From assembly GCA_027484605.1 (NCBI GenBank), contig JAIXSR010000142.1:1-42408 (forward strand): DNA of 42,408 bases, read 5' to 3'. Of this stretch, positions 1 to 42,408 are shown one piece after another. How positions within the stretch are numbered: the stretch's first letter is position 1; each line of letters opens with the position of its first letter. Position numbers and translations under genes: made by a program. This stretch comes from Hyphomicrobiales bacterium (lineage in GTDB: Bacteria; Pseudomonadota; Alphaproteobacteria; Rhizobiales; Beijerinckiaceae). Below the pieces are notes generated by a model. It was not told where the DNA came from, did not search any database, and saw only the letters and a list, made by a program, of their open reading frames with translations.

Positions 1-227
1 CGATAGGCCTTGTCCGGCGTGTAGCCGTTCTCGTGCATCGAGAAGAGGATGCGGCGATGCACGGGCTTCAGCCCGTCGCGGGCATCCGGCAGCGCGCGGC
101 TCACGATCACGCTCATCGCGTAATCGAGATAGGAGCGCTTCATTTCATCCGTGATCGAGATCGGGCGGATATCGGAGCCGTCTCCGGACGGAAGGCCGGG
201 CTTTTCGTTGTTCTGGTCGTCGGACAA
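1..227 (-). CDS. gyrA: DNA gyrase subunit A, N-terminal part (runs off left edge)
   Basis: Encodes the N-terminus of the breaking-and-rejoining subunit of gyrase, which introduces negative supercoils into DNA. The complementary strand reads [20 protein letters not shown], then [19 protein letters not shown], the near-invariant start of GyrA; about 75 codons are present. There is an in-frame stop at 243-245 and no ATG before the conserved region, so the only usable start is TTG at 227-225. This gives a short polar leader of about 20 residues before the conserved core. The catalytic tyrosine and the quinolone-resistance region lie beyond the window. The family assignment is certain; the TTG start is inferred from the absence of alternatives. 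Confidence 0.95.
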
Positions 228-359
228 GGAGGTATCCCAAGTTCAGAGAAACAGGGCTTCGGCGCGATCCGGCTCTCCGATGGGCCGGGCACGCGACGCT
301 CCTTCGCGTTCTAGGCGATTCCGCGGCGAGATGCGAATGTGGCATGGGGATAAGTCCCC
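228..359. other. gyrA upstream region
   Basis: This is a 132-base gap between the DUF2306 stop and the gyrA start, both on the minus strand. A GGGGA-TAAG-TCCCC stem-loop (346-359) lies immediately after the DUF2306 stop codon but has no T run, so it is at best a weak terminator. The gyrA promoter is presumably here. I could not pick out a convincing -35/-10 pair. Confidence 0.4.
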
Positions 360-761
360 TCAGCCAGCCACGATCTGGTGCATGATCCGGCCCGGGAGGA
401 AGGTGAAGGCCCCTGCCACGAAAAAGCTCGCTGTCAGGCCGATCAGCATCTGACGATGGCGTTCGACCGCATGGGTGCGCGCCGCGTGCCATGCGCCGTA
501 GCAGGAGGCGAGCGTGAGAAGGGAGAGCAGGTGGATCAGGCCGAACCCGGCTATCGAGTACCGGAACCGCGAGGAGATGGTCAGCGAGGTGAGTGCCACG
601 GCGATCATGGCGAGAAGCCAGAGCCGCCCTGTCAGGCGGTGGCCCGGACTGCCCTTGCGGAAGCCGACGAACTGGAATGGCGTGAGTCCGACAACCAGCA
701 GTGCCGAGAGAATGTGAAGCTTGACAAAGAGCGGGGCAGCATAAAAAGGCGCTAGGGTCAT
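360..761 (-). CDS. DUF2306-type four-helix membrane protein
   Basis: A 133-residue integral membrane protein of unknown function. It has about four hydrophobic segments (around residues 12-32, 47-63, 70-92 and 105-124). Small loops carry HRLTGRLW and a late ERHRQMLIGL motif, a pattern typical of DUF2306 proteins. The start at 761 was chosen because upstream codons of the longer open frame run antisense through the marC gene and are low-complexity. It diverges from marC with about 80 bases between the starts, and lies upstream of gyrA on the same strand. The family call is from pattern recognition; no enzymatic role can be given. Confidence 0.75.
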   Translation of the reverse strand: MTLAPFYAAPLFVKLHILSALLVVGLTPFQFVGFRKGSPGHRLTGRLWLLAMIAVALTSLTISSRFRYSIAGFGLIHLLSLLTLASCYGAWHAARTHAVERHRQMLIGLTASFFVAGAFTFLPGRIMHQIVAG

Positions 762-840
762 GGGAGAGGTCCTGTCGCCTCGTGTTGAATGTAAGGCGTG
801 TTTACATCGATTTTCAGCGCCGGCAAGGCGGGAGATGGCA

Positions 841-1473
841 ATGAGTGCAGCGGTCACCGAGTATTTTCTCGCCGCCCTGACGACCCTGATGGTGACGGTC
901 GATCCGCCGGGCCTGGCACCGATCTTCCTCAGCCTCACCGTGGGGCTCACGCCGGCGGAGCGACGGAATGTCGCCCTGCGGGCCACGATCATCGCCGGGG
1001 CGATCATGCTCGGTTTTGCCTTTTTCGGCCAGCCGGTCCTCGGCGCGCTCGGCATCGGCTTCCCGGCCTTCCGCATCGCCGGCGGGCTGCTGCTGTTCTG
1101 GATCGCCTTCGAGATGATCTTCGAGCTGCGCGGCCGCCGGAAGAACAATGTGGCCCGCACGGCGATCGACGAGGACCATATCCGCAACATCGCCGCCTTC
1201 CCGCTCGCCATTCCGCTGATGGCCGGGCCGGGCACGATCACCGCGACGATGCTGATTGCCGGCTCGGCCGGGGGCGATGGCATGAAGCTGGGCGTGCTCG
1301 TTGCGGTGATCGCCCTTGTCTCGATTTCCTGCCTTGCGGTGTTCCTGATCGCCGACCGGCTGTCCAAGATCCTCGGCGTGACGGGCAATCTCGTGCTGAC
1401 GCGCCTGCTTGGCGTCATCCTCGCCGCTCTGGCGGTTCAGTTCGTGATTGACGGGATCAAGGCGGTCCGCTGA
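841..1473 (+). CDS. MarC family integral membrane protein
   Basis: A 210-residue polytopic inner-membrane protein of the MarC (UPF0056) family. It has six predicted hydrophobic segments, an early segment around VDPPGLAPIFLSLT, and the conserved MAGPGTITATMLI stretch near the middle. Despite the name, the family has no established transport substrate. ATG codons occur at 835 and 841; GGAG at 831-834 abuts the first and sits six bases before the second, so 841 is preferred. Only ten bases separate its stop from the convergent Lrp gene. Function remains unknown. Confidence 0.88.
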   Translation: MSAAVTEYFLAALTTLMVTVDPPGLAPIFLSLTVGLTPAERRNVALRATIIAGAIMLGFAFFGQPVLGALGIGFPAFRIAGGLLLFWIAFEMIFELRGRRKNNVARTAIDEDHIRNIAAFPLAIPLMAGPGTITATMLIAGSAGGDGMKLGVLVAVIALVSISCLAVFLIADRLSKILGVTGNLVLTRLLGVILAALAVQFVIDGIKAVR

Positions 1474-1483
1474 GCGGGCCGGC

Positions 1484-1975
1484 CTATTTCAGCGTCTTCT
1501 TCCGCGCCTTGAAGACCGGCGATTGCTCGAGCGGCAATGCGGTCGTCGCCTTGATCTTCTCCATCGCGAAACGCGAGGTGACATTCTTCAGCGGCACGGC
1601 CTTGATCAGGCGGCGGTAGAAGTCGTCATAGGCATCGATGCCCGGAACCACCACGCGCATCATGTAGTCGACATCGCCGGACATGCGGTAGACATCGACC
1701 ACTTCGGGCATGTCCTTCACCGCCTCGGCAAACCGCGCGAGCCAGCCCTCGGAATGATCCGACGTTTCGATCGAGACGAAGATCGTCACGCCCAGGCCGA
1801 GCTTCGCGGCATCGAGCACGGCGACACGACGGGCGATGATGCCTGTCTCCTCCATCTTGCGGATGCGGTTCCAGCACGGGGTCGGCGAGAGGCCGACGCG
1901 CGAGGCGATCTCGTTCAGCGGCAGCGAACCATCGGCCTGGATCAGCGAGAGGATCGCGCGATCGAAAGAATCCAT
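1484..1975 (-). CDS. Lrp/AsnC family transcriptional regulator
   Basis: A 163-residue DNA-binding regulator. Residues 1-60 form an AsnC-type winged helix-turn-helix (FDRAILSLIQADGSLPLNEI followed by VGLSPTPCWNRIRKMEETGI). Residues about 65-145 form the RAM ligand-binding and oligomerisation domain, with the characteristic GDVDYMMRVVVPGIDAYDDF segment. These proteins usually respond to amino acids and often regulate a neighbouring or divergent gene. The divergent neighbour here is an exported sulfurtransferase, and the two share a 179-base intergenic region. A regulatory link is inference; the effector is not predictable from the sequence. Confidence 0.9.
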   Translation of the reverse strand: MDSFDRAILSLIQADGSLPLNEIASRVGLSPTPCWNRIRKMEETGIIARRVAVLDAAKLGLGVTIFVSIETSDHSEGWLARFAEAVKDMPEVVDVYRMSGDVDYMMRVVVPGIDAYDDFYRRLIKAVPLKNVTSRFAMEKIKATTALPLEQSPVFKARKKTLK

Positions 1976-2078
1976 GTTGCGTCTCCAGAAACCCTTTTGC
2001 TTCTTCCGGGCCGGAACGGTCGACCCTTCTTGTGGGCGATCCGAAACAGGAAGGATTTCCCTATATCACCCGCCCTGG

Positions 2079-2107
2079 TTGTCAATGGAAGAAGATTTTT
2101 CTAAATC
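2079..2107 (+). promoter_or_regulatory. Candidate sigma-70-type promoter of the sulfurtransferase gene
   Basis: TTGTCA (2079-2084) and TAAATC (2102-2107) are separated by 17 bases, about 48 bases before the ATG at 2155. The -35 matches consensus at five of six positions; the -10 is weak. The complementary strand of the -35 contains TTGACA, so the divergent Lrp gene could share this element, but its best downstream -10 (TATAGG) is only 14 bases away. Confidence 0.4.
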
Positions 2108-2154
2108 ATCATCCATGTCGGGCTGCCATAGCCGGCCCGCGAGAGGATTGCCTG

Positions 2155-3099
2155 ATGTTTGCCCATCGTCGCCATGTGCTGGCCTCCCTCGTCGCCGCCG
2201 CGCTGCTTGCCCCGCTCACGGCTGCAATGGCCGGCACGCCCCTGCGCGGCCTGATCGATGGGCCGGGCCTGTCGGCCCGCCTTGGCGAAAAGACCCTGGT
2301 GGTTGTGGATATCCGCTCGGGCGAAACGCGGGAAAAAGGGCGCGCCCTGTTCCAGTCCGGGCATATACCCGGCGCGGTCCATGCCGATTATGCCCATGCC
2401 AGCTGGCGCCTGCCGCGCGAGAACACCTCGCTCTACCTGCCGGAACCTGCGCAATTCGAGGCTTTGGCCGGCGATCTCGGCATCGCGCCGGAATCGGATG
2501 TGGTGATCGTGCATGAGGGCACCGACAGCAGCAGCTTCGGCGCCGCCGCGCGCGTCTACTGGTCGTTCAAGGCGATGGGCCATGCCTCGATCGCCATTCT
2601 CGATGGCGGCTACAAGGGCTGGACCGATGACAAGGCCCGGCCGGTGGCGACAGGCGATGCCATGCCGGTGCCTGCCATCTACGAGGCGCGCCCGGATGCA
2701 AGCCTTCGCGCCCGGCTGGGCGATGTGCTGAAGGCGCGTGAATCCGGCACCCTGCTGGTGGACAGCCGTCCGGAGACCTTCTTCAGCGGCAAGGAAAAGC
2801 ACAAGGCCATCCCGGTGGCCGGCCATATTCCCGGCGCGGTCAATATTCCGCATGCCCGGGCCTTCACAGCCGATAACCGCCTGAAGGACAAGGTTTCGCT
2901 GGCGCGGGAATTCAGCGCGGCGGCCAATTCGAGCGGTGCGATCGCCTATTGCAATACCGGCCATTGGGCCGCGACCGACTGGTTCGTGATGAGCGAAGTG
3001 CTCGGCCTGCCCGGCGTGAAGCTCTATGACGGCTCGATGCTGGAATATTCGCTCGAGAAAAAGGGCCCGGTCGAGAAATCCTCGGGCTCCGGCTCGTAA
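2155..3099 (+). CDS. Exported tandem-rhodanese sulfurtransferase
   Basis: A 314-residue thiosulfate/3-mercaptopyruvate sulfurtransferase-like protein with two rhodanese domains (about residues 35-165 and 185-300). The C-terminal domain carries the active-site loop AYCNTGHWA with Cys266. The equivalent N-terminal loop (HEGTDSSSFG) lacks cysteine, as expected for the non-catalytic domain. The first 27 residues form a signal peptide (Arg-rich start, hydrophobic core, probable cleavage after AMA), so it should act in the periplasm. ATG 2155 is preceded by GAGAGGA at 2141-2147; an upstream in-frame ATG at 2032 would bury the signal peptide. The physiological sulfur acceptor is unknown. Confidence 0.88.
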   Translation: MFAHRRHVLASLVAAALLAPLTAAMAGTPLRGLIDGPGLSARLGEKTLVVVDIRSGETREKGRALFQSGHIPGAVHADYAHASWRLPRENTSLYLPEPAQFEALAGDLGIAPESDVVIVHEGTDSSSFGAAARVYWSFKAMGHASIAILDGGYKGWTDDKARPVATGDAMPVPAIYEARPDASLRARLGDVLKARESGTLLVDSRPETFFSGKEKHKAIPVAGHIPGAVNIPHARAFTADNRLKDKVSLAREFSAAANSSGAIAYCNTGHWAATDWFVMSEVLGLPGVKLYDGSMLEYSLEKKGPVEKSSGSGS

Positions 3100-3152
3100 C
3101 AGCGGCCGCTTCGCCTTTCGGTCCGGCCCCTGACGCGCCGGATCAAGCCCCA

Positions 3153-3184
3153 GAAACCCGCTCTGTCCCTGCAGGGCGGGTTTC
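3153..3184. terminator. Inverted repeat between converging sulfurtransferase and ssb genes
   Basis: GAAACCCGC (3153-3161) and GCGGGTTTC (3176-3184) form a perfect 9-bp stem around a 14-base loop, midway between two convergent genes. There is no strong T run on either side, so this is a probable but atypical bidirectional terminator. Confidence 0.55.
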
Positions 3185-3216
3185 GCTTTCAAGGTTTGCT
3201 TGACGGTTCCGCCTGA

Positions 3217-3717
3217 TCAGAACGGGATATCGTCGTCCATGTCCGGGCGACCGCCGCCGGCCGGGCGCGAAGCGCCGCCACCGCCTGTGCCGCTGCTGCC
3301 CATGCGCGGCGCCGAATAGCCGCCGCCCGCGTCATCGACCTCGCGCGGGGCGCTGCCGCCGCCCTCGCGCCCGTCAAGCAGGGTCAGTTCGCCGCGGAAG
3401 CGCTGCAGGACGATTTCGGTCGAATAGCGCTTCTGGCCATCCTTGTCCTGCCATTCGCGCGTCTGGAGCTGGCCCTCGACATAGACCTTCGAGCCTTTGC
3501 GCAGGTACTGCTCCGCGACCTTGGCGAGGTTCTCGTTGAAGATGACCACGGAATGCCATTCCGTCTTTTCGCGGCGCTCGCCCGATTGCTTGTCGCGCCA
3601 GGTCTCCGAGGTGGCGATCCGGAGATTGACCACCGGATCCCCGTTGGCCAGACGGCGGGTTTCCGGGTCCCGCCCGAGATTGCCCACGAGGATTACCTTG
3701 TTCACGCTACCGGCCAT
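3217..3717 (-). CDS. ssb: Single-stranded DNA-binding protein
   Basis: A 166-residue SSB that coats single-stranded DNA during replication, recombination and repair. The N-terminal OB fold (1-110) has the typical opening [26 protein letters not shown] and [17 protein letters not shown] Gly/Ser/Pro-rich disordered linker follows, ending in the acidic tip DMDDDIPF that recruits partner proteins. The start at 3717 (MAGSVNK) is the family-standard start; the longer open frame upstream is unrelated. It lies about 0.8 kb from uvrA, divergent, as in many proteobacteria, but with an extra small gene between them. No GTTC-N7-GTTC box is seen directly before ssb. Confidence 0.97.
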
Positions 3718-4010
3718 GGCCTGCTCCCGAATTCTGCCGTTCGATCCAACTCCGCCGCACCTTAGTGATGCGCTGCCCTCGGGGACAGAAGCTCCGTGTC
3801 CTTGTCCACAGCGCCCCGCCCGATGACGGAAACAAATAATTAACCATCTGTCCCATAGCCTGTTCCAATGGTGGGTTGCCCGTATTGTCGTTTTCCGCCG
3901 GCAGGCCCCCCCAACAATCAGAAGATGAAGTGAAGCTGTCTCCACGGCGCGCGCCCCGCGCGCCGCATGTCCTGCCGTTGTTCCGAACGTCAAGCGCTCT
4001 GGAGGTTCTG

Positions 4011-4304
4011 ATGAAGCTTGGTTCCGCTCTTCTTGTCGTGCTCGTTCCCACCGCTGCCCTTGCCCATAGCTGGTACCCGTATGAATGCTGCTCCGACCGC
4101 GACTGCTTCCCCGTCGCGCTGGAGCAGGTAAAGTCGACCACCGGGGGATGGATGCTCCTGGACGGCACTTTCATCGGACACCGGGAGGCCCGCCCCTCGC
4201 CCGATGGACGCTTCCACATCTGCCGGCACCAGGACGGCAAGGGGAAGCTGATCTCCATTCCGGGCAAGCCGGCCTGTTTCTGGGCTCCGATCGGCGCATC
4301 CTGA
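4011..4304 (+). CDS. Small Cys-rich exported protein of unknown function
   Basis: A 97-residue protein with a clear signal peptide ([18 protein letters not shown], then HSWYP) and a mature region of about 79 residues. The mature part carries ECCSDRDC near its N-terminus, and further cysteines in FHICRH and KPACFW, which suggests disulfides in the periplasm. The ATG is preceded by GGAGG at 4001-4005. I recall similar HSWYPxECCSDxDC proteins as uncharacterised products common in Hyphomicrobiales, but I cannot name a domain. It sits between ssb and uvrA, upstream of the uvrA LexA box; participation in DNA repair is not implied. Confidence 0.75.
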
Positions 4305-4318
4305 CCTCGTTCCCGGCA

Positions 4319-4341
4319 TTGCTGACAGGATATGTCAGCAA
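4319..4341. repeat. Perfect 9-bp inverted repeat upstream of uvrA
   Basis: TTGCTGACA (4319-4327), spacer GGATA, TGTCAGCAA (4333-4341). It lies 14 bases after the stop of the small exported protein and 11 bases before the LexA box. It could be a stem-loop ending the upstream transcript (no T run follows) or a dyad operator. Confidence 0.6.
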
Positions 4342-4352
4342 TCCTTGATGTT

Positions 4353-4367
4353 GTTCCTTGTTTGTTC
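4353..4367 (+). promoter_or_regulatory. LexA (SOS) box of uvrA
   Basis: GTTC (4353-4356), seven bases, GTTC (4364-4367): an exact match to the direct-repeat LexA operator GTTC-N7-GTTC established in alphaproteobacteria such as Rhodobacter, Caulobacter and Rhizobium. It lies 131 bases before the uvrA ATG, and uvrA is a classical SOS gene. This supports damage-inducible uvrA expression. Confidence 0.85.
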
Positions 4368-4498
4368 TAGACGGATGCATCGGCTTGTGCAAGGGTCCTC
4401 GCGCAGGAAAGCTTGGCCGGGAATGACGATTGCCGGTTGAACCCCCCTGCCCCGCGCCTTACTTGAGCAGGAACAGCCCTCTCCTCAGCCGGTTTGTC

Positions 4499-7446
<2,948 letters not shown>

Positions 7447-7450
<4 letters not shown>

Positions 7451-8076
7451 TGCTGATCGGACAATTCGATTCGCCCTTCACCCGGCGCGTCGCGATCACG
7501 ATGCGGCTCTACGGGATGCCCTTCGATCACCGGCCCTGGTCGGTCTTCGGCGATGCCGACCGGATCAGCGCCCACAATCCGCTGCTGCGCGTGCCGACCC
7601 TGGTGCTGGATGACGGCATCGCGCTGGTCGACAGTCAGGCGATTCTCGATCATCTCGACGGTCTGGTCGAACCCGGCCGGCGGCTGATGCCGTCAGAGGG
7701 GCATGCCCGGGCCGAAGCGATGCGCATCTGTGCCGTGGCCTGCGGGATCGGCGACAAGGCCGTTGCCCTGTTCTACGAGCTGCGCCTGCACGAGGCGCCC
7801 TCGGCCTTTTACGTCGAGCGCTGCCATCGCCAGATCCGCGACGGGCTTGTCTGGCTGGAACAGGCCTATGCCGAGCGACCCGGTCCGTTCTGGGCCGGCG
7901 AGGCCTTGAGCCAGCCGGACATCACGGTGGCGGTCATTCTCCGGCATCTGGGCGAGGCACATCCCGATCCGGCCCGCCTTGACGGGTATCCGCGGCTGGC
8001 TGCCTTGGCCGCCATGCTCGAAGCGACCGAAATCTTTAGGGAAATTTCCCAGCCCTTCGTTGCACCGTCGGCCTGA
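7447..8076 (+). CDS. Glutathione S-transferase family protein
   Basis: A 209-residue GST-fold protein. The N-terminal thioredoxin-like domain (about 1-78) contains [20 protein letters not shown], the cis-proline segment [10 protein letters not shown], and the glutathione-binding DSQAILDHL. An all-helical C-terminal domain (90-205) includes the [14 protein letters not shown] core. It starts at ATGATG with a four-base overlap of the uvrA stop, so it is probably co-transcribed and translationally coupled with uvrA. The substrate is unknown; a detoxification role alongside DNA repair is plausible but only inference. Confidence 0.88.
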
Positions 8077-8285
8077 GGCGCGATCGGTTCTCGCGCAATC
8101 ATTAAAGTTTTATCAAACAGGCATGCGAAATGCGCATATCTGGTGACCGTTCAGGCGCCAGCTCTGCCTAGACTTTGCCTTTATTGCACTGCACATAAGC
8201 ATCCATGCCCAAGACGACGGCAGCGTCCCCCACGGTGATGCAGCGGCAGTCGGCGGGCCACGACATTGAATTCTGGAGAAGACCC
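8077..8285 (+). promoter_or_regulatory. Intergenic region before the DUF1127 gene
   Basis: A 209-base gap. GCGCGA (8078-8083) and TCGCGC (8091-8096) form a weak stem-loop after the GST stop. The middle is relatively AT-rich (8100-8145 and 8170-8200) and probably holds the promoter of the DUF1127 gene. I cannot choose between sigma-70-like and heat-shock-sigma-like elements by eye. Confidence 0.3.
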
Positions 8286-8441
8286 ATGATCCTGACCCAC
8301 ATTATCGCCCGCATCCAGTCCTGGCTGCGTTTCCGCCGGAATGTCGAGATCCTCTCGCAGCTTTCCGATCGCGAGCTTGCCGATATCGGCCTGAACCGCG
8401 GCAGCATCGAACAGGCTGCCCGTCAGGCCGTCGGCGCCTGA
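8286..8441 (+). CDS. DUF1127 small protein (YjiS-like)
   Basis: A 51-residue basic protein with the DUF1127 signature: an N-terminal amphipathic segment ([18 protein letters not shown]) and the [19 protein letters not shown] motif. In alphaproteobacteria these small Arg-rich proteins are associated with stress and RNA turnover; the Rhodobacter member CcaF1 binds RNA and is encoded upstream of CcsR sRNAs. ATG 8286 follows GGAGAAG at 8274-8280. An upstream in-frame ATG at 8205 lacks such a site and would add a non-conserved tail. The 3' region carries hairpins with C/U-rich loops (see the ncRNA entry), supporting the same arrangement here. Confidence 0.85.
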
Positions 8442-8489
8442 GGCAATTGGCAGGTCCGGATGGTTGTTCCGTCCGCGCCAGCATCCCAT

Positions 8490-8616
8490 CCCGCTTCACG
8501 CGGGTCAGGCGGCAGAACTCTCCCCCCTGGCGCCTGACCTCGCGTGTTCCTCCTACGCGTATCGGCTAACTCCCGGCCCTTACGTGCGAATGGCCCGCTT
8601 CGGCGGGCCTTTTTTT
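8490..8616 (+). ncRNA. Candidate cuckoo/CcsR-like small RNA in the DUF1127 3' region
   Basis: Three stem-loops lie ahead of a terminator. Hairpin A is CCCGC/GCGGG (8490-8504). Hairpin B is GGTCAGGCG (8503-8511) paired with CGCCTGACC (8531-8539), with a 19-base loop containing CTCTCCCCCCT. Hairpin C is CGCGT (8541-8545) paired with ACGCG (8555-8559), with loop GTTCCTCCT, an exact complement of AGGAGG. A and B share two bases, so they partly exclude each other. Cuckoo-family RNAs have hairpin loops with CUCCUCCC-like anti-Shine-Dalgarno motifs and follow DUF1127 genes; position and architecture match, but the loop sequences are not exact. The 5' end is unknown, and the RNA may be processed from the DUF1127 mRNA. 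Confidence 0.55.
8592..8616 (+). terminator. Rho-independent terminator after the DUF1127/sRNA unit
   Basis: GGCCCGC (8592-8598), tetraloop TTCG, GCGGGCC (8603-8609), then seven T residues. This is a strong canonical terminator, located 46 bases before the trmFO start. Confidence 0.92.
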
Positions 8617-8661
8617 ATGCGCCCCCTCGCCTCCGGCTGCGCAAGCGATTATCTAGCCGGG

Positions 8662-10095
8662 ATGACCCGAACCCTTTCTCCGATCCATGTCGTCGGCGGT
8701 GGCCTCGCCGGCAGCGAAGCCACCTGGCAGATCGCCCAGGCCGGCGTCCCTGTCGTGCTCCATGAAATGCGGCCGCGCCGCATGACCGAAGCCCACAAGA
8801 CGCAGGGGCTGGCTGAACTCGTCTGTTCGAATTCCTTCCGCTCGGATGATTCCGACCTCAATGCCGTCGGGCTGATCCATCACGAGATGCGACAGCTCGG
8901 CTCGCTGGTCATGCATGCGGCCGACCGGCATCAGGTGCCGGCCGGCTCCGCTTTGGCGGTGGACCGTGATGCCTTCTCAGACGACATCACGGCCCGGCTC
9001 GAAGCCCATCCGCTGGTCACGATTGACCGGAACGAGGTGGCTGGTCTGCCGCCGGCGGAATGGGACAGCGTGATCCTGGCGACGGGGCCGCTCACCTCCC
9101 CGGCGCTGGCGGAGGCGATCCGTTCGCTGACCGGCGAGGATTCGCTCGCCTTCTTCGATGCGATCGCGCCGATTGTCCATCGCGAATCGATCAATATGGA
9201 TATGGCCTGGTTCCAGTCCCGCTACGACAAGGCGGGGCCCGGCGGCACTGGGGCGGATTACATCAATTGTCCGCTCGACAAGGTGCAATACGAGGCCTTT
9301 GTTGCCGCCCTGATCGAGGGCGAGAAGACCGAATTCCGCGAATGGGAGAAGGACACGCCGTATTTCGACGGCTGCCTGCCCATCGAGGTGATGGCGGAGC
9401 GTGGCGTCGAGACGCTGCGGCACGGGCCGATGAAGCCTGTCGGCCTCACCAACCCGCATGATCCGACCGTGAAGCCCTATGCCGTTGTCCAGCTGCGGCA
9501 GGACAACAAGCTCGGCACGCTCTACAACATGGTCGGTTTTCAGACGAAGCTGAAATATGGCCCGCAATCCGCGATCTTCCGGATGATCCCAGGGCTGGAA
9601 CAGGCCGAATTTGCCCGGCTCGGCGGGATCCACCGCAATACCTATCTCAATTCGCCGCGGCATCTCGATTCCGTCTTGCGCCTGAAGGCCCAGCCCCGCC
9701 TGCGTTTCGCGGGCCAGATCACCGGATGCGAGGGCTATGTCGAGAGCGCGGCCATCGGCCTCGTTGCCGGGCTCCTGGCAAGCCGCGAGCGCGCGGGCCT
9801 GGGGCTGGATGTGCCGCCGCCCGAGACGGCGCTCGGCGCCCTGCTCAACCACATTACCGGCGGCCATATCGAGACGATCGATACCGGCCCGAAATCCTAC
9901 CAGCCCATGAACATCAATTTCGGCCTTTTCCCGCCGATCGAGGCCGCCCCGCGCGACGAGAACGGCAAGAGGCTGCGCGGCAAGGACAAGGCGGTTGCGA
10001 AGAAGCGCATGATTACCGCCCGCGCCAAGGCCGCGCTGGCGACCTGGATGGCGGCGCATGAGCTTGCTGCTGCCCTGCCGGAGGCCGCAGAATAA
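8662..10095 (+). CDS. trmFO: Methylenetetrahydrofolate--tRNA-(uracil-5-)-methyltransferase
   Basis: A 477-residue folate- and FAD-dependent enzyme that methylates U54 in the T-loop of tRNA. It opens with the FAD-binding dinucleotide motif [12 protein letters not shown] (residues 9-20). Family signatures follow: CSNSFRSDD near residue 55, and the C-terminal [13 protein letters not shown], where CEGYVES holds a functionally important cysteine. ATG 8662 gives the standard family length. The frame stays open to 8464, but that extension would run through the terminator and the candidate sRNA, so it is rejected. It converges with the squalene-synthase-like gene, seven bases apart. Confidence 0.95.
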
Positions 10096-10102
10096 GGCGG
10101 GA

Positions 10103-11005
10103 TCAGCGGTAGCGGCGCGCGTTCCAGGCCGAGCGGCCGACAATCCACCATTTCCGGAGCGGATCGAGATCGACGAGCGTCTCGAACGGGCGGTAATCCG
10201 GTCTTTCCATCTTGCCCAGATAGGCGGGCACGAGGCAGCAGGCCAGGAAGGCCGGTCGCATCCGGGCGTCGATCTCGCCGATCCGGCCACGCAGAGTCTC
10301 GAAATGACCGCGGGCGCGTTGCCGCGCCTCGTGCAGGGCAGCGTGGAGGCCCTCGCTGTCCTTGCCTTCGGCGATGTCATCCAGCGAGACGCCGCAGGTG
10401 ATCAGCGTCTCGTGGGGCAGGAAGCACTGGCGCCGGCGGGCATGGATCGGGAAGGCCCTCAGAAGGCCGGTCATCGCATAGGAAACGCCGGCATAGCCGC
10501 AGAGATCAGCGCCGCCCGGATCCTCGCCGCGGGCGAGGATCAACGATGCAAGGCGGACCAGCGCCGAGGAGGTCTCACCGCAATAGCCCTCGAGATCCTG
10601 CCAGGTCGGCATCGGATCATCGTAGAGGTCGAAGCTCCGGGCCTCGATCAGGGCGAGAAGCGGTTCCGGCGGCAGCGCATAGCGTTTGAGCGTTTCGAGA
10701 ATGGCCATGGCGACCGGGTTCTGGCGGCCTGCTTCCTCGCCCTTGCACGACAGGGCCTCCCGCCACCATTGATGGCGCAACTCGCCGGGCATGGGCTCCG
10801 AGACCACTTCACGGATCCGGGCAATCTCGCTGCTGAACGCATAAAGCGCGAACAGGCCGGGCTGCGCCTCACGCGGAGCAAACAGGCAGGCAAGATAGCG
10901 ATCCGGGTCGAGGCTGCGGACCTGCGCCATGCAGATCGCAAAGGCCTCGTCCAGTTCCGGACCTTTCCGAACCGCAAGGCCTGGCATGGCAAGCGGCGAG
11001 TTCAT
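10103..11005 (-). CDS. Squalene/phytoene synthase-fold protein, NDUFAF6-like
   Basis: A 300-residue protein with the isoprenoid synthase fold but without the Asp-rich catalytic motifs of true squalene or phytoene synthases. Where DxxxD is expected it has AFSSEIARIREVV (about residues 56-68), followed by LRHQWWREAL; the second motif region is YCGETSSALV (141-150). This matches the non-catalytic alphaproteobacterial group related to mitochondrial complex I assembly factor NDUFAF6. The start at 11005 is preceded by GGGAGGAG seven bases upstream; an ATG at 11044 lacks this. It is the last gene of the yajC-secD-secF-Mth938 operon. A role in respiratory complex assembly is inference from homology and context. 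Confidence 0.8.
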   Translation of the reverse strand: MNSPLAMPGLAVRKGPELDEAFAICMAQVRSLDPDRYLACLFAPREAQPGLFALYAFSSEIARIREVVSEPMPGELRHQWWREALSCKGEEAGRQNPVAMAILETLKRYALPPEPLLALIEARSFDLYDDPMPTWQDLEGYCGETSSALVRLASLILARGEDPGGADLCGYAGVSYAMTGLLRAFPIHARRRQCFLPHETLITCGVSLDDIAEGKDSEGLHAALHEARQRARGHFETLRGRIGEIDARMRPAFLACCLVPAYLGKMERPDYRPFETLVDLDPLRKWWIVGRSAWNARRYR

Positions 11006-11100
11006 CCAGCCATCTCCTCCCAGCCGCAGATATGGAGCGGTCACGGGCCAAGGGAAGCGGGCGATGCCGATTCCCGTGTCTTCGGCTGTGGATTACTGCG

Positions 11101-11466
11101 TCAGACCGCCAGGAGCGCGGCGCCGACCCGGCGCCCTTCCTCGAACAGCACATTGTAGGTTCGCGCCGCTGCGGCCGTGTCCATCACTTCGACGTTGAAG
11201 CCGAGTTCGCGGAGCGCGCGGGCGAAGGGCGAATCCTGCGGCAGGGCTTTCTCGCCCGTGCCGATCAGCAGCATGTCGAGCTGGTTCATCTCCACGATCA
11301 CCGGGGTGAGCGAGGAAACATCGATCCGGTTCGGCGATGCGACCGCCCAGGACTGGATGCCGGTCGGCAGGGCGATGATGGAGCCCTGATGCGACATGCC
11401 GGCAAAGCGGAAGCCGCCATTGCCGTAGGATTCGATCTGATGGCCGCCAGGAACATATCCGCTCAT
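11101..11466 (-). CDS. Mth938-like (DUF498/598) protein, NDUFAF3-like
   Basis: A 121-residue Mth938-domain protein. Its features include SHQGSIIALPTGIQSWAV, the central LLIGTGEKALPQDSP loop, and ELGFNVEVMDTAAAARTYNVL. The family includes the human complex I assembly factor NDUFAF3. Its start overlaps the secF stop by four bases (ATGA, 11463-11466), so it is translationally coupled to the Sec membrane subunit. The next gene encodes an NDUFAF6-like protein. A role in inserting or assembling membrane subunits of NADH dehydrogenase is a reasonable inference, not shown by sequence. Confidence 0.88.
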   Translation of the reverse strand: MSGYVPGGHQIESYGNGGFRFAGMSHQGSIIALPTGIQSWAVASPNRIDVSSLTPVIVEMNQLDMLLIGTGEKALPQDSPFARALRELGFNVEVMDTAAAARTYNVLFEEGRRVGAALLAV

Positions 11467-12419
11467 GCCGTTGCTCCTGAATTGGCTGCCTTGTCGGCAT
11501 TGCCCGAGGTGCCGCCGACGCCCTCGCCAACGCGGACCCCAAGATAGATCAGAATCGGTGCCGCGATAAAGATCGACGAATATGTCCCGACAACGATCCC
11601 GAACAGCATCGCCAGGCAGAAGCCGCGAATGGTATCCCCGCCGAAAACGGTCAGGGCGACAAGCGCGAGGATCGCCGTGATCGAGGTGATGATGGTTCGC
11701 GGAAGTGTGGAATTCATGGAGAGATCGAGCAGCTCATGCAGCCCGATCTTCTTGTATTTGCGCAGCAATTCACGCACCCGGTCATAGACGACAACCGTAT
11801 CGTTGAGCGAGTAGCCGATGATGGTCAGGATCGCGGCGATCGAGGTCTGGTCAAACTGGATCTGGGTGACGGCATAGAAACCGATCATCAGCACCAGGTC
11901 ATGCATTGTCGCGATGACGGCACCGACGGCGAATTGCCACTCGTAGCGGAACCAGAGATAGACCAGGATCACCATGATCGCGAGCAGAACGCCGATCGTT
12001 CCGTTCTGGACGAGTTCCTGCGACACGCGCGGCCCGACAACCTCGACGCGGCGGAATTCATAGGCCGCCTCGAAGGCGCTGCGCAGCTTGACCACAACCT
12101 GCGCCTGGCCGGCATCGCCGCCCTCCTGCAGGCCGACGCGCAGGATCACATCCCGCGCCGAGCCGAATTCCTGGATTTCGACTTCCCCGAGATTCAGACG
12201 CGAGACCGCGTCCCGGATCTGGGCGATGTTGGCGCGATCCCCGCGCGACTGCATCTCCACGACCGTGCCGCCCTTGAAGTCGATGCCGACATGCATGCCA
12301 AGGAACAGGAAGGCCGCGACACAGAGGATCGACAGGAGCGCCGAGGCCGGGAATGACACGCGGCGGAACTGCATGAAGCCAAAGCGGGTATTGTCGGGAA
12401 CGAGGCGAAGGAGCTTCAT
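11463..12419 (-). CDS. secF: Protein translocase subunit SecF
   Basis: A 318-residue inner-membrane subunit of the SecDF complex, which uses the proton-motive force to help pull proteins through SecYEG. TM1 lies at about residues 24-42, followed by GIDFKGGTVVEMQ. A periplasmic domain follows, then a five-helix C-terminal bundle with the conserved ILTIIGYSLNDTVVVYDRVRE. Family length and motifs are intact. It follows secD by 43 bases and overlaps the Mth938 gene by four bases. Confidence 0.97.
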   Translation of the reverse strand: MKLLRLVPDNTRFGFMQFRRVSFPASALLSILCVAAFLFLGMHVGIDFKGGTVVEMQSRGDRANIAQIRDAVSRLNLGEVEIQEFGSARDVILRVGLQEGGDAGQAQVVVKLRSAFEAAYEFRRVEVVGPRVSQELVQNGTIGVLLAIMVILVYLWFRYEWQFAVGAVIATMHDLVLMIGFYAVTQIQFDQTSIAAILTIIGYSLNDTVVVYDRVRELLRKYKKIGLHELLDLSMNSTLPRTIITSITAILALVALTVFGGDTIRGFCLAMLFGIVVGTYSSIFIAAPILIYLGVRVGEGVGGTSGNADKAANSGATA

Positions 12420-12462
12420 CGGGATTTCCGGTCAGGACTGGAGAACGGGCGCTTCGACATCA

Positions 12463-14061
12463 TCAGATCGGAACCGATTTCGGCTTGAACCAGCGATACC
12501 AAGCCGCGACCATCATGCGCGTCAGCGTGAAGGCCGTGAAGATCGTGGTGCCGAGGCCGAGGCAGGTCGTCACGGCAAAGCCCTTCACCGCGCCCGTCCC
12601 GACGAAATAGAGGATCGCATGGGCAAGAAAGCCGGTAATGTTGGCATCGAGAATGGTGGCCAGCGCGCGGGTGAAGCCGGAATCGAGCGAGGAGATCGCC
12701 GAGCGGCCAGCCGCCTGCTCCTCACGGATGCGCTCGTAGATCAGCACATTGGAATCGACCGCGATGGCGAGGGTGAGCACGATCCCCGCAATGCCCGGCA
12801 GGGTGAGTGTCGAGCCGATCAGCGCCATCAGGGCGATGAGCAGCAGGAAGTTCACCCCGAGGGCGACGAGCGCGATCACGCCGAAGACGCCATAAGTGGC
12901 AAGGGTGAAGATCGAGATCGCCACCAGCGAGACGATCGAGGCGAGAATGGCGGCATCGATCGAATCCGCGCCGAGGCCAGCCCCGACCGTGCGTTCCTCG
13001 ACCAGTGTGAAGCTGGCTGGCAAGGCGCCGGAGCGCAGGAGGATAGAGAGCTGGTTGGCGCGCTCGACCGTGAAGCGGCCCGAAATCTGCCCCTGGCCCT
13101 GCGTGATCGGCGAGATGATGCGCGGCGCCGAAACGACCTTGTTGTCGAGAATGATCGCGAAGGGCTTGCCGACATTCTCGGTGGTGACCTTGGCGAAAGC
13201 CTGGGCCCCCTTCACGTTGAAGCGGAAGCTGACCACGGGTTCGCCGGTCCGCTGGTCAAAAGTCGGCTCGGCCGAGGTGAGATCCTCGCCGCGGACGAGG
13301 ACGCGCCGCTCGACCTGGATCGTGCCACCGCCCTCGTCGGTATATGGCAAGGTCTCGATTTCGGCCGGATTGGCGCCCGGCTCGGCGACCATGCGGAATT
13401 CGAGCTTGCCCGGCTGCAGGACGTCGGTGATTTCCTTTGAATTCTGCGCGCCCGGCACCTGAACGACGATTCGGTCTAGGCCCTGCCGCTGGATCGAAGG
13501 TTCCTTCACGCCCTCCGGATCGATACGGCGGCGGAAGATCTCGATCGACTGGTCGACGGCCCGGCGGATGCGCTCGTTGAGCTCGGCATCGGTGATAGCA
13601 AGCTGGATCAGCCCGTCGCCGAGATCGACCACTTCGAGGCTGCGCTGGCCGGTATTGCCGAGAACGGAATTGCTGACGGGAACCGAGAGTTCCTGGATCT
13701 TCGGCATGATGCGCGTGCGGGCCGCTGCATCGGCCACCCGGAAGCTGACGCCGCGATTCTGCGCGACGATGCCGCCTGTCGGGGCGACGCGCTCCGTCCG
13801 GAGCACGCGGCGGACATCTTCCTGAAGCTGCCGGACGAGATCCCGCGTGAGGCCGGCCTTGTCGGCCTCGAGCATCACATGGACACCGCCCCGCAGGTCC
13901 AGACCGAGCTTGATGGCGCCCTTCGGAACCAGGAAGGACGGCAGCATCCCGGTCATCGCCTTCATCCGGTCCGGGCCGAGCAGAGTCGGCAGCGACACAT
14001 AGGCCGCAAAGAACAGCGTGAAGGCGATCAGGACGGTTTTCAGGGTGGATTGTCTGAACAT
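12463..14061 (-). CDS. secD: Protein translocase subunit SecD
   Basis: A 532-residue SecD, partner of SecF in proton-driven protein export. TM1 is at about residues 8-28, followed by the signature KLGLDLRGGVHVMLEAD (DLRGG at 55-59). A large periplasmic domain (P1 head and base) spans to about residue 355. Five C-terminal helices include TLPGIAGIVLTLAIAVDSNV and LIYERIREE. Length and motifs are typical for alphaproteobacteria. It lies between yajC (60 bases upstream) and secF. Confidence 0.97.
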   Translation of the reverse strand: MFRQSTLKTVLIAFTLFFAAYVSLPTLLGPDRMKAMTGMLPSFLVPKGAIKLGLDLRGGVHVMLEADKAGLTRDLVRQLQEDVRRVLRTERVAPTGGIVAQNRGVSFRVADAAARTRIMPKIQELSVPVSNSVLGNTGQRSLEVVDLGDGLIQLAITDAELNERIRRAVDQSIEIFRRRIDPEGVKEPSIQRQGLDRIVVQVPGAQNSKEITDVLQPGKLEFRMVAEPGANPAEIETLPYTDEGGGTIQVERRVLVRGEDLTSAEPTFDQRTGEPVVSFRFNVKGAQAFAKVTTENVGKPFAIILDNKVVSAPRIISPITQGQGQISGRFTVERANQLSILLRSGALPASFTLVEERTVGAGLGADSIDAAILASIVSLVAISIFTLATYGVFGVIALVALGVNFLLLIALMALIGSTLTLPGIAGIVLTLAIAVDSNVLIYERIREEQAAGRSAISSLDSGFTRALATILDANITGFLAHAILYFVGTGAVKGFAVTTCLGLGTTIFTAFTLTRMMVAAWYRWFKPKSVPI

Positions 14062-14121
14062 TGACCCTCCCGCCGGGATTCCGGCGGTTCCAGCTTCATC
14101 AGGGGCGGAAGGCTCGTCCGG

Positions 14122-14463
14122 TCAGGACTGAACCGGCTCGCTCTTGTTCCGCACTTCCGCAACCATGCCGCGCACCAGGCGCACGCGGACATTGTCGGCG
14201 ATTTCGACCTCGATCTCTGCATCGTCGATGACCTTGGTGATCTTGCCGATCATGCCGGAGGTCATCACCACGGTATCCCCGCGGCGCAGGTTCTTCACCA
14301 TCTCCTGATGGGCCTTCGCGCGCTTCTGCTGCGGGCGGATCAGCAGGAAATACATGATGATCAGCACGAACACGAAGGGAAGCAGCTGCATGAACATGTC
14401 GTTCGCGCCGGGGGCGGCAGCCGCCTGAGCATAAGCTGGGGTAATGAACAAGGCGCACTCCAA
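14122..14463 (-). CDS. yajC: Preprotein translocase accessory subunit YajC
   Basis: A 113-residue SecDF-associated protein. An N-terminal stretch ending PAYAQAAAAPGAND precedes a single TM (about 26-43, LLPFVFVLIIMYFLLIRPQQ) with the hallmark LIRPQQKR. A small cytoplasmic domain follows, with VKNLRRGDTVVMTSGMIGKI. It is the first gene of the minus-strand yajC-secD-secF operon and diverges from the DUF815 ATPase gene. The operon promoter should lie in the 192 bases between 14464 and 14655. Confidence 0.95.
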   Translation of the reverse strand: MECALFITPAYAQAAAAPGANDMFMQLLPFVFVLIIMYFLLIRPQQKRAKAHQEMVKNLRRGDTVVMTSGMIGKITKVIDDAEIEVEIADNVRVRLVRGMVAEVRNKSEPVQS

Positions 14464-14655
14464 GACTGTCAGGCCCGAACCGCCGGCGCCCGTGTGATTT
14501 CGCGCCGGAATATAGTGATGGGGCCATGAAACGCAAATGGTCCTTGCGGCTTTTCCCGCATGCCACCCCGACCTGTCGCGGAAACGACGCAGGAATCTGG
14601 CGCCGGTGCGTGCGATCCGCTATGGCGGGGGCCTCCGTGCCAAAGGTTTTCCCGC

Positions 14656-15519
14656 ATGTCGCTCGACAATCCTGTTCTCCTGCCCCTTCTCACCCGCATT
14701 GCCGAAGCGCTGGAGCGCATGGCCCCGCCCCCGCCGCCCGTGCCCGATTATGCCGCGGCGGAAGGGTTTCTCTGGCATGCGGCCGAGGACCGGTTGCAGC
14801 CCGTGCCGCGAATCCAGCGTGTTCCGCTCTCGCTTCTGGTCGGCATTGACCATATCCGTGACATCCTGGTCGAGAATACGCGCCGTTTCGCCGAAGGGCA
14901 CAGCGCCAACAACGTGCTGATCTGGGGCGCACGCGGGATGGGCAAGTCCTCGCTGGTCAAGGCGGCGCATGCCGAGATGGTGGCGCTTGGCCATCCGCTG
15001 AAGCTGATCGAGCTGCATCGCGAGGACATCGAATCGCTGCCCGCGCTGATGAACCGGCTGCGCATCGCGCCGTTCCGCTTCATCCTGTTCTGCGATGATC
15101 TCTCCTTCGATGCGGGCGAGAATGCCTACAAGTCGCTCAAGGCGATTCTCGATGGCGGAATCGAGGGCCGGCCGGACAATGTGCTCTTCTACGCCACATC
15201 CAACCGCCGCCATCTCTTGCCGCGCGACATGATGGAGAACGAGCGCTCGACCGCCATCAACCCGAACGAGGCGGTGGAGGAGAAGGTTTCCCTGTCGGAC
15301 CGCTTCGGCCTCTGGCTGGGCGTCCACAAATGCAGCCAGGACGAGTATCTGGCGATGATCGACGCCTATGCCGCGCATTTCGGCCTCGCCCTGCCGAAGG
15401 AGCAGCTGCATCACGAGGCGCTGGAATGGTCGACGACGCGCGGCAGCCGTGCCGGGCGGGTTGCCTGGCAATACATTGCCGATCTGGCCGGGCGGATGGG
15501 CAAGAGGATCGAGGGCTGA
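14656..15519 (+). CDS. DUF815 family P-loop ATPase
   Basis: A 287-residue AAA-type ATPase of the DUF815 family, function unknown. Walker A is GARGMGKSS (91-99) and Walker B FILFCDDLSFD (about 142-152). A sensor-like segment YATSNRRHLLPRDMMENE follows, then a small C-terminal lid with TRGSRAGRVAWQYI. The N-terminus has a Pro-rich spacer (PPPPPVP). ATG 14656 is preceded by AAAGG at 14642-14646; the frame is open from 14560 but that extension is not conserved. It diverges from yajC, a neighbour relation common in alphaproteobacteria, and ends in a strong terminator. Confidence 0.87.
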   Translation: MSLDNPVLLPLLTRIAEALERMAPPPPPVPDYAAAEGFLWHAAEDRLQPVPRIQRVPLSLLVGIDHIRDILVENTRRFAEGHSANNVLIWGARGMGKSSLVKAAHAEMVALGHPLKLIELHREDIESLPALMNRLRIAPFRFILFCDDLSFDAGENAYKSLKAILDGGIEGRPDNVLFYATSNRRHLLPRDMMENERSTAINPNEAVEEKVSLSDRFGLWLGVHKCSQDEYLAMIDAYAAHFGLALPKEQLHHEALEWSTTRGSRAGRVAWQYIADLAGRMGKRIEG

Positions 15520-15531
15520 TCCGGAAAGCAG

Positions 15532-15571
15532 AAACCCCACTGCCCCTTTCTTTGGAGGCAGTGGGGTTTTT
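15532..15571 (+). terminator. Rho-independent terminator after the DUF815 gene
   Basis: AAACCCCACTGCC (15532-15544) pairs perfectly with GGCAGTGGGGTTT (15557-15569), a 13-bp stem with a 12-base loop. It is followed by T residues on the plus strand. It also faces the end of the convergent LytM gene (15622) and could act in both directions. Confidence 0.9.
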
Positions 15572-15621
15572 CCGACGGAGGTCAAGGTCTCGCGAGATCC
15601 CCGCCGAATTCCGTTAATCCG

Positions 15622-17091
15622 TTATTCTGTCAGGTACTTGTTCGGATCGACCGGGGTGGCCCCCTTGCGGATCTCGAAATGGAGCTGCGGCGCCGTCACG
15701 TTGCCGGACTGGCCGGAGCTGGCGATCACCTGGCCGCGCCGGACGCTTTCGCCGCGCTTCACCTTCAGCTCGCTGTTATGGGCGTAGACCGAGACATAAC
15801 CGCTCGGATGCCGGATCAGAACCAGCTTGCCATAGCCCTTCAGGGCGTCATCGGCATGGACGACCGTGCCGCCCTCGGCGGCACGAACCGGGGTTCCCTC
15901 CGGCAGCGCGATATTGATGCCGTCATTGGCACCGCCGGTTCCGCGGGCGCCGAAGCCCGAGATCACGCGGCCGCGTGCCGGCCAGCGGAAGGTCGGCGCA
16001 TCGGTGGCTTCCGTCGTTGCTGCGGCTTCCTTCTCCGGCAGGGGCTGGGAGCGGGCCGGGACCGGCTTCGAATCCGGAATCGACGCCGTCGTCATCGCCG
16101 CCTCGTCGGCCTTGGCCTTCCGGCTGGCCACCAGTGCCTGGGCCTTGGCCTTTTCGGCCTCGGCCTTGGCCTTGTGGTCGGCAGCCCGGACTTCGGCGAT
16201 CTTCTTCGCGGCGGCGGCTTCCGCCTGCTGCCTGGTGCGGGCTTCCTCGTTCTGGCGGCGCATGGCCTCCAGCTTGGCGGCCGCGCGTTTCTCGGCTTCG
16301 CTCTGGCCGGTCGGCTGGACCTGCCGTGCCGTCGTGGCGCTCCGGGCCGGTTCTGCCTGACGCGGCGCTTCGGCCACGCGGGCGGGAATTGCCGGGGCCG
16401 ACCTGGCGGTGGCCGGAGGCATCGCCTGCTGCTGGGCCGGCGCTGAACGCGCCGTTGCCACCGGCATCGGCTGTGCGGTCGCCGGGCGCTGGATGATGGC
16501 ATTGGCTGCCGGATTCCGGGCGGCGGAAACCGGGCTGTAGGCCGGGATCATGATCTGCTGGCCGGGACGGGCCTGGTTGACATTCGAGATGCCGTTGACG
16601 GCCATGATCGCGTTGACCGGCACATTGTAGCGCGAGGACAGCGTGTTGAGGCTCTCTCCTTCCCGCAGCACGACCGGCGTACCGCCCACGGCGGACCAGC
16701 CCGTCGTGCCGGCATTGGCGCTCAGGGCCGTGGCCGGACGCTCGGCGACCGGCGCCAGCGGGACATAATTCGGGGCGCTGACCGAACCGGTCGTCAGCGG
16801 TGCGTTCGCGCGCGACGGGTTGACGCCCATGATCGGCTGGCTGGGCGGCGGCAACGCCTGCGTCGTGGCCACGGACGGACGAACAGGCTCGATGGCGCGC
16901 GGGGCCGCCGGCGCTTGCCGGTTGATCGAATTGGTCTGCGACGGATCATAGGCCGCCCGGGACCGGAACGGATTCTTGAAGGGGTCGTTCTCGAACCGGG
17001 TGACATCCGAGGAACAGGCCCCTGCGAGGCCCGCTACCATCACGGTCGCCAGAAGCTTGCGCTTCCCGCTACTCCATTGAAACTCACGCAT
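15622..17091 (-). CDS. LysM and degenerate LytM (M23) lipoprotein, NlpD/DipM-like
   Basis: A 489-residue envelope protein with a lipoprotein signal peptide (lipobox LAGAC, Cys26). One LysM domain (about 140-185) contains VVLREGESLNTLSSRYNVPV. An Ala/Lys/Glu-rich predicted coiled coil (about 265-340) precedes the C-terminal LytM domain (about 365-489). The zinc ligands look degenerate: the usual HxGxD segment reads NDGINIA and the HLH motif reads QLHFEIR, while VYAHNSEL keeps its His. This resembles E. coli NlpD and Caulobacter DipM, which activate amidases during division rather than cut peptidoglycan. ATG 17091 is preferred over GTG 17103. It follows pcm in the same direction. Confidence 0.85.
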   Translation of the reverse strand: MREFQWSSGKRKLLATVMVAGLAGACSSDVTRFENDPFKNPFRSRAAYDPSQTNSINRQAPAAPRAIEPVRPSVATTQALPPPSQPIMGVNPSRANAPLTTGSVSAPNYVPLAPVAERPATALSANAGTTGWSAVGGTPVVLREGESLNTLSSRYNVPVNAIMAVNGISNVNQARPGQQIMIPAYSPVSAARNPAANAIIQRPATAQPMPVATARSAPAQQQAMPPATARSAPAIPARVAEAPRQAEPARSATTARQVQPTGQSEAEKRAAAKLEAMRRQNEEARTRQQAEAAAAKKIAEVRAADHKAKAEAEKAKAQALVASRKAKADEAAMTTASIPDSKPVPARSQPLPEKEAAATTEATDAPTFRWPARGRVISGFGARGTGGANDGINIALPEGTPVRAAEGGTVVHADDALKGYGKLVLIRHPSGYVSVYAHNSELKVKRGESVRRGQVIASSGQSGNVTAPQLHFEIRKGATPVDPNKYLTE

Positions 17092-17208
17092 TACTCGTCT
17101 CACCCGGTAACCATCAAAGGCGATGATCCGGAGTAAAGACGGATTCAGCTTAAGGTCAGGTTGAGCAGCAAGGTTACCTGAATATGAATTGCGGAAGTGT
17201 TGCGCGGA

Positions 17209-17907
17209 TCAGAGGACCAAAGTCAGCCCGCCCCGGAGCGGCCCCAGCCGCGAAGGACCGAGATCCTGCTCGGCCGCCTGGCCCGAAAGATCTTTCCGCC
17301 ACAGGGTGAGCCGCGTTTCGAGGCCTTTCCGGCGATGCCCGACGAGGATGCCATGAGGGTTGAGACGGTCAAGGAAAGGCGTCGGCGGGAGGTCGAGCGC
17401 GCCATTGAGGATGATGCGGTCGAAGCTGTCCGGGCGGTCGAGCCGGGCAAGGCCATCGCCGAGCATGGGCGTCACGCCGGTGATCGCGGCTTGCCGGAAG
17501 GCCTGTTCGGCGAGGCGCAGCAGGCTGCGGTAGCGCTCGTAACTGGTGACCGAGGCGCCCAGCCGCGCCATGACACCTGCCTGGAAGCCCGAGCCGAGGC
17601 CGATTTCCAGCACGCGATGTCCGGGCCGGATATCCAGCAGGGCGAGATGGCGGGCGATGGAGAAGGGATCGGTTCCCTCCTCGCCGCAGGGGATCGGCAG
17701 CGAAACGGGGCTGTAGAGCCGTTCGGGCGGAAAGCCGGGAATGAAGAGATGCCGGGGAAGACGCTCGAAGGCCGTCAGCATCGCGGCATCGGTCTGGCCG
17801 CGCGAGCGGAGGTCGAGAATGAAGCGTGCCAGCGCGGTATCGGCCGTCATCGGGCCAACCGGCTCGAAGGCGTCATCGTCCCGCCGGTCGAGCGCGCTTT
17901 CCCTCAT
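17209..17907 (-). CDS. pcm: Protein-L-isoaspartate O-methyltransferase family protein
   Basis: A 232-residue SAM-dependent methyltransferase of the PCMT family, which repairs isoaspartyl residues in aged proteins. Motif I is [19 protein letters not shown] (from residue 99), preceded by PRHLFIPG (51-58) and followed by [14 protein letters not shown]. The segment before motif I ([20 protein letters not shown]) departs from the usual IGxGQTISQPYIVA, so activity or substrate may differ. Its ATG overlaps the surE stop by four bases (17904-17907). The surE-pcm pair is a widely conserved arrangement, which supports the symbol. Confidence 0.85.
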
Positions 17908-18668
17908 ACGCCAAGGGCCTCGGCGAGGCGGGTCAGGTTAGGAAGATCGGTCAGGTCGAGCCGGAGCGGCGTGACGGAAATCCGGCTATCCGCCAGGGCG
18001 TGCAGGTCCGTGCCTTCGGCCGGGGTGATGCGGCCGCGCGCGAAGGCGAGCCAGTAATAGGGATTGCCACGGCCATCGAGCCGCCGGTCGACATCGAGCA
18101 TGGCCTGGTTGCGCTGGCCCTGCACGCAGACAGCAAGGCCGGCGACCGCTTCCGGTGCAACGGCCGGGAAATTGACATTCATGACGATGCCCGGCGGGAT
18201 CCCCGCCGCGATCAGCCGGCGCACGACATCCGCGCCATGGGTTTCCGCGCAATCCCAGCGGATGCTCTCGTGATCGCCGCGCGAATAGGCCTGGCTCAGC
18301 GCGATCGAAGGAACACCCAGCAGGGTGCCTTCCATCGCCGCCGCGATCGTGCCGGAATAGGTGACATCCTCGGCGACATTCTGGCCGCGATTGACGCCGG
18401 ACAGAACCAGATCGGGCCGGGTGTCGCGCAGGATGTGCTTGATCCCCATGATCACGCAATCGGTCGGCGTGCCCTTCACCGCGAAGCGCCGCGGCGAGAT
18501 CTCGCGCAGGCGCAGGGGGTCGTTCAGCGAAAGCGAATGCGACACGCCGGATTGATCGGTTTCCGGCGCCACGATCACCACATCGTCGGAAAGGCCGCGC
18601 GCGATGGTCTCGAGGACTTCCAGCCCGGGGGCGTGGATGCCATCATCATTGGTGATCAGGATTCGCAT
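17904..18668 (-). CDS. surE: 5'/3'-nucleotidase SurE
   Basis: A 254-residue metal-dependent nucleoside-monophosphate phosphatase. The N-terminal [15 protein letters not shown] carries the metal-binding Asp8-Asp9. Further conserved blocks are [23 protein letters not shown] and [19 protein letters not shown] (Asn ligand). Length and motifs are typical. It lies 21 bases downstream of serS and is translationally coupled to pcm. Confidence 0.96.
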
Positions 18669-18689
18669 GACCTTGTCCCCTGCCCTCGC

Positions 18690-20123
18690 TCAGGCCGCGC
18701 GTTCGATCCGGCCGAGTCCGCCCATATAGGGTTTCAGCACGTCCGGCACCGTGATCGAGCCATCGGCGTTCTGGTAGTTTTCCATGACGGCGATGAGGCA
18801 GCGGCCGACCGCCACGCCCGAGCCGTTGAGCGTGTGGACGAAACGCGTCGTCTTGTCGGCCGGGCTGCGGAACCGCGCATCCATGCGCCGGGCCTGGAAA
18901 TCGCCGCAGACCGAGCAGGAGGAAATCTCGCGATAGCTGTTCTGGCCGGGCAGCCAGACCTCGATATCGTAGGTCTTCTGGCTGGCAAATCCCATATCGC
19001 CGGTGCAGAGCGTCATGGTCCGGAAATGCAGGCCGAGCTTCTTCAGCACGGCCTCGGCGCAGGCAAGCATGCGCTCATGCTCCTGCCCCGAGGTTTCCGG
19101 CGTTGTGATCGAGACCAGCTCGACCTTGTTGAACTGGTGCTGGCGCAGCATGCCGCGCGTATCCCGCCCGGCCGAGCCGGCCTCGGCGCGGAAACACGGC
19201 GTCAGCGCGGTGAAGCGGAGCGGAAGTTCCTCTTCGGAGAGGATTTTCTCGCGGACGAGGTTGGTCAGCGGCACCTCGGCGGTGGGCACGAGCCAGCGAT
19301 CTTCGCGGGACGGCGCCCGGTTGAGCGTGCGCTCGACCAGTTTCGTCAGGGGCATGAGACCTTCGCGGAAGACCTGCGCATCGCCCGGCGACACATGCTC
19401 CAGCGCATCGGAGAGCAACTCCGTGCGGGTGCCCTCGCTCATGACCATGAACTGGTCCTCGCGGAATTTCGGCAATTGCGCCGTGCCAAACATGGCTTCG
19501 TCGCGCACGAGGATCGGCGGCTGGACCTCGGTATAGCCATGCTCGCCGGTATGCAGGTCGAGCATGAACTGGCCGAGCGCCCGTTCCAGCCGGGCGAGGC
19601 CCTTCTGCAGCACGACGAAGCGGCTGCCGGAGAGCTTCGCAGCCGTCTCGAAATCCATCATCCCCAGGGCTTCGCCAAGGTCGAAATGCTCCTTCGGCGC
19701 GAAGCTCAGATTCGGGACGGCGAGATGGCGGCGATATTCGACATTGCCATGTTCGTCTGCGCCCTGCGGCACCTCGTCGAGCGGAATGTTCGGCATGGCC
19801 GAGAGCATGTCGCGCAATTGGCCTTCCAGCCCCCCGGCCTCGCCTTCGAGCAGGGCCAGCCTGTCCTTGCCGGCGGCGACTTCCGCCTTGAGCGCCTCGG
19901 CGCGGGCCATGTCCTTCTGGGCCATGGCCTGCCCGATTTCCTTCGAGGCGGCATTGCGGCGGGCGAGCAGCGTTTCCTTCTCCGTCAGCGCGGCGCGGTA
20001 CTGCTCGTCCAGCGCAAGAAGCGAGGCCAGCAGTGCCTCGACATCGGCCGATGGCTGCTGACGGCGCAGGAGCGCCTGCTTCAGCGGTTCGGGATTGGCT
20101 CGGATGGCGCGGATATCATGCAT
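18690..20123 (-). CDS. serS: Seryl-tRNA synthetase
   Basis: A 477-residue class II aminoacyl-tRNA synthetase that charges tRNA-Ser. The N-terminal helical hairpin (about 25-115; [20 protein letters not shown]) is the tRNA-binding arm. The catalytic core contains motif 2, [20 protein letters not shown], and motif 3, [17 protein letters not shown]. Length is slightly above the usual 430, from extra residues in the middle of the protein. It is followed by surE and preceded by tatC, 120 bases upstream on the same strand. Confidence 0.97.
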
Positions 20124-20220
20124 CGGAGGGCTCGGATTTCATGGCGGCGAATCGGCGACGGGCTCGAAGCCTCGCTGGCCCGGCCATCGCATGGAACGTC
20201 GCTGTTTGGAAAGTCCGGAC

Positions 20221-20240
20221 CGGCAGGTCAAGCCCTGCCG
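20221..20240. repeat. Stem-loop in the tatC-serS intergenic region
   Basis: CGGCAG (20221-20226) pairs with CTGCCG (20235-20240) just after the tatC stop at 20244 (minus strand). There is no T run; it could be a weak terminator or a transcript-processing hairpin. The rest of the 120-base gap shows nothing clear. Confidence 0.4.
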
Positions 20241-20243
20241 CGT

Positions 20244-21095
20244 TCAGTTTGTGGTTTCCTGCTTTGCCGCGCGCTTCTTCTCGACCATCGAGACCGAGAT
20301 GATCGACAATTCGTAGAGCAGCAATGTCGGGATCGCGAGCGTGAACTGGCTCAGGATATCCGGCGGCGTGAAGATGGCGGCCACCACGAAGACCAGAACG
20401 ATTGCGTAGCGGCGCTTCTCGCGCAGGAATTGCGCGTCGATCAGCCCGATCCGGGCCAGCAGGGTCAGGATCACCGGCAGCTGGAAGGTGATGCCGAAAG
20501 CGAAGACCAAAGTCATGATCAGGCTGAGATAGTCATCCACCTTGCCGAGGAAGGTGATGGGAGCCTGGCCCTCGGTCGCGGATTGCTGCATGGCCAGCGA
20601 GAATTTCATCAGCATCGGCATCGCGACCAGCATGACCACCGCGGCGCCGAGCACGAAGAAGACGGGCGTGGCGATCAGGTAGGGACGGAAGGCATCCTTC
20701 TCGTCCTTGTAGAGGCCGGGCGCCACGAATTTGTAGATCTGCGTGGCGATGACCGGGAAGGCCAGGAAGGCCCCGCCGAACACGGCCAGCTTGAGCTGCA
20801 CGAAGAAATATTCGAGCGGATGGGTGTAGATCAGCGGCGCATTCTGCGGCCCGCCGGCTGCCCAGATATAGGGATAGACCAGGATCGCGTAGATGTGCTT
20901 GGCAAAGCCGAAGCAGACAAAGGTCATGAGGATGAAGGCAACGACCGCCTTGATGATCCGCGTGCGCAGTTCGATCAGGTGTTCGATCAGCGGGGCACGC
21001 GAGGCCTCGATCTCGTCATGGCCGTCCCGGCCGCCGGAAGGCGTCTCGACGGGCTTGGGATCGGGCGAAATCGGTGCGGGGACCTGGGCATTCAT
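20244..21095 (-). CDS. tatC: Sec-independent translocase subunit TatC
   Basis: A 283-residue six-helix membrane protein, the twin-arginine signal receptor. After a polar N-terminal tail of about 30 residues comes the conserved [22 protein letters not shown] segments follow, with [20 protein letters not shown], the [20 protein letters not shown] segment, and [19 protein letters not shown] near the end. Its ATG overlaps the tatB stop by four bases (21092-21095), so expression is coupled. Confidence 0.97.
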
Positions 21096-21526
21096 GATTT
21101 TGCAGCCTCTGGCGCCGGGGCTGCCGGCGCGGTGCTGGCCGGCCCTGCCGCCGGCTGGGCGATCTCGGCCTCGAGGGCACGGGCATCCGCTTCGATGGAT
21201 TGCAGCGCCTGGCTGGCCTCGGAGACGCCCGAAGCGCCCTCCGCGGCAGCCTTGACCTCGTTGAGCACGGTTCCGACCGGGTTGGTGACCGCGCTGGCCG
21301 CGGCATTCGCCGCCTCGCCCATATCGGTGAAGGTTTTCTTCACGTCATGGAGTTCGGCTTCGCGCATGGCGTCGTCGAACTGCGTCCGGAACTCGCCGGC
21401 CATGGTCCGCAGCTTGGACACGGCCCGACCGACCGACCGGATCACGCCGGGCAGTTCCTTCGGGCCGATCACCACAAGGGCCACCACGCCGATGACGACC
21501 AACTCGCTCCAGCCGATATCAAACAT
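21092..21526 (-). CDS. tatB: Sec-independent translocase subunit TatB
   Basis: A 144-residue TatB that works with TatC in binding twin-arginine substrates. It opens with [20 protein letters not shown] followed by [14 protein letters not shown]: a short N-terminal TM, hinge and amphipathic helix typical of TatB (Glu8, GPxxLP hinge). The C-terminal half is Ala/Glu-rich, probably helical then disordered ([17 protein letters not shown]). It lies 63 bases downstream of tatA, with a stem-loop between them. Confidence 0.95.
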
Positions 21527-21546
21527 CGGATACCACGCGCTTTCCT

Positions 21547-21571
21547 GCCCGCCCTGTCAGAACAGGCGGGC
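21547..21571 (-). repeat. Stem-loop between tatA and tatB
   Basis: GCCCGCCCTGT (21547-21557) pairs with ACAGGCGGGC (21562-21571), with one bulged C and a four-base loop, in the 63-base tatA-tatB gap. There is no T run on the minus strand, so it may attenuate or stabilise transcripts rather than terminate fully. This would fit the usual need for more TatA than TatB. Confidence 0.6.
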
Positions 21572-21589
21572 TCTGCCGTTTCAGGGCCG

Positions 21590-21829
21590 TCAACCGGCCT
21601 TGGGCTCGGTCTTCGCCGCCTCGGCAGGCTTCACGACTTCACCGGCCTTGGCCTCGATTTCCTTGGCAGGCTCATCGGCCTTGGCGGCGTCCTCATCCTT
21701 CATTCCGGCCTTGAACGATTTGATGCCCTTGGCGACATCGCCCATCAGTTCCGGAATCTTGCCACGGCCAAACAGCAGCAGCACGATCACTGCTACCACC
21801 AGCCAATGCCAGATGCTCATGCTGCCCAT
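21590..21829 (-). CDS. tatA: Sec-independent translocase subunit TatA
   Basis: A 79-residue TatA, the oligomerising pore component of the twin-arginine pathway. The short TM ([20 protein letters not shown]) is followed by the amphipathic helix [19 protein letters not shown], with the FG-hinge and KSFK motif characteristic of TatA. A Lys/Glu/Ala-rich tail follows. GGAGG lies five bases before ATG 21829, favouring this start over ATG 21820. First gene of tatABC, 94 bases downstream of the ABC ATPase gene. Confidence 0.95.
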
Positions 21830-21923
21830 CGACGCCTCCACACGCTTCCTGCAGGACCGCGCTCCCCGCGCGCGTCCAAGTTCGAGCGGAAACTAGGGGG
21901 TCTTGCTGGCAAAAACAAGGACC

Positions 21924-23003
21924 TCAGAACACCAGCACTTCGTCTGCGCTGATTTCCACGCCGACATCGAGCCCAGGCCTGAGGCCGACGGTTTCCGCCG
22001 CACGCACCCGAAGGGGCCTTTCCAGCCCCTGGACGGCCAGATCGACCAGTTCGACCTCGCCGATGAAGCGGTGATCGATGACCCGGCCGGGCAGGCAGAA
22101 GCCGGCTGCCTTGAGGCGGATATTCTGCGGCCGGATGGCCACGATGGCCCGGCTGCCCTCTTCCTTGCCGGCGGCGGGGAAGCGCCCGACCGGCGTATCG
22201 ACGGCGCCCCGCTGGACGATTCCCTCGATTTCGTTGAGATCGCAGAAAAACCGGGCCGCCTCGAGATCGACGGGGTGGCGGTAGATATCCTGGCTGCGGC
22301 CGATCTGGACCAGCCGGCCCTTGCGCATCAGGGCGATGCGGTCGGCGATCCGCATCGCCTCTTCCGGATCATGCGTCACGATCAGCGCCGTGGCGCCGGT
22401 TTCCCGGAGAATCGCCACCGTATCCTCGCGGACCTGATCCCGCATGCGACGATCAAGATTGGAAAAGGGCTCGTCCATGAGAAGAACCCGCGGGCGCGGC
22501 ACGACCGCCCGCGCCAGGGCAACCCGCTGCTGCTCGCCGCCGCTCAACTCATGTGGCATGGCGCGCATCCGGTCCCCGAGGCCGACGCGCCGCAAGGCGG
22601 CATCGGCGATAACCAGGGCCTCGCGGCGCGGCAGGTTGCCGAGGCCGAACATGACATTCTCGAGCGCATCGAGATGCGGAAACAGCGCATAATCCTGGAA
22701 GACAAGGCCGATTCCGCGATGCTCCGGCTCGACGAACCGTTCAGGCCCGGCCACTTCCTTGCCGTCGACCAGGATCCGGCCTGCGCTCGGAACCTCGATG
22801 CCGGCTGCCAGCCGGAGCAAGGTCGATTTCCCGCAGCCGGAGGCGCCGAGAAGGCAGATCACCTCGCCATTGGCTGCCGTGAAGGAGACGTCGAGGACAG
22901 CCTCCTTGTCGCCGAAGCGTCGGGTGAGGTTCTCGAAGGAAAGCGAGGCGGGAATGACGGCCGAAGCCCGCAGGCGGCGGCCGCCACCATCAGGACTGCC
23001 CAT
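21924..23003 (-). CDS. Orphan ABC transporter ATP-binding protein (FbpC/PotA-like)
   Basis: A 359-residue importer-type ATPase. Motifs are Walker [10 protein letters not shown] (53-61), Q-loop [10 protein letters not shown], signature [14 protein letters not shown] (153-166), Walker [13 protein letters not shown] (173-184) and H-loop [10 protein letters not shown]-terminal TOBE-like regulatory domain (about 255-359) is present. Sequence and domain order resemble ferric iron or polyamine/thiamine-type importers. No permease or binding-protein gene lies nearby. The start at 23003 overlaps the scpB stop by 14 bases in another frame; ATG codons at 23036 and 23069 would deepen the overlap. It interrupts the usual scpB-tatA neighbourhood. 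Substrate and permease are unknown. Confidence 0.85.
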
Positions 23004-23742
23004 TCCGATCGTCCGTTCTCGGGAGCGCGCCGTCATCGGGATCAAGCGGCGGCTCCCCGGCCAGCGCATCGAGCCGTTCCTCGGTCATGACATCGAACAG
23101 GTCGGGCTCCAGCGGGTCCTCGTCGCCCCTGAGGGCAGGATCGTCGCTCGGCAGGGGGAAATGCAGGCCGGCCGGGACCTGCCCCTCAACGAGCCCTGCT
23201 CCCGCAAGATCGTCGAGGCCCGGCAGGTCGCCAATCCGGTTCAGACCGAACTGGATCAGGAAGGTTTCGGTTGTCCCGAACGTCACCGGGCGCCCGGGCG
23301 TGCGCCGGCGGCCGCGCAGGCGGATGAAACCGGCCTGGAGCAGGGTATCCAGCGTGCCCTTATGTGTCGAAACGCCGCGCAAGGCCTCGATCTCCGCCCG
23401 GGTGATCGGCTGGTGATAGGCGATGATCGCCATCGTTTCCAGTGCGGCGCGGCCGAGTTTCCGCGGTTCCTCGCTTTCGCGCCGCAGCAGGTAGCCGAGA
23501 TCCGGCGCGGTCCGGAACATCCATTTGCCGCCGGCGCGGATCAGGTTGACGCCGCGCGGGCGGTAGAGGTGTTCCAGTTCGCCCAGGACAGCCTCGACCT
23601 CGACGCCGGCGGGCATCATCCGGGCAATATCCTCCGCGGCCAGGGGCTGGTCGCTCGCAAAGAGCAGCGCTTCGGCGACCCGCACGCCATGGGCGAAGCG
23701 GCGCTCGCTCTCGTGGTTCTCCTCGGTGACGATCCGCATCAT
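22990..23742 (-). CDS. scpB: Segregation and condensation protein B
   Basis: A 250-residue ScpB, a winged-helix kleisin-associated subunit of the SMC-ScpAB condensin. Conserved segments include RVAEALLFASDQPLAAEDIA, GKWMFRTAPDLGYLLRRE, LSRA-like ALETMAIIAYHQPITRAEIE and the RPVTFGTTETFLIQFGL end of the second winged helix. An acidic tail of about 60 residues follows. A Gly-rich site (GGGGAGGGG complement, 23750-23758) lies seven bases before ATG 23742, preferred over the ATG at 23763 that overlaps the scpA stop. It is coupled upstream to scpA and downstream to the ABC gene. Confidence 0.93.
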   Translation of the reverse strand: MMRIVTEENHESERRFAHGVRVAEALLFASDQPLAAEDIARMMPAGVEVEAVLGELEHLYRPRGVNLIRAGGKWMFRTAPDLGYLLRRESEEPRKLGRAALETMAIIAYHQPITRAEIEALRGVSTHKGTLDTLLQAGFIRLRGRRRTPGRPVTFGTTETFLIQFGLNRIGDLPGLDDLAGAGLVEGQVPAGLHFPLPSDDPALRGDEDPLEPDLFDVMTEERLDALAGEPPLDPDDGALPRTDDRNGQS

Positions 23743-23759
23743 GCCAGCGCCCCTCCCCG

Positions 23760-24569
23760 TCATGGCGTCCCGGCGGCCTTCCGGCCCAGACGGAGATAGA
23801 GCGGCGCGAAGGCGGCTTCCTGCCGCAATTCCAGCGCACCCTCGCGCGCCAGTTCGAGCGCCGCCACGAAGGACGAGGCCCGGGCACTGCGCGGTTCGGC
23901 ATCCGCCGGGCGGATGGCCGCGAGGAGGAGGTCGATCGGGCACCATTCACCCGCCTCCCCGATCAGCCGCAGCAGGATGCCGCGGGCCTCGGGGATCGAG
24001 AGCGTTTTCCGTGTCGCCACGGTGTAGCGCGCCTTGATCGAGGCGATACGCCGCTCGGCATAGGCCGTGACGAGTTCGACCAGGCTGAGCTCCCAGGCCG
24101 GGCGCTGCTCGATGACGATCGGCTCGATCATGCCGCGTGGCATCGTCTCCCGCGTGGTGGCGAGGCGGGAAGAGAGCCATTCCCCGGCCTTGCGCAGGGT
24201 TTCGAGGCGCTGCAGGCGCAGGGCCAGATCCTCCACCAGCGCGTCCGCTTCCGGCTCGCCCGTCGCAGTCTTCTTCGGCAGGAGCAGTCGGGATTTCAGA
24301 TAGGTCAGCCAGGCGGCCATCACGAGATAATCGCCGGCCAGTTCAAGGCGCAGGCGCTGCGCTTCCCGGATGAAGGCGAGATACTGGTCGGCAAGGGTGA
24401 GGATCGAGATGGAGCGCAGGTCCAGCTTCTCGCGCCGGGCCAGATCGAGCATCAGGTCGAGCGGCCCCTCGAACCCGTCCAGATCAAGGATCAGGCGCGG
24501 CTCGCCCTCGCCCGGCAGCGTGTCGGGATCGATCTCGAATGGTTCGAAAGGCTCTGCAGGATTGGCCAT
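23760..24569 (-). CDS. scpA: Segregation and condensation protein A
   Basis: A 269-residue kleisin ScpA that bridges SMC heads in the chromosome-condensing complex. The N-terminal FEGPLDLMLDLARREKLDLR and the ISILTLADQYLAFI helix are diagnostic, followed by MAAWLTYLKSRLLLP. The C-terminal winged helix spans about residues 200-265. It lies 18 bases downstream of nagZ and is followed by scpB. Confidence 0.96.
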   Translation of the reverse strand: MANPAEPFEPFEIDPDTLPGEGEPRLILDLDGFEGPLDLMLDLARREKLDLRSISILTLADQYLAFIREAQRLRLELAGDYLVMAAWLTYLKSRLLLPKKTATGEPEADALVEDLALRLQRLETLRKAGEWLSSRLATTRETMPRGMIEPIVIEQRPAWELSLVELVTAYAERRIASIKARYTVATRKTLSIPEARGILLRLIGEAGEWCPIDLLLAAIRPADAEPRSARASSFVAALELAREGALELRQEAAFAPLYLRLGRKAAGTP

Positions 24570-24587
24570 GCCCTAGAGATCGGGCTT

Positions 24588-25601
24588 TCAACCCCGCATA
24601 GCAAGGAGGGCGGCCAATCTCGCCTCGGCTTGTCCCCGGTCAAATGGCTTGCGGGCCTTGCCCAGCGCAGCGATGACCCGTTCAAGGCGGCGGGCGGCCG
24701 GTGCAGCGATACCAGGGCAGCCGTTTGCGATCGGCTGCATTTCCTCCATCTCGCCATTGCAATGGAGGACAAGATCGCAGCCCTGCGACAGCACGGCGTC
24801 GCGGCGGCTTTCGAGCGTGCCGGACAGGGCCTTCATGGAGAGGTCGTCGCACATCAGCACGCCGTCGAAACCCATTTCGCCGCGAATGACATCCCGGATC
24901 ACCGTCACCGAGGTCGTTGCCGGGTTCTCGCGGTCATAGGCAGTGAAGATCACATGCGCCGTCATCGCGAGCGGCATGTCGCCCAGCGCCCTGAAGGGCG
25001 GGAAATCATGGCCGCGCAAGGCCGTATGCGAGGCCTCGACCACCGGGAGGGCGAGGTGGGAATCCGCCATCGCGCGGCCATGGCCGGGAATATGCTTGAT
25101 GATCGGCATCACGCCGCCATCCATCAGCCCGTCCGCAGCGGCGCGGCCGAGGGCCATGACAATATCCGGCGAGGTGCCATAGGCGCGGTCGCCGATGATG
25201 TTGTCCGCGCCGGGGACCGGCACATCGAGAACCGGAAGGCAGTCGACATTGATGCCGAGCCGGATCAGGTCATCGGCGATGAGGCGCGCGCCGAGATAGG
25301 CCGCCTCGCCGGCGAGATCGGGATCGATCGGCCAGAGCGCGCCATAGGCGGCGCCGCGCGGATATTCCCGCCAATGCGGCGGGCGCAGCCGGGCGACGCG
25401 GCCACCCTCCTGGTCGATCAGGACCAACGCATCGGGATTGTCGGCCGCGCGCTTCATTTCGGCCACAAGCGCGCTGACCTGATCCGGCGTATCGACATTC
25501 CGCCGGAACAGGATGAAGCCGGCCGGACGATGCTCGGCGAAAAAGGCCGCTTCCTGGTTGGACAGGCGGTGGCCCTTCGCCCCGAAGACCAGTGGCTTCA
25601 T
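24588..25601 (-). CDS. nagZ: Beta-N-acetylhexosaminidase NagZ (GH3)
   Basis: A 337-residue cytoplasmic glycosidase that removes GlcNAc from muropeptides during peptidoglycan recycling. Diagnostic blocks are LIDQEGGRVARL, DRAYGTSPD, the KHIPGHGRAMADSHLALP loop with the catalytic His/Asp pair, and the nucleophile region GFDGVLMCDDLSMKAL. The ATG at 25601 overlaps the stop of the SPOR-domain gene by four bases; the upstream frame would start further inside that gene. It is followed by scpA after 18 bases. Confidence 0.96.
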   Translation of the reverse strand: MKPLVFGAKGHRLSNQEAAFFAEHRPAGFILFRRNVDTPDQVSALVAEMKRAADNPDALVLIDQEGGRVARLRPPHWREYPRGAAYGALWPIDPDLAGEAAYLGARLIADDLIRLGINVDCLPVLDVPVPGADNIIGDRAYGTSPDIVMALGRAAADGLMDGGVMPIIKHIPGHGRAMADSHLALPVVEASHTALRGHDFPPFRALGDMPLAMTAHVIFTAYDRENPATTSVTVIRDVIRGEMGFDGVLMCDDLSMKALSGTLESRRDAVLSQGCDLVLHCNGEMEEMQPIANGCPGIAAPAARRLERVIAALGKARKPFDRGQAEARLAALLAMRG

Positions 25602-27514
25602 TGGCGCGTCACGAAACAACTGCCGCCGGCGGCCTTGACCTTGTTGCAGGCTTCCACTGCGGCAGCCTGGCTGTAGCCGCCGACGCGGACCCGATAGACG
25701 GTCTGGCCATTGGCTGTGCCCGAGACGACGCTCGGCGCCTTGCCGCCAAGCGCGGAGCCGAAGCGGGTGCGGAGTTGCGTGCTGGCATTCCGGGCATCCT
25801 CCTCGGTCGGCCGCGAGGCGAGCTGAACCGCGAAAGCCCCCGATGTCGGCTGGCTCGGAGGTGGCGCATCGCTATCCGGATTGGTCGTCGGCGCCGGACG
25901 GGCTGCCGTTGCGGGGGCTGCCGGGCGGGTATTCGGCGAAAGAACCATCGGCGCGTTGGCCGGGGTCGTCGAAGATGCTGCCGCCGGCGCGGTCGCCACC
26001 CGCGGTGCGGGAGGGGTTGCAGGGCGTGTGGTGTCGGCAACGGGCGGCCGCGGCGGCTGGGCTGTCGTCGGCCGGGCCTCGATCTTGGGCGGCGCCACCT
26101 GAGGCGTGGCGGTTGCGGACGGAGCTGTCACGCTCGCCGGGGTGTCCGTTCGCCCCGGTGGCGCGATTGGCGGGAGGGGCGCATTGACGGCTGTCTGGGG
26201 CGGCGTTGCTGCCGGCGGTGTCGGACGGGTGACCGGGGCCGGCACCGGCGGCGCTACGGGTGCTGCGGGCGCGGTGGTGGTTGTTGTCGTGGCCGATGTG
26301 GCGGGATCGCCGCCCACAGGAATGCGGACCGATGTCACCCGACGCGGTTCGAGATTGGGATTCGCGGTTTCACCCGCGGGGCCCGTGGAATTCTGGTAGG
26401 GGCTCGGCGCCACGACCCGGACGCCATCGCGCCGCGTGACCTGGTTGAGGTCAAGCGGCTGCTCGGTATTGTTGACCACCTGGGCCGGCTGCGTGTCATT
26501 CGCGTTGCGCGGCGAGAGCACCTGCTTGTTCTGGTTGGGAATTTCGATCCCGCCCGGATTGGCCGGCCGCTCCTTGGTCGGTTCCGGCTTTGCAGCGATG
26601 ACCGGCACGGAACCGGACGCAGTCTTGCGGTCCGAACCGCCCCCGAACAGCATCGAGCCGGCCAGGACTGCACCGCCGGCAACGGCGAGACCGCCGAGCG
26701 CCAGGAAGATCACGCGCGAGCGGCCTGGCCCGGACTGCGACTGGGCAGCGGCCGCAGCCGCGGCGGCCTGGGCAGCGAGGCGCTCTTCGGCTGCATGCAG
26801 CGAGGCTTCGGCCTCGCTTTCCGCCGGATTTGCCGCATGCTGCCCGGCCCAGCCCGTCTCGACAGACGGCTCGGCATAGGTTGCGTGGCGGTAATCCTGC
26901 CCGGCATAGGCGGCCTGATCGTAGCCCGTCGCCTGGGGAATGGGCTCCTGCGCCGGGTAATCGGTGCGGAGTTCCGTCTGCGCTGCCTGATGCTCTGCCA
27001 TCCGGATGGCGTCGAAGCGCCGCAGTTCCTGTTCAAAGGCGGCGAGCGGATCCAGCGGTTCCGGTCCTGCTGCCGCTGGCGCAGGCTGTGGTTCGGCCGG
27101 GGCGTATTGCACGGAGACCGGCGGGGCCTGATTCCAGCTCGCCGTCAGCAAGGCTTCCGCATGCCCCTCGAGATGCGCGGCAGGTTCGGGTTCCGCCGGC
27201 ACCGGGGTCGGCGCGGGTTCGGCCACGGCCGGTCTGATGGGCGGCATCGCAAAATCGACCGGCCGGTCGATCAGGCGTGCCAGTTCCGCCATAGCGGCCT
27301 GATCGGGCGAAAAAGCGGGTTCGACCCGCCCTGGAGCCTCGGAAGGCGGTGCCGGCTCCGGCATGACCGCGCGGGTCGGAGCCGGTTCGAAGGATGGAGA
27401 CGGTGCCGACGTCCTGGCGGGCGAGTCAGCCTGAAGGCTTTCGCGGAGCAGCTTCTCGAAGGCTTCGAGATCGGCCAGTGTCGGTTCCTTGCGACCCTGA
27501 TCATTGCGATCCAT
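25598..27514 (-). CDS. SPOR-domain membrane protein
   Basis: A 638-residue cell-envelope protein. The N-terminal cytoplasmic part (1-265) is Pro/Ala/Glu-rich and starts with a short conserved helix DLEAFEKLLRESL. A single TM lies at about 268-291 (RVIFLALGGLAVAGGAVLAG). A long Pro/Ala/Thr-rich periplasmic linker leads to a C-terminal SPOR domain (about 558-638; FAVQLASRPTEEDARNASTQ, then VYRVRVGGYSQ). SPOR domains bind peptidoglycan lacking stem peptides at division sites, so a division role is likely. It lies between argS and nagZ and overlaps nagZ by four bases. Confidence 0.9.
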   Translation of the reverse strand: MDRNDQGRKEPTLADLEAFEKLLRESLQADSPARTSAPSPSFEPAPTRAVMPEPAPPSEAPGRVEPAFSPDQAAMAELARLIDRPVDFAMPPIRPAVAEPAPTPVPAEPEPAAHLEGHAEALLTASWNQAPPVSVQYAPAEPQPAPAAAGPEPLDPLAAFEQELRRFDAIRMAEHQAAQTELRTDYPAQEPIPQATGYDQAAYAGQDYRHATYAEPSVETGWAGQHAANPAESEAEASLHAAEERLAAQAAAAAAAAQSQSGPGRSRVIFLALGGLAVAGGAVLAGSMLFGGGSDRKTASGSVPVIAAKPEPTKERPANPGGIEIPNQNKQVLSPRNANDTQPAQVVNNTEQPLDLNQVTRRDGVRVVAPSPYQNSTGPAGETANPNLEPRRVTSVRIPVGGDPATSATTTTTTAPAAPVAPPVPAPVTRPTPPAATPPQTAVNAPLPPIAPPGRTDTPASVTAPSATATPQVAPPKIEARPTTAQPPRPPVADTTRPATPPAPRVATAPAAASSTTPANAPMVLSPNTRPAAPATAARPAPTTNPDSDAPPPSQPTSGAFAVQLASRPTEEDARNASTQLRTRFGSALGGKAPSVVSGTANGQTVYRVRVGGYSQAAAVEACNKVKAAGGSCFVTRQ

Positions 27515-27569
27515 TGCCGCGGTCCTCCTCTAACGCAACGCGCGTGGCTGGCAGCGTCAGGGCCCGATG

Positions 27570-29327
27570 CTAGCGCATCTCGTCAGGAGCGTTGACGCCA
27601 AGGAGCCGGAGCCCGTTGGCGATAACGATCCTGACAGCCGTGACGAGAGCCAGTCTCGCCATTGTTCCTTTTCGGTCATCGTTATTAATAAACCTCAAAT
27701 CAGGCAAATCCTTGCCGCGGTTCCACAAGCCGTGAAAGGCACTTGCGACGTCATAGAGGTAGAAGACCACGCGATGGGGCTCCCGCGTGGCTGCCGCCTG
27801 TTCGATCAGGCGCGGATATTGCGCGATCATCCGCATCAGGCCCCGCTCGCTCTCATCCCGCAGGATCGACAGATCCGCGCTGAGAATTTCCTCTTTCCGG
27901 ATCGGATCCGATTCGAAGGCCGCCCCGGCCTGCCGGTCGAGCACCGAGGCGCAACGTGCATGGGCATATTGGACGTAGAAGACCGGGTTGTCCTTGGACT
28001 GCTCGATCACCTTGGCGAGGTCGAATTCCAGCTCGGCGTCATTCTTGCGGTCGAGCATCATGAAGCGGATCGCATCACGCCCCACCTCATCGATCACATC
28101 GCGCAGGGTCACGAAGTCGCCGGCGCGCTTCGACATCTTCACCGGTTCGCCATTGCGCATCAGCTTGACGAGCTGGCAGAGCCGGACTTCCAGCGCGCCT
28201 TTGCCGCCGGTCGCCGCCTTAACCGCCGACTGCATCCGCTTCACATAGCCGCCATGGTCGGCGCCCCAGACATCGATCATCTCGGCGTAGCCACGGGCGA
28301 ACTTGTTGGCATGATAGGCGATGTCGGAGGCAAAATAGGTGTAGCCGCCATCGGATTTCAGCAGCGGGCGGTCGACATCATCGCCAAAAGCCGTGGCGCG
28401 GAAGAGCGTCTGTTCGCGATCCTCCCAATCCTCGTCCTTCTGGCCCTTGGGCGGCGGCAGACGGCCCTCGTAGATCAGGTCGCGCGCGCGGAAATCGGCA
28501 ATCGTGGCCGCAACCTGATCGACCGGTGCCTGCAGCGAAGCTTCCGAGAAGAACACATCATGCCGGATCTCGATCGCCGCGAGATCGCCGCGGATCATCT
28601 CCATCATGGCTTCGATCGCCGCCTTGCGGACAATGGGCAGCCATTCCGCTTCGGACAGGGATTCCAGAGCTGCGCCATGGGCTTCGGCCAGGGCCTTGCC
28701 GGCGGGGATCAGGTAATCCCCCGGATAGAGCCCCTCGCCCACCGGGCCGACATCGCGGCCGAGCGCCTCCCGGTAGCGATGGAAGGCCGAACGGGCCAGC
28801 ACATCGACCTGGGCTCCGGCATCGTTGATGTAATACTCCCGCGTGACCTTCCAGCCGGCGAAGTCGAGGAGATTGGCCAGTGCATCGCCATAGACGGCGC
28901 CACGCCCGTGGCCGACATGCATCGGGCCGGTCGGATTGGCCGAGACATATTCGACATTGACCGGCCTGCCCTGTCCCAGCGCCGAGCGGCCGAAATCCAG
29001 CCCGCCCTGCATGGCCGCGCGGATCACGTCCTCGAAAGCAGCCGGCGCAAGCCCGACATTGATGAAGCCCGGCCCGGCCACCTCGACGCGCGGATAGCGG
29101 CCGGTCTCGCGGAGCCCTTCGGCAATGCCTTCGGCCAGCGCGCGCGGGTTGGTGCGGGCCTCCTTCGCCAGCACCATCGCCGCATTGGTCGACAGGTCGC
29201 CATGGCTCGGATCGCGCGGGGGTTCGACCGTCGCGCGGGCGCGAATCTCGGGCGCCAGGGTCGCGGTGGCCGGCAGATGGGCGAGCACGGCCTGAAGATC
29301 GGCCGAGAAGGCATGGAAAATGTTCAT
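27570..29327 (-). CDS. argS: Arginyl-tRNA synthetase
   Basis: A 585-residue class I synthetase that charges tRNA-Arg. It contains an N-terminal additional domain (1-110), the HIGH-type motif [15 protein letters not shown] (HVGH 137-140), a KMSKS-type loop [16 protein letters not shown], and a C-terminal helical anticodon-binding DALR domain ending [11 protein letters not shown]. Length and motifs are normal. It lies 36 bases downstream of dgt and 55 bases upstream of the SPOR gene. Confidence 0.97.
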
Positions 29328-29363
29328 GGAACCCGCATCGCGAAAACAGCAGAGATGCTGGCC

Positions 29364-30563
29364 CTAGCGGAGGTCGGGCGTGACGTCAAACAAGGCCTGA
29401 TGCTGGAGAATCGCGAAACGGTCGGTCATCCCGGCGATATGGTCGGCCACGGCGCGCGCCAGCTGGGCCTCGTTGGTCCGCCGGCTTGCCAGCTCCGGCA
29501 CGAGATCGGGCTCGGCCAGATAGCGGAGGAAAAGGTCCCGGATGATCGTCGAGGCCGCTTCACGCAAATGGAGGATGTGCCTGTGCCGGTACATGCGCTC
29601 GAACAGGAACCGCTTGAGATCCTGTTCCGCCGGGGCGATGGCATCGGAGAAACCGATGACCGGTCCTTTCGCATGGCGGATATCGTCCGCCTGGCGCGGA
29701 TTGAGGGCGATGAGGCGCCGCTCGCTCTCGGCGGCGACATCCTCGACCAGCCGGGTGATCACGCGGCGCATGATCTCGTGGGCCTTGCGCCCTTCATCGA
29801 GGCCCGGCCAGAGACGGTCGATCTCCCAGAGCAGGGCCGCAAGGAACGGAACCTCGCGCAGCTCCGACGAACGGAACAGCCCGGCGCGGAGGCCATCGTC
29901 AATGTCATGCGCATTATAGGCGATGTCATCGGCGATTGCCGCGACCTGCGCTTCTGCCGAGGCGAAACTGGCGAGATCGAGGGGGAAGAGCTGGTCAAAC
30001 TCGACGATGGCGCCGGGAATGCCATGGCGACGCCAGCGTTCGGTGGGGCTCCCGTCCGGCATCAGCAGCGGGCCGTTATGCTTCACCAGCCCTTCGAGCA
30101 TTTCCCAGGTCAGGTTGAGGCCGTCAAAGGCGGCATAACGGCGCTCGAGCCGCGTCACGAGCCGGAGAGTCTGCGCATTGTGGTCGAAGCCGCCATGATC
30201 GGCCATCAGGCTGTCCAGCGCGTCCTCGCCGGCATGGCCGAAGGGCGTATGGCCTAGATCATGCGCAAGGGCCAGGGCCTCGGCGAGATCCTCGTCGAGC
30301 CCGAGGATGCGGCTGATCGAGCGCGCAATCTGCCCGACCTCGATCGAATGCGTCAGCCGCGTGCGGTAATGATCGCCCTCGTGCTCCACGAAGACCTGTG
30401 TCTTGTGCTTGAGCCGCCGGAAGGCGTTCGAATGGATGATCCGGTCGCGATCCCGCTGGAATTCGCTTCGGGTCGGCGAGGCCGGCTCGGGAATCAGGCG
30501 TCCGCGGCCGCGCTTGTAATCGACGGCAAAGGGCGAGAGGGGCCGGTCGCGGTGGAAGAGCAT
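29364..30563 (-). CDS. dgt: Deoxyguanosinetriphosphate triphosphohydrolase-like HD protein
   Basis: A 399-residue dNTP triphosphohydrolase of the dGTPase type 2 subfamily, which releases triphosphate from deoxynucleotides. The N-terminus has SEFQRDRDRIIHSNAFRRLK followed by KTQVF. The HD-domain metal ligands are visible in RTRLTHSIEVGQIARSI (His72) and ALAHDLGHTPFGHAGED (His101-Asp102), with a later IADDIAYNAHDIDDGLRAG. It is divergent from erpA, with 189 bases between starts, and heads the long minus-strand block. Confidence 0.94.
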   Translation of the reverse strand: MLFHRDRPLSPFAVDYKRGRGRLIPEPASPTRSEFQRDRDRIIHSNAFRRLKHKTQVFVEHEGDHYRTRLTHSIEVGQIARSISRILGLDEDLAEALALAHDLGHTPFGHAGEDALDSLMADHGGFDHNAQTLRLVTRLERRYAAFDGLNLTWEMLEGLVKHNGPLLMPDGSPTERWRRHGIPGAIVEFDQLFPLDLASFASAEAQVAAIADDIAYNAHDIDDGLRAGLFRSSELREVPFLAALLWEIDRLWPGLDEGRKAHEIMRRVITRLVEDVAAESERRLIALNPRQADDIRHAKGPVIGFSDAIAPAEQDLKRFLFERMYRHRHILHLREAASTIIRDLFLRYLAEPDLVPELASRRTNEAQLARAVADHIAGMTDRFAILQHQALFDVTPDLR

Positions 30564-30752
30564 CGCCGATTCCTTTCCCTGCAGGCGGGGTCTGGTCCCG
30601 ATTCATCGCTTGTGGCCAGAGACCCGCCGAAACGGGCCAGAATGCGGCATGCCTCTTCCGGACTCGGCCATTGCCCGGCTGGCCGTTCGTCCTTACATTG
30701 GGGTGAAACCAAACGGAAGGCGGCCAGGACCTTGAACCCCGGTCGATCAACG

Positions 30753-31145
30753 ATGGCGCTGAAATTCGCAGTCCAGAATGTCCCGGGCGCGGCTCCGCCC
30801 GCCGGGGTTGTTGCCCCGGATGCTCCGCTGGCCGTCACGGCCAAGGCGGCCGGCCGGATCCACCAGATCCTCCAGGGCGAACCGCCCGGCTCCACCCTCC
30901 GTGTTTCGGTCGAGGGCGGCGGCTGTTCCGGCTTCCAGTACAAATTCGCCATTGCCGGCGGGGCCGAGCCGGACGATCTCGTGATCGAGCGCGATGGCGT
31001 CATGGTTCTTGTCGATCCGGTTTCGGCACCGCTGCTTGCCGGCTCGGAACTCGACTTTGTCACCGAGCTGATGGGCCAGAGCTTCCAGATCCGGAACCCG
31101 AATGCCACGGCGAGCTGTGGTTGCGGGACAAGTTTCGCCTTGTAA
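30753..31145 (+). CDS. erpA: Iron-sulfur cluster insertion protein (ErpA/IscA family)
   Basis: A 130-residue A-type carrier that delivers Fe-S clusters to apoproteins. The three cluster-binding cysteines are present: Cys58 in EGGGCSGFQY, and Cys122 and Cys124 in ASCGCGTSFAL. The N-terminal 25 residues are a non-conserved Pro/Ala-rich extension. ATG 30753 was chosen because the frame further upstream runs antisense through dgt. It is divergent from dgt, an arrangement common in alphaproteobacteria. ErpA versus IscA cannot be separated firmly by eye. Confidence 0.92.
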   Translation: MALKFAVQNVPGAAPPAGVVAPDAPLAVTAKAAGRIHQILQGEPPGSTLRVSVEGGGCSGFQYKFAIAGGAEPDDLVIERDGVMVLVDPVSAPLLAGSELDFVTELMGQSFQIRNPNATASCGCGTSFAL

Positions 31146-31328
31146 AGCTTGTCATGATCGGTTGTTTCTGCTGGTCTGCGCGTAACACGGCGCACGGCGC
31201 CGTCACGGTTGCTTAACCGCATTGTGCGTTGCCGCACATTTTGAGTTGCGTTTCTGCCTAGTAGCGTATGTCTTGCCCGCGCCGGTGCATTCGGCATGCG
31301 TGGAAAACTGTCAGCGCAGGAGAAACCC
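31146..31328 (+). promoter_or_regulatory. Intergenic region between erpA and the exported unknown protein
   Basis: A 183-base gap with two stem-loops. ACGGCGC/GCGCCGT (31187-31203) has a three-base loop. TGTGCG/CGCACA (31223-31238) is followed by TTTT and is a weak candidate terminator for erpA. A promoter for the next gene should lie at about 31240-31300; no clear pair could be chosen. Confidence 0.4.
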
Positions 31329-33215
31329 TTGACCCGTCCGTCCCGCTCCGCCCATCCCTCGCGCCTGCTTGCCGCAGGACATCTGCGTGCCCTGCTTGTG
31401 GCCACCGCCCTTTCCCCGCTTGCGCTCCCGCTCCTCCCGGATCATGGCTCGATCGGGATCGTCGCCGCGCAGGCGCAGCAGAATGTCACGATCGACAAGA
31501 TCGAGCTTCCCCTGAGCGGGAGCACGGTAGTGCTGAACGGGATCTCGGTCTCCGGTTCAAGCCTCGGCAAGGCCGATCTCGAAGGGCTTTTCAAGGCCAA
31601 GACGCTCAATGGGGCGGCCGAGCTGCTGCAGCGCTTCAATGCCGAGAAGTTCACGATCAGCTCGATCGAGTTCCGGATGAAGACGGAAATCCAGGATGTA
31701 CTGACCGTCTATGAGGGCCTCGAAGCCGGGCGCATCAAGGCCGGTTCTGCCGAAAAGCTGACGATCAAGGGCGGGAAGCAGACCGGCTCCGTCAAGGCCG
31801 ACAAGGCTGGCCAGTCCATCGATACCCGCTTCGGCCGTTTCACGGTCGACACGTTCGACATGACGGCGATGGTCCGGTGGTTCCTGGATTCCGATCCGAC
31901 GGGCAAGGCGCCGATGAAAATGCTGCATGGCCGCTATGAAATGGCGTCCATGGACATGATGATCGAGGACATGAAGTTCTCGATCGGCAAGATGACCGGC
32001 AGCGGTTTCGAGGCCCGGCTGGCCCGGAAAGCCCCGATCGAGTTCATCGCGCTGGCTGAGAAGTCGACTGCCAAGCCCGGCGACACCAAAGCCGCGCTGC
32101 CGATGATGACCGCTTTGGTCGACATGTACTCGGCCTTTACCTTCGGCAGTGGCGAGATCGACGGTTTTACCCTGTCCGGCAAGGACAAGAAGACCGGCGC
32201 CGACATCAAGGGGTCAAGCGGCAAGATGGTCTTCGTCGGCGGGGCATCACCGAGCTTTGCCATGAACGATTTCTCGATCAATGCGGCCGATGGCTTCATG
32301 AAGTTCAAGAAGCTCGGCTTCGAGGGCGATTTCTATGGCTGGGCGATCGGCGGTGCCATGCAGGCCATGCAGAGCGAGCTCGCGGGCAAGCCGGGTGACA
32401 AGCCGGGTGCTGATGCGGCCGAGATTGCGTCCCTGATCGCCGAGCTCGCCAAGGCCTTGCAGAAGCGCGATGTGCGGATGGTGTTCGAAGGCCTCGATGC
32501 CGATCTGCCGCCGGGCAAGGATGCGAAGTCGAAGGATCGCGTGAAGATGGCCCTCGGGACCTTCGATGCCCGGATGGGCGGTTTCGTCGGCATGGTGCCG
32601 ACCAAGATCGACTATTCGCTCAACGGTTTCCGCATGCCCGTTCCCGCCAACAGCAAGGATCAGGGTCTCCAGACCCTGCGCGAGCTCGGGATCGACGTCA
32701 TCGATCTTTCGATGAAGATCAAGGGCACCTGGGACGAAGCGAAGACGCGCTTTGTTGTCGATGATGTGAATGCCGATCTTGGCAAGATGGCCAAGGTGGG
32801 CCTCAAGGCGGAAATCGGGAATATTCCCCGCCCGCTCTTTGAAAGCCCGATGACGGCCTGGACCTATACGCTGCTGGGCGCCAACGCGCAGAGCCTGTCC
32901 TTCGCGGTCGAGAACCGGGGCGGAATCGACAAGCTGATCGCCAAGACCGCCAAGGACCAGAAGAAGTCCGCCGACCAGTTCAAGATGGAGCTGTCGGCCA
33001 TCGCGCCGGCCATGATCGGCATGTATATGGGCGGGCATCCGGATGGCCCGGCTTTGGCCGATGCGGTGACCAAGTTCGTCCGCACGCCGGGCACGCTCAA
33101 CATTACCCTGCGCGCCAAGGCCCCGGGCGGGCTGACGGCCATGGAATTGATGGCGGCCGGCGAAAATCCGGGTGCGCTGCTCCAGAAGATCAAGATCGAC
33201 GCCGAGGCCAAGTAG
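31329..33215 (+). CDS. Large exported protein of unknown function
   Basis: A 628-residue protein I cannot assign to a named family. From the TTG at 31329 it has a signal peptide: basic start TRPSRSAHPSRLL, hydrophobic ALLVATALSPLALPLL, likely cleavage at VAAQA-QQ. AGGAG at 31318-31322 sits six bases upstream of the TTG, better placed than for ATG 31296. The mature part is rich in alternating hydrophobic residues with many Lys and Gly, suggesting extended beta structure with recurring patterns (FGSGEIDGFTLSGKD; KMVFVGGASPSFAMNDFSIN; MALGTFDARMGGFVG). It has no cysteines and no TM besides the signal. It is a single-gene unit ending in a strong terminator. Periplasmic or outer-membrane-associated location is inferred. 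Confidence 0.8.
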   Translation: MTRPSRSAHPSRLLAAGHLRALLVATALSPLALPLLPDHGSIGIVAAQAQQNVTIDKIELPLSGSTVVLNGISVSGSSLGKADLEGLFKAKTLNGAAELLQRFNAEKFTISSIEFRMKTEIQDVLTVYEGLEAGRIKAGSAEKLTIKGGKQTGSVKADKAGQSIDTRFGRFTVDTFDMTAMVRWFLDSDPTGKAPMKMLHGRYEMASMDMMIEDMKFSIGKMTGSGFEARLARKAPIEFIALAEKSTAKPGDTKAALPMMTALVDMYSAFTFGSGEIDGFTLSGKDKKTGADIKGSSGKMVFVGGASPSFAMNDFSINAADGFMKFKKLGFEGDFYGWAIGGAMQAMQSELAGKPGDKPGADAAEIASLIAELAKALQKRDVRMVFEGLDADLPPGKDAKSKDRVKMALGTFDARMGGFVGMVPTKIDYSLNGFRMPVPANSKDQGLQTLRELGIDVIDLSMKIKGTWDEAKTRFVVDDVNADLGKMAKVGLKAEIGNIPRPLFESPMTAWTYTLLGANAQSLSFAVENRGGIDKLIAKTAKDQKKSADQFKMELSAIAPAMIGMYMGGHPDGPALADAVTKFVRTPGTLNITLRAKAPGGLTAMELMAAGENPGALLQKIKIDAEAK

Positions 33216-33246
33216 GGCAAGGCGCGCTTGCCTGCGGAAATGCAGA

Positions 33247-33272
33247 AAGCCGGGCTCGCGCCCGGCTTTTTT
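33247..33272 (+). terminator. Rho-independent terminator after the exported unknown protein
   Basis: AAGCCGGGC (33247-33255), loop TCGC, GCCCGGCTT (33260-33268), with a six-T run ending at 33272. It lies 32 bases after the stop and 29 bases before the end of the convergent maeB gene. Confidence 0.9.
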
Positions 33273-33301
33273 GATCATGGCCGCCGCGAAACCAGCCCGG
33301 T

Positions 33302-35587
33302 TCAGGGCTTGCGGGCCTGCGCCTCCACAACCGCGAGGGCCGTCATGTTGACGACGCCGCGGGCTGTCGTCGAGGGCGGCAGGATATGGGCCGGCAAGGC
33401 CGTGCCCAGCAGGATCGGACCGACCGGCAGGGCATCGGCCAGGACCTTGGTGAGCTGGTAGGCGATATTCGCCGCATCGAGATTCGGCATGACCAGCACG
33501 TTTGCCTCGCTCTTGAGGCGGGAATGCGGAAGCACACGCTCGCGGATGATGTCAGACAGGGCCGTATCGGCCTGCATCTCGCCGTCAACCTCCAGATCCG
33601 GCGCGCGCTCGGCCAGGATCCGGGCCGCCTCGCGCATCTTCCGGGCGCTGGCGCCGTCATGCGAGCCGAAATCCGAATGCGAGACGAGCGCGATCTTCGG
33701 CTCGATCCCGAAACGGCGCACTTCCGTGCCGGCGCGCAGGGCGATCTCGACAAGCTGCGCGGCATCCGGATCCTCGTGGACATGCGTGTCGGCAAGGAAG
33801 AAGGCGCCCTTGTTGGTGATCATCAGGCTCATGGCGGCGAGTTCCTTGACGCCCGGCGCGAGGCCGATGACATCCCGGAGGATCCGCAGGCGTGACTGGA
33901 ACCGGCCTTCCAGGCCGCAGATCAGCGCGTCTGCATCGCCGCGCCGCACGGCAATCGCGGCAATGACGGTGTTGTTGGTGCGCACCATCGTCCGGGCGGC
34001 ATCCGGCGTGACACCCTTGCGGCCGGCCACTTCGAGATAGGTCTGGATGTAATCCCGATAGCGCGGATCGTCTTCCGGATTGACGAGTTCGAAATCACGA
34101 CCCGGCCGGATGGACAGGCCGAAACGCTGCAGCCGCTGCTCGACGACCGAGGGGCGGCCGACGAGGATCGGTACGGCGACGCCTTCCTCGATCACGGTCT
34201 GGGCTGCGCGCAGGCAGCGTTCGTCCTCGCCCTCGGCATAGACGACGCGCTTCGGCTCGGCCCGGGCGGCGCGGAAGATCGGCCGCATGATGAAACCGGA
34301 GCGGAAGACGAAGCGGTTCAGCCGTTCCTCATAGGCGGCGAAATCGTCGATCGGGGCGCGCGCAACGCCGCTTTCCATCGCCGCCTTCGCGACAGCCGGT
34401 GCAATGCGCAGGATGAGGCGCGGGTCGAAGGGCGAGGGAATCAGCGATTCCGGCCCGAAATTCCGCGAGGCCCCGCCATAGGCTCTGGCCACCACGTCCG
34501 AAGGTGCTTCGCGCGCGAGTTCGGCAATGGCCCGGACGGCGGCCATCTTCATCTCTTCATTGATCGTTGTCGCGGCGCAGTCGAGCGCGCCACGGAAGAT
34601 ATAAGGGAAGCAGAGCACGTTGTTGACCTGGTTCGGATAATCCGACCGGCCGGTGCAGATCATGGCATCGGGGCGGGCTTCGAGCGCCAGTTCCGGCATG
34701 ATCTCGGGATTGGGATTGGCCAGGGCCATGATCAGCGGCTTGGCCGCCATTTTCCGGAGCAGTTCCGGCTTCAGCACGCCCGCCGCAGAGAGGCCGAGGA
34801 AGATGTCGGCGCCGTCGATGACCTCCGCCAGCGTCCGCTTGTCGGTTTCCTGGGCATAGACCGCCTTCCAGCGGTCCATCTGCGCCTCGCGGCCCTTGTA
34901 GGCCACGCCCTCGATATCGGTGACCCAGATGTTGGAGCGCCGGACCCCGAGGCTGACGAGCAGGTTGAGACAGGCGAGCGCTGCCGCGCCGGCACCGGAG
35001 GTGACGAGCTTGACCTCGTCGAGCTTCTTGCCGGCCAGTTCGACAGCATTGAGGATGGCCGCCGCCACGATGATGGCCGTGCCGTGCTGGTCGTCATGGA
35101 AGACCGGGATGTTCATCCGCTCGCGGCACATGGCCTCGACCTCGAAACATTCCGGAGACTTGATGTCCTCGAGATTGATGCCGCCGAAGGTCGGCTCGAG
35201 AGACGTGATGATGTCGACCAGCTGCTCGACGCGCTTTTCCTTGATCTCGATGTCGAACACATCGATGCCGGCGAATTTCTTGAAAAGGACGGCCTTGCCC
35301 TCCATGACCGGCTTGGAGGCCAGCGGCCCGATATCGCCGAGGCCGAGCACGGCCGTTCCATTCGAGATCACGGCGACAAGGTTCTGGCGGGCCGTGAGGT
35401 TGGCGGCCTCGGCAGGATCATCGACGATCGCCTCGCAGGCTGCGGCCACGCCCGGAGAATAGGCCAAAGCCAGATCGCGCTGGTTCCCCAGCGGCTTGGT
35501 GGCCACGACTTCCAGCTTCCCGGGCTTGGGAAAGCGATGATAGACCAACGCCCCCGACCGCAGATCCTTCGACATTTCAACCGGCAT
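33302..35587 (-). CDS. maeB: NADP-dependent malic enzyme with phosphotransacetylase-like domain
   Basis: A 761-residue bifunctional-architecture malic enzyme that decarboxylates malate to pyruvate. Residues 1-430 form the malic enzyme part: LALAYSPGVAAACEAI, KFAGIDVFDIEI, FHDDQHGTAIIVAAAI and nucleotide-binding VTSGAGAAALACLNLLVSLG. Residues about 440-761 form a phosphotransacetylase-like domain (VYAEGEDERCLRAAQTVIEE; MVRTNNTVIAAI; PVGPILLGTALPAHIL), which in this family is regulatory, binding acetyl-CoA. ATG 35587 has a very strong GGGGGGAGGA Shine-Dalgarno four bases upstream. The gene stands alone. Confidence 0.95.
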   Translation of the reverse strand: MPVEMSKDLRSGALVYHRFPKPGKLEVVATKPLGNQRDLALAYSPGVAAACEAIVDDPAEAANLTARQNLVAVISNGTAVLGLGDIGPLASKPVMEGKAVLFKKFAGIDVFDIEIKEKRVEQLVDIITSLEPTFGGINLEDIKSPECFEVEAMCRERMNIPVFHDDQHGTAIIVAAAILNAVELAGKKLDEVKLVTSGAGAAALACLNLLVSLGVRRSNIWVTDIEGVAYKGREAQMDRWKAVYAQETDKRTLAEVIDGADIFLGLSAAGVLKPELLRKMAAKPLIMALANPNPEIMPELALEARPDAMICTGRSDYPNQVNNVLCFPYIFRGALDCAATTINEEMKMAAVRAIAELAREAPSDVVARAYGGASRNFGPESLIPSPFDPRLILRIAPAVAKAAMESGVARAPIDDFAAYEERLNRFVFRSGFIMRPIFRAARAEPKRVVYAEGEDERCLRAAQTVIEEGVAVPILVGRPSVVEQRLQRFGLSIRPGRDFELVNPEDDPRYRDYIQTYLEVAGRKGVTPDAARTMVRTNNTVIAAIAVRRGDADALICGLEGRFQSRLRILRDVIGLAPGVKELAAMSLMITNKGAFFLADTHVHEDPDAAQLVEIALRAGTEVRRFGIEPKIALVSHSDFGSHDGASARKMREAARILAERAPDLEVDGEMQADTALSDIIRERVLPHSRLKSEANVLVMPNLDAANIAYQLTKVLADALPVGPILLGTALPAHILPPSTTARGVVNMTALAVVEAQARKP

Positions 35588-35768
35588 GATTCCTCCCCCC
35601 GACGTCTTTGCCTGTCTGGTTATACGAAAGGCGCACCCGGCGCGAGGGGGAAGCGATGCAGCCACGGCAGGCGCGCCCTTCCTCTGCGGCATGGCGGCGC
35701 CCGCTTCCCTTCTCCCGCGTTTCGGCCTAATCGCGCAGGCTGGCCGCGCGCAGAGAAGGAATCGGCTC

Positions 35769-35981
35769 ATGGACGTACGCGACTGCAATGGCACGCTGCT
35801 CACTGAAGGCGACAACGTTCAGGTCATCAAGGACCTGAAGGTCAAGGGCACGTCCTCGACGCTGAAGCGCGGCACGTTGATCAAGGGCATCCATCTCACC
35901 GATGATCCTGACCTGATCGAGTGCCGGGTCGAGAAGATCAAGGGCCTTGTCCTGCGCACCGAGTTTCTCAAGAAAGCCTGA
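35769..35981 (+). CDS. PhnA/YjdM C-terminal-domain small protein
   Basis: A 70-residue protein matching the PhnA (YjdM) C-terminal domain: VRDCNGTLLTEGDNVQVIKD, LKVKGTSSTLKRGTLIKGI and IECRVEKIKGLVLRTEFLKK. The N-terminal zinc ribbon of E. coli YjdM is absent. The name reflects an old link to phosphonate genes; the function is unknown and phosphonate use should not be inferred. GAAGGA lies eight bases before ATG 35769. The next gene starts three bases after its stop, so the two are probably one operon. Confidence 0.88.
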   Translation: MDVRDCNGTLLTEGDNVQVIKDLKVKGTSSTLKRGTLIKGIHLTDDPDLIECRVEKIKGLVLRTEFLKKA

Positions 35982-35984
35982 CCC

Positions 35985-36707
35985 TTGGCGGCGTTCAAGC
36001 CCTTCAGGACCTGGCTCGCGCGGCGGATTTTCCCGGACCGCGAGGCCTTCCGGCATCCCCCGGCGGATGCTGCCGGGCGCCGTGCCGCCTGGTTCGACTT
36101 CCTGTTTGTCGATTTCGGCATCCTCCGGCTGTTCTGGAAGAACCGGGCCTGGGTGACGCCGCGTGTCCTGCGGATGAACCAGCCCTATCCGGGCGATATC
36201 GCCCGCGCCGCGCAGCTGGGCATCCGAACGATCGTGACGGCCCGGCACGATCCGCGCCATGGCGGCAATGCGCTAGTCGCCGAGGCCGCGCAACGGCGCG
36301 GGCTGACCTATCTCACGCTGCCGCTGTTTTCGCGCTCGGCGCCGTTCCGCCAGTCAATCCTCGATGCCGGTGCCGCGTTGCGCGAAGCGGAATACCCGCT
36401 GATGATCCATTGCAAATCCGGCGCGGACCGGGCCGGCTTCCTCTCGGCGCTCTATCTCGTCGTTGTCGAGGGGCGCGCCGTCCGCGACGCCAAGCGCCAG
36501 CTCAGCCTCAGGCACCTGCATATCCGCGCCTCGCGCACCGGCGTGCTCGATACGGTGTTCGAAACCTATCTCAAGGCCTATCCGGACGAGACGAAGCCCT
36601 TTCTCGACTGGATCCGCGACGATTACGACCCGGAGGCGATCGACCGGGACTATCACGCCCAGGGCATCGCGGATTTCATCGACCGTGTGATCCTGCGCCA
36701 CGAGTAA
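35985..36707 (+). CDS. Cys-based protein tyrosine/dual-specificity phosphatase-like protein
   Basis: A 240-residue protein with the CX5R phosphatase signature HCKSGADRAG (His142, Cys143, Arg149) after a beta strand (YPLMIHC). An upstream TARHDP loop near residues 85-90 may provide the general acid. The N-terminal 60 residues are basic and aromatic (FDFLFVDFGILRLFWKNRAW) and may contact the membrane. The only start near the previous gene is TTG 35985; the next in-frame ATG lies 63 codons in, beyond the conserved-looking start. Phosphatases of this type often accompany polysaccharide genes, and glycosyltransferases follow here. Substrate (protein, lipid or sugar phosphate) is unknown. Confidence 0.82.
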   Translation: MAAFKPFRTWLARRIFPDREAFRHPPADAAGRRAAWFDFLFVDFGILRLFWKNRAWVTPRVLRMNQPYPGDIARAAQLGIRTIVTARHDPRHGGNALVAEAAQRRGLTYLTLPLFSRSAPFRQSILDAGAALREAEYPLMIHCKSGADRAGFLSALYLVVVEGRAVRDAKRQLSLRHLHIRASRTGVLDTVFETYLKAYPDETKPFLDWIRDDYDPEAIDRDYHAQGIADFIDRVILRHE

Positions 36708-36767
36708 GCCAGTTGAGTCCGCACCGGGGCTCGATTACACGGGCTTGAAGCCTGCAAGGAACTGTCC

Positions 36768-37709
36768 ATGCGTATTCTCGTCACCATCTGCACGCGCGCC
36801 CGGCCGAAAATGCTGGAGGCTTGCCTGCGTTCCGTGACGGCGCAGGTCGTTCCCGAGGGCGTGACCTGCGATATCGCGGTGATCGAGAACGATTCCGCGC
36901 TTCATTGCACGCCGATCGTCGACAAGGTGGCAGCCGAGACAGGCCGGGTGATCCACGCCGTGCTCGAGCCCGAACTGGGCCTGCCCTTCGCGCGCAATCG
37001 CTGCGGCACCTTCGCGGTCGAGCAGGGCTATGACTGGGCGCTCTATATCGACGATGACGAGGTGGCCACGCCCGACTGGCTGGCAACGCTTGTCGCCGCT
37101 GCGCGGCGCGACCCGGCGGATGTCTATTATGCCCGCGTCGTTTCGGTCTTTCCCGAGGGCACGCCCGAATGGATGGCCCTGCCGGAGGTGAACAAGCGGC
37201 CGACCGGAACTGTGCTGACCAAGGCCGAGGGCCACAACACGATGGTACATCGCCGCATCTTCGCCGCGGACGGGCTGAACCTGCGCTTTGATACCGCCCT
37301 GCGCTTTACCGGGGGCAGCGACACCGATTTCTTCAGCCGCGTCCACAAGGCCGGCGCGCGGATCCTCTGGGTAGGCGAAGCGGTGGTCGAGGAGACGATC
37401 CCCGCCAGCCGGATGAAGCTGCGCTGGCAGCTGAACCGGACGTTCCGTGTCGCCATCAACATTTCCGTCCTGCATGAGAAGCAACGCGGCAAGGCAGCTT
37501 CGTCCTGGCGCAGCCTCATCAAGGGGACGGGCCGGGTACTGGGTGGCCTCCTGCAATTGCCGTTTGGCCTCGGCCTGTCCCTGCTCGCCCCGCTGAAAGG
37601 CCGGATCTTCGCTTTCAAGGCGGCCAAGCAGGTCGCGTCCGGCCTCGGTTCCTACGCCTATCTGATGGGCATCCGGCCGGAACCCTATCGCAAGGTCGAT
37701 GGCGGCTGA
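36768..37709 (+). CDS. Family 2 glycosyltransferase
   Basis: A 313-residue GT-A-fold glycosyltransferase. The N-terminus reads RILVTICTRARPKMLEACLR, followed by VIENDS (39-43), GLPFARNRC, the DxD-type metal site YIDDDEVATPDWL (DDD 95-97), and GGSDTDFFSRVHKAG as the acceptor-side acidic motif. A hydrophobic amphipathic stretch near 265-285 suggests membrane association. AAGGA lies seven bases before ATG 36768. It is 60 bases downstream of the phosphatase gene and converges on asnB. It is probably involved in surface polysaccharide synthesis; donor and acceptor are unknown. Confidence 0.9.
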   Translation: MRILVTICTRARPKMLEACLRSVTAQVVPEGVTCDIAVIENDSALHCTPIVDKVAAETGRVIHAVLEPELGLPFARNRCGTFAVEQGYDWALYIDDDEVATPDWLATLVAAARRDPADVYYARVVSVFPEGTPEWMALPEVNKRPTGTVLTKAEGHNTMVHRRIFAADGLNLRFDTALRFTGGSDTDFFSRVHKAGARILWVGEAVVEETIPASRMKLRWQLNRTFRVAINISVLHEKQRGKAASSWRSLIKGTGRVLGGLLQLPFGLGLSLLAPLKGRIFAFKAAKQVASGLGSYAYLMGIRPEPYRKVDGG

Positions 37710-37721
37710 GATCGTGCCTCT

Positions 37722-39677
37722 TCAGGGCTGCCTTTCCTCGGCATCGAGATAGAGCTGGGCGACAAAGAGTGTCCAGATCAGGTTGACCCGGCGCTGGCCG
37801 CCAGCGAGGAAATCGGCCCAGATCGCCTGGACCAGCTGCGTTTCCAGCAGGCCCTGCCGATCGAGTCTTTCCTTCGAGAACAGGTCCGACGCAAGGGTCC
37901 GGAATGGCCCGCGTAGCCAATCCGCGGCGGGGATGCCGAAGCCCTGTTTCGGGCGGTCCCAGAGAGCACGCGGCACATATCGGCCGAGCACGGCCCGGAG
38001 CAGGGCCTTGCGTTCCCTACCCCGCGTCTTCAGCCCGTCCGGCAGGGACCATGCAAAGCGGATGATGTCCGGGTCGAGCAGCGGGATCCGCGTCTCGAGG
38101 CTGTGGGCCATGGCGGCGCGGTCGACCTTCACGAGAATGTCGTCCGGCAGGTAGCGGACAGCATCGAGCATGGTGGCCTGATCGAGCGCCGACCAGCCAA
38201 CCCTGCCAGCCAGAACGCCGACCAGCGGCTCGAAAGCCGGCATTGCGCCCCGGACCAGGTGATGGGCGGGGTCGACGACGGTGAAGGTGCGTTCGTAGGC
38301 TTCGACAACGTTGCCGGCCCGCATCGGCGCTTCCAGATCGGCAAGGCGCAGGTCCAGAGCCCGGAGCGAGCGCTTTCCGACTTCCTGCCGGCCCAGCATC
38401 AGCGCAGGGCGGACGAGGCCGAGGCGGATCATGCGGTAATAGAGGCCCGCCGCCAGCCTTTGGGCCTGACCCTTGAGGCCACTATCCCATTTCCGGCTCA
38501 GCGAATGATAGCGGCCGTAACCGGCAAACAACTCGTCGCCTGCATCACCCGACAGCGCGACGGTGACCTTCGTCCGGGCGAACCGGGTAACCAGCCAGGT
38601 CGGCAGCTGGCTTGGATCGGCGAAGGGCTCGTCATAGGTGGCGGGCATGCGGGTGACGAGGTCGCAGGCATCCTGCCCGGAAAGCTGGATCTCGTTATGC
38701 GCCGTGCCGAGATGGCGCGCGATATCCCGCGCGAAACGCGATTCGTCGAACTCCGCTTCCTTGAAACCGAGGGAAAAGGTTTCGATCGGCGTTGTGCGCT
38801 GCGCCTGCATGATCGCGGCGATTGTGGAGGAATCAATCCCGCCCGACAGGAAGGCGCCGACCGGCACATCGGCAATCACCTGACGCCGGATCGAGGCATG
38901 AAGCAGGCGGTCGAGTTCGTCGGTGGCGGCATCGAACGAGCCCTCGAACCGGCTGGCCTTGCATTCTGCGGCGATGGCGATGCTGTCCCAGTAGACGGCT
39001 TCCCGCCCCGCCCCGCCCTCGCCCGGGCCAAACATCCGGTAGCTTCCCGGCCGGATCTTGTGCGCCGACCGGTAGAGCGTCGCCGGCGCCGTGATGTAGC
39101 CATGCCGCAGGAACTGCGTGAGCGCCGTCCGGTCGAGATCGCCCCGCCAGGCCGGATGCGCCTTCAGCGCCTTGAGTTCCGAGGCAAAGATCAGCGCCCC
39201 GTCGACCTCGCTCCAGAAGAGCGGCTTCTCGCCCATCGGGTCGCGCACCAGCGCCACGGCGCCTTTCTGGTGGTCAAAAAGCGCGAAGGCAAACATGCCG
39301 CGCAACCGCGCAAGGGCGCCATCCAGCCCGAAGGCCTCGATTGTCGCCAGCGCCACTTCGGTGTCCGAATGGCCGCGCCAGGCCGGTGCCTTTCCGGCCT
39401 GTTCCAGCTCTGCCCGGAGGTCATGGAAGTTGTAGATCTCGCCATTGAGCGTGATGGCATAGCGTCCGGTGGCCGAAAGCATGGGCTGGGCGCCGGCGGG
39501 CGAGAGATCCTGGATGGCGAGCCGCCTCTGGCCGAGGGCAATGCCCCGCGCCTCGCTTTTCCAGATGCCTTCATCATCCGGGCCGCGATGGCGGATCGCA
39601 TCGTTCATCCGGTTGAGGGCCGGCAGATCCGAAGGTGTGAGCCCGCCCTGCCGGAACAGCCCGGAAATGCCGCACAT
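37722..39677 (-). CDS. asnB: Asparagine synthetase B-type glutamine amidotransferase
   Basis: A 651-residue enzyme with an N-terminal class II glutaminase domain and a C-terminal synthetase domain. It opens with MCGISGLF, so Cys2 is the nucleophile; RHRGPDDEG (29-37) and LNGEIYNFHDLR follow. The PP-loop is SGGIDSS (278-284), with later FSLGFKEAEFDESRFAR and LPDDILVKVDRAAMAHSLE. The start at 39677 is fixed by Cys2. Copies placed inside polysaccharide clusters often amidate sugar or other carboxylates rather than make asparagine; that is only a possibility here. It diverges from the methyltransferase gene. Confidence 0.93.
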   Translation of the reverse strand: MCGISGLFRQGGLTPSDLPALNRMNDAIRHRGPDDEGIWKSEARGIALGQRRLAIQDLSPAGAQPMLSATGRYAITLNGEIYNFHDLRAELEQAGKAPAWRGHSDTEVALATIEAFGLDGALARLRGMFAFALFDHQKGAVALVRDPMGEKPLFWSEVDGALIFASELKALKAHPAWRGDLDRTALTQFLRHGYITAPATLYRSAHKIRPGSYRMFGPGEGGAGREAVYWDSIAIAAECKASRFEGSFDAATDELDRLLHASIRRQVIADVPVGAFLSGGIDSSTIAAIMQAQRTTPIETFSLGFKEAEFDESRFARDIARHLGTAHNEIQLSGQDACDLVTRMPATYDEPFADPSQLPTWLVTRFARTKVTVALSGDAGDELFAGYGRYHSLSRKWDSGLKGQAQRLAAGLYYRMIRLGLVRPALMLGRQEVGKRSLRALDLRLADLEAPMRAGNVVEAYERTFTVVDPAHHLVRGAMPAFEPLVGVLAGRVGWSALDQATMLDAVRYLPDDILVKVDRAAMAHSLETRIPLLDPDIIRFAWSLPDGLKTRGRERKALLRAVLGRYVPRALWDRPKQGFGIPAADWLRGPFRTLASDLFSKERLDRQGLLETQLVQAIWADFLAGGQRRVNLIWTLFVAQLYLDAEERQP

Positions 39678-39825
39678 TCCGCTTCTCCACGCCTGTTCGG
39701 CCAGCAAGAGGCTTGGGCCGGCGAGTTGACTTGTCCCCGCGTCCTTGTACCTAGTCCGCCATAAAGTAAAGCCGCGATGGGCTCCGGCAGGCGCGATCCG
39801 CCGGGCCCGTTCCGGCCGGGATGAC

Positions 39826-40557
39826 ATGATGGCGACCAGCAGCGCGGACCGTGCCCAGCATTATGACAAGGCCTTCTTCGAGGGCTTTGCCGACGATTCC
39901 CAGCGATCGGCGGGCATCGTCCTCGGCCGTTTGCTCGATCAGTTTCGCCCGGCTTCAATGCTGGATGTCGGATGCGGTGTCGGCACCTGGCTGAAGGCCG
40001 CGCAGGAGCTGGGCATTGCCGGATTGCGCGGACTCGACGGGCCGTGGGTCAGCGCCGACCAGCTGCGCATACCCGCCGAGGCGTTCGAGCGGATCGATTT
40101 CGAGGCGGCCGACTGGCCGGAGATCCGCCCCGCCGATCTTGCGATCTCGCTGGAAGTGGCCGAGCATCTTTCCCCCGAGGCGGGAGACAGGCTCGTGCAC
40201 TATCTCTGCCGTTCCGCGCCGGTCGTCCTTTTCTCGGCAGCCATTCCGAACCAGGGCGGCGAAGGGCACCGGAACGAGCAATGGCAATCCTATTGGGCGG
40301 AGCGTTTCGCCCGCGAAGGCTATGTTCCGCGCACGGCCCTGCGCTCGGCGGTCTGGGCCGATGACCGGGTGGAATTCTGGTACCAGCAGAACATGATCCT
40401 CTACGTTGCCGGAAGCCATGCCGGCCAGTTCCCGGCGGAGGCGGCGGATGCGATGATCGATGCCATCCATCCGCGGCTCTACCATATCCGGGTCATCAAG
40501 CGCGAAAAGCGGCGCAATCGCTGGAAGCGCTTCCTGCCCTTCCTGCGGCAGGGATAA
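39826..40557 (+). CDS. Class I SAM-dependent methyltransferase
   Basis: A 243-residue methyltransferase. Motif I is MLDVGCGVGTWLKAA (45-59), followed by the acidic GLDGPWV, a motif-II region DLAISLEVAEHLSPEAGDRL and later VLFSAAIPNQGGEGHRNEQWQ. The fold matches Methyltransf_23-like enzymes found in polysaccharide and glycan clusters. ATG codons at 39826 and 39829 are both possible. Its stop lies four bases before the fucosyltransferase ATG, so the two are probably co-translated. The substrate is unknown; a sugar O-methyltransferase is plausible by context. Confidence 0.87.
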   Translation: MMATSSADRAQHYDKAFFEGFADDSQRSAGIVLGRLLDQFRPASMLDVGCGVGTWLKAAQELGIAGLRGLDGPWVSADQLRIPAEAFERIDFEAADWPEIRPADLAISLEVAEHLSPEAGDRLVHYLCRSAPVVLFSAAIPNQGGEGHRNEQWQSYWAERFAREGYVPRTALRSAVWADDRVEFWYQQNMILYVAGSHAGQFPAEAADAMIDAIHPRLYHIRVIKREKRRNRWKRFLPFLRQG

Positions 40558-40561
40558 GCCG

Positions 40562-41437
40562 ATGGCTGTCATCCGCGTCGAACTTCTCGGCGGGCTGGGC
40601 AACCAGCTCTTTCAGGCAGCAGCAGGCTTGGCCCTGGCGCAGCGTACGGGTGCGGCGCTGGAATTCGACATTTCCCGTTTCCGAGCCGCCGGCAGCCGCG
40701 CCTATGGGCTGGACGGGCTCCGCCATGGCGCCCGCATCGTCGGGGGCCCGCGCGAGGGAGCAGGACGGCTGATCAACCGGGTCGGTCGTGCGCTGAGCTT
40801 CGGCCGGGCCAAGGCTCCGATCGGCTGGCAAGGCGGCGCGTTCCGCGAGCGGGATTATGCCTATGACCCGCGTTTCGGGACCCTCGCCGCCCCGTGTTAC
40901 CTCTCGGGCTATTTCCATTCCGAGAAATACTTCGCGCCGGCCGCCGAACAGATCCGCGAGGCCTTTTCGCTGGAGCCGCAGCTGGGCGAGCAGGCCCGCG
41001 CTTTCTCAGCCGCCATGGCGCCGGAAAGCCTCGCTGTCCATCTCCGCGTAGGTGACTTCAAGGCGGCCCAGCATTTCAATGCCGTCCATGGCACGCTTGG
41101 CATGGCCTATTACCGCAATGCGATCGCCCTTGCCCGGGCGGCGCGTCCCATCGACGAGATCTATGTCTTCACCGACACGCCGGAGGCCATTCCCGCGCTG
41201 ATTCCGCCGGGCACGCCGTACCGTGCCGTCACCGGCCATTCCGCGCCGGAAGATCTCTACCTCATGAGCCGCGCGCGGGCTCACATCATCGCCAACAGCA
41301 CCTTCAGCTGGTGGAGTGCCTGGTTCGATCCGCGGCCGGACAAGCTGGTCATCGCACCGCGGGCCTGGCTGGCTCCCGAAGCGCTGAGAAAGACCTATAT
41401 CGGCGATCTCTATCCCGAGGGATGGGTGATGCTCTGA
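40562..41437 (+). CDS. GT11-family alpha-1,2-fucosyltransferase-like protein
   Basis: A 291-residue glycosyltransferase of family GT11. It has the family motifs: GGLGNQLFQAAAGLALA (from residue 10), the GDP-fucose-binding AVHLRVGDF (His160, Arg162, Asp165; the HxRxGD form) and the C-terminal MSRARAHIIANSTFSWWSAW. Such enzymes add fucose in alpha-1,2 linkage to O-antigens or capsules. No GDP-fucose synthesis genes are in the window, so donor supply must come from elsewhere. It follows the methyltransferase by four bases. Confidence 0.9.
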   Translation: MAVIRVELLGGLGNQLFQAAAGLALAQRTGAALEFDISRFRAAGSRAYGLDGLRHGARIVGGPREGAGRLINRVGRALSFGRAKAPIGWQGGAFRERDYAYDPRFGTLAAPCYLSGYFHSEKYFAPAAEQIREAFSLEPQLGEQARAFSAAMAPESLAVHLRVGDFKAAQHFNAVHGTLGMAYYRNAIALARAARPIDEIYVFTDTPEAIPALIPPGTPYRAVTGHSAPEDLYLMSRARAHIIANSTFSWWSAWFDPRPDKLVIAPRAWLAPEALRKTYIGDLYPEGWVML

Positions 41438-41452
41438 GCGCGGCCGGGCGCT

Positions 41453-42190
41453 TCAGGCGCTTTTCTCTCGGTTGCGCCAGAAATACAGCTTTCGTGCCAC
41501 CCGGTCACGGAAGCGGACATCGCGTCCGTCAAGATGCTGGACCGTCTTCGGCCAGCCAAGCGGGCCATAGAGCTGGCCCCCGCCCATATAGCGACAAAGG
41601 CCGCCCTCCAGCCCGATCCTGTCACCATCGGGGCGCTTGAGCAGCGGCACGACCTCAGAGAGGTAATAGGCGATATCGATGATCTGCGGGTTGTTCGAGC
41701 GTCCGTTGATCCGGCAGAGGGGCACGCTTGTGCCCTCGACCGGCTCCAGGAAAAGGTCATAGCCCTGCCGGATGTTCCGGCGCTTGTTGAAGCGGATATA
41801 GTTGAAGCGATGCCGTTGCATCTCCTCGACCATCTCGGGCAGGCCATGGGGGATACGGTCGCGCAGGAAGACGAAATCGTGCTCCAGCTGCACGGCATAC
41901 GGCGTGGTTGTCATGTCCACGGATTTCACGAAACTGTCGATCAGGCCGCGTGTCTCCACGATCTCGATCTCGAGCCCTGGCGTTCCCTGCCGGATCGCGT
42001 CGATCCAGGCGGTATGGTTCGACCGGAACGGCTTCGGATCAAGGAAGACGCGGATCGTTGTCTCGCGGGCACCGCGCGTGCCGTCGAAACAGGCGAAATA
42101 GGAGCGGATGGCCTCCGCGACGAGGCAATCGCGCGCATCCGCCGAGGCCACGTTCGAGAACACATTGAGCGTTATGGCTTCAAGCGCCAT
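41453..42190 (-). CDS. Uncharacterised protein, possibly glycosyltransferase-like
   Basis: A 245-residue soluble-looking protein I cannot assign with certainty. Visible features are an N-terminal ITLNVFSNVASADARDCLVA, a strand TTIRVFLDPKPF, and YAVQLEHDFVFLRD (about 98-111). In that last segment EHD/DFVF resembles the metal-binding strand end of GT-A glycosyltransferases. A Cys/Gly segment GLEGGLCRYMGGGQLYGPLGW comes later. ATG 42190 is preceded by a G-rich site; ATG 42211 is an alternative with no clear site. It is convergent with the GT11 gene (15 bases apart). The surrounding glycan genes support, but do not prove, a sugar-related role. Confidence 0.65.
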   Translation of the reverse strand: MALEAITLNVFSNVASADARDCLVAEAIRSYFACFDGTRGARETTIRVFLDPKPFRSNHTAWIDAIRQGTPGLEIEIVETRGLIDSFVKSVDMTTTPYAVQLEHDFVFLRDRIPHGLPEMVEEMQRHRFNYIRFNKRRNIRQGYDLFLEPVEGTSVPLCRINGRSNNPQIIDIAYYLSEVVPLLKRPDGDRIGLEGGLCRYMGGGQLYGPLGWPKTVQHLDGRDVRFRDRVARKLYFWRNREKSA

Positions 42191-42247
42191 CTTGCGCCCC
42201 CAACCTTCCATGGCCTACACAGCGGCAAGGATCGTCATGAGAGGCCC

Positions 42248-42408
42248 ATGTCCGGTAGTCAAGCGCTGTTTCAGGCCGCCCTGCGGCTCTATTCGAGCCA
42301 GCCGGTACGGGAATGGCGCTCGTATGTCAGCCGGGTGGTCCACCCGTTCTGGCCGCAAACTGACGCGGCCGGAATCATCAGCCATGACATCACGGAGCGT
42401 GCTGATCC
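42248..42408 (+). CDS. Start of a gene running off the right edge
   Basis: ATG 42248 opens a frame without stops to the window end (53 codons), beginning MSGSQALFQAALRLYSSQPV and continuing REWRSYVSRVVHPFWPQTDA. GAGAGG lies three bases upstream, which is close. It is divergent from the possible glycosyltransferase gene. Too little is present to assign a family. A competing frame from ATG 42236 is also open but has a less natural composition. Confidence 0.45.
   Translation, partial: MSGSQALFQAALRLYSSQPVREWRSYVSRVVHPFWPQTDAAGIISHDITERAD

Follow-up and report, generated by a model that had tools for sequence, protein, structure and literature searches.

The mRNA of a small DUF1127 gene in a Hyphomicrobiales genome (4.0 Mb, 171 contigs) probably ends in an intrinsic terminator preceded by three hairpins (A, B and D), a module that would give a trans-acting anti-Shine-Dalgarno (aSD) sRNA. 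The locus lies in a stretch of 42,408 nucleotides (hereafter, the window), for which a sequence-only reading had proposed a diverged cuckoo/CcsR-like RNA behind the DUF1127 gene. That proposal is well supported by conserved loops on variable stems, by purifying selection and by canonical hairpins at the same place in other loci. As the strict loop motif is absent and no Rfam model matches, we place the locus outside the family, as a variant predicted to work like a cuckoo RNA. The gene order is a GST-like gene (7447-8076), the DUF1127 gene and trmFO, and the features are as follows.

8124 to 8137, plus strand: TGCR-N6-GCAT, LysR box of the LsrB/VtlR type (T-N11-A), putative activator site (motif search)
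8184 to 8193, plus strand: TTGCACTGCA, conserved promoter-region element (motif search)
8275 to 8280, plus strand: Shine-Dalgarno sequence GGAGAA of the DUF1127 gene (sequence)
8286 to 8441, plus strand: DUF1127 gene, 51 aa (PF06568, E 1.7e-13)
8450 to 8482, plus strand: hairpin A in our naming, which differs from that of the sequence-only reading (predicted fold, relatives)
8497 to 8546, plus strand: hairpin B, 18 bp, loop AACUCUCCCCC at 8516-8526 (fold; 47/50 positions invariant)
8547 to 8554, plus strand: unpaired linker UUCCUCCU, not conserved (fold, alignment)
8556 to 8586, plus strand: hairpin D, loop AACUCCC at 8568-8574 (fold; slice 8556-8587 invariant at 32/32)
8592 to 8616, plus strand: intrinsic terminator (terminator prediction; 25/25 invariant)
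8662 to 10095, plus strand: putative trmFO of the GIDA family (PF01134), named from family and length; synteny anchor outside the RNA

A profile search confirmed the DUF1127 call (50.5 bits; curated cut-off of PF06568, 23.3). The frame also has an upstream ATG (8205-8441, 78 aa), and an open frame of similar length occurs in four near species; the position of the Shine-Dalgarno sequence favours the start at 8286 over this upstream ATG.

Downstream of the stop codon and as far as the T-run (8442-8616, 175 nt), the predicted fold consists of hairpins A, B and D followed by the terminator. Its energy of -84 kcal/mol was matched by none of 200 shuffles (mean -63.4, z -5.2), and hairpin B by itself reached a folding z of -7.3. 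The perfect 9-bp stem originally described for hairpin B (GGTCAGGCG/CGCCTGACC) is indeed there and extends to 18 pairs, and the strong terminator was likewise recovered, invariant at all 25 positions in five near species. Hairpin D and the hairpin at 8450-8482 had been absent from that description. On the other hand, its hairpin C (8541-8559) lies outside the minimum-energy fold, into which it can be forced only at a cost of 7.8 kcal/mol, and the CCTCCT motif assigned to it (8549-8554) falls mostly in the unpaired linker, differs in all four near relatives and is thus confined to the window species; hairpin C was therefore rejected. Nor was a two-base switch between competing hairpins A and B supported. 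Presumably, and this is a guess, the competition concerned CCCGC/GCGGG at 8490-8504, yet the CCCGC arm is found in the window row alone and all five near-species folds choose B. Three relatives have CCTGC, with which pairing is still possible through one G-U, and another (G013) has CCCTC, with one mismatch.

The loop of hairpin A reads UUGUU in the window species, UUCUCCC in three near relatives and UCUCCC in one, and hairpin A probably once presented a CUCCC-core loop. The window thus has two CUCCC loops plus a degenerate one. Of the earlier notion of a diverged, single-copy version, the divergence stands and the single copy does not, given three hairpins in four near relatives.

Between hairpin B and the terminator, 113 of 120 positions are invariant in the five near species, whereas in trmFO only 74 of 237 four-fold sites are; in the same species, the hairpin A slice is invariant at 26/50 and the linker at 5/9 positions. 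Since B and D are near-invariant together with the terminator, the RNA itself, beyond the terminator alone, appears to be under strong purifying selection. Hairpins B and D do not vary in these species and so allow no test of stem covariation there, and hairpin A changes fast yet is paired in 87% of cells, with covariation not above shuffles. Loop conservation and stem covariation in relatives had been put forward as checks of the RNA; the former was found and the latter, with hairpin A at shuffle level, was not.

Across the genus, trmFO has a full-length match in 16 of 17 genomes, the other (G005, 83% complete) having only a partial, paralogue-like one. Gaps behind the orthologue of the window gene (DUF1127-1) were taken from 15 of the 17 genomes, G005 and G011 being left out, and this orthologue lies 138-363 nt upstream of the trmFO match in 14 of the 15 loci and farther away in G007. 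CTCCC sits in predicted hairpin loops of 14/15 gaps (shuffle mean, 0.65 loci), and the 23 such loops compare with a mean of 0.66 and a maximum of 3 in 200 rounds of dinucleotide shuffling. The motif occurs 29 times on the plus strand and never on the minus strand of these gaps. As the gaps are related (five are from near species, four more share a stem), they form about eight groups by eye, seven of which have a CUCCC loop; in G009, CTCTCCC is present outside any loop of the predicted fold. The CUCCC core is thus kept in 14/15 loci with differing stems, the pattern of variable stems and conserved aSD loop core that marks cuckoo RNAs. With CUCUCCCU and CUUCUCCCU at one extreme and UUCUCCUCCCU (G014) at the other, the loops grade from the motif of the window toward the canonical one. 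Downstream of DUF1127 in G008 (L012), a terminator unit stands in several tandem repeats. A DNA search with the gap in 199 family genomes returned four genus genomes (its own included) and one 24-nt match; sequence similarity alone, as judged from this search, reaches no farther than these genus genomes.

Position reaches farther. Among the best 80 named trmFO loci of the matches listed, 65 have a same-strand DUF1127 gene upstream, 46 of them within 700 nt. CTCCC loops follow DUF1127 in 21 of these 46 listed loci (one of the 21, L059, being genus genome G014), and in 14 of these 21 (14 of the 46) canonical CCUCCUCCC (CCTCCTCCC) loops stand at the same place. The CCTCCTCCC loci among these best 80 are Mesorhizobium, Kaistia, Roseibium/Labrenzia and Brucella/Ochrobactrum records, and four Mesorhizobium loci have six loops within 300 nt. 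The other 25 of the 46 trmFO-linked genes in this listed set of other Hyphomicrobiales have no CTCCC loop, among them Methylobacterium L072, L074 and L101 and Bradyrhizobium L078, L083 and L127. Given the canonical CCUCCUCCC loops in the corresponding DUF1127-trmFO interval of these loci, the window locus is probably a positional orthologue of canonical cuckoo loci whose loops have drifted to UCUCCC. Loss and regain of loops may be an alternative history.

Cuckoo RNAs, also known as the CIN1 locus, consist of two to four adjacent hairpins, and their link to DUF1127 was reportedly noted by Reinkensmeier and Giegerich in 2015. The window shares this linkage, with DUF1127 directly upstream of the hairpins, and the positional orthology with CCUCCUCCC loci; its loop motif, in contrast, has drifted, and UUGUU, AACUCUCCCCC and AACUCCC stand where each loop would have CCUCCUCCC, the reported loop motif of cuckoo-type hairpins (PMC3927594, PMC10746234). 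Rfam models found nothing of the cuckoo kind in the window, at the gathering cut-off or at E up to 10, and the covariance-model comparison that had been suggested thus gave no match. Alpha-r14 (RF02344) had no match in the window and none above the gathering cut-off in any of the 17 genus genomes.

Among characterised systems, CcsR1-4 with ccaF1 (RSP_6037) of Rhodobacter sphaeroides are reported to have the same order as the window, with DUF1127 first, then several sRNA hairpins in a row and finally a Rho-independent terminator, all on one transcript in Rhodobacter (PMC10253847, PMC8625941), and the related RS0680a has aSD loops as in the window (PMC3927594). Unlike CcsR1-4, the window has UCUCCC/ACUCCC loops and a LysR-type box upstream. 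Alpha-r14/NfeR1 resembles the window in its three hairpins, variable stems and aSD loops (PMC10746234, PMC7143759), yet all NfeR1 loops are reported to have CCUCCUCCC, and the window is without an Rfam match. Among the papers listed on cuckoo/CIN1/CcsR, on DUF1127 and on anti-Shine-Dalgarno with amtB, none describes the variant in its title or abstract opening; the founding cuckoo and 2021 CcaF1 papers may do so.

Upstream of the gene, the TGCR-N6-GCAT box occurs in 12 of the 15 loci of the genus, where mononucleotide shuffles gave 0.12 on average and at most 3. The A of this pattern was relaxed to R only after inspection; unrelaxed TGCA-N6-GCAT is found in 5/15 loci, the window, with TGCG, not among them. 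TTGCACTGCA is exact in 12/15 loci and present as TTGC[AG]CTGCA in 13/15, and in all 11 loci having both, box and element are spaced by exactly 60 nt. Outside the genus, the pairing was not found: a looser pattern gave one of 81 DUF1127 copies in the listed named loci, and this copy, L059, is from the contig already counted as genus genome G014. Without the box, the element was seen in 11 of these 81 copies (shuffle mean 0.18, maximum 2). The box resembles the LsrB site TGCA-N6-GCAT reported for the NfeR1 promoter (PMC10746234, PMC7143759), and the LysR regulator VtlR is reported to activate three DUF1127 genes in Brucella (PMC12595884), so a LysR regulator is plausible as activator of the DUF1127 locus.

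Similar loops accompany a second DUF1127 gene. DUF1127 matches number two in the window genome (G000) and 34 in 16 of the 17 genus genomes. Copies other than DUF1127-1 number 19. A CTCCC loop is present in 16 of them, either within the final 75 nt of coding sequence or in the 3'UTR, and the three without (L196-L198) are of another type by sequence. The loop lies within the coding sequence in 14/16 copies, in 12 of which it starts 36 nt before the coding end. Two features elsewhere in the window genome belong here.

L057 1336-1365 (G000:C156), minus strand: hairpin within the terminal part of the second DUF1127 gene, loop AUUCUCCCCUCC
L058 (G000:C37:139275-139364): alpha-r14-like hairpin with loop AUUCUCCUCCC in the amtB 3'UTR, before a terminator

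Within the coding loop, CTC encodes 14/14 Leu, CCC 16/16 Pro and TCC 13/16 Ser; elsewhere in these genes the same codons take 37/112, 40/72 and 37/95. In an alignment of 13 of the 16 coding hairpins (three were left out, their 30 letters being identical to G012), 90% of stem cells are paired, 11 cells are changed on both sides and the covariation score is 0.386 (shuffle mean 0.156), three measures that relatedness can inflate, each reached by 0/500 shuffles and far lower in slid versions. Stricter measures were at shuffle level, with four double-change pairs (62/500) and five further pair types (426/500). Stem covariation of this hairpin is thus partly supported. The own folds of G004, G005, G007 and G008 differ, with the coding loop in another register in two and none there in two. 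A LysR-type regulator gene (L057 1883-2779) lies divergent to this second DUF1127 gene. The amtB hairpin of the window genome scores 33.7 bits, below the cut-off of 58.8; it is present in seven genus genomes, always with CUCCUCCC in or beside the loop and ahead of a terminator.

CUCCC loops precede 10 of 11 DUF1127-1 terminators in the genus sequence examined, as against 7 of 21 others. These seven belong to DUF1127-1 (two), DUF1127-2 (four) and amtB (one); the remaining 14 comprise one repeat terminator of a DUF1127-1 locus and 13 elsewhere, none of which has the loop, in a small set with several orthologous to each other. The motif TCTCCCN{22,50}TTTTTT gave 117 matches in the 17 genomes, compared with 35 for a reversed and 49 for a permuted control (summed rows, overlapping ones included). 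Merging left 101 matches, 30 of which end in a terminator-like helix by a filter applied to the true motif only; DUF1127-1 loci account for seven of these. From the 23 that remain, 20 were folded as a set and G000:C86 apart: the motif sits inside a hairpin loop in 2/20 and also in G000:C86, so a wide dispersed hairpin family is unsupported. G000:C86:40226-40276 (minus strand; L230) lies in the 3'UTR of a gene that, from inspection of its sequence by eye, is presumably aldehyde-dehydrogenase-like; this 3'UTR carries a terminator and a hairpin whose loop is UCUCCCC, with no DUF1127. UCUCCC is enriched ahead of T-runs throughout these genomes, mostly without being placed in a hairpin loop, a point against the sRNA reading; unrelated genes often have it unlooped in the stretch that leads from their stop codon to their terminator, possibly a general 3'UTR bias. 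At a separate locus in G008, G004, G005 and G007 (L140, L143, L146, L148), two hairpins have CCUCCC loops, the second being the terminator stem.

The two kinds of DUF1127 locus might reflect an aSD dialect linked to DUF1127, in which UCUCCC/CUCCCCUCC is used at two unlinked genes, once within a coding region whose codon choice, together with paired changes, preserves the stem; proteins and hairpins would then co-evolve, each with its own loops or targets. In the window genome, the DUF1127 loops have drifted and the amtB loop has not, as the latter keeps CUCCUCCC. However, the DUF1127-1 loop of G014 contains CUCCUCCC and the dehydrogenase-like 3'UTR has UCUCCCC, so drifted loops and DUF1127 do not coincide strictly; this lowered the weight of the dialect, which we regard as a possible but rather unlikely account.

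Somewhat less probable still is that the hairpins merely shield the 3' terminus of the DUF1127 message and insulate trmFO, with loops that have no partner. Terminator and stable stems would suit this, as would the start of trmFO 45 nt past the T-run, and UCUCCC lies outside the hairpin loop in 18 of the 20 fetched non-DUF1127 terminator regions, so that the motif is common in 3'UTRs without hairpins. Yet protection does not explain why loops are kept while stems change, and it sits poorly with the loop-less terminators away from DUF1127 and amtB, small and partly redundant as that set of 13 is. The loops could also act in cis, pairing with the Shine-Dalgarno sequence of DUF1127 itself (GGAGAA) in negative feedback: the best loop is complementary to it over 5-6 nt in 12 of 14 loop-bearing loci, as with UUCUCC in hairpin A of G013, G002 and G015. 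We doubt this strongly, since only 4 nt match in G004 and G008, and GGAGA is a generic Shine-Dalgarno sequence, with complementarity counted on the own site alone. About as improbable, or slightly more so, is a DUF1127 protein that reads the loops itself, as binding sites or by titration, without base pairing. Both DUF1127 types of the genus have UCUCCC/CUCCCC-type loops, CUCCUCCC is retained in the 3' hairpin of amtB in seven genomes, and CcaF1 is reported to bind RNA (PMC10253847); against this stand the two exceptions just named, in G014 and at the dehydrogenase-like gene, and a reported dispute over whether DUF1127 binds RNA or proteins, with no RNA binding by YjiS (PMC12501420). An accident of composition, or constraint from coding for an N-terminal TrmFO extension, can practically be dismissed: the frame is open from 8464 (ORF 8464-10095) and likewise long in G012, G013 and G015, but it spans only 479 aa in G002, and the loop excess over dinucleotide shuffles speaks against accident.

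For the trans-acting sRNA that we favour, transcription from a promoter near 8120-8200 would give a single RNA ending at 8616. Its 3' part would be cut off, possibly by RNase E, in analogy to CcsR1-4, which are reported to arise from the ccaF1 3'UTR via RNase E and with CcaF1 (PMC8625941, PMC10253847, PMC7866481); the DUF1127 protein may aid maturation, as CcaF1 does. Loops with the C/U-rich core CUCCC would complement Shine-Dalgarno sequences of the GGAGA/GGGAG type, and the freed 3' part could thus pair in trans with the ribosome-binding sites of target mRNAs and make these less translated or less stable, aSD motifs being reported to silence targets in the case of NfeR1 (PMC10746234).

A search for exact CCUCCUCCC loops would miss the locus of the window. 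Canonical and drifted forms are connected by their common position between DUF1127 and trmFO, and together they make up a natural series in which to test how much anti-Shine-Dalgarno loop is needed. Besides, the hairpin inside the second DUF1127 gene joins protein and RNA element, and may help make the question of RNA versus protein binding by DUF1127 testable.
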